The notes beneath the pieces are model-generated. The model worked only from the letters and a program-made list of their open reading frames with translations. It was not told the DNA's origin and made no database searches. Made by a program: the position numbers and the translations under genes. A stretch of DNA of 64,000 nt from Chloroflexota bacterium. Lineage in GTDB: Bacteria > Chloroflexota > Limnocylindria > QHBO01. Below are positions 1 to 64,000 of the stretch, piece by piece (positions within the stretch are counted from its first letter, which is position 1; the number at the start of each line of letters is the position of its first letter). The stretch is taken from assembly GCA_025699005.1 (NCBI GenBank), contig JAILWI010000001.1:434001-498000 (forward strand), in the 5' to 3' direction.

Positions 1-847
1 TGTACTCGATGCAGTCCTCGGGATTGTCACGGCAGTAGATCCAGCCGCGGAAGCTGGCACGCAGGAATCGCTCGGCGATGTCCTCGTTGCCCTCCTCGGC
101 GAGCCAGCTGGCTCGGGCGAAGATCGCGTCCTGCAGCATGGCCGTGCCGACCTCGTTGTAGTCGATGACGTTGAGGTCCTCGGGCTGGTAGAGCTCGCCG
201 GTATCGGGATTCTCGGTCTCGAGAACCTGGGCGTACTCGTTGTAGATCATCGCCTCGGCGACGTCGATGTCACCCGCCAGGAAGGCGAGCATGTCGAAGG
301 CCTGGATGACCTTCTCGTAGTCCACGCCCTCCTCGAGGCCGGCAGCACGAGCCGCCGCGGTGACCTCGAACTCGTTGCCGAAGTCCCAGACGCCGACGTT
401 CTTGCCCTCGAAGTCATCGGGCGACTCGATGCCCGAGTCGGCCCAGGCGACGGAGAGCGTGCCGGAGCGCTGGAAGATCTGGGCGATGTTCACCAGATCC
501 GAGCCGGATGCGCGCGCCTCGAGCACCTTCGGCACCCAGCTGATCGTGAACTCCGGGCCGTCCGGCGCCGAGCCCACCTGCTGCGGAATGACGTCCGGGC
601 CGCCGTCGAGGATCTCGACGTCGAGGTTCTCGTCGTCGTAGTAGCCCTGCTCGACTGCGGCGAAGTAGCCGGCGAACTGGGCCTGCGGCGCCCACTGCAG
701 CTGCAGCTGGACGGAAGCACGCTCCGCGCCGCTGCTCGGGTCACCTCCGTCGGTCGCGGCGTCGCTGCCGCCGGTCTGCGTCCCGCAGGCCGCCAGGAAG
801 AGTGTCGCGGTCGTCGCGAGGCTCAACCAGATTCGAGATCGCTTCAT
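1..847 (-). CDS. NMT1/THI5-like ABC transporter substrate-binding lipoprotein (3' end cut by window)
   Basis: Solute receptor of an ABC importer, anchored outside the membrane. The start at 847 gives a lipoprotein signal: a basic MKRSR start, a hydrophobic stretch, then LAAC with the lipid-carrying Cys at residue 21. The mature part has an NMT1-type LQLQWAPQAQFAGYFAA opening followed by QGYYDDENLDVEIL, as in pyrimidine- and riboflavin-type binding proteins. At least 282 residues are visible; the C-terminus lies beyond position 1. It matches the two permeases and ATPase at 4226-6793, although a redox and two-component block lies between. A pyrimidine or hydantoin ligand is inferred from the aminotransferase next to the permeases and the dihydropyrimidinase elsewhere in the window; taurine- or nitrate-like ligands remain possible. 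Confidence 0.85.
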   Translation of the reverse strand, partial: MKRSRIWLSLATTATLFLAACGTQTGGSDAATDGGDPSSGAERASVQLQLQWAPQAQFAGYFAAVEQGYYDDENLDVEILDGGPDVIPQQVGSAPDGPEFTISWVPKVLEARASGSDLVNIAQIFQRSGTLSVAWADSGIESPDDFEGKNVGVWDFGNEFEVTAAARAAGLEEGVDYEKVIQAFDMLAFLAGDIDVAEAMIYNEYAQVLETENPDTGELYQPEDLNVIDYNEVGTAMLQDAIFARASWLAEEGNEDIAERFLRASFRGWIYCRDNPEDCIEY

Positions 848-936
848 GCGCTCGGGCTCCTCAGTGTCGGTGCGTCGGGATGGTCCGGAGTCGGATTGGC
901 GGATTCTACGGACCTCGCTGGCCGCCTGCCAGTGGT

Positions 937-945
937 TTATCCACA
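937..945 (+). other. isolated DnaA-box-like 9-mer
   Basis: TTATCCACA, identical to the consensus DnaA box, lies in the 132-bp gap between the binding protein and the histidine kinase gene. No second box is seen nearby, so this is not an origin. It may be a lone regulatory DnaA site or chance. Confidence 0.25.
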
Positions 946-979
946 GCCATCGCCGATTCGCGAGGGCGTCCCGGGTCGC

Positions 980-2047
980 TCAGGTCGTCAGCGGGAGGCG
1001 GAACCAGATCTCGGTGCGTCCATCGCCCGACTCGGCGCCGACCTGCCCGCCGTGCGCCTCCACGATCTGGCGGACGATGGCCAGGCCGATGCCGGCTCCG
1101 CCGGTGGCCCGGGCGCGCGATCGGTCGACGCGGTGCAGCCGCTCCCAGATGAGCGGCAGCTCGGCCGCGGGGATCTCGTCGCCGCTGTTCGTGATGGCGC
1201 AGCGGACGCCGTCACCATCGGCTCGAACGAGGACCGCGATGTCGCCTCCGTCGCCGGTGTAGCGAGCGGCGTTCTGGACGAGGTTGGTGACCACCTGGCC
1301 GATCCCGTCGGGATCGGCGATCAGGCGCGGCAGGTCGGGGCTGGCGTCGACACGGACCCGGATTGATCGCAGCGTGAGCTCGGGAGCGGCGAGTGCGAGC
1401 GCTCGCCGCACGACGTCGGCGAGGTCGACCTCCATCCGCGCCCGGTCCCGGGCCTGCTGCTCGTTGCGGGCGAGGAGGTCGAGGGCCTCCACGAGGCGGG
1501 TGAGCCGCTCGATCTCGGCGTGCACCGTGCGGAGCATCTCCTCCGATGGCTCGATGACCCCGTCGGCCAGGGCCTCCGTGTAGCCGCGCAGGACGGTGAG
1601 CGGGGTGCGCAGCTCGTGGGCCACGTCCTCGACGAGCGCCGTGCGCAGCTCCTCGACGCGCTCGAGGGTCGCGGCCATCTGGTTGAACGAGCGCGCCAGC
1701 TCGGCCAGCTCCCGATCCGACGGCTCCGGCACGCGGGCCGCGAGGTCACCGGCGGCGACCTGGCGCGTGGCGTCGGTCAGGCCGGCAACGGGCCGCAGCA
1801 CGCGCCGCGCGAGCCACCAGGCGGAGATGCCGCCGAGCACGACGCCCGCCACGGCGCCGATGGCGACGACCCGCGCGAGGTTCTCGTCGACCATGGCCCG
1901 TGCCTGCGCCTCGGTCGTGGCGCCCTCCATGAGCAGGTGCATGATCTGCTCGGTGCTGAACCACCGCACCGCGGCGAGGATGACAGCCACCGCGATGAGC
2001 GAGGTGGCGAGCATTGCCACGACGAGCCGGACGCGAAGCGTGCTCAT
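980..2047 (-). CDS. sensor histidine kinase (HAMP-HisKA-HATPase)
   Basis: Membrane sensor kinase of 355 residues. Visible are a first membrane segment at about 8-27, a short extracytoplasmic loop (about 30-57), a second segment at about 60-80, a HAMP linker at about 80-130, the HisKA phosphorylation motif DVAHELRTPL with His144, and a C-terminal ATPase with an N box (NLVQNAARY), a G1-like NSGD and a G2 box GAGIGLAI. The start overlaps the stop of the response regulator gene by ATGA, so the two are translationally coupled. The sensory loop is small and gives no ligand clue. Since the operon starts with a thioredoxin-like lipoprotein and a CcdA-like protein, envelope redox or copper/thiol stress is a reasonable guess only. 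Confidence 0.93.
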   Translation of the reverse strand: MSTLRVRLVVAMLATSLIAVAVILAAVRWFSTEQIMHLLMEGATTEAQARAMVDENLARVVAIGAVAGVVLGGISAWWLARRVLRPVAGLTDATRQVAAGDLAARVPEPSDRELAELARSFNQMAATLERVEELRTALVEDVAHELRTPLTVLRGYTEALADGVIEPSEEMLRTVHAEIERLTRLVEALDLLARNEQQARDRARMEVDLADVVRRALALAAPELTLRSIRVRVDASPDLPRLIADPDGIGQVVTNLVQNAARYTGDGGDIAVLVRADGDGVRCAITNSGDEIPAAELPLIWERLHRVDRSRARATGGAGIGLAIVRQIVEAHGGQVGAESGDGRTEIWFRLPLTT

Positions 2048-2808
2048 GGGGCGTCGCCCGGCTTCGAGACGGGCAGCAGGAAGCGGTAGCCGACCGATCG
2101 CACGGTCCCGATGTAACGCGGCCGCCCGGCCCGGTCGCCGAGCTTGTGGCGCAGGCGCCCCATGTGGACGTCGATGGTGCGATCGATGATCCCGGGGTCG
2201 TCGTCGCCGTGCATGGCGGAGATGAGCTCGTCGCGGGTGAAGACGCGCATCGGCCGCGACATGAGGGCATAGAGCAGCCGGAACTCCGAGGCCGTCACCG
2301 GCACCTCGCTCCCGGCGTGGACGACGGACATCGCGTCGGGGTCGACGGTCAGATCCTCGGCGGTCAGTGCCGGCTCGCGCTCCGGGCCGCGCCGATGACG
2401 GCGCAGCTGCGCGCGGACGCGGGCCATGAGCTCGCGCGGGCTGAACGGCTTGACGATGTAGTCGTCCGCGCCGAGATCGAGCCCGACCACCTTGTCGGAG
2501 TCGCCGCTGCGCGCGGTGAGGAGCACGATTGGAGTGTCCGTCTCGTCCCGGAGGCGGCGGCAGACCTCCAGCCCGTCGATCCCGGGCAGCATCACGTCCA
2601 GCAGGACGAGGTCGCAGGGTCCGCTGCGTGCCGCCTCGAGCGCGGCGTGGCCGTCCTCCGCCTCGGTGACGCGATAGCCGTCGCGGGTCAGGTAGAGGCG
2701 CAGGAGGTCGCGAATGCGCGGATCGTCGTCGACCACGAGCACCGTCGCGGCGGGAGGCCTCCGAATCCCGATCGGCGCGGATCCGCCGACCGTCGAGCGC
2801 GGGATCAT
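2044..2808 (-). CDS. OmpR/PhoB-family response regulator
   Basis: DNA-binding partner of the kinase downstream, 254 residues. The receiver domain (about 22-135) has the acidic pocket VVDDDP, phospho-acceptor Asp71 in LLDVMLPG, a conserved Thr in LLTAR and Lys in YIVKPF. The C-terminal winged helix (about 150-245) has the usual FRLLYALM, FTRDEL, TIDVHMGRLRHKL and VRSVGYRF signatures. The start at 2808 is chosen because its ATG overlaps the stop of the CcdA gene (ATGA). A reading frame continues upstream but only through the CcdA gene in another frame. Its own promoter is not evident; it appears to be the third gene of a four-gene operon. Confidence 0.93.
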   Translation of the reverse strand: MIPRSTVGGSAPIGIRRPPAATVLVVDDDPRIRDLLRLYLTRDGYRVTEAEDGHAALEAARSGPCDLVLLDVMLPGIDGLEVCRRLRDETDTPIVLLTARSGDSDKVVGLDLGADDYIVKPFSPRELMARVRAQLRRHRRGPEREPALTAEDLTVDPDAMSVVHAGSEVPVTASEFRLLYALMSRPMRVFTRDELISAMHGDDDPGIIDRTIDVHMGRLRHKLGDRAGRPRYIGTVRSVGYRFLLPVSKPGDAP

Positions 2809-3506
2809 CCGAGCACCTGCGGCAGGTTGACCCACAGGTCCCAGGCGCCGATGACGACGAGCGCGACGCCCATGACCAGCTGGAGCGGCCGCTCCCAGCG
2901 GATCACCGCGCTCGCCAGCTCGCGGGCACGCGCCTGTCCGACGAGGCCCAGGGCGAGGAGCGGGAGACCGAAGCCGACACCGAACGCCGCGAAGAACGCG
3001 AGCTGCCGGGCGGCGTCCCCGATCGTGAGTGACGCCACGAAGATGCCGATGAGGAACGGGCCCGAGCACGGCAGGGCGATCGGCGCGAAGAGCAGGCCGT
3101 AGGTGAACGAGCCGGCCATCGGTCCGGCCGATCCGAGCCCGCGCGGCGTGGCCTGTGGCAGCCGCGCGAACGGGTTCCTGCCCGCGAGCAACAGCACGCC
3201 GAGGCCGATGAGGACGAGGTCGATGATCGGCAGCGCGATGCGCAGGACGCTGCCGAGGCTGACCGACAGGAGGGCCAGAAGCCCGCCGATGGCGACCATG
3301 CCGACCACGACCCCCAGCCAGACGAGGACGGCGGCGACGGCCGGGGGAGGACGCCGCGGAGTGGCGGCGGCGCCGCCGGCCGCAGCTCCCGCGGTCGCCG
3401 GCTCCGACGCCGTCAGGTACGCCAGGAAGCCGGGGTAGAGCGGCAGCACACAGGGCGTGACTGTGGCACCGATGCCCGCGCTGACCGCGATGAGCAGGTC
3501 GCCCAT
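2805..3506 (-). CDS. ccdA: CcdA/DsbD-like transmembrane thiol-disulfide carrier
   Basis: Polytopic membrane protein of 233 residues that in this family passes electrons from cytoplasmic thioredoxin to extracytoplasmic thiol proteins, for cytochrome c maturation or disulfide repair. The two functional cysteines are visible: Cys19 in TVTPCVLPLYPG and Cys147 in IALPCSGPF, each followed by a proline-rich break. About six hydrophobic segments are present, with a variable Ala/Pro/Arg loop at about 35-55. It starts 4 nt after the thioredoxin-like lipoprotein gene ends, which makes that protein the likely extracytoplasmic partner. No cytochrome c maturation genes are in the window, so the final acceptor is unknown. 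Confidence 0.88.
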   Translation of the reverse strand: MGDLLIAVSAGIGATVTPCVLPLYPGFLAYLTASEPATAGAAAGGAAATPRRPPPAVAAVLVWLGVVVGMVAIGGLLALLSVSLGSVLRIALPIIDLVLIGLGVLLLAGRNPFARLPQATPRGLGSAGPMAGSFTYGLLFAPIALPCSGPFLIGIFVASLTIGDAARQLAFFAAFGVGFGLPLLALGLVGQARARELASAVIRWERPLQLVMGVALVVIGAWDLWVNLPQVLG

Positions 3507-3510
3507 CGGC

Positions 3511-4158
3511 TCAGCCGGCGCCGAGCTCGGCGACGACCTGCTCGGCGCTGCGCACGCCGGTGCCGAAGTCGAGGGCCCGGACCGTGAGATCCGGCTCGAT
3601 CACGATGAGCGGGGTGGACGGCGGATTCGTGGCGGCGATCCCGAAGCGGTCCTGGAGAAGGCGGTAGAGGTCCGCATCGGCCATGGCGAAGGCCCAGTCG
3701 AAGCCCTCCCGGTCGGCGTAGGCGGCGAGGTCCTGGGGCGACTCGGAGAGGTCGACGTCGAGGGAGACGGAGCGGAACTCGGCGAGGTCGTGCGCCGCGA
3801 TGAGCTCCCGCTGCTGGGAGCGGCAGCTCGAGCACCACACCGCCATCGGCTCGAGCAGCACCGGCTCGCCCTCGGCGGCCAGCTCGGCCAGCGTGAACGA
3901 CTCGCCACTGCGCACGTCGGTCAGGGCAACGGCGAGAAGGGCGTCGGTCGGCGGCGCGGCCACGCTCGGCTCCGCCGTGGGCGCATCAGTCGGCGAGGCC
4001 ACGCTCGGGTCGGCCGAAGGCCGTGCCGAGGCGGTCGGCGCGGACGAGGCGGAGGCGGATGGCTCATCCGTTGCGGGCTGCGTGGCCGTCGGTGAGCTGC
4101 AGGCCGCCAGCGTCACGAGCAGCGCGGCGATGCCGGTGGGGAAGCGGAGTCGATGCAT
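3511..4158 (-). CDS. thioredoxin-fold lipoprotein
   Basis: Exported thiol-disulfide protein of 215 residues. It has a lipobox LAAC (Cys20), a low-complexity Ser/Ala/Pro/Thr linker to about residue 72 that would cross the cell wall, then a thioredoxin-like fold with the active site WCSSC (Cys109, Cys112) and a cis-Pro region near PPSTPLIVIE. The WCSSC motif and the adjacent CcdA gene suggest a reductase or resulfhydrylating role like ResA/TlpA. The TLAELAAEGEPVLL segment before the active site is typical of the TlpA group. First gene of an apparent operon with ccdA and the two-component pair. Confidence 0.87.
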   Translation of the reverse strand: MHRLRFPTGIAALLVTLAACSSPTATQPATDEPSASASSAPTASARPSADPSVASPTDAPTAEPSVAAPPTDALLAVALTDVRSGESFTLAELAAEGEPVLLEPMAVWCSSCRSQQRELIAAHDLAEFRSVSLDVDLSESPQDLAAYADREGFDWAFAMADADLYRLLQDRFGIAATNPPSTPLIVIEPDLTVRALDFGTGVRSAEQVVAELGAG

Positions 4159-4225
4159 GGAAGGAGCCTATGAACCGGGTGTGACGATCGTGTGACACGC
4201 ATGGTCGCATGCCCGCGTGCCAGCC

Positions 4226-5080
4226 TCAGCCGGGCTCCTCGCTGCGCACCGATGCATGCCACGGGATCAGGACGCGCTCGAGCGCCACGATCGCCAGGTA
4301 GAACGCGATGCCGGTGACGGCGGCCAGGAGGATCGCGGCCCACGTGACATCGAAGCGAAGGGCCGATGCCGACTGCACCACGACGCGCCCGATGACGGTG
4401 GACGAGCCGCCGAAGTACTCGCCGACGATCGCGCCGATGAGGCTGAGGGTCGTCGCCACCTTGAGCGCGGTGAGGAAGAAGGGCAGGGCGTTGGGCAGGC
4501 GGACCTTGCGCAGGATCGTCCACTCCGAGGCCGCGTACGAGCGCATGAGCTCGAGGGCCGCCGGCTCGACCGCGGTCAGGCCGCGCGTCACGTTGATCAT
4601 GACCGGGAAGAAGACGAGAAGCGCCGCGATCATCATCTTCGAGACCGGGTTCGTGACACCGAACCAGGCATTGAAGATCGGCGCCACGGCGATGATCGGG
4701 ATGGCGTTGGCCGCGACCGCGAACGGGAGCACGGCGTCCCGGGCGTTCGCCCAGCGGGCCACGCCGAACGCGACGACGACGCCGACCACGGTGCCGATGA
4801 CCAGGCCGCCGACCGCCTCGGTCAGCGTGGCGATGGCCGCGTCGAACAGGGGCCATCGCCCGGCACCCCAGTTGTCGACGAGGGCGGCGCCGATCGCCGA
4901 TGGTGGCGGGAGGATGAAGGCCCGGACATTCGACGCCGACACCAGGAGCTCCCACAGGCCGATGGCGCCGAAGAAGACCACGACAGCCGGGAGGTTCTGC
5001 CGGAACGCGCCGCCGATCCGGGCCATCCGGCCGGGACGCGGCGGAAGGGGGACGCCGACCGACGGGGCCGCGGTGGTCAC
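4226..5080 (-). CDS. ABC transporter permease (NrtB/SsuC/ThiX type)
   Basis: Inner-membrane permease of 284 residues with about six membrane segments and the BPD_transp_1 EAA loop, here in the form ELMRSYAASEWTILRKVRLPNALPFFLTALK. Its start overlaps the end of the ATPase gene by 4 nt. Together with the permease at 5921-6793 it makes a heterodimeric channel, as is usual for NMT1-type pyrimidine/hydantoin importers with two permeases and one ATPase. The last gene on this strand before a 68-bp gap and the thioredoxin-like gene. Confidence 0.92.
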   Translation of the reverse strand: MTTAAPSVGVPLPPRPGRMARIGGAFRQNLPAVVVFFGAIGLWELLVSASNVRAFILPPPSAIGAALVDNWGAGRWPLFDAAIATLTEAVGGLVIGTVVGVVVAFGVARWANARDAVLPFAVAANAIPIIAVAPIFNAWFGVTNPVSKMMIAALLVFFPVMINVTRGLTAVEPAALELMRSYAASEWTILRKVRLPNALPFFLTALKVATTLSLIGAIVGEYFGGSSTVIGRVVVQSASALRFDVTWAAILLAAVTGIAFYLAIVALERVLIPWHASVRSEEPG

Positions 5081-5910
5081 CCGATGCCGCCCTCGGCCGC
5101 GAGGCGCGCCTCGGAGGCGCTCGAGGTTCCCTCCCCGGCACGCAGCGCCTCGCGCACCTCGGTGACGACCTGGAAGTAGCGCGGGTCCTCCCGCGTCTCC
5201 TCGTTCCGGGGATGGGGGAGCGGCACGTCCACGATCCGCGTGATGCGCCCCGGCCGCGCGCTCATGACGACGACCCGCGTCGAGAGGAAGACCGCCTCAG
5301 GGATCGAGTGGGTGACGAACACGATCGTCGTGCCGGTCTGCTGCCAGATGCGGAGCACCTCGGAGTTCATCCGCTCACGCGTCATCTCGTCGAGCGCGCC
5401 GAACGGCTCGTCCATGAGCAGGATCGCCGGCTGGAGGGCGAGCGCGCGGGCGATGGCCACGCGCTGCTGCATGCCGCCGGACAGCTGGTACGGGTGATGG
5501 CGCGCGAAGTCGCCCAGCTCGACGAGATCGAGCATCTGGCGCGCGCGCTCATCGCGCTCGGCGCGCGACATGCCGAGCAGCTCGAGCGGCAGCTTCACGT
5601 TGTCCTCGACGCTGCGCCATTCGAAGAGGACCGGGGCTTGGAAGACCATCCCGTACTCGCGGCCGAGGCGCGCATCGTGGGACGGCTTGCCGTTGACCTC
5701 GACCGACCCCGCGGTCGGTGAGGTGAGGTCGCCGATGAGCCGCAGGAGCGTGCTCTTGCCGCAGCCGGAGGGGCCGATCAGGCTCACGAACTCGCCGCGC
5801 TCGATCGACAGATCGATCCCGGAGAGCGCGGTCGTGACGACCTGGCCCCCGGCGCTGAACTGCTTGTCGAGGCCGCTCACGCGAACCACGGGTGCGCCAC
5901 GTTCGGTCAT
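5077..5910 (-). CDS. ABC transporter ATP-binding protein (NrtD/TauB-like)
   Basis: Cytoplasmic ATPase of the importer, 277 residues. Walker A GPSGCGKST, Q-loop VFQAP, signature LSGGMQQR, Walker B ILLMDEP and the switch His in VFVTHS are all intact. An upstream ATG at 5931 would overlap the permease gene; the start at 5910 is preferred because GAGGAG lies 8 nt before it and it falls 10 nt after the permease stop. The C-terminal 40 residues (PHPRNEETREDPRY) match nitrate/taurine-type ATPases. Confidence 0.94.
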   Translation of the reverse strand: MTERGAPVVRVSGLDKQFSAGGQVVTTALSGIDLSIERGEFVSLIGPSGCGKSTLLRLIGDLTSPTAGSVEVNGKPSHDARLGREYGMVFQAPVLFEWRSVEDNVKLPLELLGMSRAERDERARQMLDLVELGDFARHHPYQLSGGMQQRVAIARALALQPAILLMDEPFGALDEMTRERMNSEVLRIWQQTGTTIVFVTHSIPEAVFLSTRVVVMSARPGRITRIVDVPLPHPRNEETREDPRYFQVVTEVREALRAGEGTSSASEARLAAEGGIG

Positions 5911-5920
5911 CGGTCGCTCC

Positions 5921-6793
5921 TCATGCGGCATCGGGCAGGCTGCCGCGCCCGCGCAGGGCGAGGAGCTCGGCGACGCGGATCAGTCCGAAGAAGACGATCC
6001 CCAGCAGGGCGCAGGCGAGGATCGTCGCCCACAGCTTCTCCGGTCCGCTGATGTACTGGTTGTTGAAGTTGATGATGGCCCGGCCGAGCCCGTCCCGGAT
6101 CTGTCCCGGCCCCTCCCCGACGATGGCGCCGACGATGCTGGCCGTCGCGCTCACCTTGAGCGCGGTGAACAGGTACGGCAGCGACGCCGGCATGCGGAGC
6201 TTCCAGAAGATGCTGCGGCGGCTCGCGGCATACGAGCGCATGAGCTCGAGGGCGCGCGGGTCCGGCGAGCGCAGGCCGCGGATCATCGCGATCGTGACCG
6301 GGAAGAAGGTGAGGTAGGTCGCGATGATCACCACGCTCAGCACATCGGGGCCGAAGGCGAAGACGATCATCGGCGCCAGCGCCACGATCGGAATGGTCTG
6401 GCTGGCGATGACGTAGGGCACGAACGCCCGCTCGAGCAGCTTCGAGTGCACGAAGGCCGCGGCGAGGCCGATGCCGATGATCGCGCCCAGCACGAAGCCG
6501 ATCGCCGCCTCGCGCCAGGTGTACATCGCCGCCCCGAACAGGAACTGCGCCAGCGAGGCATCCGAGCCGCGCTGGACCGGCGCCGACAGCGCCCCCGCGA
6601 TGTCCCACACGTGCGGCAGCAGGAGGTCCGACGCGAACCAGATCTCGAGCGGTGGCTCCCAGACCCAGGTCTCGGTCCGCCACGGGTCGCCGCCGATGAA
6701 CTTCACACCCTCCCAGGCGATGAAGACGAGGGCGACGAACGCGACGAAGACGCCGATGCGCCGGGTCCAGCCGCGCTCAGGCGACCGCGGCAT
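5921..6793 (-). CDS. ABC transporter permease (second subunit)
   Basis: Second permease subunit, 290 residues, with a first membrane segment right at the N-terminus (FVAFVALVFIAWEGV), a long extracytoplasmic loop (about 30-90) and the EAA loop ELMRSYAASRRSIFWKLRMPA. It overlaps the 3' end of the aminotransferase gene by 17 nt, which ties the transporter to that enzyme. Close in sequence to the other permease, so the pair probably arose by duplication. Confidence 0.92.
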   Translation of the reverse strand: MPRSPERGWTRRIGVFVAFVALVFIAWEGVKFIGGDPWRTETWVWEPPLEIWFASDLLLPHVWDIAGALSAPVQRGSDASLAQFLFGAAMYTWREAAIGFVLGAIIGIGLAAAFVHSKLLERAFVPYVIASQTIPIVALAPMIVFAFGPDVLSVVIIATYLTFFPVTIAMIRGLRSPDPRALELMRSYAASRRSIFWKLRMPASLPYLFTALKVSATASIVGAIVGEGPGQIRDGLGRAIINFNNQYISGPEKLWATILACALLGIVFFGLIRVAELLALRGRGSLPDAA

Positions 6794-8111
6794 CGGTGAT
6801 CTCGAGCGCGCGATCGATGATCGCGAACCCTTCGGCCAGCTCCTCCTCGCTGATGGTCAGCGGTGGGTTCGTGAAGAACGAGTTCCAGCGGACGAACGTG
6901 TAGAGCCCCTCCTCGCGGAAGCGCTTGCCGAGGGCAGCCATCTCGTCGGACGTGCCGTTGAACGGGGCCATCGGCTCCATCGTCTCGCGGTTGCGGACGA
7001 GCTCCACGATCCCGAACAGCCCGATGCTGCGCGTCGCCCCCACGCTCGGGTGCTTCGCCGCCAGCTCCGCGTGGTGCCGCTCGAGCGAGGCGCCCATCTG
7101 GGCGGCACGCTCGATGAGGTTCTCGTTCTCGTAGACCTCGATCGTGGCCAGCGCGGTGGCGCAGGCCAGCGGATGGGAGTTGTACGTGAGGCCGCCGTAG
7201 AAGACGTTCGCGTCGAAGTGCTCGGCGTACTTGCGCCGCATCCCCAGCGCCCCGAGCTGCACGTAGGCGCTCGTCAGGCCCTTGGCCATGGTGATGAGGT
7301 CGGGCACCACGTCCCAGTGGTCGATGGCGAACCATTTCCCGGTGCGGCCGAAGCCGGCCATCACCTCGTCGGCGATCATGAGGATCCCGTAGCGGTCGCA
7401 GATCTCGCGCACCCCGGCGATGTACCCGTCCGGCGGGACGAGGATGCCGTTCGTGCCGGTCACCGTCTCGAGGATGAATGCCGCGATCGTGCCCGGACCC
7501 TCGAGCTGGATCGTCTCCTCCAGGTGAGCCAGCGCCTCGTCGGCGGTGTCCCAGCCGCGCTGGATGCCGTGGTACGGATCCATGACCCGGACGACGCCCG
7601 GGATGCCCGGCTCGTTGGCCCAGCGGCGCGGATCGCCGGTCAGCGTCATGGCGCCGGCGGTGCCACCGTGGTAGCTGCGATAGCGCGCCAGGATCTTGTG
7701 GCGGCCGGTCACGAGCCGGGCGAGCTTGATGGCGTTCTCGTTCGCCTCGGCGCCGCCGTTCGTGAAGAAGAACGTGTCGATGTCGCCGGGCGTCAGCTCG
7801 GCCAGCTTCTGCCCCAGCCGCGCTCGGGGCTCGGTCGCCATGAACGGGTTGGCGTAGGCGAGCGTCTCCGCCTGCCGCTTGATCGCATCGACCACGTGCG
7901 GATGGCCGTGGCCGATGTTCGTGCACATCAGCTGGCTGTTGAAGTCAAGGAAGCGCTTCCCCTCGGGCGTCCAGAAGTACACGCCCTTGGCGCCGGCCAC
8001 CGGGATCGGGTCGACCTTGCTCTGGGCCGACCACTCGAACAGCGTGTGGCGCTTGGTGAGGGCGACGATCTCGTCGCCGGTCATGGATCCCCGCTCGGTC
8101 TCGATCGCCAT
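6777..8111 (-). CDS. class III aminotransferase (omega-amino acid:pyruvate type)
   Basis: PLP enzyme of 444 residues that in this fold group moves an amino group from an omega-amino acid such as beta-alanine, GABA or taurine to a keto acid. Seen: the PLP-phosphate loop TNGGAEANENAIKL, the stacking region YRSYHGGT, the cofactor Asp248 in IADEVMAGFGRTG and the Schiff-base Lys277 in TMAKGLTSAY. GGAG lies 6 nt before the chosen ATG. It overlaps the permease gene downstream. With a dihydropyrimidinase and a ureidopropionase-like enzyme in the same window, beta-alanine or 3-aminoisobutyrate is the most economical substrate guess; specificity cannot be read from sequence. Confidence 0.88.
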   Translation of the reverse strand: MAIETERGSMTGDEIVALTKRHTLFEWSAQSKVDPIPVAGAKGVYFWTPEGKRFLDFNSQLMCTNIGHGHPHVVDAIKRQAETLAYANPFMATEPRARLGQKLAELTPGDIDTFFFTNGGAEANENAIKLARLVTGRHKILARYRSYHGGTAGAMTLTGDPRRWANEPGIPGVVRVMDPYHGIQRGWDTADEALAHLEETIQLEGPGTIAAFILETVTGTNGILVPPDGYIAGVREICDRYGILMIADEVMAGFGRTGKWFAIDHWDVVPDLITMAKGLTSAYVQLGALGMRRKYAEHFDANVFYGGLTYNSHPLACATALATIEVYENENLIERAAQMGASLERHHAELAAKHPSVGATRSIGLFGIVELVRNRETMEPMAPFNGTSDEMAALGKRFREEGLYTFVRWNSFFTNPPLTISEEELAEGFAIIDRALEITDAAVA

Positions 8112-8188
8112 CTGTTCTCCGATGTCCTCCGCTGGTGGTCAGGCGAAGGCCGATTACACCACACGCCGCAACGGCGCCGATCCTCGGC

Positions 8189-9586
8189 TCACGCGCGGGC
8201 GCAGCGGAGGATCGCCCGGACCGACGCGTCGGCATCGGCCTCGGTGGTGGACCAGTTGCTGACGCTGATGCGCATGGCCGCCATGTCGTGCCAGGTGGTC
8301 CCGGACAGCCACAAGGTGCCGTCCTCCTGGACGCGACGGATCACCTCACGGGTGAAGGCGTCCGCGTCGCCCCCATCCGGCGGGGTGAAGCGCACGAGCA
8401 CCTGGTTCAGGACGACATCGTTGAGGATCTCGACACCGTCCGCCTCCGCGAGGCCGGCAGCCGTGCGTCGGGCAAGCGCGCAGGTGCGCTCGACGAGGTC
8501 ACGGACCCCGCTCCGACCCAGCACGCGGAGGGCCGTGTAGACGGTGAATCCCCGCGCCCGTCGAGAGAACTCCGGCACCCAGGAGACCTCGTCGCGCTCC
8601 TGCTCCGGTCCGTACTCGAGGTACGCGGCCTGCGGCGGGGCCATGGCCCGGACATGAGCGTCGGGATCGGCCACGAAGGCGAGGCCGGAGTCATACGGCA
8701 CGTTCAGCCACTTGTGCGCATCGGTTGCCCACGAGTCGGCCATGCCGACGCCGTCCACGAGCGCGGCGAGCTCGGGTGAAGCGGCAGCCCACAGGCCGAA
8801 GGCCGCGTCGACGTGGACCCATGCCCCGTCTCGGCGCCGGGCCAGCTCCACCGCGCCACGGAGCGGGTCGAAGGAGCCGGTGTTCACGTTGCCGGCCTGG
8901 AGGGCCAGGATGAGCGGCGCGTCATCCGGGATCGCGCCGAGCGTCGCCTCCAACCCGTCGAGGATCATCCGGCCCTGCTCGTCGGTGGGAACCTTGTGAA
9001 CCCGGTCTCGCCCGAGCCCCAGGTACTGGAGCGCGGTGTGCAGCGTGCTGTGCGCCTCGGCGCCGACGACCACCTGGATCTCCGGAGCACCGAACAGCCC
9101 CCGAGTCGTCACGTCCCAGCCGACGCGATCCAGCACGGACTGCCGTGCCGCCGCGAGGCAGGTGAAGTGCGCCATCTGGCATCCCGTCACCAATCCGAAG
9201 CCGCTCCGCGGCGGGAGGCCGAACAGGTCGATGAGCCAGGCGCCGACCGCCTCCTCCACCACCGACGCCGCCGGGCCGGCGACGTACAGCCCGGCATTCT
9301 GGTCCCAGGTCGAGGTCAGCCAGTCGGCCGCCACGGTTTCCGGCAATGCGCCGCCGATCACGAACCCGAAGTAGCGCGGTCCGGCCATGGCCACCGCGGC
9401 CCGTCCGCCAACCTCGGCAAGGTGCTCGATGACCTCGCCCGGGTCCTCGCCGACCTCGGGGAAGTCGATGACAAGCTCCCGGCGCATCGCGTGGACGTCG
9501 TGCGGAGGCATGACCGGTCGGTCCGGAAGCGACTCGAGATACTCGATGGCCAGCTCGGCGGTTCGCCGGAGCAATTCTGCACTCAT
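8189..9586 (-). CDS. group II PLP-dependent amino acid decarboxylase
   Basis: 465-residue member of the aromatic-amino-acid/glutamate/DABA decarboxylase group. The fold and cofactor signatures are complete: VTGCQMAHFTCLAAAR for the phosphate cup, HVDAAFG with Asp260, and Lys292 in DAHKWLNVPYDSG. Length fits the family. Substrate is not evident; the tyrosine/tryptophan and the diaminobutyrate/cysteate branches are both possible. It lies 9 nt after the SDR gene and 77 nt before the aminotransferase gene on the same strand, so cotranscription of the three is likely. Confidence 0.9.
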   Translation of the reverse strand: MSAELLRRTAELAIEYLESLPDRPVMPPHDVHAMRRELVIDFPEVGEDPGEVIEHLAEVGGRAAVAMAGPRYFGFVIGGALPETVAADWLTSTWDQNAGLYVAGPAASVVEEAVGAWLIDLFGLPPRSGFGLVTGCQMAHFTCLAAARQSVLDRVGWDVTTRGLFGAPEIQVVVGAEAHSTLHTALQYLGLGRDRVHKVPTDEQGRMILDGLEATLGAIPDDAPLILALQAGNVNTGSFDPLRGAVELARRRDGAWVHVDAAFGLWAAASPELAALVDGVGMADSWATDAHKWLNVPYDSGLAFVADPDAHVRAMAPPQAAYLEYGPEQERDEVSWVPEFSRRARGFTVYTALRVLGRSGVRDLVERTCALARRTAAGLAEADGVEILNDVVLNQVLVRFTPPDGGDADAFTREVIRRVQEDGTLWLSGTTWHDMAAMRISVSNWSTTEADADASVRAILRCARA

Positions 9587-9595
9587 GCACGGATC

Positions 9596-10384
9596 CTACA
9601 GCCCCGCGATGAGCCCTCCGTCCACGGCGATGAGCTGACCCGTCACGTACGACGCCCGGGCGGACGACAGGAATGCGACGAGCGTCCCGAGCTCCTCTGG
9701 CTGGCCGTAGCGACCCGCCGGGATCCCGCGGATCTGCATCTCGCGAATCTCGTCCTCGGTCGTGCCCTCGCGCTCTGCGCGTCCGGAGTCGAGCTCGTGG
9801 ATGCGCGGCGTCGCGATGCGTCCGGGCATGACACCGTTGACCGTCACCGCGTCGGGCGCGACGGCGCGCGAGGTCGTCTTCAGCCACGCCGCAAGCGCCG
9901 AACGTCCCGCGTTCGAGTAGACGAGCTCCGGGATCGGCTGGCGGACGCCACTCGACAGGATGGCCACGATCCGCCCCCAGCCCCGCTCGCGCATGCCGGG
10001 CAGGAGTCGCGTGGCGAGGTCGATGGGCGTTGTCGCCAACAGCTGGAACGCACGCTGCCACGCCTCCCGGTCGGTGGCGGTCGGGTCGACCGTCGGCGGA
10101 CCGCCGGCATTCGAGACAAGGATGTCGATCGGCCCAACGGCCAGCGCCGCCTCGGTCACGACGTGCGCGGCGTCAGGGTCGGCGGCGTCGGCGACGACGG
10201 TCGCGACCTCGATGCCGTGCGCCTCGTGCAGCTCCGCGGCGGTCGCCTCGAGCGCACGGGCGGTGCGCGACCACAGGACGAGGCCGCAGCCCTCCGCGGC
10301 CAGCGCCTCGGCCGACGCCCGTCCCAGGCCGGACGTGGCGCCCCCGACCACCGCCCGACGACCAGCCAACCCGAGGTCCATCAA
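9596..10384 (-). CDS. short-chain dehydrogenase/reductase with atypical active site
   Basis: NAD(P)-binding Rossmann protein of 262 residues. The nucleotide loop reads GGATSGLG (14-21) instead of TGxxxGxG, the NAG motif is at about 92-94, and the C-terminal VTGQLIAVDGG is typical. The catalytic Tyr156 is in VYSNAGRSAL, but the Lys expected four residues on is Gly160, followed by Arg161. This SNxxR-like arrangement occurs in a divergent SDR branch annotated as 3-oxoacyl-ACP reductase, whose activity is unclear. Located between an ion channel gene and the decarboxylase gene, all on one strand. Confidence 0.85.
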   Translation of the reverse strand: MMDLGLAGRRAVVGGATSGLGRASAEALAAEGCGLVLWSRTARALEATAAELHEAHGIEVATVVADAADPDAAHVVTEAALAVGPIDILVSNAGGPPTVDPTATDREAWQRAFQLLATTPIDLATRLLPGMRERGWGRIVAILSSGVRQPIPELVYSNAGRSALAAWLKTTSRAVAPDAVTVNGVMPGRIATPRIHELDSGRAEREGTTEDEIREMQIRGIPAGRYGQPEELGTLVAFLSSARASYVTGQLIAVDGGLIAGL

Positions 10385-10405
10385 TCTGCCTTCCGTTCCG
10401 CGCGT

Positions 10406-11485
10406 TCAGTCATGCTGCAGCTCCAGCGGCCTGAGCTCCCCCAGGCTCTCGGCCACCACCACGGCGTCGTCGCCGGCCTGGAGCCGGAAGTCGGTCGGCG
10501 GGTTCGTCATCGAATGCCCGTCGCGGGTCACGGCCAGCAGTGTGGCCCGATGATCGCCCCGGAGCTTCGTCGAGAGCTCGTCGATCGAGAGGCCGACGTA
10601 CGTGTCGGGCAGGGCCACGCGGTAGAGCTCCGACCCCTCACCACCCGAGACGATATCGGTCACCAGCTCGGAGAGGCCGGGATAGAGCGCCGATCGCGCC
10701 AGCAGGCGCGAGGCGAGGCGCGAGGTCACGAGGATCTCATCGGCATCGGCGCGCCGGAAGTGGTCGACGTGCATCGGGTTGTTCGCCTCGACCACGGTGC
10801 GGACGCTCGGGGCGATCGATTCGATGGCCATGACCGCCAGGATCGAGCGCATGTCGGCCTCGTTGCTCGGATCGGCCGGGAAGACGATGGCCGACGCCGC
10901 CTCGCGGATCCCGCAGCGCTCGAGGTCGTCCGTGCTCGTGATGTCGCCCCGCACGAAGTACACGCCCTCGCCGGCCGGATTCCGCTCGCTGTCGTGGAGC
11001 AGCACGACCTTCGTCGTGAACTCGTCGCCGCGGAGCTCCTCGATGAGGTCGCGGGCGGTGGTGTTCCAGCCGCACACGACGATGTGATCGCGGTAGCCCG
11101 CAGCGCCCATACCCTGGCCCTCCTTGAGCAGGAAATCGATGACGAACCCGACGACGGCGCCGGTCATGGCGGCCACGATGGCGACGCCGAAGAATGCGAG
11201 CAGCCATCCGACCACGAAGCCCCCCGGCGAGCTCACGTAGCTCGCATCTCCGGAGCCGATGACGGTGGTGATGGCCCAGTAGAAGCTGCTCCCGAACCCT
11301 GCCAGCGTCAGCTTCTCGGGTTCGAGGACGGTCACAGCAGCGGCGGCCACGAGCACGAAGGCGATGACAGCCGTCATCAGCGAGGCGAAGAAATGGCGGT
11401 CCAGCTGGCCGCCGATGCGCCGCGCATGGAAGCCGATCCGCCGCAGCAGCGGCGCGGCGAAGAGCGACCTCAGCGGGTTCGTCAA
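10406..11485 (-). CDS. two-TM ion channel with RCK (TrkA-N/TrkA-C) domain
   Basis: 359-residue channel subunit. A first membrane helix (about 33-52), a pore loop and a second helix (about 90-112) are followed by a cytoplasmic RCK module: Rossmann-type HIVVCGWNTTARDLIEEL at about 138-155 and a TrkA-C-like domain at about 280-350. The overall plan is that of MthK-type potassium channels. The selectivity filter is unusual, TVIGSGD at 74-80 where TVGYGD is expected, so ion preference is uncertain. Gene precedes the SDR by 21 nt. Confidence 0.85.
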   Translation of the reverse strand: MTNPLRSLFAAPLLRRIGFHARRIGGQLDRHFFASLMTAVIAFVLVAAAAVTVLEPEKLTLAGFGSSFYWAITTVIGSGDASYVSSPGGFVVGWLLAFFGVAIVAAMTGAVVGFVIDFLLKEGQGMGAAGYRDHIVVCGWNTTARDLIEELRGDEFTTKVVLLHDSERNPAGEGVYFVRGDITSTDDLERCGIREAASAIVFPADPSNEADMRSILAVMAIESIAPSVRTVVEANNPMHVDHFRRADADEILVTSRLASRLLARSALYPGLSELVTDIVSGGEGSELYRVALPDTYVGLSIDELSTKLRGDHRATLLAVTRDGHSMTNPPTDFRLQAGDDAVVVAESLGELRPLELQHD

Positions 11486-11608
11486 CCACGTCCCTCCGGT
11501 AGGCAGCGTCGACCAGTTCGAGATGGTCGCGGCGACGGCATTCTGCCACCCTGCGGCAGCCCTGCCTAGCGAACGACGCCGACCGAACGAACTGCATGAA
11601 AATGGGGA

Positions 11609-11637
11609 TTGTCAAATTGTCGCGCCGAATGCATGAT
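11609..11637 (+). promoter_or_regulatory. candidate promoter of the first FGLLP-type gene
   Basis: TTGTCA at 11609-11614, 17 nt, then CATGAT at 11632-11637. A matching pair lies at the same place before the paralogue at 16159, which supports it being functional. Confidence 0.4.
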
Positions 11638-11690
11638 CCGCGCGATCGGGACGATCCGGTCAGTGCCCATCGTCGCACGGGGGACAGTTG

Positions 11691-13763
11691 GTGCAACGGT
11701 CGCGTGCCCTCCCGGTCGCTTCTGCGCGGCTTGCCTTGGCGCTCATCTCAGCCCTCGCAATTACCTCCATCCTCTTTATTCGCACAGCGCCGCCCGTGGC
11801 AGCAGCCGAGCCTGATGCGAGCCACTTCATTGCGGCCGCCGAGGACGCAGGCCTGCCATGCGAGGTCGCGGGCGACAACTACTGGGTGTGCGAGGGTCCG
11901 CCAACAGCCCACGAGGGCTACTTCGCCACGATCAGTGACGAGCGGCCCCTCAACTTCAGCGTCGACGTCCATCGGTACTGGAACGAGCCCCGTGCCGCCG
12001 AGCCCGACGTGGTCGCGCTCATGGATCGCTTCATCGTCCTCGCGCTCGGCGAGGATGGCGCCGCGCGGCAGTGGCTTCGCGACGTGCATGCCGCTCAGGA
12101 AGCGACGGCCACGCTGGAGCGGGGTCAATGGACGCTGACCTGGTACGCCGACCAGGAGGCGAGCCCCGACAACGCCTTCCCGAAGAACTTCCTGGTTCTG
12201 AACTACAACGAGCAACCGAGCGACGAGCAACCGAGCAGCTCCGCCGTGCCCATGCCGACGGCCATCGCTCCACCGGACGATTGGTCGACCGGTGGACGCA
12301 GCACGTACAGCGGCGTCTGGACCAAGACGGCGGTCTCGATCGATGGCGAGCTGCTCCCGGACGCCGAAGCGGTTGGCGAGTCGGCCCCCGGTGAGCTCGT
12401 CGTCGATTGCCGCGGTGAGGTCGGGCGCTGCGATGTCGGGCCGACCCCGGATGGGATCTTCGATGCCGAGGTGCTCGGCGAGGGCACTTTGACCGGGACC
12501 CAGGAGACGGAGACCAGCATCTCCATGGAGGCGTGCCCGGTCGACACCGCAGTGCGGACGACGGAATTGGACGTCGCGTACGACGCCGCCGGCGCCACCA
12601 TCACGGTCGACGAACGAACCACACCGGGGCGGTGTGAGGTCGACGGCGCATCCTGGGCGGCACTCGATGCCACCTGGGTCTTCGAGGGCGTCCTGACCGC
12701 CTACCAGGGCCCGGAGGTCGACGTCGAGGTCGGCGGTAGCGAGCCGCCCTCCGCACAGGATCCGGACGCGGCGCCGGTCGGGAACGTCGGCGAGCCAGCG
12801 GCGCGGCCGTTCGCCGACGCAGTGCCGGCGGTGAGCGAGATCAGCACCGACCCGATCGTCCTGCTCCAGAGCGCGCTGCTGGCGGCCCTGCTCGTCTTCC
12901 TCATGCCATTCCCCAGTCAGCTGTTCAACTCGACCCTCGAGACCCACGAGGACGAGGTGCGCCGCTGGTTCCGCCTCGACCGGCTCGGCGTCGTGGCCGG
13001 CGGCATCGGCGCCTTCTGGGCGTCGTGGCCCGGCGTCGCGATCTTCACCCTGCTGGCCGCCCTGCTCTACGGCTTCCTGGACCCAGGCTTCGGCATGGGC
13101 CTCGGCTCGCTGGCGACCTTTGTGGGCATGCTGCTCGGCATCGTGCTGGTGACCGCGGCGTTCTCGGTGCCGGTCGTGCTCGCCCATCGGCGCATCGGCT
13201 CCGGCTGGACGCTCAAGGTGGTGCCGCTCAGCCTGCTCATCGGCGTGGCCTGCGTGCTGCTCAGCCGGCTGACCGGCTTCCAGCCCGGCTACCTGTACGG
13301 GCTGCTGATCGGCCTGGCCTTCGCCCGTGAGCTGTCGGCCGCGGAGGAGGGGCGGGCGACCGCCATCGGCGCCGTGGCCATGCTCGGGGTGGCGCTGGTC
13401 AGCTGGCTGGCGCTGGGTGCCCTGCCCGACGGCGACGGCTTCGGCCTGGTGGTGGCGCGCACGAGCCTGGCGGCGCTGATGGTGGCCGGGCTCGAGGGCG
13501 TGGTGTTCGGCCTGCTGCCGATGCGCTTCCTGCCCGGCGAGTCGCTCTATGCGTGGAACCGCATCGCGTGGGGCGTCCTGCTGGCTCTTGGCGCCTTCGC
13601 CTTCTTCCACATCCTCATCAACCCGGCCTCGGGCTACCTGTCCGACACGAGCCGCACACCGCTATTCACCGTGCTCGGCCTGCTCCTCGGCTTCAGCCTC
13701 GTCTCGGTGGCCTTCTGGGCCTGGTTCCGATTCCGGGGCGAGCAGCGCGATGCGCAGGCATAG
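11691..13763 (+). CDS. exported-domain membrane protein, FGLLP-motif family (paralogue 1)
   Basis: 690-residue protein of unknown function. A signal peptide or anchor at about 8-35 leads into an exported part: module A (about 38-170) begins SHFIAAAEDAGLPCE, has a second Cys in YWVCEG and ends GQWTLTWY; a different beta-rich, Cys-containing module (about 200-350) follows. The C-terminal half (about 375-680) is a polytopic domain of about nine helices with VVFGLLPMRFLPGESLYAWNR, the motif of FGLLP-motif membrane proteins, and a PFPSQLFNSTLETHEDEVRRW segment just after its first helix. The GTG at 11691 is chosen because the paralogue at 16159 starts at the equivalent codon in a near-identical context (CGCACGGGGGAC upstream). 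A TTG lies one codon earlier. Confidence 0.8.
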   Translation: MQRSRALPVASARLALALISALAITSILFIRTAPPVAAAEPDASHFIAAAEDAGLPCEVAGDNYWVCEGPPTAHEGYFATISDERPLNFSVDVHRYWNEPRAAEPDVVALMDRFIVLALGEDGAARQWLRDVHAAQEATATLERGQWTLTWYADQEASPDNAFPKNFLVLNYNEQPSDEQPSSSAVPMPTAIAPPDDWSTGGRSTYSGVWTKTAVSIDGELLPDAEAVGESAPGELVVDCRGEVGRCDVGPTPDGIFDAEVLGEGTLTGTQETETSISMEACPVDTAVRTTELDVAYDAAGATITVDERTTPGRCEVDGASWAALDATWVFEGVLTAYQGPEVDVEVGGSEPPSAQDPDAAPVGNVGEPAARPFADAVPAVSEISTDPIVLLQSALLAALLVFLMPFPSQLFNSTLETHEDEVRRWFRLDRLGVVAGGIGAFWASWPGVAIFTLLAALLYGFLDPGFGMGLGSLATFVGMLLGIVLVTAAFSVPVVLAHRRIGSGWTLKVVPLSLLIGVACVLLSRLTGFQPGYLYGLLIGLAFARELSAAEEGRATAIGAVAMLGVALVSWLALGALPDGDGFGLVVARTSLAALMVAGLEGVVFGLLPMRFLPGESLYAWNRIAWGVLLALGAFAFFHILINPASGYLSDTSRTPLFTVLGLLLGFSLVSVAFWAWFRFRGEQRDAQA

Positions 13764-13851
13764 ATCGCGAACCATGACGACCCCAGGTGGACTGCGGCAG
13801 CTGAGTGGTGACCTGTCCAGGACCTGATCATCGACCATGGAGGGGAATGCA

Positions 13852-14394
13852 ATGAACCTTTGGCCGTCCCGCGCCCGGACCGCGACCGTCCTGGCATTGA
13901 TCGCGTTGCTCACCGCGGCGTGCGGCGCCGCCCCGGCGAACACTCTCGACGCAACTCCCGAAGCAACGCCCGACGCGACGACGAGCGAACCGGAGGCGTC
14001 CGAAACCGCTGACGCCACACCCGAGCCGACGGAGGCCGAGCTGTCGCTCCCCGATGACGTCAGCTTCGAGTCGACAGAGAACTCGACAATCACCGCCGTC
14101 GCATCGTTCGATGGATCGGCGGAGGATGGTGTCGCGATTTCCATCCGGAATGTCGAGAGTGACTACGACAACCCGCTCGGCTTCGCCGCCCTCCTCCTGG
14201 AGGGGACGTGCGCCGAGCAGACCGAGCCAGACTTCGAGGGGGCGATCGACGTCGTTACGTTCGACCAAGGCGAGAACGCCGAATTGCTCGTCAGCACGGA
14301 GCAGCTCGGCGAGATCCTGGCCTCCCCGCATTCGATCCTCATCACCAACGGACCGGGAGACCTGATGTTGGCCTGCGCCGACATCGGCGCCTGA
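13852..14394 (+). CDS. small lipoprotein of unknown function
   Basis: 180 residues: signal peptide with lipobox TAAC (Cys24), a Thr/Glu/Pro/Ala-rich spacer to about residue 65, then a compact domain with two cysteines (GTCAEQ and LACADIG). An ATG 15 nt upstream is inside the ribosome site; GGAGGGG sits 6 nt before the ATG at 13852, which decides the start. I recognise no family. It lies 88 nt after the first FGLLP-type gene and 29 nt before a second lipoprotein gene, in the same direction. Confidence 0.75.
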   Translation: MNLWPSRARTATVLALIALLTAACGAAPANTLDATPEATPDATTSEPEASETADATPEPTEAELSLPDDVSFESTENSTITAVASFDGSAEDGVAISIRNVESDYDNPLGFAALLLEGTCAEQTEPDFEGAIDVVTFDQGENAELLVSTEQLGEILASPHSILITNGPGDLMLACADIGA

Positions 14395-14423
14395 CGTCGG
14401 CCGCGAATTCGAGGGGTGCGACG

Positions 14424-15107
14424 GTGAGAACCTTACACGGGAAACATTGGACGTTCGCCCTGGCGATGGTGGTGGTGGTGGTGGCTGCGTGCTCGTCTGG
14501 GACGTCCGGCTTTCCGGCTCAGACGGCGGAGCCCGAGGCGACAGAGGCTTCGCCATCACCGGCCCGGGCGGACTCGCCCTCGGCATCGGCGGACGCGTCG
14601 CCGACCGAGGCCGCAGCAATGGCGCTCGACATTCCGCTCGAGCCCCCCTGCCATGCGATAGACATGTCCGCGGTGGAGGCGCTCCTCGGCGAGGAGCCAG
14701 TTGCGGAAACCGAGTGGGTGCCCGGGGAGAAGCCGTACGGCCTGGACGTGGAGGCCACGACATTCGGCTGCGCCTACGAAGGCCAGTCCGGGTCGGACGG
14801 TCTCGAGCGTGAATTCGCCCTCACCATGGCCGGCGAGGAGATGAGGGTCGAGGCCTGGAACGAGTTCTACGACAGCGCCGATACGTGTCGGAAGCTTGAG
14901 CCGCCGTCCGCCATTGGGGCAGACGCCATCGGCGCACTGGTGTGTCCCAGCGCGATCGACGATTGGAGCCGCGTGATGCTGGCTGGCGTCTTCGGCGTGG
15001 CCGGAGTCCAGTGTTGGGTCCTCGTGCCGGATGACGAGATCGATCCGACCCTCGAAGCGAGCGTCATGTCGGAATGCGCTCGAACCCTCATCGAGCTGGG
15101 CTCGTGA
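14424..15107 (+). CDS. lipoprotein, DUF3558-like in layout, function unknown
   Basis: 227 residues starting with GTG, placed by GAGGGG 7 nt upstream. A Val-rich signal ends in the lipobox VAAC (Cys23); a Ser/Ala/Glu/Pro linker runs to about residue 68. The globular part has four spaced cysteines (PPCHAID, FGCAYEG, DTCRKLE, LVCPSA and later QCWVLV, SECAR), like actinobacterial DUF3558-type cell-surface lipoproteins, but I cannot confirm membership. A strong hairpin 48 nt after its stop probably ends the transcript before the heliorhodopsin gene. Confidence 0.75.
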   Translation: MRTLHGKHWTFALAMVVVVVAACSSGTSGFPAQTAEPEATEASPSPARADSPSASADASPTEAAAMALDIPLEPPCHAIDMSAVEALLGEEPVAETEWVPGEKPYGLDVEATTFGCAYEGQSGSDGLEREFALTMAGEEMRVEAWNEFYDSADTCRKLEPPSAIGADAIGALVCPSAIDDWSRVMLAGVFGVAGVQCWVLVPDDEIDPTLEASVMSECARTLIELGS

Positions 15108-15154
15108 TCGGCGGCTGAGCTCTCCGCGAATCTCGGCGACCCGTCGGGGAGCGG

Positions 15155-15175
15155 GGCCGGGCTGCCCGCCCGGCC
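15155..15175 (+). terminator. GC-rich hairpin, likely terminator
   Basis: An 8-bp perfect stem GGCCGGGC/GCCCGGCC with loop TGCCC. No T-tract follows, which is common at this GC content. It separates the lipoprotein unit from the heliorhodopsin gene. Confidence 0.5.
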
Positions 15176-15291
15176 GCACCCCGCGTGCGAGGGGTCATCG
15201 CCGAGTCCGCACGGGCCGAACGGCCCCGACTCCCGGCTCTCTTCGTGCCGAGCGAGGGCGGTACCCTGATGTGACACACGCGGAGTAACCG

Positions 15292-16041
15292 ATGACCGAG
15301 CCGAGCATGGGGCGACTGCGCCTCTACAACGCGGTGATGGGCGTCCTGCACGCGGTCCAGGGGATCGCCGTCGTCCTGCTCTCCACCGAATTCGCGCTGC
15401 CGGTCACGGCGGCGTTCATGGAGGGTCCGCCCGGCAGCCCGACCTCCACGACCGAGCTCTTCGATCTGCCTATCGGTCCCGCCGTCGCCGCATTCCTCTT
15501 CCTCTCGGCGCTAGCGCACTTCCTCCTTGCCGGCTCCGCCTGGGGCTGGTACCGCCGAATGCTCGCCGAGAGCGTCAACTACGCCCGCTGGATCGAGTAT
15601 TCGGTCAGCTCGTCCCTAATGATCGTGCTGATCGCCATGCTGACCGGCATCGCCGACATCGCCGCGCTGGTCGGCCTGTTCGGCGTGAACGCCTCGATGA
15701 TCATGTTCGGCTGGCTCCAGGAGCGCTACGAGCGGCCGGGTCGGCCGGGATGGCTTCCGTTCATCTTCGGGTCGTTCGCCGGGATCGTGCCGTGGATCGC
15801 CATCGGCATCTACCTGTGGAGCCCCGGCTCCGCCGCCGAGCCGCCCGCCTTCGTGTACGGGATCTTCGTCTCGCTGTTCGTGTTCTTCAACTCGTTCGCG
15901 CTCAACATGGTGCTGCAGTACCGCCAGGTCGGACCGTGGCGCGACTACCTGTTCGGCGAGCGGGTCTATGTGCTCCTGAGCCTCACGGCGAAGTCGGCGC
16001 TGGCCTGGCAGGTGTTCGCGGGGACACTCGTCCCGGCCTGA
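15292..16041 (+). CDS. heliorhodopsin
   Basis: 249-residue, seven-helix retinal protein of the heliorhodopsin family, which sits inverted in the membrane (N-terminus inside) relative to type I rhodopsins and has a long photocycle without clear pumping. The family hallmarks are intact: retinal Schiff-base Lys234 in LTAKSALAWQVFAGTLVPA, counterion Glu102 in RWIEYSVSSSLMIVLIA, the GIADIAALVGLFGVNASMI stretch of helix 4, FGWLQE, FNSFALN, and cavity histidines His20 (GVLHAVQ) and His76 (ALAHFLLA) matching His23/His80 of 48C12. The AB loop (about 33-57) keeps FALPVT and GPPGS. GGAG lies 9 nt before the ATG. It appears to be monocistronic, behind a hairpin at 15155. No carotenoid or retinal-forming gene is in the window. 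Confidence 0.96.
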   Translation: MTEPSMGRLRLYNAVMGVLHAVQGIAVVLLSTEFALPVTAAFMEGPPGSPTSTTELFDLPIGPAVAAFLFLSALAHFLLAGSAWGWYRRMLAESVNYARWIEYSVSSSLMIVLIAMLTGIADIAALVGLFGVNASMIMFGWLQERYERPGRPGWLPFIFGSFAGIVPWIAIGIYLWSPGSAAEPPAFVYGIFVSLFVFFNSFALNMVLQYRQVGPWRDYLFGERVYVLLSLTAKSALAWQVFAGTLVPA

Positions 16042-16090
16042 CCGCACGGGCGGGTCGATGCCCGCGGTCAACGCCGGCCGCCGCAAACCC

Positions 16091-16120
16091 TTGTCAGTTC
16101 GTTCGGCCATCGGGCATCAT
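16091..16120 (+). promoter_or_regulatory. candidate promoter of the second FGLLP-type gene
   Basis: TTGTCA at 16091-16096, 18 nt, then CATCAT at 16115-16120, parallel to the pair at 11609-11637 in front of the paralogue. Confidence 0.4.
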
Positions 16121-16158
16121 GCGCGCGCCCATCCGAACCGCCGCACGGGGGACTTCTG

Positions 16159-18177
16159 GTGCCACGGTCGCTCCTCGCCGCCCTCGTCGCGGCCGTCCTT
16201 GTCGTGCCGCTCCTCGCGCATGGCTCCGCGGTCAGGGCCGCCGAACCAGCCCCTCCCGAGCCATTCGTCGAGGCGGCAGGCGATGCCGGGCTGGGGTGCG
16301 AGGCGTATGACTCCGGGAGCGGAGGATCCGGCTACCTGTGTGCAAGCTTCGAGGAGAGCAGCGAACGATACGTCGGCGCCACCATCGCCCCGTTCGATCG
16401 TGGGACGACCCTGACCGTGACCCGCAACGCGTTCAGCGGCGGCCACCAGGTCGCCGAGCCGGACGTGTACGCGCTGATGGTCGAGTACGTGCGGCTGGCG
16501 CTGGCCGACGATGCCGAGGCTCGAGGGCTCGCGTGGCTGGCGGAGATGAACGCCCGCCCCGAGATGTCCGGTGAGCTCACGGTGGGCGACTGGCGGCTGG
16601 AGTGGCTGTCCGAGGAGTGGGACGTCACCGAGGGGTTGACGACGTCCGTGCACCTGGGCCTCTCGCAGTTCGTCTCGGAGTCGCCGACGACGTCGCCGGG
16701 GGGAGCCGATGGCGCACTGATCTCCCACGCCGAGTCGTACGGACTGGCGTGCTCCAGCACCGATGTGGGCACGCAGTGTCGGAGGCAGGAACTGGAGGGG
16801 GCGACGGGCATCGTCTACTCGATGACGCTGGAACATGACGACGAGGGCGAGCTGCGCTGGATCAGCGCCAACGTCTCATCCAGCGAGCCGGAGCTGCCAC
16901 CGGATGCGATGGCGTTCCTCCGCGGGGTCGTCGAGGAATCTCCGGTGAGCGACACCGCCGGTCTGCTCGCCTGGCTGGACGACATGCCGGGAAATTCGCA
17001 GGCTGAGCGGTTCCGATCCGGGGAGTGGTCCGCAGACTGGTTCGAGCAGTCGGATGCGGCCGGGCTGGCGTGGTCGCTCAGCCTCGTCCGCGAGGCGCAG
17101 GGACCGTCCGCACCGGCCTCGCCGGACGCCGTGCCGGCGGTGCCGTCCCCATCCGCCAGCCCGGGGCCGGACGCAGAACCGCTCATCCCGAGCGGCCCCG
17201 GGCCGCGTCGTTCGTTCGCCGAGTCCGTCCCCGCGCTGACCGAGGTCAGCACCGAGCCGATCGTGCTGCTCCAGAGCGCCCTCCTCGCCGCGCTGCTCGT
17301 GTTCCTCATGCCCTTCCCGAGCCAGCTGTTCAACTCGACCCTGGAGACCCACGAGGACGAGGTGCGGCGCTGGTTCCGGCTCGATCGTGTCGGCAGGCTC
17401 GGCTCCGGGATCGGCGCCTTCTGGGCGAGCTGGCCGGGCGTCGGCGTATTCACGCTGCTGGCTGCGCTGCTCTACGGCTTCCTGGACCCCGGCTTCGGCA
17501 TCAGCCTCGGCTCGCTGGCCACCTTCGTGGGGATGCTGCTCGGCATCGCGCTGGTCACCGCCGCCTTCGCGGTGCCGGCGGTGCTGGCGCATCGGCGCAT
17601 CGCCTCCGGTTGGACGCTCAAGGTCGTGCCGGCAAGCCTGCTCATCGGCGTCGCCTGCGTCCTGCTGAGCCGGCTCACCGACTTCCAGCCGGGCTATCTG
17701 TACGGCCTGCTCATCGGCCTCGCCTTCGCTCGCGAGCTCAGTGCCGCCGACGAGGGTCGCGCCACCGCCCTCGGCGCCGCGGCCATGCTTGCCGTGGCCT
17801 TCGTCAGCTGGCTGGCGCTGGGGGCGCTGCCCGAGAGCGAGGCCTTCGGCCTGGTGGTCGCGCGCACCGCCCTGGCGGCCCTGATGGTCGCCGGCCTCGA
17901 GGGCGTGGTGTTCGGCCTGCTGCCGATGCGCTTCCTTCCCGGCGAGTCGCTCTACGCCTGGAACCGGATCGCCTGGGGGGCGCTGCTGGCCATCGGTGCC
18001 TTCGCCTTCTTCCACATCCTCATCAACCCGGCGTCCGGCTACCTTTCCGATACGAGCCGCACGCCGTTGCTCACGGTGCTCGGGCTGCTCATCGGCTTCA
18101 GCCTGGTGTCGGTGGCCTTCTGGGCCTGGTTCCGATACCGGGACGAGCCGGCGGAAGCGGAGCCACAGGGTACCTAG
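16159..18177 (+). CDS. exported-domain membrane protein, FGLLP-motif family (paralogue 2)
   Basis: 672 residues from a GTG start 7 nt after GGGGGAC. A signal peptide (about 1-28, ending VRAAEP) is followed by two tandem copies of the module found once in paralogue 1: copy one at about 34-175 (FVEAAGDAGLGCE ... GDWRLEWL) and copy two at about 190-310 (LISHAESYGLACS ... GEWSADWF). A Pro/Ser linker leads into a membrane domain (about 355-660) almost identical to that of paralogue 1, including PFPSQLFNSTLETHEDE and VVFGLLPMRFLPGES. Function unknown; the plan, sensing or binding modules outside joined to a conserved multi-helix core, suggests a receptor or transporter. Its TAG stop is shared with the convergent gene at 18174. 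Confidence 0.82.
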   Translation: MPRSLLAALVAAVLVVPLLAHGSAVRAAEPAPPEPFVEAAGDAGLGCEAYDSGSGGSGYLCASFEESSERYVGATIAPFDRGTTLTVTRNAFSGGHQVAEPDVYALMVEYVRLALADDAEARGLAWLAEMNARPEMSGELTVGDWRLEWLSEEWDVTEGLTTSVHLGLSQFVSESPTTSPGGADGALISHAESYGLACSSTDVGTQCRRQELEGATGIVYSMTLEHDDEGELRWISANVSSSEPELPPDAMAFLRGVVEESPVSDTAGLLAWLDDMPGNSQAERFRSGEWSADWFEQSDAAGLAWSLSLVREAQGPSAPASPDAVPAVPSPSASPGPDAEPLIPSGPGPRRSFAESVPALTEVSTEPIVLLQSALLAALLVFLMPFPSQLFNSTLETHEDEVRRWFRLDRVGRLGSGIGAFWASWPGVGVFTLLAALLYGFLDPGFGISLGSLATFVGMLLGIALVTAAFAVPAVLAHRRIASGWTLKVVPASLLIGVACVLLSRLTDFQPGYLYGLLIGLAFARELSAADEGRATALGAAAMLAVAFVSWLALGALPESEAFGLVVARTALAALMVAGLEGVVFGLLPMRFLPGESLYAWNRIAWGALLAIGAFAFFHILINPASGYLSDTSRTPLLTVLGLLIGFSLVSVAFWAWFRYRDEPAEAEPQGT

Positions 18178-18779
18178 CGCAGGGGTGCGCTCAGCTGGCC
18201 CTCGACCAGAGGCTCTCCGACGATCCCCGCCAGCCGCTCACCGATCGCCCACCAGTCGAACTCGGCGGTGACCTCGCTCGCGGCGATGCTCATCGAGCGC
18301 TCCGGCGCCAGGTAGACGGGCAGGATGCGGTCGAGGATGGCCTCGATCTCGTCCCGGAACGCATCCGAGGTCGAGCGCACCCCATCGGCCTGGAGGTCGA
18401 CGTCCGGCAGGAGACGCACCGAGAGGTCGTAGCTCCGCGCCCATCGGCGGATGAGCGGCTCGACGCCGAAGGGATCCTCGCCGCCGGTGACGCGCAGGTA
18501 GTAGGCGAAGTTGTCGACCACCGACCGGTCCGTGACGAGGATCTCGGCGCGGCGAGCCAGCTCGAGCTCCTGCTGGACCTGCGCCATGAGCACCCACAGC
18601 TGCGCCTCGGGCGTCGCTCCCTCGTTCAGGCCCAGCGGATTGAAGCGGACGACCTCGCGCCCCACCTCGACGGAGCGACCCGCCCGGCCCACGGTCGACG
18701 CGAAGGCATGCACGGCGTTCGACTTGCGGACCGAGTGTGAGCCGATGAACGCGATCTTGGCGGGGCGGGCCCAGGGCAT
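18174..18779 (-). CDS. AAA_28/NadR-like P-loop protein with degenerate Walker A
   Basis: 201 residues resembling deoxynucleoside-kinase-like AAA_28 ATPases: N-terminal strand plus P-loop KIAFIGSHSVRKSN (positions 8-21), an EILVTDRS segment that would be the Walker-B-like strand, and an R-rich lid-like stretch near RRWARSYDL. The P-loop reads GSHSVRKSN where GSHSVGKT would be normal; the Gly-to-Arg change before Lys may impair or alter nucleotide binding. The gene ends on the CTAG shared with the FGLLP-type gene and starts without a ribosome site. Confidence 0.65.
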   Translation of the reverse strand: MPWARPAKIAFIGSHSVRKSNAVHAFASTVGRAGRSVEVGREVVRFNPLGLNEGATPEAQLWVLMAQVQQELELARRAEILVTDRSVVDNFAYYLRVTGGEDPFGVEPLIRRWARSYDLSVRLLPDVDLQADGVRSTSDAFRDEIEAILDRILPVYLAPERSMSIAASEVTAEFDWWAIGERLAGIVGEPLVEGQLSAPLR

Positions 18780-18785
18780 GGGTGA

Positions 18786-18791
18786 AGCCTA
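18786..18791 (-). promoter_or_regulatory. -10-like box of a leaderless promoter (P-loop protein)
   Basis: TAGGCT on the minus strand, 6 nt from the ATG at 18779, with no Shine-Dalgarno in between. Confidence 0.5.
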
Positions 18792-19964
18792 CAGGCAGGG
18801 CCCGGTGTCGACGGCCGCCGTCGCGCCGATGGACGGGCCGATGACCTCGAGGGCCTGGTCCGATCCGATGGCGTATCCCACGTCGGGCGACACGCGGGAC
18901 GCGCCGAAGATCACGGCGCCGACGACGCCCGGCTCGACGACCAGGGGCCCGCCGCTGTTGCCTCGCCGAATCTGGCTCGTCAGCTCCACGACGCTTCGGT
19001 CGTTCAGCCCCTGGCCGTAGATGTCCGGTCCGCCGATGCGGTAGCTCGAGGTCACCGCGGCGGGCGTCACCGCCAGGCTGCCGCCGCCCGGGTACCCCAG
19101 CGCGACGCCCGTCGACCCGCGTCCCGGCGCCGCCTCGAGCAGCCGGAGCGCCGGTCCGTCGGCACCCGGGACGTCGAGGAGCGCGAGGTCCGCGTCGGGG
19201 TCGAAGGCGACCACGGTGGCCTCGAAGACGGAGCCGCCGACGGTGATCGTCGTGTCCGCGGCGCCGGCGACGACGTGCGCGTTCGTCACCACCGAGGTGG
19301 GGGAGACGAAGAACCCGCTGCCGACGGACAGCCCGTTGCCGCAGCCGCTGCTCGAGATGCGCGCGGTGCTGGCCAGCGCCGACTGCGCCAGCGCGGCCGC
19401 CTCCGCATCGGCGGGGAGGTCGACGGGCGCCGCAGGTGGCGGCTCGAGGCCGCCGAAGAGGGTCGGCAGGTCGGTCGTGTCGAGCAGCGCCAGGAGGCGC
19501 CCGGCGACGATGGTCGGTGGCGGGAGCCGATCGGTCACGAGCCGCACCGTCACTGAGTCCCGTGCGACGGCGGCGATCGTGGGCGCCATGCCCACGGCGA
19601 GCATGCCGCTCAGGATCCAGACGAGCAGGATCACGTGCGCCGCGCCGACGACCGCGCCACCGAACGCGTCGATCGGGCGCAGGCCGGCGCGGCGAAGGCC
19701 GAGGCTCATGCTCGCGCCGGCGGCGGCCCCACTCGCCTCACCCACGAGCACGAACGCGGCGAGCGCGACGAGGGTCACGATGGCGCGCAGCGGCTGCTCG
19801 ATCTCCGCGAGCTGGTCGCGGAAGAGCGTGGCCAGGAGGAGGGCCAGCCCGAAGCCGATCACGGCGCCGACCAGGCCGAGCACGGGTCCCGGGAACCCTG
19901 CGCGCGCCCCGGACAGCAGTCCGAGCAGGAGCAGCACGAGCACGGCGACGTCGATCAGGTTCAT
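18789..19964 (-). CDS. MarP-like CvpA-trypsin membrane serine protease
   Basis: 391 residues. The N-terminal half is a CvpA-type domain with four membrane helices (about 3-20, 25-47, 60-80, 103-127). The exported half is a chymotrypsin-fold protease with His230 in TNAHVVAG, Asp259 in DPDADLALLDV and Ser337 in GNSGGP. This is the layout of the mycobacterial acid-resistance protease MarP, which is activated under oxidative or acid stress. Two cysteines (Cys208 and the penultimate Cys) fit a redox-controlled disulfide. A GTG 9 nt upstream is in frame, but the ATG at 19964 is preferred because TAGGCT lies 9 nt before it, giving a leaderless mRNA. Confidence 0.88.
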   Translation of the reverse strand: MNLIDVAVLVLLLLGLLSGARAGFPGPVLGLVGAVIGFGLALLLATLFRDQLAEIEQPLRAIVTLVALAAFVLVGEASGAAAGASMSLGLRRAGLRPIDAFGGAVVGAAHVILLVWILSGMLAVGMAPTIAAVARDSVTVRLVTDRLPPPTIVAGRLLALLDTTDLPTLFGGLEPPPAAPVDLPADAEAAALAQSALASTARISSSGCGNGLSVGSGFFVSPTSVVTNAHVVAGAADTTITVGGSVFEATVVAFDPDADLALLDVPGADGPALRLLEAAPGRGSTGVALGYPGGGSLAVTPAAVTSSYRIGGPDIYGQGLNDRSVVELTSQIRRGNSGGPLVVEPGVVGAVIFGASRVSPDVGYAIGSDQALEVIGPSIGATAAVDTGPCL

Positions 19965-19973
19965 CGGCCGCAC

Positions 19974-19979
19974 AGCCTA
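19974..19979 (-). promoter_or_regulatory. -10-like box of a leaderless promoter (MarP-like protease)
   Basis: TAGGCT on the minus strand, 9 nt before the ATG at 19964. Confidence 0.45.
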
Positions 19980-20109
19980 GCGGGCATCGGCGAAATCTTC
20001 CCGCCAGGTGCTCGTGCCCGGCCGGCAGCCCGAATCGGCGGTGTAGCATATCGGCTTCCAACCAGACGCAACTGAGAGCCGATCAGGTTCTGCGGAGGGC
20101 CGAATCTCC

Positions 20110-20958
20110 ATGGCGCGAACTGTCCGAGCGGCACTGCTCCAGGCGGAGTGGACCGGCGACAAAGAGTCGATGATCGAGAAGCACGAGAAGTACGCCCGGG
20201 AGGCGGCCAAGCAGGGCGCCAAGGTGATGTGCTTCCAGGAGCTCTTCTACGGTCCCTACTTCTGCCAGGTGCAGGATCCCCAGTACTTCAGCTACACCGA
20301 GCACATCCCCGACGGTCCGACCACGAAGCGGATGCAGGAGCTGGCCAAGGAGACCGGGATGGTCCTCATCGTGCCGATGTACGAGGAGGACGAGCACGCC
20401 CAGGGGATCTACTACAACACCGCGGCCGTGATCGACGCCGACGGCACGTACCTCGGCAAGTACCGCAAGACCCACATCCCGCAGGTCAAGGGCTTCTGGG
20501 AGAAGTTCTACTTCCGCCCGGGCAACACCGGCTACCCGGTGTTCGACACCGCCGTCGGCAAGGTCGGCGTCTACATCTGCTACGACCGCCACTTCCCCGA
20601 GGGCGCGCGGGCGCTCGGCCTGAACGGCGCCGAGATGGTCTTCATCCCGTCCGCGACGTCCCGCGGGCTGAGCGAGTACCTGTGGCGCATCGAGCAGGTC
20701 TCGCATGCGGTGGCGAACGGGTACTACGTCGGCACGATCAACCGGGTCGGCATCGAGCCCCTCGGCGACAACGATTTCTACGGCCAGTCGTACTTCGCCG
20801 ATCCTCGCGGCCAGTTCGTCGGTGACGTCGGAGACGCGCACGAGGAGGAGCTGATCGTCCGTGACCTGGACCTCGACAAGGTGACCGAGGTCAGGCAGCT
20901 CTGGCAGTTCTACCGTGACCGCCGCCCGGACGCCTACGACGATCTCGTTCGGCCCTGA
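20110..20958 (+). CDS. nitrilase-superfamily amidase, beta-ureidopropionase/N-carbamoylputrescine amidase type
   Basis: 282-residue C-N hydrolase that would release ammonia and CO2 from an N-carbamoyl amino compound. The Glu-Lys-Cys triad is clear: Glu44 in CFQELFYGPYF, Lys120 in KYRKTHIPQ, Cys157 in YICYDRHFPE. The HIPQVKGFWEKFYFRPG segment is typical of beta-ureidopropionase-like bacterial enzymes. It is followed after 50 nt by an LLM oxidoreductase and, 5 kb on, by a dihydropyrimidinase; in many actinobacteria and Chloroflexota these three occur together, which favours N-carbamoyl-beta-alanine over N-carbamoylputrescine. GGAG is about 12 nt upstream of the ATG. Confidence 0.87.
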   Translation: MARTVRAALLQAEWTGDKESMIEKHEKYAREAAKQGAKVMCFQELFYGPYFCQVQDPQYFSYTEHIPDGPTTKRMQELAKETGMVLIVPMYEEDEHAQGIYYNTAAVIDADGTYLGKYRKTHIPQVKGFWEKFYFRPGNTGYPVFDTAVGKVGVYICYDRHFPEGARALGLNGAEMVFIPSATSRGLSEYLWRIEQVSHAVANGYYVGTINRVGIEPLGDNDFYGQSYFADPRGQFVGDVGDAHEEELIVRDLDLDKVTEVRQLWQFYRDRRPDAYDDLVRP

Positions 20959-21008
20959 TGGGTCGGGGCGAACGAGCGACGAGATCCCACAGCTGAGGCG
21001 ACCAGTCC

Positions 21009-22013
21009 ATGGATTTCGGCATCACCCTCAAGCCAGACCACCGGTTCGACCGGAGCGTTGACCTGGCCAAACGGGCCGAGGCCAATGGCTTCACCTACGG
21101 CTGGATGTTCGACTCTCACGTCCTGTGGCGCGAGCCCTATCCGCTCCTGACGCTCATGGGCGTGGCGACCGAGCAGATGCGGTTCGGAACGTGCGTCACG
21201 AACCCGGCGACGCGCGACATCACCGTGACGGCTTCGGCCCTCGCCACCCTCAACGAGATCACCGGCGGCCGGATGGTCCTGGGCATCGGCCGGGGCGACT
21301 CCGCGCGGCGCGTGATGGGCAAGAAGCCGACGACGGTTGCCTACATGGAGGAGTGCTGCCGGGTCGTGCGCTCGTTGACGGGCGGCGAGAAGATCGAGCT
21401 CGACGGCACGGAGATCCAGCTGCCGTGGGCAACGAACGGGCCGGTGCCGATTTGGGTGGCGGGCTACGGACCGAAGGCGCTCGGAGCGGCGGGTCGGGTC
21501 GCCGACGGGATCATCCTCCAGCTCGCCGACCCGGACATCATTCGCTGGTGCATGGGCTTCGTGCGGGCCGCTGCCGAAGAGGCCGGTCGCGATCCCGATG
21601 CGATCGAGGTCATGGCCGCCGCGCCGGCCTACGTCTCCGACGACGTCGCCATGGCGCGCGACAAGGTGCGCTGGTTCCCGGCGCTCGTCTCGAACCACGT
21701 CGTTGATCTCATCAACAAGTATCCGAAGGACGAGCTTCCCGAGGCGCTCTGGAAGTACGTCGAGAACCGCGAGGGCTACAACTACCTTCACCACGCCGAG
21801 GTCGGCAGCGACAACGCCCGGTTCGTGTCGGACGAGATCACGGACCGCTTCGCGGTCGTCGGCGACATCGCCGCACATCGAAATCGGCTGGAGGAGCTTC
21901 GGGCAGCAGGGGTCACGCAGTTCAACATCTACCTCATGAACGGTGAGGAGGAGGACTGCGTCGACGCCTACGGCCGCGAGATCGTGGGGAGCTTCGCGGC
22001 CACCGGAGCCTGA
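21009..22013 (+). CDS. LLM-class flavin/F420-type oxidoreductase (TIGR03842-like)
   Basis: 334-residue TIM-barrel oxidoreductase of the luciferase-like group: MDFGITLKPDH start, WMFDSHVLWREPYPLL, GTCVTNPATRD and the cofactor-contact stretch GGRMVLGIGRGDSA are all visible. It matches from memory the subgroup of putative F420-dependent enzymes found beside nitrilase and dihydropyrimidinase genes. Since cofD, cofC and cofE are in this window, F420 is plausible, but relatives exist in bacteria without F420, so FMN cannot be excluded. A role in the pyrimidine or hydantoin pathway is inferred from position only. Confidence 0.85.
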   Translation: MDFGITLKPDHRFDRSVDLAKRAEANGFTYGWMFDSHVLWREPYPLLTLMGVATEQMRFGTCVTNPATRDITVTASALATLNEITGGRMVLGIGRGDSARRVMGKKPTTVAYMEECCRVVRSLTGGEKIELDGTEIQLPWATNGPVPIWVAGYGPKALGAAGRVADGIILQLADPDIIRWCMGFVRAAAEEAGRDPDAIEVMAAAPAYVSDDVAMARDKVRWFPALVSNHVVDLINKYPKDELPEALWKYVENREGYNYLHHAEVGSDNARFVSDEITDRFAVVGDIAAHRNRLEELRAAGVTQFNIYLMNGEEEDCVDAYGREIVGSFAATGA

Positions 22014-22039
22014 GGCGCCAGGGTCAGACACAGTGGGGA

Positions 22040-22174
22040 CAGGACGAAAGTCCTGGGGGTACTGCCGCGCTCACGCCCAGCGACCAAGCCGCCGGTTCGG
22101 CGGCGAGACGCCGGTGGTACCCCCCACCCGATGGTCATCTTGGAGTGAACGCCGCGGAACCGTACGGTTTCCGC
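22040..22174 (+). promoter_or_regulatory. structured leader of the tad genes, candidate cis-regulatory RNA
   Basis: The 162-bp gap before tadE holds four stems in a row: 22040-22055 (CAGGAC, GAAA tetraloop, GTCCTG), 22088-22104 (GCCGCCG/CGGCGGC, 3-nt loop), 22113-22128 (GGTGG/CCACC, loop TACCCC) and 22154-22174 (GCGGAACCG/CGGTTTCCGC, one bulged T), the last ending one base before the ATG. No Shine-Dalgarno is free next to the start. CACGCCCAG and CGATGG recall parts of the cyclic-di-GMP-I riboswitch, but its GCAAA core is absent, so I assign no class. Confidence 0.45.
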
Positions 22175-22175
22175 C

Positions 22176-22691
22176 ATGGACGCCCGTATCGATCGACCTG
22201 GCGCGGATGACAGCGCGAGCCGTGGCCGGCGCCGCGTGCCTCGCGGTCAGGCCCTTGCCGAGTTCGCCCTGATCCTGCCGCTCCTCGTCGCACTGACCGG
22301 TGGAGCGATGGACTTCGCACGCGTCTACCAGGCTTCGATCACGCTCCAGGGCGCCACCCGCAACGCGGCCGAGTACGCCGCGAGCAAGACGACCACGCAG
22401 AGCCAGGCACAGACCGAGGCGCGACGGGTCGTGTGTGCCGAGGCCCAGACCGTTCCCGGCTTCGTGGCCGGGAGCGGCGGCAGCGTCCCGAACTGCACCT
22501 CGCCGGTCGTCACGGTGACCGCCTTCAGCCTGAGCACGACCGCGGCCGGAGCGAGCAGCACCTATCCGCTGGCCACCGCCACCGTCAGATCCCAGCTCGA
22601 GTTCCGAACCGTCATCCCCTGGCCGTGGCTCCCGGGTGGAGCGTGGACCCTCTCCACCACCCAGTCGTACAGCGTGATTCAGAACCGATGA
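22176..22691 (+). CDS. tadE: TadE-like pilus assembly protein
   Basis: 171-residue pseudopilin-like protein. After a basic N-terminus (about 25 residues) comes the TadE signature RGQALAEFALILPLLVALT followed by a membrane helix and DFARVYQASITLQGATRNAAEYAA. The rest is a small exported domain with two cysteines. TadE-type proteins assist Flp pilus assembly and secretion. Start codon lies directly after a hairpin; see the leader entry. Overlaps the next gene by ATGA. Confidence 0.88.
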   Translation: MDARIDRPGADDSASRGRRRVPRGQALAEFALILPLLVALTGGAMDFARVYQASITLQGATRNAAEYAASKTTTQSQAQTEARRVVCAEAQTVPGFVAGSGGSVPNCTSPVVTVTAFSLSTTAAGASSTYPLATATVRSQLEFRTVIPWPWLPGGAWTLSTTQSYSVIQNR

Positions 22692-23206
22692 CCACCTCTG
22701 TCGCACGTCGATCCTCTCGCGGTCAGACGCTCGTCGAATTCGCGCTCGTCTTGCCGATTCTCGTCGGCATGCTGATCGGGGCCTTCGACCTCGGACGCGT
22801 CGTCCTGGCCAACGACCTCGTCGCGAACGCCGCCCGCGAGGCGGCCCGATACGCGGTCGTCCATGGGGGCTCAAAGTTCAATTCGTGCCCCACCGGGCCG
22901 GCCGGACCAGAGGCGATCGTGCCGCCGGCCTCTGGCTCCTGCCCCTTCCCGTCGCCGTCAACCGAGTCCATCAAGCAGGTGGCACGTGACTTCGCGGCGG
23001 CCGGTGGGACGTCCGTCGTCGTGGAAGTCTGCTACGGAACGAATTGCACGGGCGACACGCACACGTCTGGCGCGTCGGGCACGAATGCCCGCGGCAATCC
23101 GGTGACCGTCACGGTGCGGGCCACGGTCTCCGTGGTGGCGGGGAACTTCATCGGCATCGGCGCATTCAACGTGTCGAGTACATCGACCATGCTGGTGAAC
23201 AGCTGA
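22688..23206 (+). CDS. second TadE-like pilus assembly protein
   Basis: 172 residues with the same plan: SSRGQTLVEFALVLPILVGMLIG, then DLGRVVLANDLVANAAREAARYAV, typical of TadE/TadF. The exported part contains four cysteines (FNSCPTG, SGSCPFP, EVCYGTNC), suggesting disulfides. The ATG overlaps the stop of the first tadE gene, and its own stop overlaps the ATG of tadG (TGATG), so the three genes are translated as one unit. Confidence 0.88.
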   Translation: MTTSVARRSSRGQTLVEFALVLPILVGMLIGAFDLGRVVLANDLVANAAREAARYAVVHGGSKFNSCPTGPAGPEAIVPPASGSCPFPSPSTESIKQVARDFAAAGGTSVVVEVCYGTNCTGDTHTSGASGTNARGNPVTVTVRATVSVVAGNFIGIGAFNVSSTSTMLVNS

Positions 23207-24624
23207 TGTTCCGCCGCCCCGATATTGAGCCGCGCGGTCAGGTCATGGTGATCGTGGCCGTGGCATTCACGGTCTTGATCCTGTTCCTCGCCCTGCTGTT
23301 CGACGGCGCGCATGGGATGAGCACGCGGCGCCAGATGCAGGATGCAGGCGATGCGGCTGCTCTGGCCGCTGCGAACGTGCTGCAGGTCGGTACCCCGCGC
23401 GGGTGCAGCGCCACCAGTGGTGGTACCGCGCCGCGTGCAACCGTCGCCCAGGCCGCTCGCAACAGCCTTGCCACGAACCTCTCATGGTTCGACGCGTCGA
23501 CGGCTGTGATCACATGCCCCGCCGGGTATGACAACCAGGCGGTCGCCGTCGAGCTGGCGACGACCAGCGCTCGCTTCTTCGGCGGTGTCATGGGCGGCGA
23601 CATCAACGTTGCCACGCGAAGCGCAGCGGTAAATGGGCAGATCACCGGCACGCTCTACTCGATCGTGCTGCTCGATCCGCACAATCCTTCGTGGCCGAAC
23701 GGCCGGCGGGGCTGCCCATCGATGCTCCTCTCCGGCGGTCCCACGGTCACGCTCGAAGGCTCGGTCCAGGTCAACTCGGCGTGCCCTGCCGGTTCAGGCG
23801 GTGCACTCTCAACGAACGGCAATGCCTCGAACCTGACGATGACGAACGGCTCGAGGATCCGGCTAGTCGGCGGCTACTCGCCGGGGGCACTCACGATCTC
23901 GCCTGCTCCGATCACCGGTGTGGATCCGATCGCCGACCCCCTGTCCGGACTGCCGCCCATGGACACGAGCGGAATGACGGTCCGCAGCACGTCCCGCCTG
24001 GTGCTCAACAATCAGACGATGGCGCTCGATCCAGGTATCTACACCGGCGGCATACAACTCAGGAACAGCTCGATCGCGCTGCTCCGGCCCGGGATCTATG
24101 TCATGAACGGCGGCGGTCTGGACATCGGCGCGCAGGCATCGGTGATGTCGGTCGCAGACGGTGTGAGCGTTCCGCCTCCGACATGGTCCACCGCTTGTGC
24201 CGTGGGCTCGTGTGGCGTCCTCATCTACAACACCGGCACCACCTCGACTATGGGGCAGATCACCGTCGGCGCCGGGGCCACGCTCCGTCTGCGGGCCTAC
24301 GATCCCACGGCGCAGGCCGGAGGCGTGACCGACTATCGAAACCTGCTCATCTGGCAGGCGGGGAGCCCGGTCCAGACCAGCAGCTACGCGCAGCCTGAGG
24401 TCGCGTTGAACGGTGGCGGAACGGTCGACATCCGCGGCACGGTCTACGCCCCGTCGGCAAAGGTGAGCATGGGCGGTGGGGCCGGTGGCGGCGGCGGCTC
24501 GGCCACGAACCTGACGCTCCAGTTCATCTCGTGGAACCTCGAGTTCCGTGGCAACTCGAGCTTCACCTTCTACTTCCGCGACGCCGACTTCGCACGGCCG
24601 ACCCACTACGGGCTCGTGCGCTAG
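23206..24624 (+). CDS. tadG: TadG-like protein with Flp pilus N-terminal region
   Basis: 472 residues. N-terminal RGQVMVIVAVAFTVLILFLALLFDG membrane segment and MSTRRQMQDAGDAAALAAANVLQVG match the TadG N-terminal (PF13400) signature. The exported part is Gly/Ser/Asn-rich and repetitive, with beta-strand-like turns (PGIYTGGIQLRNSSIALLRPGIYV) that suggest a beta-helix-like adhesin or structural domain, and a poly-Gly run (GGGAGGGGGS) near residue 430. No ATPase (TadA), TadB/C or prepilin gene is in the window, so this three-gene set must work with machinery elsewhere. Confidence 0.82.
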   Translation: MFRRPDIEPRGQVMVIVAVAFTVLILFLALLFDGAHGMSTRRQMQDAGDAAALAAANVLQVGTPRGCSATSGGTAPRATVAQAARNSLATNLSWFDASTAVITCPAGYDNQAVAVELATTSARFFGGVMGGDINVATRSAAVNGQITGTLYSIVLLDPHNPSWPNGRRGCPSMLLSGGPTVTLEGSVQVNSACPAGSGGALSTNGNASNLTMTNGSRIRLVGGYSPGALTISPAPITGVDPIADPLSGLPPMDTSGMTVRSTSRLVLNNQTMALDPGIYTGGIQLRNSSIALLRPGIYVMNGGGLDIGAQASVMSVADGVSVPPPTWSTACAVGSCGVLIYNTGTTSTMGQITVGAGATLRLRAYDPTAQAGGVTDYRNLLIWQAGSPVQTSSYAQPEVALNGGGTVDIRGTVYAPSAKVSMGGGAGGGGGSATNLTLQFISWNLEFRGNSSFTFYFRDADFARPTHYGLVR

Positions 24625-24636
24625 CAGACCAGGGGA

Positions 24637-24654
24637 TCGCGCCGCTTCGCGCGA
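24637..24654. terminator. small hairpin between convergent genes
   Basis: TCGCGC/GCGCGA with a 6-nt loop, in the 55-bp gap between the ends of tadG and the HhH-GPD gene. Weak but well placed for bidirectional termination. Confidence 0.35.
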
Positions 24655-24679
24655 AGCTCGTTCCCGGCTTGTGTGCCGG

Positions 24680-25261
24680 TCAGGACCCGCCTTCGCCAGC
24701 CCGCATCGCCGCCTTGTGGGCGCGCTTCTTGGCCTGGTAGTCCGCCAGCGCCTCCGGTGAATCGACGTCCCCGAGCGTCGGATGCTCCGGCAGGACCTCC
24801 TCGATGCCCGGCGGGCGGATCTCCATCTGCTTGGCAAGGACCGCGGTCAGCGATCGGACCTTCATGTCGCCGAAGCCGGGCAGCGCGCCGATTCGACGCT
24901 GGAGATCGCGACCGTCCTTGGCCCACGACCAGACCCGAGCGGCGTCTCCGTCGTGCGTGTCGCGGATGAAGATCGCGAGCTCCCGAACGCGACGCGCCAT
25001 CGCCGCCGGGAAACGGTGGATGGCCGGCGGTCCCTTCGCCGCCGCGAGGAGCTCATCCTCCGGCAGGTCGGCGATCGTTCGAGCGTCCAGCGTTCCCAGT
25101 CGCTCGAGCAGCACCTTCGGGCCGGAGAACGCCTTCTGGACGGACACCTGCTGGTCGAGCGCGAAGCCGATGAGCAGCGCCATCGGGTCGTCGACGAGGA
25201 GCCGATCGGCCGATTCGTCGCCGGTGAAGTGAAGCCGGTCGGAGCCCTGCACGGTGGTCAT
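24680..25261 (-). CDS. HhH-GPD-type base excision repair family protein (TIGR03252-like)
   Basis: 193 residues related to DNA glycosylases. N-terminal DPMALLIGFALDQQVSVQKAF resembles the start of the HhH-GPD domain, and the hairpin-helix-hairpin is LPGFGDMKVRSLTAVLAK at about 135-152. The catalytic Lys/Asp pair of EndoIII/AlkA enzymes is not obvious and no FeS cysteines are present, as in the short uncharacterised actinobacterial and Chloroflexota family annotated from this model. Activity is therefore unproven. Starts without a ribosome site, 6 nt from a TAGCAT box. Confidence 0.82.
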   Translation of the reverse strand: MTTVQGSDRLHFTGDESADRLLVDDPMALLIGFALDQQVSVQKAFSGPKVLLERLGTLDARTIADLPEDELLAAAKGPPAIHRFPAAMARRVRELAIFIRDTHDGDAARVWSWAKDGRDLQRRIGALPGFGDMKVRSLTAVLAKQMEIRPPGIEEVLPEHPTLGDVDSPEALADYQAKKRAHKAAMRAGEGGS

Positions 25262-25267
25262 GGACGC

Positions 25268-25273
25268 ATGCTA
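25268..25273 (-). promoter_or_regulatory. -10-like box of a leaderless promoter (HhH-GPD protein)
   Basis: TAGCAT on the minus strand with a 6-nt gap to the ATG at 25261. Confidence 0.5.
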
Positions 25274-25296
25274 CGCCCGCCGTCGAGCGTCGCGGG

Positions 25297-25665
25297 TCAG
25301 TGGTGCTCGGCGGCGTCGGCTTCCGCCTTCGTCCCATGCACCGTGCCGGGCTCATGCTCCGGCGGTGCGTAGACCGTGACGAGGCGCAACGGCGCATCGC
25401 CGGTGTTCACGAAGTTGTGACGCGTGCCCGCTCGGACGAGCACGAGCTGGTGCGGGCCGACGGCCGACGACTCCCCGTCGAGAATGGCCTCCCCGGTGCC
25501 CTCGATGAACAGCAGGACCTGGTCGACGTCGTCGTGCACCTCCTCGCCGATCTCGCCTCCCGCGGGGATGGTCATCACGACGACCTGGGCGTGCTCGCCG
25601 GTCAGGAGCTCGCGTCGGAAGGCATCGTTCGTCCGTGCCGCATGGTCGATGTCGATCTGGTTCAT
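25297..25665 (-). CDS. single-domain cupin protein
   Basis: 122 residues, one cupin barrel. Motif 1 is relaxed: GEEVHDDVDQVLLFIEG holds one His with acidic ligands, and motif 2 is AGTRHNFVNTGDAPLRL. The start at 25665 is fixed by AGGAGGAACC immediately upstream; an earlier ATG in frame is ignored. Similar proteins are mannose-6-phosphate isomerase-like cupins of unknown substrate. Divergent from the dihydropyrimidinase gene across an 86-bp gap. Confidence 0.8.
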   Translation of the reverse strand: MNQIDIDHAARTNDAFRRELLTGEHAQVVVMTIPAGGEIGEEVHDDVDQVLLFIEGTGEAILDGESSAVGPHQLVLVRAGTRHNFVNTGDAPLRLVTVYAPPEHEPGTVHGTKAEADAAEHH

Positions 25666-25751
25666 GGTTCCTCCTATCGGCGTGGGGGTTCCCGGACCTT
25701 GACCGCGCGGTAGCATGGGCGTCTCGGCCCGGACCGACTACGGAGGAGCGG

Positions 25752-27143
25752 ATGCGCACGCTGATCAAGGGTGGAACCATTGTCAACGCCGACGCCACGA
25801 CGTCAGCGGATGTGCTCGTGGACGGAGAGCGCATCGCGCTCATCGGCTCCGACCTCGACGTCGAGGCCGACCGGACGATCGACGCGTCCGGCAAGTGGGT
25901 GATCCCTGGCGCCATCGACGTCCACACCCACATGGAGCTGCCGTTCGGCGGCACGTTCGCCAAGGACACGTTCGAGACCGGCACTCGCGCGGCGGCCTTC
26001 GGCGGCACCACGACGATCATCGACTTCGCCGTCCAGGCGAAGGGCCAGTCGCTTCGCGAGGGACTCGACGCGTGGCACGCGAAGGCCGAGGGCAAGGCCT
26101 GCGTCGACTACGGCTTCCACATGATCATGAGCGACGTCACCGACGACACCCTCGCCGAGATGGACACGCTCGTCGACGAGGGCGTGACGGACTTCAAGCT
26201 GTTCACCGCCTACCCGGGCGTCTTCTACTCCGATGACGGCGCCATCTTCCGGGCCATGCAGCAGACCGCGCGGAACGGTGGCCTGATCCTCATGCACGCC
26301 GAGAACGGCATGGCGATCGATGTCGTGGCGGCCCAGAACGTCGACGCCGGCAACACCGATCCGTACTACCACGGCACGTCTCGCTCGCCGGTCATGGAGG
26401 GCGAGGCCACGAACCGCGTCATCCGCCTGGCGCAGGTGGCCGGCGTGCCGGTCTACATCGTCCACCTGTCGGCGATCGATGCGCTGAACGAGGTCCGGCG
26501 TGCCCGCGACGAGGGGCTGCCAGCCTACGCCGAGACGTGCCCGCAGTACCTGTTCCTCACGCTCGAGGACATGGGCAACGGGTTCGAGGGTGCGAAGTTC
26601 GTCTGCTCGCCGCCGCTGCGTCCGGCTGAGCATGCCGGGGAGCTGTGGAAAGGCCTCGCCAAGGACGACCTCCAGGTCGTCTCGACCGACCACTGCCCGT
26701 TCGACTTCCACGGGCAGAAGGAGCTCGGCAAGGGCGACTTCCGCAAGGTGCCGAACGGGCTCCCGGGGGTCGAGGATCGGGTCAACCTGCTCCACTCCGG
26801 CGGCGTGGTTGACGGCTATCTCACCCCGAATCGGTGGGTCGAGGTCATCAGCGCGGCTCCGGCGCGCATGTTCGGGCTGGAAGGGCGCAAGGGCGTCGTC
26901 GGTATCGGCGCCGATGCGGACCTGGTCGTGTACGACCCGACGGCGAAGCACACGATCAGCGCGAAGTCGCACCACATGGACGTCGACTACTCGTGCTACG
27001 AGGGTCGCGAGGTGACCGGCCGGGCCGACATCGTCCTTTCGCGGGGCAAGGTCATCGTCGACGGCGACGAGTGGCTCGGCGCCGCGGGCGACGGCCGTTT
27101 CCTGAAGCGGGCGCCGACGGGAGATCTCCTGAGCCGGACCTGA
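25752..27143 (+). CDS. hydA: dihydropyrimidinase/D-hydantoinase
   Basis: 463-residue cyclic amidohydrolase that opens 5,6-dihydropyrimidines or hydantoins. The binuclear zinc site is complete: His58 and His60 (IDVHTHMELPF), carbamylated Lys149 (DFKLFTAYPG), His182 (HAENG), His238 (IVHLSA) and Asp313 (STDHCPF). Length and the GTSRSPVMEGEATNR loop match dihydropyrimidinases rather than dihydroorotase or allantoinase. The start is set by GGAGGAGCGG before the ATG. In the reductive pathway its product would feed the amidase at 20110 and then the aminotransferase at 6777. Dihydropyrimidine dehydrogenase is not in the window. Confidence 0.94.
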   Translation: MRTLIKGGTIVNADATTSADVLVDGERIALIGSDLDVEADRTIDASGKWVIPGAIDVHTHMELPFGGTFAKDTFETGTRAAAFGGTTTIIDFAVQAKGQSLREGLDAWHAKAEGKACVDYGFHMIMSDVTDDTLAEMDTLVDEGVTDFKLFTAYPGVFYSDDGAIFRAMQQTARNGGLILMHAENGMAIDVVAAQNVDAGNTDPYYHGTSRSPVMEGEATNRVIRLAQVAGVPVYIVHLSAIDALNEVRRARDEGLPAYAETCPQYLFLTLEDMGNGFEGAKFVCSPPLRPAEHAGELWKGLAKDDLQVVSTDHCPFDFHGQKELGKGDFRKVPNGLPGVEDRVNLLHSGGVVDGYLTPNRWVEVISAAPARMFGLEGRKGVVGIGADADLVVYDPTAKHTISAKSHHMDVDYSCYEGREVTGRADIVLSRGKVIVDGDEWLGAAGDGRFLKRAPTGDLLSRT

Positions 27144-27203
27144 TTGGGCGAATCGCGCCGGGCCGACTATCCTGCATCGGCGCATCACCCACAGGAGATC
27201 ACC

Positions 27204-27842
27204 TTGAATCGCATGTCCATCCTGCTCGTCGCGCTGCTGGCGCTCGTCGTCAGCGCCTGCGCGAGCAGCGAGAGCTCCAGCCCCTCGGCCAGCGAGCCGT
27301 TCTTCAGCGCCTCGGCCGAGCCGACCCAGGAGCCGTCGGACGAGCCGAGCGAGGATCCCGGCGAGAGCCTCGGCGCGATCCCGTCGTTCGACATCAACGG
27401 GGATCCGGAGCTGGCCTCACGCTTCCCCGACACCGTCGGCGGAGAGGCGATCCAGGTCATCAGCTTCCGCGGCGACGTCCTGGGGTCGGGCGGAGACATC
27501 GATCCGTCCTTCCAGGAGTTCCTCGAGGCGACCGATGCCGATCTCGAGGACGTGTCGGTCGCCTTCGGCGGCTCGCAGGACGGCACGCTGAACGTTGCCG
27601 CCTTCCGCGTTCTCGGCGTTGCCGAGGACCGGCTCGAGCGGGAGTTCCTGTCGGCGAGCGAGGACAACGGCGACATCGAGGGGGCGCAGCGCGCGAACGT
27701 CGGCGGCAAGGACGTCTGGGTCGCTGCTGATGCGACGGGCGAGACGTCCGCATCGATCTACCTCTACGTGAAGGACGACACCGTCTACTTCCTCACCGGG
27801 ACCGAGGAGCAGGCGGAGGAGATCCTTTCCGCGCTGCCGTAA
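27204..27842 (+). CDS. lipoprotein of unknown function
   Basis: 212 residues. TTG at 27204 is chosen over the ATG three codons later because AGGAG lies 6 nt before it, against 15 nt for the ATG. Lipobox VSAC (Cys19), then a Ser/Glu/Pro-rich linker to about 60 and an alpha/beta domain without cysteines. The end runs TVYFLTGTEEQAEEIL. No family recognised. Its stop overlaps the start of the lipid kinase gene (TAATG), so the two are coupled. Confidence 0.72.
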   Translation: MNRMSILLVALLALVVSACASSESSSPSASEPFFSASAEPTQEPSDEPSEDPGESLGAIPSFDINGDPELASRFPDTVGGEAIQVISFRGDVLGSGGDIDPSFQEFLEATDADLEDVSVAFGGSQDGTLNVAAFRVLGVAEDRLEREFLSASEDNGDIEGAQRANVGGKDVWVAADATGETSASIYLYVKDDTVYFLTGTEEQAEEILSALP

Positions 27843-28720
27843 TGGGACAACGCGCTGCCGTCTTCCTCAACGAGGGGGCCGGCAGCGCTCGGACCGAGCC
27901 CGTGCGACGGGCCGTCGACCTGGCGCGGCGGACGCTCGACGCCGATCTCCACGTGATCGCCACGCGTGACGTGGCCGAGCTCAGCGCGTGGCTGACGGAC
28001 CGCATCGGCGAGTACGAGACGGCGGTCATCGCCGGCGGTGATGGCTCGCTCGGGGTCGCCTACAACGTGGCCGCCGGGCGTCCCGACCTGACCCTCGGCT
28101 ACCTCCCGGCCGGGTTCGGCAACGCCACCCGGCACCTGCTCAAGCTGCCGGGCACGCCCGAGGAGCTGGTCGCGGTGCTTGAGGCCGGTGACGCACGGCC
28201 GGTCGACCTCGTGGCGATCGACGGACGGCTGGCGCTCTTCGCCGGAGCGGGCTGGGACGCGCTGGTTGCCGCCCGCTACGCCGATGCCGGTGCGCGGCGC
28301 CTTCGCGGCTGGGCCGCCGCCGTGACCCGCTCCCTGCCCGACCTCTGGCGGCGCATCCCCGTCGAGGTCCGCGCCGACGGCTGGGTCGTCCATCGTGGCC
28401 CGATGGAGCTCCTCGTCGTCGGCACGACCCCGTTCTACGGTCGCGGCTTGAAGGTGAATCCCGGGGCCCAGCCGGATGCGGGACGCCTCGCCCTCCGCGT
28501 CTACCCGGGACCGGCCCGGCACCTGGCGGCCGAGGCCGCGCGGTGGGCGCTTCGCGTCGCGCCGCGGGCGGAGCGCATCGACGCCGAACGGATCGCGGTG
28601 ACGTCGCTCGACGGTGCCGCCATTCCCGTCCAGGCCGACGGAGATGCGCTCGGCGCACAGGCCCGGTGGACGTTCGAGATCCGTCCGCGCGCCGTGAGGC
28701 TCATCGGCCGCTGGGGCTGA
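27842..28720 (+). CDS. diacylglycerol kinase catalytic-domain (DagK/YegS-like) protein
   Basis: 292-residue lipid or sphingosine-kinase-like enzyme. The nucleotide-binding GGDGSLGVAYN motif (about 64-74), LPAGFGNATRHL and the second-domain TPFYGRGLKVNPGA and late VQADGD signatures are intact. Such enzymes phosphorylate diacylglycerol or related lipids; the substrate here is not known. Coupled to the lipoprotein gene upstream and overlapping the convergent cinA-like gene by 20 nt. Confidence 0.88.
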   Translation: MGQRAAVFLNEGAGSARTEPVRRAVDLARRTLDADLHVIATRDVAELSAWLTDRIGEYETAVIAGGDGSLGVAYNVAAGRPDLTLGYLPAGFGNATRHLLKLPGTPEELVAVLEAGDARPVDLVAIDGRLALFAGAGWDALVAARYADAGARRLRGWAAAVTRSLPDLWRRIPVEVRADGWVVHRGPMELLVVGTTPFYGRGLKVNPGAQPDAGRLALRVYPGPARHLAAEAARWALRVAPRAERIDAERIAVTSLDGAAIPVQADGDALGAQARWTFEIRPRAVRLIGRWG

Positions 28721-29831
28721 GCCTCCGGACGGCATCGAGCGCCGCGAACGCGGCTCGCCTCAGGCGCTGGGGTCCCGATCCGTGGATGCGCAGCTCGACC
28801 TGTGGCATCGAGACGTGCCCGCTCACGGCCACGCGCACGCGGCTCCTTCCGCCGGTGTCCTGCGGCAGGAGCGAGAGCTGGATCACGGCGTCCGCCATGG
28901 GAGGCCCGGTCGGTGTGCCCATGTCCAGGACGCCCCCGACGTAGCGCGCCGCACCGTCCGCCGGCACCGCGGCGCTCAGGATCGCGAGCAGGGCGGCATT
29001 CGTGTCGGACTCCCAGCTGGCGACGGTGCCGGCACCCATCGCTCCCAGCCGTGAGAGGGCGGCCGTGGCGAGATCGTCCTCGTCGCTTCCGTAGGCCGCC
29101 TCCCCGAGCAGCGCCAGCGCCTCGTTCACGCAACGGTCGAGCGCCGATGGATCGCCCTGCGTCGTGAAGCGGGCGTGGACACCGTCGTCGCGGGCGTAGA
29201 TCCCCGCCGTCACCGCCTCGGGCGGCTCGGTGAGCAGGCTCCCGAGCCGCTCGGCCATCGCGGACTCGCCGATGCCGAACGCCTTCACGCTGCGGATGGC
29301 GAGCGGCGTCAGGCCGAAGCGCTCGACGAGCCGTGGTCGGACCTGCTCGCTCCACATGCGTCGCATCTCGGACGGCACGCCGGGCATGAGCGCGACGATC
29401 CGGTCGTCGCGCTCGACCCACCAGCCCGGTGCCGAGCCGATCGGATTCGGCAGGGCCTGCGCCGATGGCACGAGCATCGCCTGCCGCCGGTTGCTCGACG
29501 GCATCGGCCCGTAGCTCCGGTACCGCTCCTCGAGCACCGTGAGCAGCTCGGGATCCTCGGCGAGGTCCTCGCCGAGCGCATCGGCGAGGCCTTCGCGGGT
29601 CAGGTCGTCGTGTGTCGGCCCCAGACCGCCGGTGGCGAGCACGACCGTGGACCGTGAGCGCGCCTCGCTGAACGCGTCGCGGATCAGCGCACGATCGTCC
29701 GGCAGCATCCGGGCATGGCCGGGCGGCAGCCCGATGGCAGCCAGCTCGGCTCCGAGGAACGCGGTGTTCGTGTCGACGGTCTCGCCCAACAGCAGCTCGG
29801 CACCGATCGACAGCAGCTCGACCCTGGTCAT
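28701..29831 (-). CDS. cinA: CinA-like protein
   Basis: 376 residues. The N-terminal MoCF-like domain (about 1-165) shows LLSIGAELLLGETVDTNTAFL, TGGLGPTHDDLTREGLADAL and LMPGVPSEMRRMW, typical of the COG1058 ADP-ribose pyrophosphatase part. The C-terminal domain should be the nicotinamide mononucleotide deamidase, but only weak traces are seen: SWESDTNAALLAIL where active enzymes carry a TxGS-type SxTGG motif, so deamidase activity is doubtful. Slightly shorter than standard CinA (about 415). Confidence 0.87.
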   Translation of the reverse strand: MTRVELLSIGAELLLGETVDTNTAFLGAELAAIGLPPGHARMLPDDRALIRDAFSEARSRSTVVLATGGLGPTHDDLTREGLADALGEDLAEDPELLTVLEERYRSYGPMPSSNRRQAMLVPSAQALPNPIGSAPGWWVERDDRIVALMPGVPSEMRRMWSEQVRPRLVERFGLTPLAIRSVKAFGIGESAMAERLGSLLTEPPEAVTAGIYARDDGVHARFTTQGDPSALDRCVNEALALLGEAAYGSDEDDLATAALSRLGAMGAGTVASWESDTNAALLAILSAAVPADGAARYVGGVLDMGTPTGPPMADAVIQLSLLPQDTGGRSRVRVAVSGHVSMPQVELRIHGSGPQRLRRAAFAALDAVRRLSPSGR

Positions 29832-29839
29832 GAGCGGTG

Positions 29840-29845
29840 AGTGTA
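29840..29845 (-). promoter_or_regulatory. -10-like box of a leaderless promoter (cinA-like)
   Basis: TACACT on the minus strand, 8 nt before the ATG at 29831. Confidence 0.45.
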
Positions 29846-29921
29846 GGGCTAGACTTGGATCCTGCCGGAACGCGACGCATCAGCTGGCGGTCGACAGCGG
29901 CACCACCCCACCAGGAGACAT

Positions 29922-30368
29922 ATGAGAGACCCCGACCTGTCCATCGGCAACGTGCTCACTCCCGACCTGCATGAATGGATGCTGCGGGAGCTGCGGTACC
30001 CGGTGCTGGCCGTGAACTCGGGCGACGGGGCACCGAGCCAGTCGGTGCTCTGGTTCGACCTCGACCCCGATGACCCCGATGTCGTCCTCATGAACACGAT
30101 GGTGCGCCGCCTGAAGTACCGGCAGCTCAAGGCGGATCCGCGCGTCAACCTGATCTTCGAGGACGGGCTGTTCTGGGTCTCGCTGCGTGGCACCGTCGAG
30201 CTCGACGCCGAGTTCCAGCCAGCCCTGGACCACATCAAGGCCCTGGCCCGTCGCTACCACGCCAAGCCCGAGCGGTACGACGGTCAGGAGCGAGTGATCA
30301 TCCGCATGCGGGTCGAGAAGGTCGTGGTCCACGACCTGCCGGCCTCGGCCATACAATCCGACGAATGA
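29922..30368 (+). CDS. PPOX-class F420-dependent oxidoreductase-like split-barrel protein
   Basis: 148-residue flavin/deazaflavin split-barrel protein. PVLAVNSGDGAPSQSVLWFDLD, VVLMNTMVRRLKYRQLKADPRVNLIF and WVSLRGTVEL follow the pattern of F420/FMN-binding PPOX proteins (Rv1155-like). The RRLKYRQLKADPRV stretch is the usual phosphate-binding region. Reaction unknown. An AGGAG lies 6 nt before the ATG. The stop overlaps the start of the aldehyde dehydrogenase gene by ATGA. Confidence 0.85.
   Translation: MRDPDLSIGNVLTPDLHEWMLRELRYPVLAVNSGDGAPSQSVLWFDLDPDDPDVVLMNTMVRRLKYRQLKADPRVNLIFEDGLFWVSLRGTVELDAEFQPALDHIKALARRYHAKPERYDGQERVIIRMRVEKVVVHDLPASAIQSDE
30352..30357 (+). promoter_or_regulatory. 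-10-like box inside the PPOX gene, leaderless promoter of the aldehyde dehydrogenase
   Basis: TACAAT with a 7-nt gap to the ATG at 30365. It would let the dehydrogenase be made apart from the PPOX gene. Confidence 0.4.
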
Positions 30369-31747
30369 TCGCCTCCATCAACCCGGCCTCGGAAGAGGTG
30401 CTTGCCGAGTTCGACGCGTGGTCGGACTCCCAGGTCGACGCGGCCATCGACGAGGTCGGCTCAGCGCAGCGAGCGTGGCGCGCCATGACCGTGGAGCAGC
30501 GCGCGGCGCCGATGCGTCGGGCGGCGGAGCTCCTGCGCGAGCGCGCCGGCCGCTATGGAGCCCTCATCACATCCGAAATGGGCAAGCCGATCATCGAGGC
30601 CGAGGCGGAGGTCAACAAGTGTGCTCTCGCCTGCGAGCACTACGCCGATCACGCGGCCGAGTATCTCGCCGATGCACCGGTCGCCACCGAGTCGCTCGAG
30701 AGCTACGTGGCCTACGAGCCCCTCGGCACGATCCTGGCGATCATGCCCTGGAACTTCCCGTTCTGGCAGGTCTTCCGTGCCGGCGCCCCGACGCTCATGG
30801 CGGGCAACGGGATGGTGCTCAAGCACGCGTCGAACGTGCCGCAGTCGGCCCTCGCCTGCGAGGAGGTCATCCGCGATGCCGGGTTCCCGCCGGGACTGCT
30901 GCGCACGGTGCTCGTCGAGGGATCCGACACGGAGCGGCTCATCGACGACGACCGGATCGCCGCGGTCACGCTGACCGGGTCGTCGGACGTCGGCGCGCGG
31001 ATCGCCTCGCTGGCGGCGGCACGCCTGAAGAAGCAGGTCCTCGAGCTCGGTGGATCGGATCCGTTCATCGTCCTCGCCGATGCGGACCTCGACTACGCCG
31101 CCAGGATCGCGGCCCGGGCACGCAACCAGAACAACGGCCAGAGCTGCATCGCCGCCAAGCGGTTCATCGTGGAGGAGCGGGTCGCCGACGAATTCGCCCA
31201 GCGCTTCGCCGATGCGGTCCGGGCCCTCCACGTCGGCGATCCGGCATCGCGCGACACGAACGTGGGGCCCCTGGCCCGTGGCGACCTGCGTGACACGCTC
31301 GAGCGCCAGGTCGACGAGTCGCGCTCGATGGGCGCCGAGCCCGTCGTCGGCGGCGAGCGCGTGAACGGTCGAGGGTTCTTCTACGCCCCGACGATCCTCG
31401 ACGGCGTCACCGATGCGATGCCCGCGTTCCGGGAGGAGACGTTCGGGCCGGTTGCCGCGATCATCCGCGCCCGCGACGTCGAGCACGCCATCTCGCTGGC
31501 CAACGATACCGAGTACGGCCTGGGCGCCGCGGTCTGGACACGGGACCTCGACGCCGCGAAGCAGATCGCCCGCCGCATCCAGGCAGGTTCCGTCTTCGTC
31601 AACGGCCTCGTTGCCTCCGATCCTCGGATGCCGATGGGCGGCGTGAAGCGGAGCGGTTACGGACGCGAGCTCGGTCGGCACGGAATCTGGGAGTTCACGA
31701 ACATCCAGACCGTGCGCGTCGGCCCGGCCGAGGCTCCGGCCTCCTGA
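30365..31747 (+). CDS. NAD(P)-dependent aldehyde dehydrogenase (succinate-semialdehyde dehydrogenase-like)
   Basis: 460-residue ALDH. Substrate-channel PWNFPFW with Asn129, cofactor loop LTGSSDVG, general base Glu227 in LELGGSDPF and nucleophile Cys261 in NNGQSCIAAKRF are present, as are the C-terminal GPVAAIIRA and MGGVKRSGYGRELG stretches. The C-x-A-A-K-R-F version and length match short succinate-semialdehyde or methylmalonate-semialdehyde-like enzymes of the Sad/GabD2 type. Malonic semialdehyde from the beta-alanine aminotransferase would be a conceivable substrate. Confidence 0.9.
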   Translation: MIASINPASEEVLAEFDAWSDSQVDAAIDEVGSAQRAWRAMTVEQRAAPMRRAAELLRERAGRYGALITSEMGKPIIEAEAEVNKCALACEHYADHAAEYLADAPVATESLESYVAYEPLGTILAIMPWNFPFWQVFRAGAPTLMAGNGMVLKHASNVPQSALACEEVIRDAGFPPGLLRTVLVEGSDTERLIDDDRIAAVTLTGSSDVGARIASLAAARLKKQVLELGGSDPFIVLADADLDYAARIAARARNQNNGQSCIAAKRFIVEERVADEFAQRFADAVRALHVGDPASRDTNVGPLARGDLRDTLERQVDESRSMGAEPVVGGERVNGRGFFYAPTILDGVTDAMPAFREETFGPVAAIIRARDVEHAISLANDTEYGLGAAVWTRDLDAAKQIARRIQAGSVFVNGLVASDPRMPMGGVKRSGYGRELGRHGIWEFTNIQTVRVGPAEAPAS

Positions 31748-31784
31748 GCCGACCCCACGTCGAGGCCCACGGCAGGAGTCCTGC

Positions 31785-31790
31785 TACGCT
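31785..31790 (+). promoter_or_regulatory. -10-like box of a leaderless promoter (LLM oxidoreductase)
   Basis: TACGCT, 9 nt before the ATG at 31800. Confidence 0.4.
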
Positions 31791-31799
31791 CGTCCTGCC

Positions 31800-32738
31800 A
31801 TGAAGCATGACGTGAAGTTCGGGGCCAACTGCTGGAACCAGTACAGCGAATGGTCCGCGCTGCGCGAGGCCGGCATCCGGGCCGACGCGCTCGGGTTCGA
31901 CTCGCTCTGGACCTGGGACCATCTCTATCCCATCGTCGGGTCACACGAGGGACCGATCTTCGAGGGCTGGCTCACCCTCGCCGCATGGGCCGAGCGGACG
32001 GAGCGTGTGACCGTCGGCCTCATGGTCGGCGCCAATACGTTCCGTCATCCGGCGATCGTCGCGAAGATGGCGTCGACCCTCGACCACATCAGCGGCGGCC
32101 GAGCCGTGCTCGGCATCGGCGGCGCGTGGTTCGAGACCGAGCATCGCGCCTACGGCATCGAGTTCGGTGGATCTCCCGGGGAGCGCCTGAAGTGGCTCGA
32201 GGAGGCGGCCCGCATCATGCGCGGCATGCTCCACGGCGAGCGGCCGTCAGGAAACGACTTCTACGACACCCACGAGGTTCGGCTCGACCCGCCTCCGGTC
32301 CAGAAGCACCTGCCGCTCCTCATCGGCGGCGGTGGCGAGAAGAAGACGCTGCGCATCGTCGCCCGCTACGCGGATGCCATGAACGTCGGCGGCGGCTTCG
32401 ACAACGTGCGGCGCAAGGACGAGATCCTTCGCGGGCACTGCCAGGAGGTCGGCCGCGACGAGTCGGAGATCGAGCGGACGACCGGCGTCGGCACCTGCAT
32501 CATCCGCGACGACCCGGCCGAGGCGCGGCGGGTCTTCGAGGCGATGTTCGAGCGCAACGGCCAGGCGGAGCCGTGGAAGGACCAGATGGTCGGAACGCCC
32601 GATCAGATCGTCGAGCGCCTACGACCCTACCTGTCCATCGGCTTCCGGCACTTCATCGTCGGGTTCCCCTCGCCGTACGACGCCGAGTCGATGGAGCGGC
32701 TGATCACCGAGGTAAAGCCAGCGCTGGCAGGCGCCTGA
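31800..32738 (+). CDS. LLM-class F420-dependent oxidoreductase-like protein
   Basis: 312-residue luciferase-like TIM barrel: KFGANCWNQYSEWSALREA start, GFDSLWTWDHLYPIVG, GLMVGANTFRHPAIVAKMASTLDHISGGRAVLGIG and PLLIGGGGEKKTLRIVARYAD are typical. F420 is the likely cofactor because the next gene, 7 nt downstream, begins the F420 biosynthesis run. Substrate unknown. Confidence 0.87.
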   Translation: MKHDVKFGANCWNQYSEWSALREAGIRADALGFDSLWTWDHLYPIVGSHEGPIFEGWLTLAAWAERTERVTVGLMVGANTFRHPAIVAKMASTLDHISGGRAVLGIGGAWFETEHRAYGIEFGGSPGERLKWLEEAARIMRGMLHGERPSGNDFYDTHEVRLDPPPVQKHLPLLIGGGGEKKTLRIVARYADAMNVGGGFDNVRRKDEILRGHCQEVGRDESEIERTTGVGTCIIRDDPAEARRVFEAMFERNGQAEPWKDQMVGTPDQIVERLRPYLSIGFRHFIVGFPSPYDAESMERLITEVKPALAGA

Positions 32739-32745
32739 CGCCACG

Positions 32746-33690
32746 GTGGCCCGCAGGACCAGGGTCACGCTGCTCGCCGGCGGCACCGGCGGCGCGAAGC
32801 TCGCGCGCGGCCTGGCCCTGCTCGGCGACGCGGTGGATCTCACCGTCATCGCGAACGTCGCCGACGACACCGAGATGCACGGGCTGCACGTCAGCCCGGA
32901 CATCGATGCCATCTGCTACCACCTCGCCGGCATCGCCGATACCGAGCGCGGCTGGGGGATCGCCGGCGACACCCGATCGGCGCACGCCATGCTCGAGCGG
33001 CTCGGCGCGCCGGCGTGGTTCACGATCGGCGACGCGGACCTCGCGACGAGCATCGAGCGCACGCGGCGGCTCCGCGACGGTCAGCGGCTGACGGAGGTGG
33101 TCACCGCGATGGCGTCCGCGCTACGGATCGGCGCGCGGGTGCTTCCCGCGACCGACGACCGGTACCGCACGGTGGTGGTGACCGACGCCGGCCCGCTCGA
33201 GTTCCAGGACTACTTCGTCCGCCTCCGCCAGGAGCCCGAGGTGCGCGAGCTCACCTTCGACGGAGCCGACACCGCCAGGCCGACGAACGAGATGCTCGAG
33301 GCGATCGCCGGCGCCGACCTCGTCGTCATCGGCCCGTCCAACCCTCTCGTCAGCATCGCGCCGATCGTCGCCCTCCCCGGCGTGCGCTCGGCGATCGAGG
33401 CAGCCCGCGGTTCGCGCGTGGCGGTCAGCCCGATCGTCGCGGGGGCGGCCCTCAAGGGACCGGCGGCGCGCATGCTCGCCTCGCTGGGGCACGAGGTCTC
33501 GGCGCGTGGAGTGGCGCGAATCTATGCGGGACTCGTCGAGCGGTTCGTCATCGACCTCGCCGACGCGGATGCCGCTCCCTCGATCGAGGCCCTGGGCCTG
33601 GCGGTCGACGTCCTGCCGACGATCATGTCGGGCGACGAGCAGGCGCGTGCCTTGGCCGCGGCCGTCGTGGAGCCGGCAACCGGGGCCTGA
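32746..33690 (+). CDS. cofD: 2-phospho-L-lactate (or phosphoenolpyruvate) transferase CofD/FbiA
   Basis: 314 residues, GTG start 7 nt after the LLM gene. It joins the lactyl-phosphate moiety to the deazaflavin FO to make F420-0 (or dehydro-F420-0). LLAGGTGGAKLARGL (about 10-24), NVADDTEMHGLHVSPDID and the GPSNPLVSIAPI motif are diagnostic. Next in the run are cofC and cofE, 36 nt and a further 4-nt overlap away. The FO synthase gene (fbiC/cofGH) is not in the window. Confidence 0.95.
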   Translation: MARRTRVTLLAGGTGGAKLARGLALLGDAVDLTVIANVADDTEMHGLHVSPDIDAICYHLAGIADTERGWGIAGDTRSAHAMLERLGAPAWFTIGDADLATSIERTRRLRDGQRLTEVVTAMASALRIGARVLPATDDRYRTVVVTDAGPLEFQDYFVRLRQEPEVRELTFDGADTARPTNEMLEAIAGADLVVIGPSNPLVSIAPIVALPGVRSAIEAARGSRVAVSPIVAGAALKGPAARMLASLGHEVSARGVARIYAGLVERFVIDLADADAAPSIEALGLAVDVLPTIMSGDEQARALAAAVVEPATGA

Positions 33691-33714
33691 TTCGGCGCGA
33701 GCCGGGGATCGCGA

Positions 33715-33720
33715 TATCCT
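33715..33720 (+). promoter_or_regulatory. -10-like box of an internal leaderless promoter (cofC)
   Basis: TATCCT with a 6-nt gap to the GTG at 33727, in the 36-bp space after cofD. Confidence 0.45.
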
Positions 33721-33726
33721 CTGCGG

Positions 33727-34332
33727 GTGACAACGACGCGGATCATCATCCCGCATCGCGGGCTCGAGGCGGCCAAGACGCGGCTCGCTCCGAGCCTCTC
33801 GCCCGAGGAGCGGATCATGCTCGCCAGCCAGCTCCTCCAGCGCGTCCTCAGGGTGACCCGCGAGGCGTGTGACGACGTCGTCGTGATCTCGCCGGCGCGC
33901 GGTCTGGCCGAGATCGTCGAACCCTCGGGAGCCCGGCTCATCGTCCAGCGCGGGATGGGACTGAACGAAGGTCTCGAGCAGGCCCGCTTCGAGGCGCTCG
34001 TAGACGACGTCGGGACCCTCATCGTGCTCCATGGAGACCTCCCGAACCTCCAGGCTCACGACGTGGAGACGCTGTCTGCGTCGTTGCCGTTTGATGGCTC
34101 GCCGGGCGTGGCGATCGCGCCGGATCGGGCGGGGACCGGCACGAACGGGCTCGCGCTCCGGCCGCCGGGCGTCATTCGATTCCGCTTCGGCCGCGGCAGC
34201 TTCGCCGCTCATCTCCAGGAGGTCGAGCGCGCCGGTGTGCCACTGGTCGCCGTGAACCGGGCGGGGCTGGCATTCGATCTCGACACGCCGGAGGACCTCG
34301 CCCGCTGGCTCGAGCTCGGCGACGCGGCGTGA
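33727..34332 (+). CDS. cofC: 2-phospho-L-lactate guanylyltransferase CofC/FbiD
   Basis: 201 residues with GTG start. It makes the guanylylated lactyl (or enolpyruvyl) donor used by CofD. The nucleotidyltransferase start IIIPHRGLEAAKTRLAPSLS and the LIVLHGDLPNL motif are conserved, followed by FGRGSFAAHLQEVERAG. It ends in a GTGA overlap with cofE. Confidence 0.93.
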   Translation: MTTTRIIIPHRGLEAAKTRLAPSLSPEERIMLASQLLQRVLRVTREACDDVVVISPARGLAEIVEPSGARLIVQRGMGLNEGLEQARFEALVDDVGTLIVLHGDLPNLQAHDVETLSASLPFDGSPGVAIAPDRAGTGTNGLALRPPGVIRFRFGRGSFAAHLQEVERAGVPLVAVNRAGLAFDLDTPEDLARWLELGDAA

Positions 34333-35087
34333 CCTCCCGGATCGAGCTCATCGGCCTCGACGGCATCGGCGAGGTCCAGCCGGGCGACGACGTCGGTGAG
34401 CTGATCGCCACGGCGGCCGCGGCGAGCGACCTCGAGATCGTCGACACCGACGTCCTCGTGGTGACCCAGAAGATCGTCTCCAAGGCGGAGGACCGGCTCG
34501 TCGCGCTCGACACCGTCGAGCCGAGCCACCTGGCGCGGAGTTGGGCCGAACGGTGGAATCGCGATGCACGGCAGGTCGAGCTCGTGCTGCGCGAGTCGGC
34601 GTCGATCGTCCGCATGGCCCCCGGCGGGCTCATCATCAGCCGCACCCGGACCGGCCTCGTGTGTGCGAACGCGGGCGTCGACGTGAGCAACGTCGGCGGG
34701 GGTGCGGTCGCCGCACTGCTGCCGCTCGACCCGGACGCATCGGCCGCCCGGATCCGCGGCGTGGTGCGCGAACGCACCGGATCGGCGCCGGCGGTGATCA
34801 TCAGCGACTCGTTCGGACGGCCGTGGCGCAACGGGATCGTCAACGTCGCAATCGGAACGGCGGGGATCGAGGGTCTCGTGGACCTCCGCGGCCAGCCCGA
34901 TGCCGCCGGCCGGCCGATGCAGGCGACGGTCATCGCCGCCGCGGACGAGCTCGCGTCGGCGGCCGATCTCGCCGGGGGCAAGGCGGATCAGCGGCCGGTC
35001 GTCGTCGTGCGCGGCTACGCGTGGCGTCCGTCGGATTCGACCGCCGCCGACCTCGTCATGCCGGTCGACAAGGACCTCTTTCCCTAG
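34329..35087 (+). CDS. cofE: F420-0:gamma-glutamyl ligase CofE
   Basis: 252 residues, GTG start overlapping cofC. It adds the gamma-linked glutamate tail to F420-0. Visible: GIGEVQPGDDVGELI, the metal/GTP site VVTQKIVSKAEDRLV, CANAGVDVSNVG, and ISDSFGRPWRNGIVNVAIG. It is a stand-alone ligase, unlike actinobacterial FbiB, which carries a fused nitroreductase-type domain. A separate nitroreductase-family gene lies at 52461, but I have no evidence that it serves here. Confidence 0.95.
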   Translation: MTSRIELIGLDGIGEVQPGDDVGELIATAAAASDLEIVDTDVLVVTQKIVSKAEDRLVALDTVEPSHLARSWAERWNRDARQVELVLRESASIVRMAPGGLIISRTRTGLVCANAGVDVSNVGGGAVAALLPLDPDASAARIRGVVRERTGSAPAVIISDSFGRPWRNGIVNVAIGTAGIEGLVDLRGQPDAAGRPMQATVIAAADELASAADLAGGKADQRPVVVVRGYAWRPSDSTAADLVMPVDKDLFP

Positions 35088-35141
35088 CGGTTTCGGCGCG
35101 GATCCTGCATCGCAACCTCTCGCCCGCCGAGCGGGCATGCC

Positions 35142-36464
35142 ATGGACGAACAGCTGGTCCTCGATCGCTATCGGCTTGTCGAGCGCCTCGCCGTCGGCGG
35201 GAGCGCCGAGGTCTGGCGCGCCCATGACATGCAGCTCGACCGACCCGTGGCCGTCAAGCGGCTGCATCCTCATCTTCTCCCGGACGAGTCGTCCCGGCGG
35301 CGCCTCGCGGCCGAGGCGCGTGCGGCCGCGAGCCTGACCCACCCGGTGATCGTCGACGTCTACGACGTCGACCCGACGGGCGAGGCCCCCGCGCTCGTCA
35401 TGGAGCTCGTCGACGGCGAGTCGCTGGCGGCGCTCATCGAGCGGGAAGGGCCGCTGCCCGATCGTCGCGCGGCGGCAATCGCCGCCGACGTCGCCGAGGC
35501 ACTCTACGAGGCGCACCAGCGCGGGGTGATCCACCGTGACGTGAAGCCCGGCAACGTGCTCGTGGCATCGGATGGCCGGACCCGTCTCGTGGATTTCGGG
35601 ATCGCGCACAGCCTCGCCGGCGCGGCCGACCGGCTGACGATGGCCGGCACCGTCGTCGGCACGCTGCCGGCCATGGCGCCCGAGCAGCTCACCGACGGGC
35701 CGATCACGCCGCGAACCGACCTCTACGGCCTTGGCGTCGTGCTCCACGAGGCGCTGACCGGGAGGCCCCCCTACCCGCCGATGCCGCCGGTCGCGCTCGC
35801 GGAACGACAGCGGATGGGGCCACCTCCGATCGAGGACGTCGATCCGGCACTCGCGTCGGTCGTCAGTGCGTGCCTCGCCCACGATCCCGCGGATCGGCCG
35901 CTCCATGCCGGCGCCCTGGCGGCTGCGCTCCGTGCGTGGCTGGCCGGCGATCCCTCGGCGGCGGCGGCGATGGGACCGCCGGCGGTCGTGGACACCGGCG
36001 CCGTGACTCAGGCCGTCCCGGTGGTGGGGTCGCCGGCGAAGCCCGATGGCGCTCCCGTCGCGGGGGCCACCCGACCCGTGGGCCGCGGTCCCCGCCGGGG
36101 ACTTCCGATCGGCGTGGCCGCCGCAGCGGGGCTCGTCCTCATCAGCGTGCTCGGCCTGGTCCTCGGCTTCGGTCCCTGGGGCGCGACCGATCTTCCCGCC
36201 AGCACGGAGTCTGCCCCGGCGTCAGCAACGCCCACCGCCCCGGCTCCATCGGACCCGCCGTGGCTCGCGAAGCTGGTCAAGGACGTCGAGAAGGCCTGCG
36301 GCGCCGATGCGGCCGCGTCCGCATCGGCGGATCTCGCCGCGCTCCCGGAGGACGAGGCGAAGGATCGTGCCGAGGAGATCGTGGATGCCTGCACGGAGCA
36401 GGAGCGCGGCAACGGACGCGGCAATGGCAACGGGAACCGCAACGGCAACGGGAACGACGATTGA
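35142..36464 (+). CDS. PknB-like Ser/Thr protein kinase with Asn/Gly-rich tail
   Basis: 440 residues. Kinase domain at about 9-270 with the Gly loop LAVGGSAEVW, Lys39 in AVKRL, HRDVKPGN (His131-Asn138), DFG at 151-153 and the APE-like MAPEQ. The P+1 loop reads GTLPAMAPEQ instead of GTPxYMAPEQ. A Pro/Ala linker, one membrane helix (about 320-345) and a small exported part (about 375-420, two cysteines) follow. No PASTA repeats. The last 20 or so residues alternate Asn and Gly (RGNGRGNGNGN pattern), encoded by a short tandem repeat near 36410-36460. Confidence 0.92.
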   Translation: MDEQLVLDRYRLVERLAVGGSAEVWRAHDMQLDRPVAVKRLHPHLLPDESSRRRLAAEARAAASLTHPVIVDVYDVDPTGEAPALVMELVDGESLAALIEREGPLPDRRAAAIAADVAEALYEAHQRGVIHRDVKPGNVLVASDGRTRLVDFGIAHSLAGAADRLTMAGTVVGTLPAMAPEQLTDGPITPRTDLYGLGVVLHEALTGRPPYPPMPPVALAERQRMGPPPIEDVDPALASVVSACLAHDPADRPLHAGALAAALRAWLAGDPSAAAAMGPPAVVDTGAVTQAVPVVGSPAKPDGAPVAGATRPVGRGPRRGLPIGVAAAAGLVLISVLGLVLGFGPWGATDLPASTESAPASATPTAPAPSDPPWLAKLVKDVEKACGADAAASASADLAALPEDEAKDRAEEIVDACTEQERGNGRGNGNGNRNGNGNDD

Positions 36465-36465
36465 G

Positions 36466-36481
36466 GCCGGCGTCGGCCGGC
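36466..36481. terminator. hairpin between convergent genes
   Basis: GCCGGC, loop GTCG, GCCGGC in the 24-bp gap between the kinase gene and the NTF2-like gene. It can act in both directions. Confidence 0.4.
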
Positions 36482-36488
36482 GCCGGGG

Positions 36489-36824
36489 TCAGTTGGGCTG
36501 GAGGAAGAGGGCAACGATCTCGCCGCCCTCGACGCGGAAGTTCGCCTCGACGTTCAGCGGCGGCGCGCCCGGCCGCATGACGGTGACGTCGGCGACGTAG
36601 CTCTGGCCCATGTTGCGGCTGTCGTTCGTGAACATCCGGAACCCGTCACCGGCGCGCAGGAACCATCCACCGACCTTGTCGCGACCGCGCAGGTTCGTGC
36701 GCTCGTCGGAACCGGGCACGCTGATGCCCAGCACGGCGTTCTCGGCGAACAGCTCGACCGCCTTGTCGCGGCGGTCGTCGTTGATCAGCTCGATGAAGAG
36801 GTCGACGGTTTCGGTGGCTCCCAT
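36489..36824 (-). CDS. SnoaL/NTF2-like small protein
   Basis: 111 residues: ETVDLFIELINDDRRDKAVELFAENAVL at the N-terminus and VEANFRVEGGEIVALFLQPN at the end are typical of the cone-shaped NTF2/SnoaL fold. These are often limonene-epoxide-hydrolase or ketosteroid-isomerase-like enzymes, but function cannot be told. A longer frame exists upstream; the start at 36824 is supported by homology and by TAGACT 7 nt before it. Divergent from hom. Confidence 0.78.
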   Translation of the reverse strand: MGATETVDLFIELINDDRRDKAVELFAENAVLGISVPGSDERTNLRGRDKVGGWFLRAGDGFRMFTNDSRNMGQSYVADVTVMRPGAPPLNVEANFRVEGGEIVALFLQPN

Positions 36825-36831
36825 GTGGGGC

Positions 36832-36837
36832 AGTCTA
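36832..36837 (-). promoter_or_regulatory. -10-like box of a leaderless promoter (NTF2-like)
   Basis: TAGACT on the minus strand, 7 nt before the ATG at 36824. Confidence 0.5.
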
Positions 36838-36905
36838 GCGCCGATGGGCCCGACCACGATCTCGCCCGGCATCGGCGCGCGGCGCTGCACCCGGCGCGGG
36901 GTGTC

Positions 36906-36911
36906 TAGACT
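36906..36911 (+). promoter_or_regulatory. -10-like box of a leaderless promoter (hom)
   Basis: TAGACT with a 6-nt gap to the ATG at 36918. Same hexamer as for the divergent NTF2-like gene. Confidence 0.5.
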
Positions 36912-36917
36912 GGCCGG

Positions 36918-37832
36918 ATGGATCGACTTCAGATCGGCCTCATCGGCTGGGGAACCGTCGGATCGGCGCTCGGCGAGCTCGTGCGCACCGGTCCGCTGCC
37001 CATGACCCTGGCGGCGATTGCCGTCCGCGACCGCGAGCGGCCCGGGCTCCCCAAGGGAGTCCAGGTCGGGGGTGCGGACCTCGCGCTCCAGGCGGACGTC
37101 GTCGTCGAGCTGGCCGGCGGTCTCGACGGGCCGCTGGCGTGGGCCCGACAGGCGCTCGACCGCGGGAAGCCGTACGTGACCGCCAACAAGGCGCTGCTGG
37201 CGACGCACGGGCGCGAGCTGGCCGAGATCGCCGACCGGCGCGTCGCGGCCCTCCTCGGCAGCGCCAGCGTCGGCGGCGGGACGCCGATGATCGAGGCGAC
37301 CCAGCACCTCGCGGCGACGGGCGCGATCGAGCGCATCCGCGGGATCCTCAACGCCACGACGACCTACATCCTCAGCGCCATGGGAGAGGGGCGGTCCTAC
37401 GACGAGGCGCTGCGCGAGGCGCAGGATGCCGGCTATGCGGAGGCCGATCCGAGCTTCGACGTCGACGGGCGCGACGCCGCCCAGAAGCTCGCCATCCTGG
37501 CGTCGGTGGCCTGGGGCCGATGGCGACCGGAGCAGGACGTGGACACGACCGGTATCGTCGGTCACGAGGTTGCCGCGGGCGAGACGATCCGGCTCGTGGC
37601 CGAAGCAACGAAGGGTTCCCTGTCCGTGAAGCCGATGCCGATCGATCCCACCGACCCCATGGCCCGCGCCGCGGGCATCGAGAACGTGCTCGAGATCACG
37701 GTCGCCGACGCCGGCGTGTACCGCGTCTCCGGTCCCGGAGCCGGCGGCCGGGTCACGGCGGGCGCGGTCTACGGCGATCTCGCGCGGCTCGCCGCTGGCG
37801 AGCGCCCGGTCCTGTTCGGGTCGCCGTCATGA
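36918..37832 (+). CDS. hom: homoserine dehydrogenase (short, no ACT domain)
   Basis: 304 residues. It reduces aspartate semialdehyde to homoserine in threonine/methionine biosynthesis. NAD(P) loop GLIGWGTVGSAL, TANKALLA, GSASVGGGTPMI and the substrate region EADPSFDVDGRDAAQKLAILA with its conserved acidic and Lys residues are clear. The enzyme stops at about 304 residues, so the regulatory ACT domain found in many homologues is absent, suggesting no threonine feedback through it. Coupled to asd by ATGA. Confidence 0.94.
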   Translation: MDRLQIGLIGWGTVGSALGELVRTGPLPMTLAAIAVRDRERPGLPKGVQVGGADLALQADVVVELAGGLDGPLAWARQALDRGKPYVTANKALLATHGRELAEIADRRVAALLGSASVGGGTPMIEATQHLAATGAIERIRGILNATTTYILSAMGEGRSYDEALREAQDAGYAEADPSFDVDGRDAAQKLAILASVAWGRWRPEQDVDTTGIVGHEVAAGETIRLVAEATKGSLSVKPMPIDPTDPMARAAGIENVLEITVADAGVYRVSGPGAGGRVTAGAVYGDLARLAAGERPVLFGSPS

Positions 37833-38866
37833 GCGGAAACGGGTGGCCGACCGTCGGCGTCGCCGGCGCGCGCGGCGTGGTCGGAGGCATGTTCTGCTCG
37901 ATCCTGGCCGATGCCGGCCTGCCGGCCGACTGCCTGCGGCCGTTCGGGCATCGTGAGGGTTCCACTCTCGCCTACCGCGGAACGACGTTGCCGGTCGAGA
38001 TCCTGGACGACGCCCGAGCCGCGGAGCTCGACGTCCTGTTCCTGGCCGTGGACGGACCCCAGAGCCGCGAGATCATGGCCGGCGCCGGAGCATCGGCGGC
38101 CCTCGTGGTCGACAACTCGAGCGCCTTCCGCCTCGCTGATGACGTGCCGCTCGTGGTGCCGGAGGCGAACGCCCACGCCGCACGGGGACGGACCGGCAAC
38201 CTCATCGCCAACCCGAACTGCACGACGGCCGCGGTCGTCGTCCCGCTGGTCGCCATCCGCGACGCCGCGGGACTGGCATCGGTCGACCTGGCCTCGTACC
38301 AGGCGGTGAGCGGGGCCGGTCGCAAGGGCCTCGATGCCTTCGCGGCCGAGCGCGGCACGGATCACCGGGAGCGCGCCGCCGAGTCACCGTTCCACGGTCG
38401 CATCGCCGACAGCGTCGTCCCGCAGATCGACGTCCTCGACGAGACGGGCTGGACCGGCGAGGAGAAGAAGATCCACGCCGAGATCCGCAAGATCCTGGAG
38501 CTTCCCGAGCTCGACGTGGCCGCCACGACCGTCCGCGTTCCCGTGCACACCGGCCACTCGGCGGCGCTGCACATCCGAACGGAGCGCGAGACGTCCGTCG
38601 ACGAGCTCGAGGCCGCGCTCCGCGCGGCTCCCGGGCTGGAGTACCGGCCGGCCGATGGCTCCGAGCGCCATCCCATGCCGCTCGACGTCGAGGGCCGGGA
38701 CCCGGTGCTCGTGGGGCGCCTCCGTGCGATTCCCGGCCGCGATCGCGGCTTCGCGCTCTGGGTGAGCAGTGACAACCTCCGCAAGGGGGCGGCGCTGAAC
38801 GCGATCCAGTGCGCCGCCGCCGCCGATCCCGATCGATTCGGCAAGCTCCTTCCGCCACCGCGCTGA
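37829..38866 (+). CDS. asd: aspartate-semialdehyde dehydrogenase
   Basis: 345 residues. It makes aspartate semialdehyde from aspartyl phosphate, the substrate of Hom encoded just upstream. Dinucleotide loop VGVAGARGVVGGMF, nucleophile Cys131 in ANPNCTT, SYQAVSGAGRKG, and the His in VPVHTGHSAALH are intact. The start at 37829 overlaps the hom stop. A downstream TGATG links it to the VOC gene. No aspartate kinase is in the window. Confidence 0.95.
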   Translation: MSGNGWPTVGVAGARGVVGGMFCSILADAGLPADCLRPFGHREGSTLAYRGTTLPVEILDDARAAELDVLFLAVDGPQSREIMAGAGASAALVVDNSSAFRLADDVPLVVPEANAHAARGRTGNLIANPNCTTAAVVVPLVAIRDAAGLASVDLASYQAVSGAGRKGLDAFAAERGTDHRERAAESPFHGRIADSVVPQIDVLDETGWTGEEKKIHAEIRKILELPELDVAATTVRVPVHTGHSAALHIRTERETSVDELEAALRAAPGLEYRPADGSERHPMPLDVEGRDPVLVGRLRAIPGRDRGFALWVSSDNLRKGAALNAIQCAAAADPDRFGKLLPPPR

Positions 38867-39222
38867 TGCGCGGGCAGGGGATCGGGTTCATCGGCTTCCG
38901 GACCGACCGCTTCGACGACATGGTGGCGCTGTTCCGCGACCGCATCGGCCTCGCGGTCATCCGCGAGGCACCGGGTGCAACCTGGTTCCGCCTGGGTGAC
39001 GATGCGGAGCTCCATGTCTACGCCGACACCGATGCCGATCACGCGTTCTTCACCACGGGCCCGGTCGTCGGCCTGCGGGTCGCGGACGTGGACGCGACCC
39101 GCACGGCGCTCGAGGCCGATGGGCTCGAGATGCTGACGGAGATCGAGCGGACCGACGATGCCGGCTGGTGCCACTTTCGAGCGCCGGACGGGACGGTGAT
39201 GGAGATCATCGGCCCGGCGTGA
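38866..39222 (+). CDS. VOC/glyoxalase-fold protein
   Basis: 118 residues, one vicinal-oxygen-chelate domain made of two beta-alpha-beta-beta-beta units: GFIGFRTDRFDDMVALFRDRIGL at the start, and CHFRAPDGTVMEIIGPA at the end, the last Glu being a typical metal ligand. Its start overlaps the stop of asd, so it may be cotranscribed with hom and asd, though no link to amino acid synthesis is known. Function unassigned. Confidence 0.82.
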   Translation: MRGQGIGFIGFRTDRFDDMVALFRDRIGLAVIREAPGATWFRLGDDAELHVYADTDADHAFFTTGPVVGLRVADVDATRTALEADGLEMLTEIERTDDAGWCHFRAPDGTVMEIIGPA

Positions 39223-39286
39223 GAGATCGTTGTCCAGGCTAATGATCGGCTAGACTGGCGGCCCGAATCGCAGGAGCCATCGCCGC

Positions 39287-40918
39287 ATGCCGTCGTTCGC
39301 CGAGCTGACCACCGAATTCCTCGACGCCGAGTTCGCCGATTCGCCGGTCAAGGCCAGCAGCCTGGGCCTGACCGAGTACGACGAGCGGCTCGACGACCTG
39401 TCGGAGGCGGCATTCGGCCGCAGGCGAGCGAGCGACGCCGCCTGGCTCGAGCGATTCCGCGCCGTCCCGGATGCCGAGCTGGGGTTCGATGAGCAGATCG
39501 ACCGCGACCTCGTCGTGAGCATCCTGCGCGGCCGGCAGATCGTCGAGGACTTCGAGGCCTGGCGCCGACAGCCCGACACGTATCTCAACCCCGGCATGAC
39601 CGGGATCTTCACGCTCTTCCTCCATCGGTTGCGGCCGATCGATGAGCTCGTCGACGCGGCGGTCGCCCGCATGCGCCTCATCCCGGGCAACCTCGAGGAC
39701 GGCATGCGCAACCTCCAGGCCGATCTCGTGCCGTCGATCTTCCTCGACCGGGCCGCGAACCAGGCGCGTGCCGGTGCCCGCTACCTGCGCGAGATCCTGC
39801 CGGCGCAGGTCGACGATGGCCCCCTGCGACATCGGCTGGCCGAGGCGGGGGAGGCAGCCGGGTCGGCCTACGACGCGTTCGTGGTCTTTCTCGAGGAGAT
39901 GCGCCCCGACGCGACCGGCGAATGGGCGCTCGGCGAGCAGCGGTACTCCGCGCTGCTGCGCGAGAAGGAGCTGCTCGGCTTCGATGCGCGCGAGCTTCGG
40001 GAGCGCGGGCGCGCCGCGTACGACGAGCTGGCGCAGGAGCTGACGCGCTGCGCCCGTGAGCTGCGCGGCACCGACGACTGGAAGCAGGTGCTCGACGAGC
40101 TCAACGAGGACCATCCGCGCACGCCGGAGGAGATGCGCATCGGCTACGAGGAGTGGACGGAGCGCTCACGCGCCTTCCTGCGCGAGCACGGTCTCGTCAG
40201 CTTCCCGGAGGGGGAGGAATGCGCCGTCGTTCCATCGCCGCCCTTCCAGCGTCCGGTGCTCGCCGTCGCCTCGTACATGAGCCCGCCGCCGTTCAGCGAC
40301 AAGATGCTCGGCCACTTCTTCGTGCCGTTCCCGCCGGACGGCGCCTCGGAGGACGAGATTCAGAAGCGGCTGGCATCGAACTCGTACCCGGGCATCCCGA
40401 CGACCGCCGTCCACGAGGCCTACCCGGGCCACCACTGGCACCTCGTGATGAGCAAGTCGAATCCCAGCCGGCTGCGGCAGGCATTCCGCACCCCGTACTT
40501 CAGCGAGGGCTGGGCGCTCTACGCCGAGCGGATGATGCGCGAGCAGGGATTCTTCACCGATCTGCGTCACGAGATGAACCAGTACGAGGCGACGATCTTC
40601 CGCGCCGCGAGGATCGTGGTCGACACGAGCCTCCACATGGGCGAGATGACATGGGACGAGGCCGTCGAGTTCATGACCACGAGGACCGGGCTCACCGAGC
40701 CGACTGCCCGCGCCGAGGTCACCCGCTACTGCGCATGGCCGACCCAGGCCAGCTCCTATCTCACCGGCAGCCTGGAGATCGCCAGAATCCGCGAGGCCTT
40801 CTTCGCGAAGCGCGGCTCATCGGACACGGATGCGCTGCGCGCCTTCCACGACGGCATCACCTCCTCCGGCGGTCTGCCGATCGCCCTCGCCGAGCGGGCA
40901 GTGATGGCGCTCGCCTGA
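39287..40918 (+). CDS. DUF885-family putative metallopeptidase (copy 1)
   Basis: 543 residues with the DUF885 zinc motif TAVHEAYPGHHWHL, plus the downstream Glu in FSEGWALYAERMM. Family members resemble carboxypeptidase Taq and M3-like gluzincins; substrates are mostly unknown. No signal peptide is visible, so it should be cytoplasmic. TAGACT at about 39250 and AGGAG before the ATG suggest an ordinary leadered transcript. A second member lies at 53052. Confidence 0.85.
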   Translation: MPSFAELTTEFLDAEFADSPVKASSLGLTEYDERLDDLSEAAFGRRRASDAAWLERFRAVPDAELGFDEQIDRDLVVSILRGRQIVEDFEAWRRQPDTYLNPGMTGIFTLFLHRLRPIDELVDAAVARMRLIPGNLEDGMRNLQADLVPSIFLDRAANQARAGARYLREILPAQVDDGPLRHRLAEAGEAAGSAYDAFVVFLEEMRPDATGEWALGEQRYSALLREKELLGFDARELRERGRAAYDELAQELTRCARELRGTDDWKQVLDELNEDHPRTPEEMRIGYEEWTERSRAFLREHGLVSFPEGEECAVVPSPPFQRPVLAVASYMSPPPFSDKMLGHFFVPFPPDGASEDEIQKRLASNSYPGIPTTAVHEAYPGHHWHLVMSKSNPSRLRQAFRTPYFSEGWALYAERMMREQGFFTDLRHEMNQYEATIFRAARIVVDTSLHMGEMTWDEAVEFMTTRTGLTEPTARAEVTRYCAWPTQASSYLTGSLEIARIREAFFAKRGSSDTDALRAFHDGITSSGGLPIALAERAVMALA

Positions 40919-41061
40919 CCCGGGCGTCAGTCGGGGAGTCGGTGGTCCCGCACGTCATCTAGGCTGCAGGGCAGGATTAACGCGTGCGGCATCCAGAAAG
41001 ACGCCGAGCGTATTTCCGAATCGACCGTCGGCATCAATGAGAACCCGCAGCACCTGGAGCT

Positions 41062-42645
41062 TCACCGGCGAAGACGGTCGGTGATCTCGAAGAAGTCATA
41101 GAAGTGATCGAGATCCACGTGAGCCCACGTCCGATCCGGCAGGAGTGTGAAATCGGTCCCGAAGCGCGCGTTGAAGATGATGCGGAATGCATTGACCGGC
41201 GTGAGTCGATCGTGGAAGCCCTCGGCGTCGAGGTCGGCGTTGGGCACCCGCATCGCGAAGAGAATTCCGAACTTCTCCTCCAGCTCGGCGTCCGTTGCCT
41301 CGTGCCAGGAGAATCCCCATTCGTCGGCGCGGTAGCGTGCGGGAAACGGCCCCTCGTCGGACTGCAGCATGATGATGGAGTCGGGGCCCGACTCGGCGAG
41401 TATGCGATCGACGAGGTCGAGCATCCTGCTGTTTGCGAAGCTGAGCTGCCGGCGATAGCTCTCGAGCTGGCCCTGCTGGGCGACTTGCTCGCGATTCATG
41501 AACGAGCCGTCGCTGTCGAAGACGTACGGATCGTGCGGGATGAGCAGATGAGCGAAGACGTATTTCGGTGAGGCCGTAGCGGGGATCTCGTCGAGGCGTT
41601 CGAGAGCATATTCGGTGTGGCTGCGAAGTACCTGCCAATCCCACGGGTCGGTGGGCGCAACGCCGGGTTCAGACACCGCACGCAGGATCGTGGTCTGAGC
41701 AAGCGCCGAGCTGAACTCGTCCTGCCCCTCGTAGTGGAACGTCCGATCGGCGCCCACGTTGGTCACCGAGGGAGGCCACCAGTTCGAGACGTGGAGGTAC
41801 CGGTAGCCGAGCTCCTTGAGAGCGGATGGGACAGCCAGATGCTCCCGCAGCGCTCGGTGAATCGGCTCACGGTCCTTGCCGCTTGAAGCCTCCCCTCGGA
41901 GGGCCTCGGCATCCACGAACTCGACGTTCAGCGAGCTGGCGAGTGACAGCGGCGTCTTGATGTAGTTGCTGTGAGCGTGGCGCGCAATCCGAAATCCGCG
42001 CGCCTCGAGCGCGGTCAGGAAGGGCTCGTTGTCGAAGTCGTACGTCTCCGCGAGCGCCGTCGGGCTCGCATACCGGTCGAGGATGATGTAGTAGACGTCA
42101 GGCAGTCGCTCATTCGGCGGCGGATCCAGCTCGATCGGTGTGAGATCGGCCTGGGGCGGCTCCACGGAACCGAGAGCGACCATCGTGCCGGCCACGCCCC
42201 AGACATTGAGGAGCAGGGCGATCCCGGCCACGACGTTAAGGACACGCGTGGCCATCCGGGAGTTTCGTCCGAAGCGCCAGGCCAGGCCGAGGCCGATCAG
42301 CACAAGCGCCGCCCACGCCGCGATGAGCGGCCATTGGCTGTCGAAGAGCCCCCCGACTGCGTTCCACGCGTGTCCGTACCCGAAGAACCCGATCACGAGG
42401 ACGCTGGTCAGCATCGCCGCCAGCCGCCAGCTTCCGAGAGCGAGGTAGAGGATGAGCATCTCGGCCAATGCGGCTCCGACCGCCACCCCGAGCGGAAGCC
42501 ACAGCGGCTCGAGGCTGACCTGCTCCGCGGCATTGTTCGCGAACAGGAAGATCACCGGGTAGGCGGCGATCAGCAGTGGATGGATCGGAGTCGCGCCCCA
42601 GTCGATCCGCTCACGGTGGCCCCGACGCCGCTGTGCGGGTAACAT
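41062..42645 (-). CDS. membrane-anchored alkaline-phosphatase-superfamily (sulfatase/phosphoglycerol-transferase-like) protein
   Basis: 527 residues. Five hydrophobic segments fill about 20-175, then an extracytoplasmic sulfatase-like domain: DVYYIILDRYASPT (metal Asp), HSNYIKTPLSLASSLN with a candidate nucleophilic Thr/Ser, HLLIPHDPYVFD and IIMLQSDEGP. This layout is that of LtaS/OpgB-like enzymes that move phosphoglycerol or phosphoethanolamine groups onto surface polymers; the exact substrate is unknown. The start at 42645 leaves 30 bp to the divergent small gene at 42676. Codon usage looks a little less GC-biased than its neighbours, which may hint at transfer. Confidence 0.82.
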   Translation of the reverse strand: MLPAQRRRGHRERIDWGATPIHPLLIAAYPVIFLFANNAAEQVSLEPLWLPLGVAVGAALAEMLILYLALGSWRLAAMLTSVLVIGFFGYGHAWNAVGGLFDSQWPLIAAWAALVLIGLGLAWRFGRNSRMATRVLNVVAGIALLLNVWGVAGTMVALGSVEPPQADLTPIELDPPPNERLPDVYYIILDRYASPTALAETYDFDNEPFLTALEARGFRIARHAHSNYIKTPLSLASSLNVEFVDAEALRGEASSGKDREPIHRALREHLAVPSALKELGYRYLHVSNWWPPSVTNVGADRTFHYEGQDEFSSALAQTTILRAVSEPGVAPTDPWDWQVLRSHTEYALERLDEIPATASPKYVFAHLLIPHDPYVFDSDGSFMNREQVAQQGQLESYRRQLSFANSRMLDLVDRILAESGPDSIIMLQSDEGPFPARYRADEWGFSWHEATDAELEEKFGILFAMRVPNADLDAEGFHDRLTPVNAFRIIFNARFGTDFTLLPDRTWAHVDLDHFYDFFEITDRLRR

Positions 42646-42675
42646 CCGGCTAACACTACCTGAGGCCCACACGTG

Positions 42676-42861
42676 ATGCCGTTCCTGGCCTACATCGATC
42701 CCGGTTCCGGCAGCATGCTGCTCCAGGTCCTGCTGGCCGGCGCGCTGGCCATCCCGTTCTTCTTCCGTCGCGTGATCAGCGATGGCTGGCATCGGCTGCG
42801 CGGTTCGCGCGACGAGCCGGCGCAGGTCGAGGGCGGCGAGGACGCCAGCACCGATCGCTGA
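42676..42861 (+). CDS. small membrane protein with IDPGSGSMLLQ motif
   Basis: 61 residues: AYIDPGSGSMLLQVLLAGALAIPFF is a motif plus a single membrane helix, followed by a basic RRVISDGWHRLRG and an acidic tail. Short proteins with this IDPGxGS motif recur beside sulfatase-like and methyltransferase genes in several phyla, from memory, without assigned function. A GTG one codon earlier is also possible. Ends 10 nt before the methyltransferase GTG. Confidence 0.72.
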   Translation: MPFLAYIDPGSGSMLLQVLLAGALAIPFFFRRVISDGWHRLRGSRDEPAQVEGGEDASTDR

Positions 42862-42871
42862 GACGTCGACG

Positions 42872-44245
42872 GTGGATCCCGGATCGTTCCGGGATCCATC
42901 CGGCCTCGTCTACCGGCGCGGCGAGGTCCTCTATCGGCAGATCCAGCAGGCGGGCGCCGCCGACTGGAAGGCCTATCTCGACTCCGGGCTGCACGCGAAG
43001 CTCGTGGCGGACCGGCTCATCGTGGAGCACGAAGACGCCTCGATCGAAGAGGCGCTCCTCCCCGGCGCGGTCGCCGTCATTCGGCCACGACGCATCGATC
43101 CGATCAGCTACCCGTACGAGTGGTCGTTCTCCCAGCTGCGTGACGCGGCGCTCCTGACCCTCGAGCTCCAGTCGAGAGCGCTCGACACCGGGATGCGCCT
43201 GAAGGACGCCAGCGCCTACAACATCCAGTTCGACGCCGGCCGTCCGATCCTGATCGACACGCTGAGCTTCGAGGCGGCTCCCGCCACCGAGCCGTGGCCG
43301 GCCTACCGCCAGTTCTGCGAGCATTTCCTGGCTCCCCTGGCCCTCATCGCGCACCGCGACGCTCGCTGCGGCCTCATGCTCCGTGACTTCATCGACGGCA
43401 TCCCGCTCGAGCTGGCGGCCCGACTCCTTCCGGGGCGGACGCGACTGAACATGGGGCTGCTGGCGCACCTCCACCTCCACGCCAGGGCGCAGCGCCGATC
43501 CGCGAACGACCCGCCGCCCACCGACGGCGCGCCACCACCGGTCCGGCGCGTCAGTGAGACGGGCCAGCGTGCCCTGCTCGACTCGTTGCGGCGCACCGTG
43601 GCCGGCTTGCGCTGGAAGCCGGACAGCCACTGGTCCGGCTACGCGACGAGCACCTCGTACTCGGAGGCGGCGACCGCGAGCAAGGGTCGCATCGTTCGCG
43701 AGATGCTCGACGCGGTGGCGGGAAGGCGCGCCTGGGACCTCGGAGCCAACACGGGCGTGTACAGCGCCATGGCCGCCGATGCCGGCTACCGCGTCGTGGC
43801 CTGGGACCAGGACGCCGCCAGTGTCGAGGCTCACTGGCTTCGCGTCCGCGATGGCGCGAGTCCAGCCATCCTGCCGCTCGTCGGCGACCTGTCCAACCCG
43901 TCGCCGGCCCTCGGCTGGGCGCTCGAGGAGCGATCCTCGTTCCTGGATCGCGACGAGCCGGACGTCATCCTCGCGCTCGCCCTCGTCCATCACCTCGCCA
44001 TCGGCAACAACGTGCCACTCGACCGGGTGGCGTCGCTGTTCGGCCGGCTCGCACCGCAGGCCATCGTCGAGTTCGTGCCCAAGGAGGATCCGATGACGCG
44101 CCGGCTGCTGGCCGCGCGTCCCGACATCTTCGGCGGGTACACCCTCGATGGGTTCCGATCCGCGTTCGAGACGACCCATCGCATCGTCCGCGAGGCGCCC
44201 ATCGACGATTCGCCGCGCACGCTGTTCCTGCTCGCTCGACGTTGA
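42872..44245 (+). CDS. class I SAM-dependent methyltransferase with large N-terminal domain
   Basis: 457 residues from a GTG at 42872; the frame runs 90 nt further upstream but that part overlaps the small gene. The N-terminal half (about 1-260) is an unusual domain with FRDPSGLVYRRGEVLYRQI and DASAYNIQFDAGRPILIDTLSFE, reminiscent of a kinase-like fold segment (the N-x-Q-F-D ... ID pattern). The C-terminal half has the SAM loop WDLGANTGVYS, an acidic WDQD and LALALVHHLAIGNN. Related proteins are annotated as nodulation-NoeA-like or polysaccharide-linked methyltransferases. Context suggests surface polymer modification. Confidence 0.8.
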   Translation: MDPGSFRDPSGLVYRRGEVLYRQIQQAGAADWKAYLDSGLHAKLVADRLIVEHEDASIEEALLPGAVAVIRPRRIDPISYPYEWSFSQLRDAALLTLELQSRALDTGMRLKDASAYNIQFDAGRPILIDTLSFEAAPATEPWPAYRQFCEHFLAPLALIAHRDARCGLMLRDFIDGIPLELAARLLPGRTRLNMGLLAHLHLHARAQRRSANDPPPTDGAPPPVRRVSETGQRALLDSLRRTVAGLRWKPDSHWSGYATSTSYSEAATASKGRIVREMLDAVAGRRAWDLGANTGVYSAMAADAGYRVVAWDQDAASVEAHWLRVRDGASPAILPLVGDLSNPSPALGWALEERSSFLDRDEPDVILALALVHHLAIGNNVPLDRVASLFGRLAPQAIVEFVPKEDPMTRRLLAARPDIFGGYTLDGFRSAFETTHRIVREAPIDDSPRTLFLLARR

Positions 44246-44302
44246 TGCGTCGTTGGGCGACCTGCACAGCAACGCGCGTCGACAGGGCCGACGACCAGCC
44301 CG

Positions 44303-44308
44303 TAGGAT
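44303..44308 (+). promoter_or_regulatory. -10-like box of a leaderless promoter (HAD phosphatase)
   Basis: TAGGAT with a 7-nt gap to the ATG at 44316. Confidence 0.5.
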
Positions 44309-44315
44309 CGCGCAC

Positions 44316-45113
44316 ATGACCCGGGAACGGCACAGCTGGCTCATGGACATGGACGGCGTCATCGTGCGCGAGGAGCAGCTCGTGCCCGGCGCGGACCGGT
44401 TCGTGGCACGCCTGGCGGAGACGGGCCATCCGTTCCTGATCCTCACGAACAACTCGATGTTCACGACACGCGACCTGGCGGCGAGGCTCGGCCGTCTCGG
44501 GCTCATGGTCAGTCCCGACCGCATCTGGACGTCGGCCCTCGCCACCGCGAAGTTCCTCGACGATCAGCGGCCGGACGGCAGCGCGTTCGTCATCGGCGAG
44601 GCGGGCCTCACGACGGCGCTCTACGAGGCCGGCTACACGCTGGTCGAGACGGACCCCGACTACGTCGTGCTGGGTGAGACGAGGACCTACAGCTTCGAGC
44701 GCATCGCGAAGGGCATCCAGCTCATCAGCCGCGGCGCGCGCTTCATCGCCACGAACCCCGATCCCACCGGACCGAGCCCGGCCGGTCCGATTCCGGCGAC
44801 TGGGTCGGTCGCCGCGCTCATCTCGGCCGCCACCGGGGTGCAGCCGTACTACATCGGCAAGCCGAACCCGCTGATGATCCGCTCCGCGCTGCGGCAGATC
44901 GGAGCCCACTCCGAGAGCACCGTGATGATCGGCGACCGCATGGACACCGACATCGTCACCGGTCTCGAGGCGGGACTCGAGACCATCCTCGTGCTGACCG
45001 GTATCACCGAGGGCGAGGAGCACGCGCAGCGCTTCAGCTACCTGCCGACCCGGATCGTGGCGTCGGTCGCCGACCTCATCGACGAAATCGAGCCCGTACC
45101 CGCGGAGGGCTAG
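44316..45113 (+). CDS. HAD-IIA family sugar phosphatase (NagD-like)
   Basis: 265 residues. Motif I MDMDGVI (Asp11, Asp13), motif II LTNNS, the conserved YIGKPNPLM and motif IV MIGDRMDTDI are in order, with the C2 cap between. NagD-type enzymes act on nucleotide or sugar phosphates; substrate is unknown here. Shares its TAG stop (CTAG) with the convergent cyclase gene. Confidence 0.9.
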   Translation: MTRERHSWLMDMDGVIVREEQLVPGADRFVARLAETGHPFLILTNNSMFTTRDLAARLGRLGLMVSPDRIWTSALATAKFLDDQRPDGSAFVIGEAGLTTALYEAGYTLVETDPDYVVLGETRTYSFERIAKGIQLISRGARFIATNPDPTGPSPAGPIPATGSVAALISAATGVQPYYIGKPNPLMIRSALRQIGAHSESTVMIGDRMDTDIVTGLEAGLETILVLTGITEGEEHAQRFSYLPTRIVASVADLIDEIEPVPAEG

Positions 45114-46663
45114 GCCACACCCGGGCCCACGAGGTAGTAGGTGTTCATCGGGCCACGCCCTCGCACCTCGATCGACCCGCGTGGCTCGAAGCGGTACCGG
45201 CCCCGGAGACGCTCGTACGTCGACTCCGTGACCTGGATGCGGTCCGGCGTCCCGTGCGACTCCATGCGACTGGCAGTGTTCACCGTCTCGCCCCATACGT
45301 CGTAGATGAACTTCTTGAGCCCGACGACGCCGGCCACCGCCGGACCTACGTGCATCCCGACCCGGATGTGGAGATCCGTGCCGGTCTCGGCGCGGTAGCG
45401 CTCGGTGGCAGCGATCATCTCCAGGCCGACCTCGGCCACCCGGCCGCAGTGGTTCTCCGGGTTCGGCGCCAGGCCGCCGACCACCATGTAGGCGTCGCCG
45501 ATCGTCTTGATCTTCTCCAGTCCATGCTCCTCCGTCAGGTCGTCGAACGTGGAGAAGATGCCGTTGAGCATCTGGACGAGCTCCGCCGGCCCGAGCTTCA
45601 TGCTGAGCTGGCTGAAGGCGACGATATCGGCGAAGAGGACGGTCATCTCGTCCACCCGGTCGGCGATGAGCATCTCCCCGTGGCGCAGCCGCTCCGCGAT
45701 GCTGGCCGGCAGGATGTTGAGGAGAAGCCGCTCGTTCTCGGCGTGCGCCTGCTCCAGCTGCCTCGTGGCCGTGATGTCCGTGCCGTAGAGGTTCGTGAAC
45801 CCGTATTCGTAGACCGCCACCGCCATGAGCGAGTAGATGCGGCCCTCCCATTCACACTCGAGCGTTTCCTGCGTACCGGCGCGGGTCATCTCATCGATGC
45901 GGTCGGCAAGGTCGCGGCCGATCCGCTCACCGACGGACACCCGCAGCGAGCGCAGGACGGGTGCGCTGGCAGGGTTGGCATAGAGGATGGTGCCGCTGGG
46001 ATCGATGCGAACGACCGGGTGCGGATTCTGGTCGGGGAACTTCGTGATGGCCCGGGCCGCGGTGACATCGGCGCCGTAGACGTTCGTGAACCCGAGCTCC
46101 GGGATCGGCACGCAATGGAGGGCGAAGACGCGCCCGGCTCCGGTGACCTCGACCGGCTCGCCCTCGCCGGCTTCGAACGAGATCCGCAGGCTCTCGAGCA
46201 GATCGGCGGGAAGGCGCTGGCCGATGACGAAGCCCATGGCATCGGCGATCGGTCGACTCGCGGGGTTCGCGTAGGTGAGGACGCCATCGACCGTCATGCG
46301 CATGACCGGGTAGGGGTTGCGATCGGGGAACAGGTCCACGGCCTTGCGGGCGCTGATGTCGGTGCCGTAGATCGTGGTGTACCCCAGGTCCTCGGCCCGA
46401 ATGGGCAGGAGCGAGAACGTGCGGTGGCCGCAGGCGAGCTCGACCGGCCTGCCCTCGGCCGCAGCTCGCTGGAGGTCGGCGGCAACCTCGTGGGGCAGGT
46501 GATCGCCGGGCGTGACCTCGAGGTAGGTCACGATCGGATCGCTGGCGGGGTTCGCGTAGATCAGCTCGCCGTCCGCCGTGATCCGCATCACCGGATTCGG
46601 GTTCTCATCCGGGAAGCGGTTCGGGTTGTCAAGACGCGCTGCTGGATCGCCGATCCGGGTCAT
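45110..46663 (-). CDS. class III adenylate/guanylate cyclase with three PAS-like repeats
   Basis: 517 soluble residues. Three tandem PAS-like units of about 95 residues (17-107, 112-203, 209-300) each start with FPDxNPxPVxR and contain DGxLxYANPAS, and each ends (G)YGxDxxxxR. A coiled linker QLEQAHAENERLLLNILP and a class III cyclase domain (from about 338) follow, with metal Asp346 in VLFADIVAF, EKIKTIGDAYM and VWGETVNTASRM. All catalytic positions look intact, so cAMP (or cGMP) synthesis is expected. CGGAGG 5 nt before the ATG fixes the start. The repeated PAS units probably set the sensory range; ligand unknown. Confidence 0.93.
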   Translation of the reverse strand: MTRIGDPAARLDNPNRFPDENPNPVMRITADGELIYANPASDPIVTYLEVTPGDHLPHEVAADLQRAAAEGRPVELACGHRTFSLLPIRAEDLGYTTIYGTDISARKAVDLFPDRNPYPVMRMTVDGVLTYANPASRPIADAMGFVIGQRLPADLLESLRISFEAGEGEPVEVTGAGRVFALHCVPIPELGFTNVYGADVTAARAITKFPDQNPHPVVRIDPSGTILYANPASAPVLRSLRVSVGERIGRDLADRIDEMTRAGTQETLECEWEGRIYSLMAVAVYEYGFTNLYGTDITATRQLEQAHAENERLLLNILPASIAERLRHGEMLIADRVDEMTVLFADIVAFSQLSMKLGPAELVQMLNGIFSTFDDLTEEHGLEKIKTIGDAYMVVGGLAPNPENHCGRVAEVGLEMIAATERYRAETGTDLHIRVGMHVGPAVAGVVGLKKFIYDVWGETVNTASRMESHGTPDRIQVTESTYERLRGRYRFEPRGSIEVRGRGPMNTYYLVGPGVA

Positions 46664-46787
46664 CGGGACCTCCGTGCTCGTCCCCCGGCGGCTCCGCCAC
46701 CTGCCCTGGCCGGCACCCAGCATACCCCACGCTCGCTCGCTCCCCGGGAGGCCAGCCCTGGGCGGCTGACATTGCCAGAATGAGCGA

Positions 46788-47420
46788 ATGGCCACGAAGA
46801 GGGACAAGCACCTGGGCGACGAGCTCGTCGTCGAGCCGCTGACCCCGGACCGGCTTCCGGACCTCGCGCGTCTGTTCGACCAGGGCGGCGATCCGAAGTG
46901 GTGCTGGTGCGCCTGGTACCGCGCCCGGAGCATTGACTTCCGGACGGCCACCGCCGCCGACAATCGCCGTCTCATGGAGTCGTCCGCCCGTGCCGTGATG
47001 GAGCATGGTCGCGCACCGGGGCTCATTGCGTATCGCTCAGGTGAGCCGATCGGCTGGGTCAGTGTCGGTCCGCGCGAGGACTACGAGCGTCTGGAGCACT
47101 CGAGGGTGCTCGGACGCGTGGACGAGCGCCCGGTGTGGTCGATCGTGTGCTTCGTCGTCGCCCGCCGCTCCCGCGGCGAGGGGGTCGCGACGGCCCTCCT
47201 GTCAGCCGCCATCGACTATGCGCGCGACCACGGCGCCACGCTCCTCGAGGCCTACCCGGTCGACACGTCGGATGCACGCGTCCCTGCGGCGACCGCCTTC
47301 AAGGGCACGCTCGGGATGTTCGAGCGAGCGGGCTTCACGGTCGTGGACCGCCGGCGGGCGAGCAACGCGCGTGCCGATCGGCCGATCGTCCGGCGCGCCA
47401 TCCGCCGTCGGCTCAGTTGA
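46788..47420 (+). CDS. GNAT-family N-acetyltransferase
   Basis: 210 residues. The acetyl-CoA loop is RRSRGEGVATALLSAAIDYARDHG at about 125-148, preceded by the beta-4 strand WSIVCFVV. The N-terminal WCWCAWYRAR segment and the overall size match a group annotated as GNAT with a DUF1801-like neighbour in actinobacteria. Substrate unknown. Divergent from the cyclase gene across a 124-bp gap; no clear ribosome site. Confidence 0.82.
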   Translation: MATKRDKHLGDELVVEPLTPDRLPDLARLFDQGGDPKWCWCAWYRARSIDFRTATAADNRRLMESSARAVMEHGRAPGLIAYRSGEPIGWVSVGPREDYERLEHSRVLGRVDERPVWSIVCFVVARRSRGEGVATALLSAAIDYARDHGATLLEAYPVDTSDARVPAATAFKGTLGMFERAGFTVVDRRRASNARADRPIVRRAIRRRLS

Positions 47421-47458
47421 GAAACGGCAGCTCCGCGCGCCGATCTCCGGAAGACCGG

Positions 47459-48184
47459 CTAGTCCGCGACCTCGATCCGGATCCGCTTATTGACTCGGCC
47501 TTTGCTCTCGTAGCCGGTCACCCGCACGCGTCCGATCTCACCGGTGTGCGCCACGTGCGTTCCTCCATCGGCCTGGAGGTCGAGGCCCACGATCTCGATG
47601 GTGCGGACCTCGGTGATTCCCTCGGGCAGCAGGTTGATCTTCGTGCGGACGAGGTCGGGGATCGCGAACGCCTCGTCGCGCGGCAGGACCTTGACGCGAA
47701 TCTCCCGATCGGCCGCGATCTCCTCGTTGACCCGCCGCTCGATCTCGCCGACGAGTTCGCCGGACATCGTCTCGAACTCGAAGTCCATACGTCCCGAGAG
47801 CGGCTCCATGTTGCCGCCGGTGACGGAGGACTGGTGGTCGCGCCACACGACGCCGCACAGGACGTGCAGCGCGGAATGGGTGCGCATGAGCCGATGGCGC
47901 CGCTCCCAGTCGAGCTCGGCCATCACCCGGGTGTCGACGGTGGGGAGCTCCTCGTCCTCCGCGACGGTGTGCCAGACGTCGTCGCCGCGCTTCTTCGCCC
48001 CCGTCACTCGCCAAGAGCCTCCGGCGTCGCCGACGAGCTGGCCCGTGTCGGCGGGCTGGCCGCCCCCGCCGGGATAGAAGACCGTCCTGTCGAGGAGGAC
48101 GGCATGCGCCTCGGGGTCGACCTCGACGACCACGGCCTCGGTCTGGCGGGCGTAGGCATCGGTGTAGCACAGGTTCTCGCTCAC
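47459..48184 (-). CDS. alaX: alanyl-tRNA editing protein AlaX
   Basis: 241-residue free-standing editing domain that hydrolyses Ser- or Gly-tRNA(Ala). The glycine-rich loop PGGGGQPADTG, and the zinc ligands His103 and His107 in RTHSALH are present. The second zinc motif, normally CGGTH, reads DGGTH (206-210), so a Cys ligand is replaced by Asp. Length fits AlaX-M. The start is GTG, and TAGCCT lies 6 nt before it. Confidence 0.9.
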   Translation of the reverse strand: MSENLCYTDAYARQTEAVVVEVDPEAHAVLLDRTVFYPGGGGQPADTGQLVGDAGGSWRVTGAKKRGDDVWHTVAEDEELPTVDTRVMAELDWERRHRLMRTHSALHVLCGVVWRDHQSSVTGGNMEPLSGRMDFEFETMSGELVGEIERRVNEEIAADREIRVKVLPRDEAFAIPDLVRTKINLLPEGITEVRTIEIVGLDLQADGGTHVAHTGEIGRVRVTGYESKGRVNKRIRIEVAD

Positions 48185-48190
48185 GCCCCA

Positions 48191-48196
48191 AGGCTA
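48191..48196 (-). promoter_or_regulatory. -10-like box of a leaderless promoter (alaX)
   Basis: TAGCCT on the minus strand, 6 nt from the GTG at 48184. Confidence 0.5.
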
Positions 48197-48326
48197 ACGC
48201 ACGGTCGGTCGCGCCGGCGGACGAACGAAGATTGAACGTTCGCCGCCGTCGCGTTTCTCATTCAGGGTAGGTGCGCGACGAATCGAGCCGCCAGGCCACC
48301 GCGCGCACCTCACGGGAGGATTCCCC

Positions 48327-48878
48327 ATGATCTCGCGATCCGTTCTTGGACCCAGCACCCGTCGTCTGTCTGCGCTGCTCACCGCGCTGGCGGTGGCGGC
48401 CGCGATCGCCGGCGCGACCTGGATGATCGTCTCGCCCTCGCTCGTACACGCCGAGCACGGCCTGCCGCACGGCACGATCCTCGCCCGAGGTGCGTTCGCC
48501 GCCCCCACCGACGTGAAGATCAAGTCCACGCTCGGCGGCCAGTTCCGCGTCATGAACGTGAAGAACTCGGCCGACGCGATCGTGCAGCAGGTCACCATCG
48601 GCCCGGGAGCCATGACCGGCTGGCACTCGCACCACGGTCCGGTCGTCGTTGTGGTCGCTGAGGGAACGATGACCCTCTACCAGTCGGATGATCCAAGCTG
48701 CACCGGCGAGACCTACTCTGCAGGTCAGGTGTTCGTCGATCCCGGACAGGGCAATGCGCACAACGCGCGGAACGAGGGAAGCACCGGGGTGGTGCTCTAC
48801 GCCACGTACTTCGACGTTCCACCCGGAGCCGGCCCGGGTATTCCTGCCGCCAACCCCGGGACCTGCACCGGGTTCTAG
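48327..48878 (+). CDS. exported cupin-domain protein
   Basis: 183 residues. A signal sequence or anchor (about 12-40, ending VHAEHG) precedes one cupin barrel: motif 1 GAMTGWHSHHGPVVVVVAEGTMTLY and motif 2 VDPGQGNAHNARNEG. Three His in motif 1 fit a metal site. A CTGE/NPGTC cysteine pair could form a disulfide. GGGAGG lies 7 nt before the ATG. The upstream AAGATTGAAC at about 48229 is shared with the sigma-factor genes, and a strong terminator follows. Confidence 0.82.
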   Translation: MISRSVLGPSTRRLSALLTALAVAAAIAGATWMIVSPSLVHAEHGLPHGTILARGAFAAPTDVKIKSTLGGQFRVMNVKNSADAIVQQVTIGPGAMTGWHSHHGPVVVVVAEGTMTLYQSDDPSCTGETYSAGQVFVDPGQGNAHNARNEGSTGVVLYATYFDVPPGAGPGIPAANPGTCTGF

Positions 48879-48901
48879 TGCCCAACCTCGTTCCATCCTC
48901 T

Positions 48902-48934
48902 GAGGCGGCCGTCGGCTGGACCGACGGCCGCCTC
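48902..48934 (+). terminator. strong 14-bp terminator hairpin
   Basis: GAGGCGGCCGTCGG and its exact complement around loop CTGGA, 23 nt after the cupin stop. No T-run, as expected here. Confidence 0.65.
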
Positions 48935-49037
48935 TCGGTGCGACGCATGCCCACCGCGCGTCGCACGTTCAGCCGAGCTGTGGCGCGGCTCTTCGCGACC
49001 CCGTGAATTCGCCGTCCTGCCGGCCGAGGGCGTCACC

Positions 49038-49121
49038 GCAACGGGCGACGCGAAAGCGTTCGACGCCCTGGCGCGAACGGTGGGCGACCGATGCCTGGCG
49101 ATCGCGGTGCGGGTCCTCCGA
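49038..49121 (+). pseudogene. remnant of an ECF sigma factor gene
   Basis: About 84 bp matching 50918-51010 of the downstream ECF gene almost base for base. In the sigma frame it reads GDAKAFDALARTVGDRCLA, against GDAEAFDALARQVGDRCLA in the intact gene. The match stops abruptly after LRG, has no start codon, and a one-base loss near the front. It looks like the leftover of a third sigma gene copy or of a recombination between copies. Confidence 0.7.
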
Positions 49122-49253
49122 GGGTCGCCGGGCCCCATCTCGCGCGGGGATGCGGTGGTGGTTGCGCGGCCGAGGAAGATTGAGTCCGACTCCCGTGTCC
49201 GCTGCCCATACGTGGTGAAGCCGGTTCTCATGACCGGCCGGAGCACGTGAGGC

Positions 49254-49802
49254 ATGGATACCGATCTCGTGACTCGAGCACAACGCGGCGACGAGGAGGC
49301 CTTCGCGAGCCTCGCCGTGGCCGCGGGCGATCGGCTCCACGCCGTTGCGCATCGCATCCTGCGGGACCTCGATCTCGCCGATGATGCGACGCAGCAGGCT
49401 CTTCTCGCAATCTGGCGCGACCTGCCCCAGCTCCGAGACCCAGCGCGATTCGAGGGCTGGGCGTACCGCATCCTGGTGCGGGCGTGCTATGCCGAGCGGC
49501 GTCGGGAGCGGGCCTGGAGCCCGAACCTGCGCCTGCTGCCCGCGCTCGACCCACATGGCGCCGATGCGTCGCAGTCGATCGTCGCGCGTGACCAGATCGA
49601 GCGCGGGTTTCGTCGCCTCTCCCTCGAGCATCGTGCCGTGATCGTGTTGCACTACTACCTCGACCTTCCCCTGGCGGGGGTCGCGGAGACGCTCGGGATC
49701 CCGGTCGGCACTGCCAGGTCACGCCTGCACTACGCGGTCCGCGCGCTGCGCGCGGCTCTCGACGCCGATGCCCGGACCGCCGTGGAGGTGATGGTGCGAT
49801 GA
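49254..49802 (+). CDS. ECF RNA polymerase sigma factor (copy 1)
   Basis: 182 residues. Region 2 at about 5-70 (QRGDEEAFASLA, DLADDATQQALLAIW, WAYRILVRAC) and region 4 at about 115-170 (RRLSLEHRAVIVLHYYLDL, GVAETLGIPVGTARSRLHYA) give a complete ECF sigma. No C-terminal extension. It overlaps the membrane protein gene at 49799 by ATGA, the usual sigma/anti-sigma order. Likely drives its own promoter; see the AAGATTGA motif. Confidence 0.93.
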   Translation: MDTDLVTRAQRGDEEAFASLAVAAGDRLHAVAHRILRDLDLADDATQQALLAIWRDLPQLRDPARFEGWAYRILVRACYAERRRERAWSPNLRLLPALDPHGADASQSIVARDQIERGFRRLSLEHRAVIVLHYYLDLPLAGVAETLGIPVGTARSRLHYAVRALRAALDADARTAVEVMVR

Positions 49803-50665
49803 ACGAGGACCGCGACTTCGATCGGCTCATGCGCACCTGGCTCGAGGGTGGATCGACCCAGCTGTCGGATCGGGTCCTGGATGCGGTTCTCGCGCAGCTG
49901 CCGCAGGTGCAGCAACGCAGGGCCAGACCGTTTGGATGGCTGCGCGGTCCGGACCGGCGCTCGGTGCTGTTCGTGGTTGCCGGAGCCGCGGCCGCAGTGG
50001 TGGTCGCGCTCGGTATCGGGTTCGTCACCTCGAGTGTCGGAGACTCGCCGCAACCGGCGCCCCCGGTGCCATCGGCTGCCACGAGCGACATTCCGGACCT
50101 CCCAGGCGGCAATCTCGATGGTGGCACCTACCGGTTGTGGCCGCGAGCGCTGGTCAGCGTGACGCTGGAGGTGCCCGGCGGCTGGGAAAGCTACGAGCGC
50201 TGGGCGATCAACCTACCGGGTGCCTCGCCCGGTTCGATGGGCCTTGCGTTCTGGAACCCGGCGAACCTGTACGAGGATCCGCGCTCATCCACCCGGGAGC
50301 CGAGGGACCCCCCCGTCGGCGCGAGCGTCGAGGACTTCGCACAGGCTCTCGCGGATCACCCGGGGTGGGTCGCCGAGCCCCCTCGACGGGTTGTGATTGA
50401 CGGCCGGGAGGGTCTCCTGGTGCGCATCACGATCCCGCCCGAGCCGGAGATCCCCGTCTGCGAGAGCTTCGCACTGTGGAAGGATGCAGCCGACGGACGG
50501 TCGTACTGTGTCCGGGTGCCGGGTGCGGTCGTCGACGTGTACATCGTGGACGTGCGCGGGGAACGCATCGTGTTCAGCGCACAGTACGACCCAGAAGCCC
50601 CTCCCGACCAGGCCGCGGCCCTGCGGCGCATGGTGGATTCCGTTCGATTCGACCCCGCGCCGTGA
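49799..50665 (+). CDS. membrane anti-sigma-like protein (partner of ECF copy 1)
   Basis: 288 residues with a short cytoplasmic part (about 1-52, RDFDRLMRTWLEGGSTQLSDRVLDAVLAQLP), one membrane helix (about 55-77), a Pro/Ser linker and an exported domain with two cysteines. The cytoplasmic part lacks the HxxxCxxC zinc motif of ZAS anti-sigma factors, so its role rests on gene order and topology. The exported domain would be the stress or ligand sensor. Confidence 0.72.
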   Translation: MNEDRDFDRLMRTWLEGGSTQLSDRVLDAVLAQLPQVQQRRARPFGWLRGPDRRSVLFVVAGAAAAVVVALGIGFVTSSVGDSPQPAPPVPSAATSDIPDLPGGNLDGGTYRLWPRALVSVTLEVPGGWESYERWAINLPGASPGSMGLAFWNPANLYEDPRSSTREPRDPPVGASVEDFAQALADHPGWVAEPPRRVVIDGREGLLVRITIPPEPEIPVCESFALWKDAADGRSYCVRVPGAVVDVYIVDVRGERIVFSAQYDPEAPPDQAAALRRMVDSVRFDPAP

Positions 50666-50897
50666 GCGGCCGGCGGGCACCTGACAGCAGGAGTTCAACC
50701 GGACCTGAGTCGCCTGCCCGCCCGAGGTTCCTCGCGACCCTGGACTGAACCACTTCCCCGATCGCGTTCGCCGAGCGGCGGCCTCCGCTCCGCCGTTCCG
50801 CACGTCCGTCCGCCCAAGATTGAACTGTTGACGGCGGTCGTCTCCTCTCCTACATGATCGGTCCGCTGAGGACCGACGCCACGCATGAGAGGGAAGC

Positions 50898-51452
50898 GTG
50901 CAGGAAGAACTGGTCCGTCAGGCGCAACGGGGCGACGCGGAAGCGTTCGACGCCCTGGCGCGCCAGGTGGGCGACCGATGCCTGGCGATCGCGGTGCGGA
51001 TCCTCCGCGACGTCGACCTGGCGGAGGACGCCGTCCAGGCCGCCCTGATCACGGCCTGGACCGAGCTCCGAGCCCTGCGCGACCCGTCCCGATTCGAGCC
51101 GTGGCTCCACCGCATCCTCAGCCGCGCGTGCTTCGCCGAGGCCAGGCGCCGCACCCGCTGGTATGAGGGCCCCAGGATCCTTCCCGTCGAGGGCGCGTAC
51201 GGCCCCGACGAGTACCTGACCGTCGATGATCGCGACCTGCTGGAGCGGGCCTTCCGCAGGCTCACCATCCAGCAGCGAGCCGTCCTCGTCTTCCATCACT
51301 ACCTCGGGCTCTCTATCTCCGAGGTGGCGACACGAACCGGAATCCCCGTCGGGACTGTGAAGTCCCGCCTTCACCACGCAACGCGCGCGCTGCGGGCCAG
51401 CCTCGACGCCGATGCCCGAGCCTCCGCGCACACCCAGGAGCGAATGGCATGA
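50898..51452 (+). CDS. ECF RNA polymerase sigma factor (copy 2)
   Basis: 184 residues from a GTG. Region 2: QRGDAEAFDALARQVGDRCL, DLAEDAVQAALITAW, WLHRILSRAC; region 4: RRLTIQQRAVLVFHHYLGL, EVATRTGIPVGTVKSRLHHA. Clearly a paralogue of the gene at 49254 (same motif order and lengths, about half identical by eye). Overlaps the following membrane protein gene by ATGA. Confidence 0.93.
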   Translation: MQEELVRQAQRGDAEAFDALARQVGDRCLAIAVRILRDVDLAEDAVQAALITAWTELRALRDPSRFEPWLHRILSRACFAEARRRTRWYEGPRILPVEGAYGPDEYLTVDDRDLLERAFRRLTIQQRAVLVFHHYLGLSISEVATRTGIPVGTVKSRLHHATRALRASLDADARASAHTQERMA

Positions 51453-52405
51453 CGACTCGTCGCGACCCCGATCGGCTGATCCGCGCCTTCCTGTTGGAGG
51501 GTGAGGACGTGCTGACGGACTCGGTGTACGACGCCGTCCGTGCCGAGATTGACCAGACATCACAACGGGCCGGGTTCGGCCCGTGGAGAACGCCCACCAT
51601 GAGCAAGATCGTTCCCATCGGGCTCGGCGTTGCCGCCGTGGTCTTCGCCCTCTTCGCCGGCGCCCAGCTGTTCGGGACCCCCACCGGCGGCTTCGGGGGG
51701 CCGCCGGATTCCTCCGCCACGCCGGCAGCGTCGGCCTCACCGGAGCCGTCGGTGGAGCGATCCGCCACCCCCGAGGCGATCGAGCCGTACCAGGTCGTCG
51801 TCAGTGAGCCGGATGATCCCGTGCAGGTCTCATTCACCGTCACCTCACCCGGCTGGATGGATCTGCCGGGCCTCGGAGGCCTGACCAAGAACGACGACGG
51901 TCTCGACCCGCCCGACACGGAAGGCATCGCCGTGCTGGCGTGGTCGTGGCCGGCGGGCACCGGATTCCACGTCTATGGCCACCCGTGCCAGTGGTCGTCG
52001 ACGATCCCTGAGACGCCGGCCACCACGTGGCGCGAGATCCTGGCAGGGTTCGAGGCACAGGCGGAAACCGAGATTCTGGGAGGCGGTGGGCCACCTCCCT
52101 TTGCCCACGGCATCGACGGCGTACGTCTGGGCCTCCAAGTGCCACTGGCCTACGAGGTGCCCGGCGCGACGCGGGAGGAGGAGTTCTCCGCCTGCGACGA
52201 GAGCATCTATGCGTTCTACGGCATCGAAGGCGGGACCGAGCCTGAGCGCAACGCCCAGGGCCCGGGCCAGATCGACGAGCTCTGGATCCTGGACGTGGAC
52301 GGGAGGACGGTGATCCTGGACGTGGCCTATGGCCCCGCCACGCCAGCCGAGCTCATCGACGAGGCGAAGGCGCTGGTCGAATCTGCCACGTTCGAGGTCC
52401 CCTGA
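51449..52405 (+). CDS. membrane anti-sigma-like protein (partner of ECF copy 2)
   Basis: 318 residues with the same plan as the product of 49799: a cytoplasmic segment RDPDRLIRAFLLEGEDVLTDSVYDAVRAEI (about 4-33), one helix (about 52-74), a Pro/Ser/Ala linker, and an exported domain of about 215 residues with two cysteines (HPCQWS, SACDES). The conserved (R)xxDRL(I/M)RxxLxEG core in both proteins probably contacts the sigma factor. No zinc motif. Confidence 0.72.
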   Translation: MTTRRDPDRLIRAFLLEGEDVLTDSVYDAVRAEIDQTSQRAGFGPWRTPTMSKIVPIGLGVAAVVFALFAGAQLFGTPTGGFGGPPDSSATPAASASPEPSVERSATPEAIEPYQVVVSEPDDPVQVSFTVTSPGWMDLPGLGGLTKNDDGLDPPDTEGIAVLAWSWPAGTGFHVYGHPCQWSSTIPETPATTWREILAGFEAQAETEILGGGGPPPFAHGIDGVRLGLQVPLAYEVPGATREEEFSACDESIYAFYGIEGGTEPERNAQGPGQIDELWILDVDGRTVILDVAYGPATPAELIDEAKALVESATFEVP

Positions 52406-52425
52406 CCCTCGTCCCGCAGCCGATG

Positions 52426-52455
52426 CGCGGGCGGTCCCAGGCGGGGCCGCCCGCG
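52426..52455. terminator. hairpin between convergent genes
   Basis: CGCGGGCGG and its complement CCGCCCGCG around a 12-nt loop, in the 55-bp gap between the anti-sigma-like gene and the nitroreductase gene. Confidence 0.55.
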
Positions 52456-52460
52456 TTCCG

Positions 52461-52979
52461 TCACCAGCGCTCTTCGTGGACCAGCTCGTCCAGCGACACG
52501 CGGCCGCCGGCGCGGTTCGGCCGGGTCAGGACGGAGGCATCGGCCGGGTAGCCGAATGAGAGGAGGAAGTCACAGCGGCGGTCGTCGGGCAATCCCAGCA
52601 GCTGATGTGCAAGATCGTGGTCGTACACGGTGGCCGGCACGCTGCCGATCCCGAGCTCCCAGGCGGCGAGCACCATGCTCTGCGCCGCCCGACCGCAGTC
52701 CCACATCACCGAATTGTTGCGGTGGCCCGATGCGTCGGGCGTCACGAGGGCGATGGCCAGCGTCGCACCGGCCAGGTGGCCGGCATAGTGGCCGACCACC
52801 GCCAGCTCTCGAAGGTGGTCGCGGTCGCGCACCACGATGAACGCCCAGTGCTGGTCGTTCTTCGAGCTGCCGGTGCGACGTCCGGCGTTGAGGATGCGCT
52901 CGAGCTCCGGTGACTCGATCGCACGCTCGGAGAACTCCCGCACGACGCGCAGCGTGTTGATCGCCTCCCAGGTCTCCAT
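52461..52979 (-). CDS. nitroreductase-family flavoprotein
   Basis: 172 residues. The FMN-binding N-terminal INTLRVVREFSERAIESPELERIL, GSSKNDQHWAFIVVRD and AAQSMVLAAWELGIGSVPATV are typical. The start at 52979 is the first that gives a full domain; an upstream frame runs into the divergent DUF885 gene. Could reduce a nitro compound or quinone; a role like the C-terminal domain of FbiB in F420 synthesis is conceivable but unsupported. Confidence 0.85.
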   Translation of the reverse strand: METWEAINTLRVVREFSERAIESPELERILNAGRRTGSSKNDQHWAFIVVRDRDHLRELAVVGHYAGHLAGATLAIALVTPDASGHRNNSVMWDCGRAAQSMVLAAWELGIGSVPATVYDHDLAHQLLGLPDDRRCDFLLSFGYPADASVLTRPNRAGGRVSLDELVHEERW

Positions 52980-53051
52980 CGGCTGTTCCCGCTCCTGCTC
53001 TGACGCAATGATCGCATCGGCCCGGACGGCGGCGCATGGCACCATGCGCGC

Positions 53052-54722
53052 ATGAGCTTCGCCGATGCCGTCGACGGCTTCTTCGCCGACTTCTTCCGCC
53101 TCTACCCGGTCCACGCCACTCAGGCGGGCAACCACGAGCACGACCACGCCTGGCCCGACGTCGGCGAAAGCGGCACGGCCGAACGACTGGCCTGGCTGGC
53201 CGAGGTGCGAGCGACGCTCGAGGGGGCCGATGACCTGACCCGCGAGGAGGAGATCGACCGCCAGGTCCTGCTTCGCGAGATCGACGCCCTGCGCTTCGAG
53301 GAGGAGGATCTCGACGAGCCATCGTGGAGCCCGATCGTGTACTCGTACCTGCTCGGCGGCGGGCTGTTCTCACTCCTCTCCCGCGAGTTCGCTCCGCTGG
53401 ATGCGCGTCTGGAGAGCGTCGCCGGCCGCATGGAGACCCTCCCCGCGCTCCTTGATGCGGCACGCGAGAACCTGACGTCCGGCCGCGGCCGCGCGGTCAG
53501 TGGGTTCCACGTGGAGAAGGCGATCGTCACCATGCCCGGCGTCGCCGACCTGTGCCGTACGGCGGTCGAGATGGCCGCCGATGTCGATGAAGCGCTTCGC
53601 CGTCGCGTGACCGCCGCCGCCGATCCCGCGATCGCCGCGGTCCACGCCTTCGTGACGTGGCTGCGCGACGAGCTGCTCCCCACGGCCGATGGCGACTTCC
53701 GCCTGGGGCGGGATCTCTACGAGCGCAAGTTCCACCACGCGCTGAAGGCGACGATCACGCCCGCGGAGCTCGAGGCCCGCGCAGCCGCCGCCTACGACGA
53801 GGTGCGCGCCGAGATGGCCCGCATCGCCGCCGAGCTCTGGCCCTCGCGGATCGGCGACGAGCCGATGCCGGACGACCCGGACCAGCTCACCCGGCGCGTC
53901 CTCGACGACATCGCGCAGGATCATCCACGGGCCGAGGACCTGCTGGACTACTGCCGTGCCGAGCATGAGCGAATCGAAGCGTTCATCCGCGAGCGGGATC
54001 TCATCGGCCTGGCCGATGATCCGCTGCAGATCATCTGGACCCCGCCGTTCCTGCGCGCCTTCGGTGGCGCGATGCTCATCCCGCCGGGGCCGCTCGACAA
54101 GGGTCTCGACAGCTTTTTCGCCATCACGCCGCCGAATCCCGAGTGGAGCGACGAGCAGGTCGAGTCGATGCTGCGGGAGAACAACAGCCGATCCCTGCGA
54201 ATCCTCACGATCCACGAGGCGGTGCCCGGCCACTACCTCCAGCTCGCGTGGTCGAACCGCTGCGACTCGCTGCCTCGCGCCGTGTTCGGCTCGGGCGTGT
54301 TCGCCGAGGGCTGGGCGGTCTACGTGACCCAGGTGATGATGGATTCTGGCTACGGCGCCGACGATCCGGCGCTGATGCTCTCGCACTGGAAGTACTTCCT
54401 GCGCGCGCTCACGAACACCCTCATGGACATCCGCATCCACACCGGCACGATGTCGGAGGACGAGGCGATGACGATGATGGTCGAGGGCGGCTTCCAGGAG
54501 CGCTCCGAGGCCACCGAGAAGTGGGCGCGCGCCCGGTTGTCATCGACTCAGCTGTGCGAGTACTACCTCGGGTCGGTCGAGATGACTGAGCTCGAGCGCG
54601 AGGCGCGCCGTCGAGCCGAGATCGCGGGTCGCGACTTCACGTGGCGGCCGTTCCTGGAGTCCGTGATCAGCCACGGGACACCGCCGATGCCGGTCATCCG
54701 CGACATCCTGTACGGGGACTAG
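53052..54722 (+). CDS. DUF885-family putative metallopeptidase (copy 2)
   Basis: 556 residues with zinc motif LTIHEAVPGHYLQLAW, second Glu in FAEGWAVYVTQVM and the C-terminal ARARLSSTQLCEYYLGS. Same family as the product of 39287 but clearly divergent: the motif is HEAVPGH against HEAYPGH, and the two share little outside the core. No signal peptide. Stop shared (CTAG) with the convergent serine hydrolase gene. Confidence 0.85.
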   Translation: MSFADAVDGFFADFFRLYPVHATQAGNHEHDHAWPDVGESGTAERLAWLAEVRATLEGADDLTREEEIDRQVLLREIDALRFEEEDLDEPSWSPIVYSYLLGGGLFSLLSREFAPLDARLESVAGRMETLPALLDAARENLTSGRGRAVSGFHVEKAIVTMPGVADLCRTAVEMAADVDEALRRRVTAAADPAIAAVHAFVTWLRDELLPTADGDFRLGRDLYERKFHHALKATITPAELEARAAAAYDEVRAEMARIAAELWPSRIGDEPMPDDPDQLTRRVLDDIAQDHPRAEDLLDYCRAEHERIEAFIRERDLIGLADDPLQIIWTPPFLRAFGGAMLIPPGPLDKGLDSFFAITPPNPEWSDEQVESMLRENNSRSLRILTIHEAVPGHYLQLAWSNRCDSLPRAVFGSGVFAEGWAVYVTQVMMDSGYGADDPALMLSHWKYFLRALTNTLMDIRIHTGTMSEDEAMTMMVEGGFQERSEATEKWARARLSSTQLCEYYLGSVEMTELEREARRRAEIAGRDFTWRPFLESVISHGTPPMPVIRDILYGD

Positions 54723-55948
54723 GAACCGGTCGCCAGCTCCAGGAGCGACGGTCCGTCGCCGGCTTCGGCCGCGAGCATCGCGCCGAGGTCCACGTGGCTG
54801 CGGTTCACGAGCAGCGCCAGCGTCACATCGGCCTCGGGGAGGTGCACGAGCAGCGTCGTGTACGTGTTGAGGAGGCCGGTGTGTCCGTAGCCGACCGCGT
54901 TCGGCAGCTCGATCCGCTGGACGCCGAGCCCGTAGTCGTGGTCGTTGAGCTCGCTCATCGCCTCGAGTGAGGCCTCGGTCAGGAGGTCGCTCCCGTAGAG
55001 CGCGTCGCCCCATCGCGCCAGGTCGGCGGCCGATGCGCTCATCGCTCCCGAGCCCCAGAAGATCGTGGCCCACGCGGGGGACAGGGGGCCGCCCTCCTCG
55101 GTGCCGGTAAGGACCCTGGTGTGGCTCAGTCCCAGGGGCTCCAGGAACCGCGTGCCGATCTCGTCGGCCAGGGTGGCACCGCCGATGCGCTCGACGAGCA
55201 GTCCGAGAAGGTAGTAGTTCGTGTTCGCGTAGGCCCAGCCCTTGCCCGGCTCGTACCAGGGCGCATGCACGCTGGCGAGGATCTCGGCGCTCGTCCACGG
55301 GTGCTCCGGGTGCTCCTCGAGCCCGCGTCTCGTCGTGTCGTTGAACACGTCCGCCAGACCGCTCGTGTGGTCGAGCAGCTGCCGGATCGACACGTCGCCC
55401 GCGAACCGTCGCAGGTCGGGCAGGTGCTCGCGCAGCCGGTCGTCGAGGTCCAGCCGTCCCTCCTCGACCATCTGGAGGACCGTGGCGGCCACGAACGTCT
55501 TCGTGACCGAGCCGATGACGAGCGGGTCGTCAGCGGCCAGTCGCGCGTCGCCCTCTCGGTCCCGGCCCGCGGCGCCGCTCCACAGCAGCTGTCCATCGCG
55601 GACCGCCGCAAACGTGATTCCACGCGCGCCGGCCGTGGTCCGCGCGGCCTCGATGGCGGCGGCGTAGTCAGCGCCCGTGTCCGGGGGCGCGGTCGGCGTC
55701 GAGGTCGGCGCGGGGAGTGGATCCGCGTCGATCGGCTGCACCCGCGACGGGGAGGGGGCCACCTCGAGCAGGTCGATGGGCATCGGGCGCGCACGGTGCG
55801 GCTCGCCGGCGTTGAGCGGGGCCAACGTGAGGTCGGGCGACAGGAATGCGAGCAGTGAGAGGAGGAGACCGACGAATGGCGCGCGAAGCCCGGGGAGCCG
55901 CAACCTGCGTCGCCCCCGTCGCGTGCGAATTGCTCGGGCCTGCTGCAT
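54719..55948 (-). CDS. exported serine hydrolase (beta-lactamase class C/DD-peptidase fold)
   Basis: 409 residues. A very basic N-terminus and one membrane segment (about 21-40), a Pro/Thr linker and a penicillin-binding-like domain with Ser147-x-x-Lys150 (IGSVTKTF), Tyr240-Ala-Asn242 (WAYANTNYY) and the late GYGHTGLL. That triad fits class C-like esterases or D-aminopeptidases more than true beta-lactamases. The start at 55948 has GAGGAC upstream; a longer frame ignored. Confidence 0.88.
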   Translation of the reverse strand: MQQARAIRTRRGRRRLRLPGLRAPFVGLLLSLLAFLSPDLTLAPLNAGEPHRARPMPIDLLEVAPSPSRVQPIDADPLPAPTSTPTAPPDTGADYAAAIEAARTTAGARGITFAAVRDGQLLWSGAAGRDREGDARLAADDPLVIGSVTKTFVAATVLQMVEEGRLDLDDRLREHLPDLRRFAGDVSIRQLLDHTSGLADVFNDTTRRGLEEHPEHPWTSAEILASVHAPWYEPGKGWAYANTNYYLLGLLVERIGGATLADEIGTRFLEPLGLSHTRVLTGTEEGGPLSPAWATIFWGSGAMSASAADLARWGDALYGSDLLTEASLEAMSELNDHDYGLGVQRIELPNAVGYGHTGLLNTYTTLLVHLPEADVTLALLVNRSHVDLGAMLAAEAGDGPSLLELATGS

Positions 55949-56033
55949 CGATGTCCTCGCTGCATGCGCATCATCGCCGATGTGCGGGCGCCGTCTCAAG
56001 CGTTTCCGGCACTTGAACGCTCGGCGGGTTTTT

Positions 56034-56048
56034 GTTAGCATTGCTAAC
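56034..56048. promoter_or_regulatory. perfect 15-bp palindrome, probable MarR operator overlapping a -10 box
   Basis: GTTAGCA-T-TGCTAAC. The TAGCAT inside (56036-56041) lies 9 nt before the GTG of the MFS gene and fits the leaderless -10 pattern of this genome, so a bound repressor would block it. A related site precedes the next MFS gene. Confidence 0.65.
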
Positions 56049-56050
56049 TA

Positions 56051-57418
56051 GTGACGATCCCCCGACTCTTCCCGCGTCCTGGACGCCGCCCCGATCGGGC
56101 GGCGTCCATGCCGCGCGCCCGCGGTGCGGCGATGGCCCGTGGCTTCAGCGCCATGCGTCATCGCAACTACCGGATCTACTGGTTCGGGCAGGCGGGATCG
56201 CTCGTCGGTGCCTGGATGCAGTCGGTGGCGCTGCCGTGGCTGGTGCTCGAGCTCGGTGGCTCGCCGCTTCAGCTCGGCGCGGTGCTGGCCCTCATGTTCG
56301 CTCCGTCGATGGTCCTCGCCCCGCTGGGCGGGGTGATCGCCGACCGGGTCGACAAGCGCCGCGTCCTCATGATCGTGAACGGAGTCGCCATGCTCCAGGC
56401 GGCGATCCTGTTCGGGCTCGCGGCGAGCGGCGTCGTCGAGATCTGGCACGTGTTCGTCCTCGCGCTCCTTGCCGGGTTCGTGAACGCCATCGAGATGCCG
56501 GTCCGCCAGGCCTTCGCCGCCGATCTCGTGCCACCGGACGATCTCGTGAACGCCATCGCCCTCAACTCGACGAGCTTCAACCTGTCGCGCGTGATCGGCC
56601 CGGCCATCGCGGGCGTGACGATCGCCGCGTTCGGCGTGGCCATCAACTTCGGCATCAACGCGGTGAGCTACCTGTCGGTGCTCATCGGCCTGTGGATGCT
56701 CGACGGAAGCACGTTCCGACAGATCGAGCGGCCCGATCGATTCCCCTCGATCCGCTCGAGCCTGGCCGAGGGCGTGCGCTACGCCGTGGCCACCCCGACG
56801 GTCCTGTGGCCGCTCGTGCTGCTGGGCGGCATGGCGGCCCTGGCCATGAACTTCCAGACGCTCCTGCCGATCTTCTCGCGGGACGCGCTCGGCCTCGACT
56901 CCGGGGGCTACGGGGCCCTGTTCGCCGCCATGGGCGCCGGCTCGCTGGTCGGCTCGCTGATGCTGGCCTTCACGACCAGCCAGCGGCCGATGCTGGGCAT
57001 GATCATCGGCGGCGGAGCAGCCTTCCTGGCGCTCGAGCTGGTCCTCGGATTCGTGCGCCTGCCGCTGGCCGCGTTCGCGCTCGTGGCCGGCATCGGCATG
57101 GCGTCGATGCTCATGGTGAACACGATCAACGTGACGATCCAGAACAGCGTGCCCGACGTGCTCCGAGGTCGGGTGATGTCCCTCTACGTCACGGTGTTCG
57201 CCGGCACCGCGCCCCTCGGTGGCCTGCTGTCGGGCGCGCTGGCCGAGGCGTTCGGGGCGCCGGCGGCCATCAGCCTCGGCGCCGTGATGGCGGTTGGCGT
57301 GCTCGTGCTCGTGGCATGGCACCTGCGATCGGTCGCGATGCCCCGACGCGCCGCCGGCACCTCCCCGGCCATCGAACCGCCGCAGCGCGACCGGGAGCTC
57401 GATCGCCGGGCCGCGTGA
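56051..57418 (+). CDS. MFS transporter (MFS_3/EntS-like exporter), copy 1
   Basis: 455 residues from a GTG 2 nt after the operator palindrome; ATG codons at 56108 and 56132 are alternatives. Twelve membrane helices; RHRNYRIYWFGQAGSLVGAWMQ opens helix 1, and GGVIADRVDKRRVLM is the loop 2-3 motif. The N-terminal 30 residues are Pro/Arg-rich. Close to the next gene, so the two arose by duplication; they may form separate exporters for drugs or siderophore-like compounds. Controlled by the MarR protein at 58857, by inference. Confidence 0.9.
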   Translation: MTIPRLFPRPGRRPDRAASMPRARGAAMARGFSAMRHRNYRIYWFGQAGSLVGAWMQSVALPWLVLELGGSPLQLGAVLALMFAPSMVLAPLGGVIADRVDKRRVLMIVNGVAMLQAAILFGLAASGVVEIWHVFVLALLAGFVNAIEMPVRQAFAADLVPPDDLVNAIALNSTSFNLSRVIGPAIAGVTIAAFGVAINFGINAVSYLSVLIGLWMLDGSTFRQIERPDRFPSIRSSLAEGVRYAVATPTVLWPLVLLGGMAALAMNFQTLLPIFSRDALGLDSGGYGALFAAMGAGSLVGSLMLAFTTSQRPMLGMIIGGGAAFLALELVLGFVRLPLAAFALVAGIGMASMLMVNTINVTIQNSVPDVLRGRVMSLYVTVFAGTAPLGGLLSGALAEAFGAPAAISLGAVMAVGVLVLVAWHLRSVAMPRRAAGTSPAIEPPQRDRELDRRAA

Positions 57419-57435
57419 CGCCCCGTCGGCCGGTG

Positions 57436-57450
57436 GTTAGCATGAGCAAC
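57436..57450. promoter_or_regulatory. second MarR-type site, partial palindrome
   Basis: GTTAGCATGAGCAAC shares TTAGCAT-N4-AA with the perfect site at 56034. It also holds a TAGCAT. A seven-codon open frame from its ATG ends just before the TTG start of the MFS gene. Confidence 0.45.
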
Positions 57451-57467
57451 TTCCCGGAGATCTGACG

Positions 57468-58871
57468 TTGGCCCCATCCAGTTCCGCAGGACGACCCGAC
57501 CAGCCTCGCTCCATGCCGCTTCGGGCGACGGGCGGTGGCCTGCGTCGCGGCTTCGCGTCGCTGTCGGTGCGCAACTACCGCCTCTACTGGTCCGGCCAGG
57601 TCGTGAGCCTCATCGGCACCTGGATGCAGCAGGTGAGCCTTCCGTGGCTCGTCCTGGCGCTCGGCGGCACACCGATCCAGCTCGGCTTCGTGGCCGTCCT
57701 CCAGTTCGGTCCGGCCATGTTCCTGGCACCGTTCGGCGGGGTCATCGCCGACCGCGTCGACAAGCGGCTCGCCCTCGTCGCGACGCAGATCGCGGCCAGC
57801 GGCCAGGCCTTCATCCTCTTCGTCCTCGTGGCCACCGGCATCGTCGAGATCCCGATGGTGCTGGGCATGGCGTTCGTGCTCGGCCTCATCAATGCCGTGG
57901 ACATGCCCGTGCGGCAGTCGCTCGCCGCCGACCTCGTGCCGCGCAATCTGCTGCCGAACGCGATCGCGCTCAACTCGATGGCCTTCAACTCGGCGCGTGT
58001 CGTCGGGCCGGCGCTGGCGGGCGTCATCATCGCCGCGGTGACCGGCGTGACGGGGTCGGCCCTGGCGGGCGTCGCGATCAACCTGCTGCTGAACACCGTG
58101 ACGTACGCCGGCGTGCTGACCGGTCTCCTCCGCATGGACGCCACCGCCATTCGACGCAACGAGCGGCCGGAGCGACATCCGCCGGTGCTCGACAGCCTGC
58201 GGGAGGGATTCCACCACGCCGTCCGGACGCCCATCGTCCTGTGGTCGCTGGTCCTGCTCGGCGGCATCGCCGCCTTCGGGTTCAACTTCCAGATCCTGCT
58301 GCCCCTCTTCGCCACCGAGATCCTGAACCTCGACGCCGACGGATACGGGGCGCTGTACGCGGCCATGGGTGTGGGATCGCTCGCCGGATCACTGACCCTT
58401 GCCATCATGCGCCGCCGGCGCGCGATCCCCCTGATGCTCGGCGGGGGACTCGTCTTCGCCGGGCTGCTGGTGGGGATCGCCGCATCGACGGTGGTCTGGC
58501 TGGCAGCCGCACTCATCCTGCTGGCCGGGTTCTTCAGCATGCTGATGATCAACTCGATCAACGCCACGGTCCAGGCCAACGTGGCCGATGCGCTCCGCGG
58601 CCGGGTGATGAGTTTCTACACCGCGGTCTTCGCGGGATCGGCGCCGCTCGGCGGCCTCTTCGCCGGATTCGTGGCCGAGACCTGGGGCACGCCGGCTGCC
58701 TTCCTTGCCGGGGCGGCGCTCTCGGCGATCACCGTCGGCATCGTGGCTCTCGGATTCCGGGCCGCGGACCGCGCCGATGCGCTGGGCGTCACCACGCTCG
58801 ACGCGCCGTCCGACGCGTCGGCCGATCAGGAGCCCGGCGCCAGGGCGGCGCGACCCTCAGCGGCGCGCTGA
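57468..58871 (+). CDS. MFS transporter (MFS_3/EntS-like exporter), copy 2
   Basis: 467 residues from a TTG, chosen because GGAG lies 8 nt before it. Twelve helices; VRNYRLYWSGQVVSLIGTWMQQ and GGVIADRVDKRLALV mirror copy 1. The last 30 residues are cytoplasmic and Asp/Ala-rich. Its end overlaps the convergent marR-like gene by 15 nt. Confidence 0.9.
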   Translation: MAPSSSAGRPDQPRSMPLRATGGGLRRGFASLSVRNYRLYWSGQVVSLIGTWMQQVSLPWLVLALGGTPIQLGFVAVLQFGPAMFLAPFGGVIADRVDKRLALVATQIAASGQAFILFVLVATGIVEIPMVLGMAFVLGLINAVDMPVRQSLAADLVPRNLLPNAIALNSMAFNSARVVGPALAGVIIAAVTGVTGSALAGVAINLLLNTVTYAGVLTGLLRMDATAIRRNERPERHPPVLDSLREGFHHAVRTPIVLWSLVLLGGIAAFGFNFQILLPLFATEILNLDADGYGALYAAMGVGSLAGSLTLAIMRRRRAIPLMLGGGLVFAGLLVGIAASTVVWLAAALILLAGFFSMLMINSINATVQANVADALRGRVMSFYTAVFAGSAPLGGLFAGFVAETWGTPAAFLAGAALSAITVGIVALGFRAADRADALGVTTLDAPSDASADQEPGARAARPSAAR

Positions 58872-59363
58872 GTGATCGGGCAGCAGGACCTGGAGCTCCT
58901 CCAGGGCGGCGGCGACCCCGGCGCGCCGGTCCTCGGGCAACGGCTCGAGCAGCTCGCGGGCCGCGGCGAGCAGGTCCTTGCGCATGGCCCGCGCCTGGCG
59001 TCGTCCCTTCGGGGTGGGCGCGAGCAGGACGGCCCGCTTGTCGTTCGGGTCGGTGCGTCGCTCGACGAGGTCGGCATCGGCGAGGCTGCTCGCCAGCCGC
59101 GTGACGACCGGCGCGGTGACCATGAGCCGGCGCGCCACCTCGGCCTGCGGCTGCGGTCCGAGCGTGTCGACGATTCGCAGCACGTTGTACTGCTGGTAGG
59201 TGAGGTCGCCCCACGTCTGCCGGCGGCGGGCGTGCGCCACGAGATGCCGCATCACGGGCGCAACTGTGCCGATGAGGCTTGCCTCGAGGCTCGGCGCCTC
59301 GCCGGGCGCCGGGCTGGAGCTCCGCGTTCGGCGCGGGCGAGCGGCCGGGGCGTTGGGGGCCAT
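58857..59363 (-). CDS. MarR-family transcriptional regulator
   Basis: 168 residues. The winged helix (about 45-120) contains LTYQQYNVLRIVDTLGPQPQAEVARRLMVTAPVVTRLASSLADADLVERR and the wing DPNDKRAVLLAPTPKGRRQA. MarR proteins are mostly repressors released by phenolic or drug-like ligands. It lies between MFS copies 2 and 3 in the opposite direction. The start at 59363 shares its CATG with the start of the divergent MFS gene, leaving no space for a promoter; its N-terminal 25 residues are Pro/Ser/Arg-rich and may be partly untranslated. Confidence 0.9.
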   Translation of the reverse strand: MAPNAPAARPRRTRSSSPAPGEAPSLEASLIGTVAPVMRHLVAHARRRQTWGDLTYQQYNVLRIVDTLGPQPQAEVARRLMVTAPVVTRLASSLADADLVERRTDPNDKRAVLLAPTPKGRRQARAMRKDLLAAARELLEPLPEDRRAGVAAALEELQVLLPDHSARR

Positions 59364-60576
59364 GGCGATGGATCGTAGCAGCCCGAGCCGAGCGGGGCTG
59401 ACGCTCGTCCTGCTGGCGGTGGCGCACGCGGCGATCCACGCCCTGTCGGCCCTCATGCCGCTCGTCTACCCGATCGTCGTCGTCGAGTACGGGCTCAACG
59501 TGGCCGACATCGGCATCTTCATCGGCATCACCACCGCCGTCGGCGGCACGATGCAGCTGGCGTACGGCTTCCTGACGCGCTACGTCGCCCGCCCCGCCCT
59601 GCTGGCCGGCGGTCAGCTGCTCTTCGGGGCAAGCCTCCTGGTCGGCGGACTCTCGCAGTCGATCGTGCAGCTGCTCGCCGCGATCAGCGTCAGCCGCATC
59701 GGAGCCAGCCCGCAGCACCCGGTCGGGAACGCCCTCATCTCCGACGTCTATCCCGCGCAGCGCCGTGGCTTCGCGATCAGCGCCCACATCAGCGGCGGGA
59801 ACATCGGCACCATCCTCGTGCCGTTCATCGGCGCCGCTCTGCTGCTCGCGTTCGGCTGGCAGGCGACGCTCATGCTGTTCGGGATCCCGCCGCTCATCAT
59901 CGGGGTGCTCATCGCCGTCTTCGTGCGCGAGGACCACGCCGACTACCGGCGGCGCGCCCGCGCCTCGGGCTCGGTGCGTCAGCACCTGGGCCAGGTGATC
60001 GGGCGTGGCGACCTGCGGCTCATCCTGGGAGCGTCGCTGGTGGCGGCCGGCGGCCGGGGCCTCGACATCGTGGCGCCGTTCATGGTGCTCTACCTGTCCG
60101 GCCCGCTGGGATTCGACGAGCGGACGGTCGCCATCCTCTACGCCATCCTGCTCGTCGGCGCGGTGGGCGGGCCGATCCTGGCCGGCATCCTGTCCGACCG
60201 CTTCGGCCGGCGACGCACCCTCGTGGCGTACTACCTCGCATCGGCCGTGGGGATCCTGGCGTTCCTCGCGGCCGGCGCGAACCTCTTCTTCCTGGTTCCC
60301 GTTCTGCTGCCGTTCGGCACCGCGGTCTTCAGCGAGTCGCCGGTGCTCCAGGCCTTCCTCGCCGACCGGGCGACGGGGCCGATGCGCGACGTCGCGTTCG
60401 CGGTCTACTTCACGTTCGCCTTCGGAATCGGCGCGGCATGGGCGTTCGTCATCGGCGCGGTGGCCGGCGGGATCGGCTATCCGGCAGCGTTCACGATCAT
60501 GGCCGCCTCGTACCTCGTGGCCGCCGGGCTCCTGTTTGCCGTGCGAGGCCGCGGACCCGAGCCGGAGCCGGCCTAG
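59362..60576 (+). CDS. MFS transporter (fosmidomycin-resistance-like)
   Basis: 404 residues (ATG at 59368 is as likely). A different MFS branch from the two copies upstream: AVAHAAIHALSALMPLVYPIV in helix 1 with its His pair, GASPQHPVGNALISD and SDRFGRRRTLV in loop 8-9. These features recall Fsr/NarK-like FSR exporters. The ATGs overlap the start of the marR-like gene head-on. Ends on a CTAG shared with the GDT1 gene. Confidence 0.88.
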   Translation: MAMDRSSPSRAGLTLVLLAVAHAAIHALSALMPLVYPIVVVEYGLNVADIGIFIGITTAVGGTMQLAYGFLTRYVARPALLAGGQLLFGASLLVGGLSQSIVQLLAAISVSRIGASPQHPVGNALISDVYPAQRRGFAISAHISGGNIGTILVPFIGAALLLAFGWQATLMLFGIPPLIIGVLIAVFVREDHADYRRRARASGSVRQHLGQVIGRGDLRLILGASLVAAGGRGLDIVAPFMVLYLSGPLGFDERTVAILYAILLVGAVGGPILAGILSDRFGRRRTLVAYYLASAVGILAFLAAGANLFFLVPVLLPFGTAVFSESPVLQAFLADRATGPMRDVAFAVYFTFAFGIGAAWAFVIGAVAGGIGYPAAFTIMAASYLVAAGLLFAVRGRGPEPEPA

Positions 60577-61181
60577 TCCGCCGCGCCGACGATGGCGCCG
60601 GCAAGGACGACGGCACCGGCGATGGCGAAGAGGGCCGCGGATCCGACGCGGATGAAGCGCGCGGGAAGGCGCGTTCCCACCTGCCGGCCGACCACCACGG
60701 CCACGAGGTTGGCGGCGATCTCCCCGGCGGTCGAGCCGATCCACGTCGGGAGGGCGCCGTTGCTCGCGGCGAGCGCGAACGTGGCGAGCATCGTCTTGTC
60801 GCCCAGCTCGCCCAGGATGAAGGTGCCGGCCACGGTGAGGACCAGGGCCGCGCCCGCCAGGCGCCGGCGGCCGGACCGCGCGGTTGCCTGCTCAACCTCC
60901 TCCTCGTCGTCGTCACCGCCCAGGGTCCAGGCGGCCACGACCAGGAACGCGACACCCGCCACGATCCCGACGAGCGACTCCGGCATGGCCGTACCGACCA
61001 GCGCACCGACCGCCACGCTCAGCCCCTGGATGAGGGCGGCCGCCAGTACCAGCCCAGTCACGACCGGCATGGCGGGATAGCGGGTGGCGAAGGCGAGGAT
61101 GAGGAGCTGGCTTTTGTCACCGAACTCGGCGACGAAGATCGCGCCGAAGGCGATGCCGGCTGCACCGAGGAACGGGAGCAT
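60573..61181 (-). CDS. TMEM165/GDT1-family (UPF0016) cation transporter
   Basis: 202 residues, six helices in two inverted repeats. Each repeat carries the family signature: EFGDKSQLLILAF at about 19-31 and ELGDKTMLATFAL at about 124-136. The loop between is acidic (GGDDDEEEVEQ). Relatives exchange Mn2+ or Ca2+ for protons. No yybP-type Mn2+ riboswitch is seen. Starts 6 nt after TAGGAT, without a ribosome site. Confidence 0.93.
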   Translation of the reverse strand: MLPFLGAAGIAFGAIFVAEFGDKSQLLILAFATRYPAMPVVTGLVLAAALIQGLSVAVGALVGTAMPESLVGIVAGVAFLVVAAWTLGGDDDEEEVEQATARSGRRRLAGAALVLTVAGTFILGELGDKTMLATFALAASNGALPTWIGSTAGEIAANLVAVVVGRQVGTRLPARFIRVGSAALFAIAGAVVLAGAIVGAAD

Positions 61182-61187
61182 CGGCCG

Positions 61188-61193
61188 ATCCTA
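61188..61193 (-). promoter_or_regulatory. -10-like box of a leaderless promoter (GDT1)
   Basis: TAGGAT on the minus strand with a 6-nt gap to the ATG at 61181. Confidence 0.5.
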
Positions 61194-61204
61194 GCGGTGA
61201 AGGG

Positions 61205-61585
61205 TCAGCAGACGGGCACGCTCTCGCAGATCTCGTCGACGCGGTTGTCGAGCGCCTCGATCCGATCGAGGACCCGGTCGAGTTGGTCGAGGATGAGCTG
61301 GGTGTCGGCCGTTCCGCCACCGGTGCCACCGTTGGAGGGGACATCGGAGCTGAAGGCGACGACCCACTCCTCGATGTCGTTCTCGAGCTCCGCCAGGCGC
61401 ATCGACAGCGCGCTCATCGGCACGCCGCGCTCCATCGTCTCGACCTGGGCCCGCAGGTCGGCGACCTCCCCGCGCGCCGACTCGAGGTCGCCGCGCAGCC
61501 CGATCGTCCAGAGCAGGACGAGCAGAAGCAGGACGAGGCTCGCGAGCCCCAGGATGACGAGGACGGGCGTGGCGGCAGATCGCAT
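61205..61585 (-). CDS. small membrane-anchored coiled-coil protein
   Basis: 126 residues: one N-terminal membrane helix (about 7-30), a heptad-rich segment DLESARGEVADLRAQVETME and a second AELENDIEEW, a Gly/Thr linker (GGTGGGT) and a third helical stretch ILDQLDRVLDRIEALDNRVDE ending ESVPVC. The two end cysteines could form a disulfide. I recognise no family; it resembles short cell-envelope or FtsB-like scaffolds in form only. Confidence 0.65.
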   Translation of the reverse strand: MRSAATPVLVILGLASLVLLLLVLLWTIGLRGDLESARGEVADLRAQVETMERGVPMSALSMRLAELENDIEEWVVAFSSDVPSNGGTGGGTADTQLILDQLDRVLDRIEALDNRVDEICESVPVC

Positions 61586-61630
61586 GCCCGCTCCCTCAGC
61601 AAGAGCGGGACCGCGCCGCGCGCCGACGGC

Positions 61631-63940
61631 TCAGCCCTTGACGATCAGCCGCTCGAGCTCGGCTTCGCTCGAGGCGGTGAGGGCGCGGATGGCATCGGCA
61701 TTCACATCGGCCACGATGATGTCGCCGATCTCGTCGTTCACCGAGCTGAAGATGCCGATCTCGTTCATCCGCTCGGCCTGGCGCCGGTTGTCGTCGGTCG
61801 GCGTCACGTAGTGAACCGACGCGGCGCGATAGCGATGGACGAGGAAGACATGCATGAGCGTCATGAGCCGCTTGCGCCGATGCGGATCCGAGATCCGCTG
61901 GTCGCGAACGGAAAGGATCGTGCGGCCGCGACGGTCGACGATCGGCTCGAAGACGATGCTCGCCAGGCGCGTTCCATCGGTCGTGTCGGCGCTCAGCTCC
62001 AGCACGTCGGAGCCGGCGGTGTGCGGCCGCAGGGTGACGCGCGGGTCGCCCTCGACCCCGTGATGGCGCGCCCAGACGCCGAGCCAGCCGGCCAGGACGC
62101 GGGTCGGAACCTCCGTCTGCACGAGGTGCTGCGACTGCGTGGAGCCCGCTCCCATGGCCTTCGTCGTGGCGGTCTGGCCGGTGGCCGCGAGCAGGGCGGC
62201 GTCGGCCCGCGGACCCCCGACCAGGGTCTGTGGCGTTCGGTATGGCGACTCGAGGAGCCGCAGCTTCCGCTGGAGCCGGGCGAGGGCCAGCATCCCGTCG
62301 TCGCGCAGCGCGGTGGCGAACTCCTCGGCAGCGAGGCCGTCGATCTGGTGGCCGCCATAGGTGATGAAGTTGAAGACGAATCCCATGCGACCCAGCTCCT
62401 CGGGGAAGCGGCGCATCTCCTCGTCGGTCATGCCGGTCGTGTCCCAGTTGAAGGACGGGGAGAGGTTGTAGGCCAGCATCTTGTCGGGGTACACGGCGTG
62501 GATCGCATCGGCAAAGCGACGCGCGTCGTCGAGGTTCGCGGTCTTCGTCTCCATCCACAGCAGATCGGCGAACGGCGCCGCGGCCAGCGACTTGGCGATC
62601 GCGTAGTCGATGCTGCCGGCGACCTGGTGGTAGCCCTCGGGCGTGCGGGCCATCTCAGCATTCCAGAAGGGATCGACCCCGAGCTCGCGACCTCGCGATC
62701 TCGCCGCGGCCCACGACGCACGGCTCGCGAAGTCGTTCCACTCGTCGATGCGCATGGCCGGCTCCGCGCCCTCCTCGGCGCGCGCCGCGAGCGCCTCGGC
62801 GACGGCCTGGCCGTAGGTCATGAGCCCCGCGTCCGACTGCCACGCATCGAGGAAGCGATCGGCGACGACGTCGAGCGTCGCGTCGGGGTCATGGCGTCCC
62901 TCGTGGGCCGCCTCGTCGATGACGGTGCACAGCCCCTGGCGCTCGAGCCACGACTCGGCGGCCGCGTACTCGTCGTCGTCCACGGCGTAGAGGAGGTGGC
63001 CCTTCAGCTCGGACAGGCCGGCCCGATGGAGCCGGCGGATGACCGCCAGGAACCCGACCCGGTACGACGGAACGTCGGGATTCGTGACGCCCAGGATGAA
63101 TGGCTGGTCCCGCTCGTCGCCGTTGCCGTCGAGCAGGTTCGCGGCCTCGGCATCGGTGCGGGCGACGACGATGCCGGCCACGCCCATGATGTCGAGCTGG
63201 AGCCGGGCCGCGTTCAGGCGCTTGATCTGCTCGTCGCTGGGGACGAGCACCTTGCCACCCTGGTGTCCGCACTTCTTGGCGCCCGGCTTCTGGTCCTCGA
63301 TGTGATAGCCGGGGACCCCCGCCTCGACGAACCGGCGGATGAGGTTGCGGACGTGACCGTCGCCGCCGTGCCCGGTGTCGGCATCCGCGATGATCAGCGG
63401 CGTGTAGTCGACCTCGGGGGTCGAGGCACGCTCGGCGTCGGTCATCCGGGCTCGCGCGAAGCGCTGGTTCCGATCGGCGGTGAGGAGCCCGCGGACGAGC
63501 CCGGCCGCCTCCTCGGGGACCTGGCTCAGCGGGTAGCTCGCGAGATCCGGGCCGGGGTCTTCATCGGCGGATCCCTTGGCCGATGTCGCCCAGCCGCCGA
63601 GGTAGATCGCCTCGATCCCCATGCGCTTCATCGTCACGCCCTGCCCGGGCGAGTAGGGCCCGAAGCTCGTGATCGATCGGCGCTCGGCGAAGCGACGCCG
63701 GAGGAGCTCATGCAGGCGATCCGCAGCCTCGCGGGCGACGGGGTAGTCGACGGCGATCGTGCCGCGCTGGTCCACGACATGGCGCGCCACGTGGAGGCGC
63801 GTGATCTCGCCGAACCGCTCTCCGGTCATCCAGTCCTCGGTTGCCGCGATCTCGGCAGCACGCGTCGCCGACTCGGGGTCGGGGACTGCATCCGGGGCAT
63901 GGTCCGGGGCCGCCTCGGGCGGCCGGATCAGGGTCGTCAT
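61631..63940 (-). CDS. aceA: isocitrate lyase, long ICL2-type
   Basis: 769 residues; cleaves isocitrate to glyoxylate and succinate in the glyoxylate shunt. The catalytic KKCGH (222-226, Cys224), metal site [20 protein letters not shown] and NLSPSFNWD are intact. The length and a C-terminal domain of about 170 residues match ICL2 of mycobacteria, whose C-terminal part binds acetyl-CoA or propionyl-CoA and activates the enzyme. Malate synthase is not in the window. Confidence 0.95.
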
Positions 63941-63950
63941 GTCGGTTTCG

Positions 63951-64000
63951 CTACTCGTTCGCGTGGTCGCGATCGCAGAGGTCCGGGCAGTGGCACTCGG
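63951..64000 (-). CDS. possible 3' end of an upstream gene with Cys/His-rich tail
   Basis: A minus-strand frame entering from the right edge ends in TAG at 63951 and reads [15 protein letters not shown] at its end. The Cys-His-Cys spacing suggests a metal-binding tail, but 15 residues are too few to call a gene. Confidence 0.25.

Follow-up and report, generated by a model that had tools for sequence, protein, structure and literature searches.

A canonical heliorhodopsin at a variable site in a Chloroflexota genome with no detected retinal pathway

Heliorhodopsins (HeRs) are a family of photoreceptors with a slow photocycle and internal proton transfer. A gene of this kind was predicted from the sequence of an apparently non-phototrophic, F420-rich bacterium, in a locus with no retinal-forming gene nearby, and this raises the question of whether the protein is a genuine HeR, from where it obtains its retinal and on which partner it acts. 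The host belongs to the Chloroflexota. Throughout, the window is the whole stretch of 64,000 nucleotides that was analysed, and all positions refer to it. The presence of F420 genes in the window was confirmed, with genes for a luciferase-like monooxygenase, CofD, CofC and CofE (F420 gamma-glutamyl ligase) standing in a row at 31800-35084. The HeR gene and the codons of the four residues singled out in the original prediction are as follows.

15292..16041, + strand: heliorhodopsin (HeR) gene, 249 aa (PF18761, NF038020, PDB 48C12, AF2 model)
15349..15351, + strand: His20 codon; aligns with His23 of 48C12; His in 57/83 HeRs, Leu in 24/83
15517..15519, + strand: His76 codon; aligns with His80 of 48C12; His in 59/83, Leu in 24/83
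15595..15597, + strand: Glu102 codon, counterion; aligns with E107 of 48C12; E in 83/83
15991..15993, + strand: Lys234 codon, retinal Schiff-base lysine; aligns with K241 of 48C12; K in 83/83

The ORF starts with ATG and has a ribosome-binding-like GGAG upstream. Searched against the heliorhodopsin families, its product matched positions 1-242 of the 242 in the Pfam model PF18761 (346.9 bits, threshold 26.7, E=7e-104), and it also matched the NCBIfam equivalog NF038020, 'heliorhodopsin HeR' (343.9 bits, cut-off 100, 5e-103). Strong phmmer matches in the PDB were to heliorhodopsins only, including 48C12 (2e-80) and TaHeR (5e-63). There was no Pfam match of the protein to type-1 rhodopsins (PF01036), and helix 7 carries the motif SxxxK, not DxxxK. 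Moreover, an AF2 model (mean pLDDT 92.1) shows seven helices and the extracellular beta-hairpin usual for HeRs, and the ten PDB entries that match it best are without exception HeR structures (TM 0.89-0.94), with 6su4 (48C12) at TM 0.94. The model was built from a 44-row alignment in which one row (L088), translated from the wrong strand, is noise, which leaves the conclusions unaffected. The protein is beyond reasonable doubt a complete, canonical heliorhodopsin (type-3 rhodopsin). The original prediction was right on this point, and the identification is an ordinary one, of an already known kind of protein.

Conservation of individual residues was recomputed on 83 gene-called HeR proteins. 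Lys234, Ser230 and Glu102 are invariant over these homologues. Lys234 sits inside model helix 7 (219-246), the location on which the prediction turned, with the SxxxK motif formed by Ser230..Lys234, and Glu102 lies inside helix 3 (97-117). All four residues named as diagnostic, Lys234, Glu102, His20 and His76, match their 48C12 counterparts K241, E107, H23 and H80. The hydrogen-bond network described for 48C12 comprises 14 residues, N16, H23, Q26, S76, H80, Y92, R104, E107, S111, E149, E230, S237, K241 and W246 (PMC9726877), and 14/14 are identical in the window HeR. Lysines and arginines are confined to the N-terminus and the loops predicted to lie inside, with 0 in the outer loops, a pattern that fits the inverted topology with a cytoplasmic N-terminus as far as charge can predict it.

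Across the family, the two cavity histidines (20/76 in the window HeR, His23/His80 in 48C12) are replaced by leucine jointly in 24/83 HeRs and never singly. In the tree these 24 proteins group together in a single starred clade, made up of Dehalococcoidia and Thermoleophilia-type sequences (loci L015, L021, L024, L025, L028-L030, L035, L042, L047, L052, L054-L056, L058, L060, L062-L065, L075, L076, L078 and L079). The clade offers a natural test of the need for the His pair as proton acceptor.

A member of the same family, the viral V2HeR3, is reported to conduct ions, and the window HeR might likewise transport protons or other ions in the light. We regard this as very improbable, given that the window HeR belongs with 48C12 and TaHeR, to which it is 53% and 45% identical, and has the full network, that the proton of 48C12 is not released toward the bulk surface (PMC9726877), and that pumping had not been shown for HeRs as of PMC8612252.

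With regard to retinal supply, the absence of retinal-forming genes near the HeR extends to the whole host genome (94.5% complete), in which a profile search found no Blh/Brp (PF15461) and in which no RPE65-type oxygenase, phytoene synthase or type-1 rhodopsin (PF01036) was found. The genome-wide search for blh/brp or carotenoid cleavage genes proposed with the prediction thus yielded neither Blh/Brp nor an RPE65-type oxygenase. The Blh model had been silent throughout the first search, and as a positive control it was run on 35 other HeR genomes, where it matched in 2. RPE65 was found in 2 others of the 35 and phytoene synthase in 8. Both retinal-forming enzymes are missing in 31/35, and these together with phytoene synthase in 25/35; most of these genomes are drafts of unknown completeness, and that the lack is common can still be called safe. 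A HeR host without a known retinal route is therefore the usual situation for the family, and the missing genes, which the prediction had presented as remarkable, do not mark out a HeR carrier as exceptional. HeR in non-phototrophic Chloroflexota has, moreover, already been published (PMC10444878). The label 'non-phototrophic' for the present host is a reading of its gene content, resting on the absent carotenoid genes and the absent pumping rhodopsin.

Because no carotenoid- or retinal-making gene was found, retinal from outside the cell is the likeliest source for the window HeR. Functional rhodopsins are made by a bacterium without a known retinal-biosynthesis gene (PMC7734400), and for others uptake of retinal from their surroundings has been proposed (PMC11561045). 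The present case lends support to the idea that organisms with HeR often rely on retinal produced by others. Two members of the class with small genomes, G029 and G037 (L090, L091, L093-L096), combine HeR with a type-1 rhodopsin and phytoene synthase; no Blh/Brp or RPE65 oxygenase was detected in either.

We then turn to the genes around the HeR, which are these.

10406..11485, - strand: TrkA-N/RCK-type channel-like gene (PF02254, PF22614); by synteny orthologous to the left flank of the G003 HeR
11688..13763, + strand: cola_mem (FGLLP motif) membrane protein, paralog 1 (NF041501); absent from G003
13837..14394, + strand: small lipoprotein of no family; lipobox LIALLTAAC; no Pfam/NCBIfam match
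14424..15107, + strand: small lipoprotein of no family; lipobox VVVVVAAC; no Pfam/NCBIfam match; start approximate (open frame from 14208)
15108..15291, + strand: gap upstream of the HeR gene, with GGAG at its end; terminator unsupported
16159..18177, + strand: cola_mem membrane protein, paralog 2 (NF041501); own promoter-like site
18174..18779, - strand: AAA_28 protein (PF13521), convergent; by synteny orthologous right flank of HeR

The HeR gene had been placed behind a terminator-like hairpin, between lipoproteins and two paralogous membrane proteins. Two ORFs with lipoboxes do lie upstream and the membrane proteins are indeed paralogs, but these flank the block of HeR and lipoproteins, one on each side. 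The hairpin finds no support: the gap contains no T-run, a terminator scan gave no + strand match within it, and 15108-15291 folds no more stably than shuffled sequences do (z = -0.22). The paralogs are 81% identical over the C-terminal membrane domain, with a divergent extracytoplasmic part. Promoter-like sites lie at 11609 and 16091, just upstream of the two copies and within similar upstream sequence, and paralog 2 thus probably has its own promoter, duplicated with the gene. The duplication brackets the HeR gene, and the upstream sequences of both copies are similar. The HeR of the congener G003 has no adjacent neighbour on its strand, and it is most likely that the window HeR gene is transcribed alone. 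The AAA_28 protein shows a weak resemblance to the NadR kinase domain, with a TIGR01526 score below the cut-off of that model. By eye, the channel-like protein carries TVIGSGD as a pore-like motif, compared with the usual TVGYGD of potassium channels.

HeR is present in 12/61 genomes of relatives searched, the host's own counted, and in 2/9 within the genus; among the 12, G047 has a short stretch only and in G037 the contig ends within the HeR gene. The other carrier in the genus, G003, is 'Chloroflexi bacterium isolate TY_HYHR_2_bin.31', and its contig C33, when reverse-complemented, is identical to the JAICRD010000042.1 locus. Here HeR is preceded by the divergent channel gene and followed by the convergent AAA_28 gene, then a ColicinV/trypsin gene and a carbon-nitrogen hydrolase; apart from its cola_mem and lipoprotein genes, the window has the same order. 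In the congener G005 the site is empty, with the channel gene 59 bases after AAA_28, and in a further congener, G002, the channel gene follows at ~410 bases, again without HeR. In G011, from another genus, the slot is filled by a membrane-anchored protein that looks by sequence like an adenylate/guanylate cyclase, and in G013 a cola_mem gene adjoins AAA_28 and HeR is absent. These differing contents show that the HeR slot is variable. The short stretch in G047 (C61:8599-8796) lies within a long contig and matches positions 1-62 of the HeR model; it is perhaps a HeR remnant or a chance match. Farther afield, Nocardioides flavus and Janibacter terrae (L070, L072; also L045), from different families, have identical HeR proteins within a shared gene block, a pattern suggestive of a recent transfer or of contamination in an assembly.

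Between the window and G003, dS is 0.65 for HeR and 0.66, 0.66 and 0.60 for the syntenic flanks. As HeR dS equals that of the flanks, HeR was most likely inherited in place from the common ancestor of the two genomes. The HeR protein tree leaves their sisterhood unshown and unrejected (AU p=0.39 for joining them). HeR dN is 0.185, ~2-3x that of the flanks, and with dN/dS of ~0.28 the gene is under purifying selection, though less constrained than its neighbours. A recent horizontal gain was considered and rejected on the equal dS values. These data also bear on the idea of HeR as a passenger, an opsin that was acquired by recent transfer or is decaying and goes unused for want of retinal. The patchy distribution (12/61 relatives) and the lack of a known retinal pathway in the host speak for it; however, all functional residues have been kept since the split from G003 at the above dN/dS, the matching dS values argue against recent transfer, missing retinal genes are the rule among HeR genomes, and functional rhodopsins occur in a bacterium that lacks any known retinal-biosynthesis gene (PMC7734400). 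We therefore consider a passenger improbable.

The neighbours had been expected to point to the partner of HeR, and the relatives contradict this: the G003 HeR has neither the paralogs nor the lipoproteins next to it, and the channel gene and AAA_28 adjoin without HeR elsewhere. The comparison left the G003 HeR alone at the same site, between the TrkA-type channel gene and AAA_28. A functional unit of HeR with the cola_mem proteins or lipoproteins on either side, as their adjacent, co-directional genes in the window could suggest, is thus the least probable reading, since the paralogs are lacking at the orthologous HeR, a related cola_mem gene lies beside AAA_28 without HeR in G013, and paralog 2 has a promoter-like site of its own, common to paralog 1. 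An operon with the paralogs or lipoproteins as a conserved unit was likewise rejected, as none stand beside the G003 HeR. The channel gene lies to the left of HeR and is divergently transcribed in both HeR-carrying members of the genus, so that HeR might regulate it and couple light to a flux of potassium or other ions. However, it adjoins AAA_28 without HeR in G005 and G002, and its position is thus independent of HeR; ~3.8 kb of other genes separate the two in the window, and the pairing was not seen in the other HeR loci compared. We regard such regulation as distinctly unlikely.

A wider comparison of gene families near ~85 HeR loci, as raw counts with no background control, identified no conserved partner, with no family near more than 11 loci; genes of two-component systems and of the SDR/epimerase type, together with DegV, Nudix and ABC genes, turn up repeatedly but rarely. 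Genomic evidence, including linkage to two-component genes, has led to HeRs being described as sensory (PMC8612252). No histidine kinase or response regulator was found within 10 kb of the window HeR, with the downstream 10 kb checked by called gene sequences; the nearest pair is upstream at 980-2742, ~12.5 kb off. Nor is a photolyase adjacent to HeR or in an operon with it; the host photolyase is on another contig (G000:C12). Photolyase is present in 5/12 HeR-carrying and 4/49 HeR-lacking relatives (Fisher p=0.011, uncorrected for phylogeny or genome completeness), and G003 has HeR with no detected photolyase in a genome that is 83% complete. Among possible partners, only the host photolyase has any support, and that support is weak. 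Light is harmful to SAR202 Chloroflexota isolates that carry two HeR genes close to a photolyase gene (PMC10444878), in keeping with a photoprotective role of HeR in Chloroflexota.

Taken together, we think it probable that this is a canonical HeR that uses external retinal, undergoes a slow photocycle and regulates a partner encoded elsewhere, serving light sensing or a response to photodamage and not energy. The protein would bind all-trans-retinal taken up from outside the cell and absorb green light (~530-550 nm; 13 HeRs absorb at 530-556 nm, PMC7807009), entering a slow photocycle. The Schiff-base proton would pass via Glu102 to the region of His76 and His20 and stay inside the protein; in 48C12 the Schiff base gives up its proton, though not in the direction of the bulk surface (PMC9726877). 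The resulting change in the cytoplasmic loops may then regulate the partner, allowing a non-phototroph exposed to light to sense it or to respond to photodamage. It is unlikely that the stand-alone HeR instead acts in trans on a partner with which HeRs of this lineage have not yet been connected, for instance the TrkA/RCK-type channel at the syntenic site, for light-controlled ion flux with retinal supplied wholly by neighbours. With an empty site in sister species and inheritance in place, the locus is a well-resolved Chloroflexota case that bears on the open question of HeR function.

Lastly, we compared the window HeR with known systems. HeRs bind and regulate glutamine synthetase (AbHeR, PMC9529153), photolyase (TfHeR, PMC9769723) and the ABC transporter OmrDE (OcHeR, PMC11109279); these belong to the same family and have tested partners, and no gene for glutamine synthetase, photolyase or a multidrug ABC transporter adjoins the window HeR. 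The HeR of G003 (L002, L117) shares 75% identity, the genomic site and the flanking genes, and unlike the window HeR it has no adjacent cola_mem or lipoprotein genes. Other HeRs of the same class (G018, G020, G025, G057, G032, G039 and G051) are 42-52% identical to it, N-terminally longer and placed in a separate, well-supported (starred) clade, with a MerR-like regulator, an SDR/epimerase-type gene and a photolyase as neighbours. Therefore, the class holds two distinct HeR lineages. TaHeR, from the archaeal host Thermoplasmatales archaeon SG8-52-1 (PDB 6is6, 7u55), is ~45% identical and has the fold, the retinal lysine, the counterion and the Met at the colour-tuning site in common with the window HeR, whereas its first extracellular loop differs. 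The actinobacterial 48C12 (PDB 6su3, 6su4, 6uh3) is 53% identical over the full length and shares the fold, including the extracellular beta-hairpin. Relative to 48C12, the window HeR has short loop deletions, and at the reported colour-tuning site it has Met206 in place of Gln, which predicts, by analogy with the HeRs of PMC7807009, an absorption maximum slightly shorter than that of 48C12.
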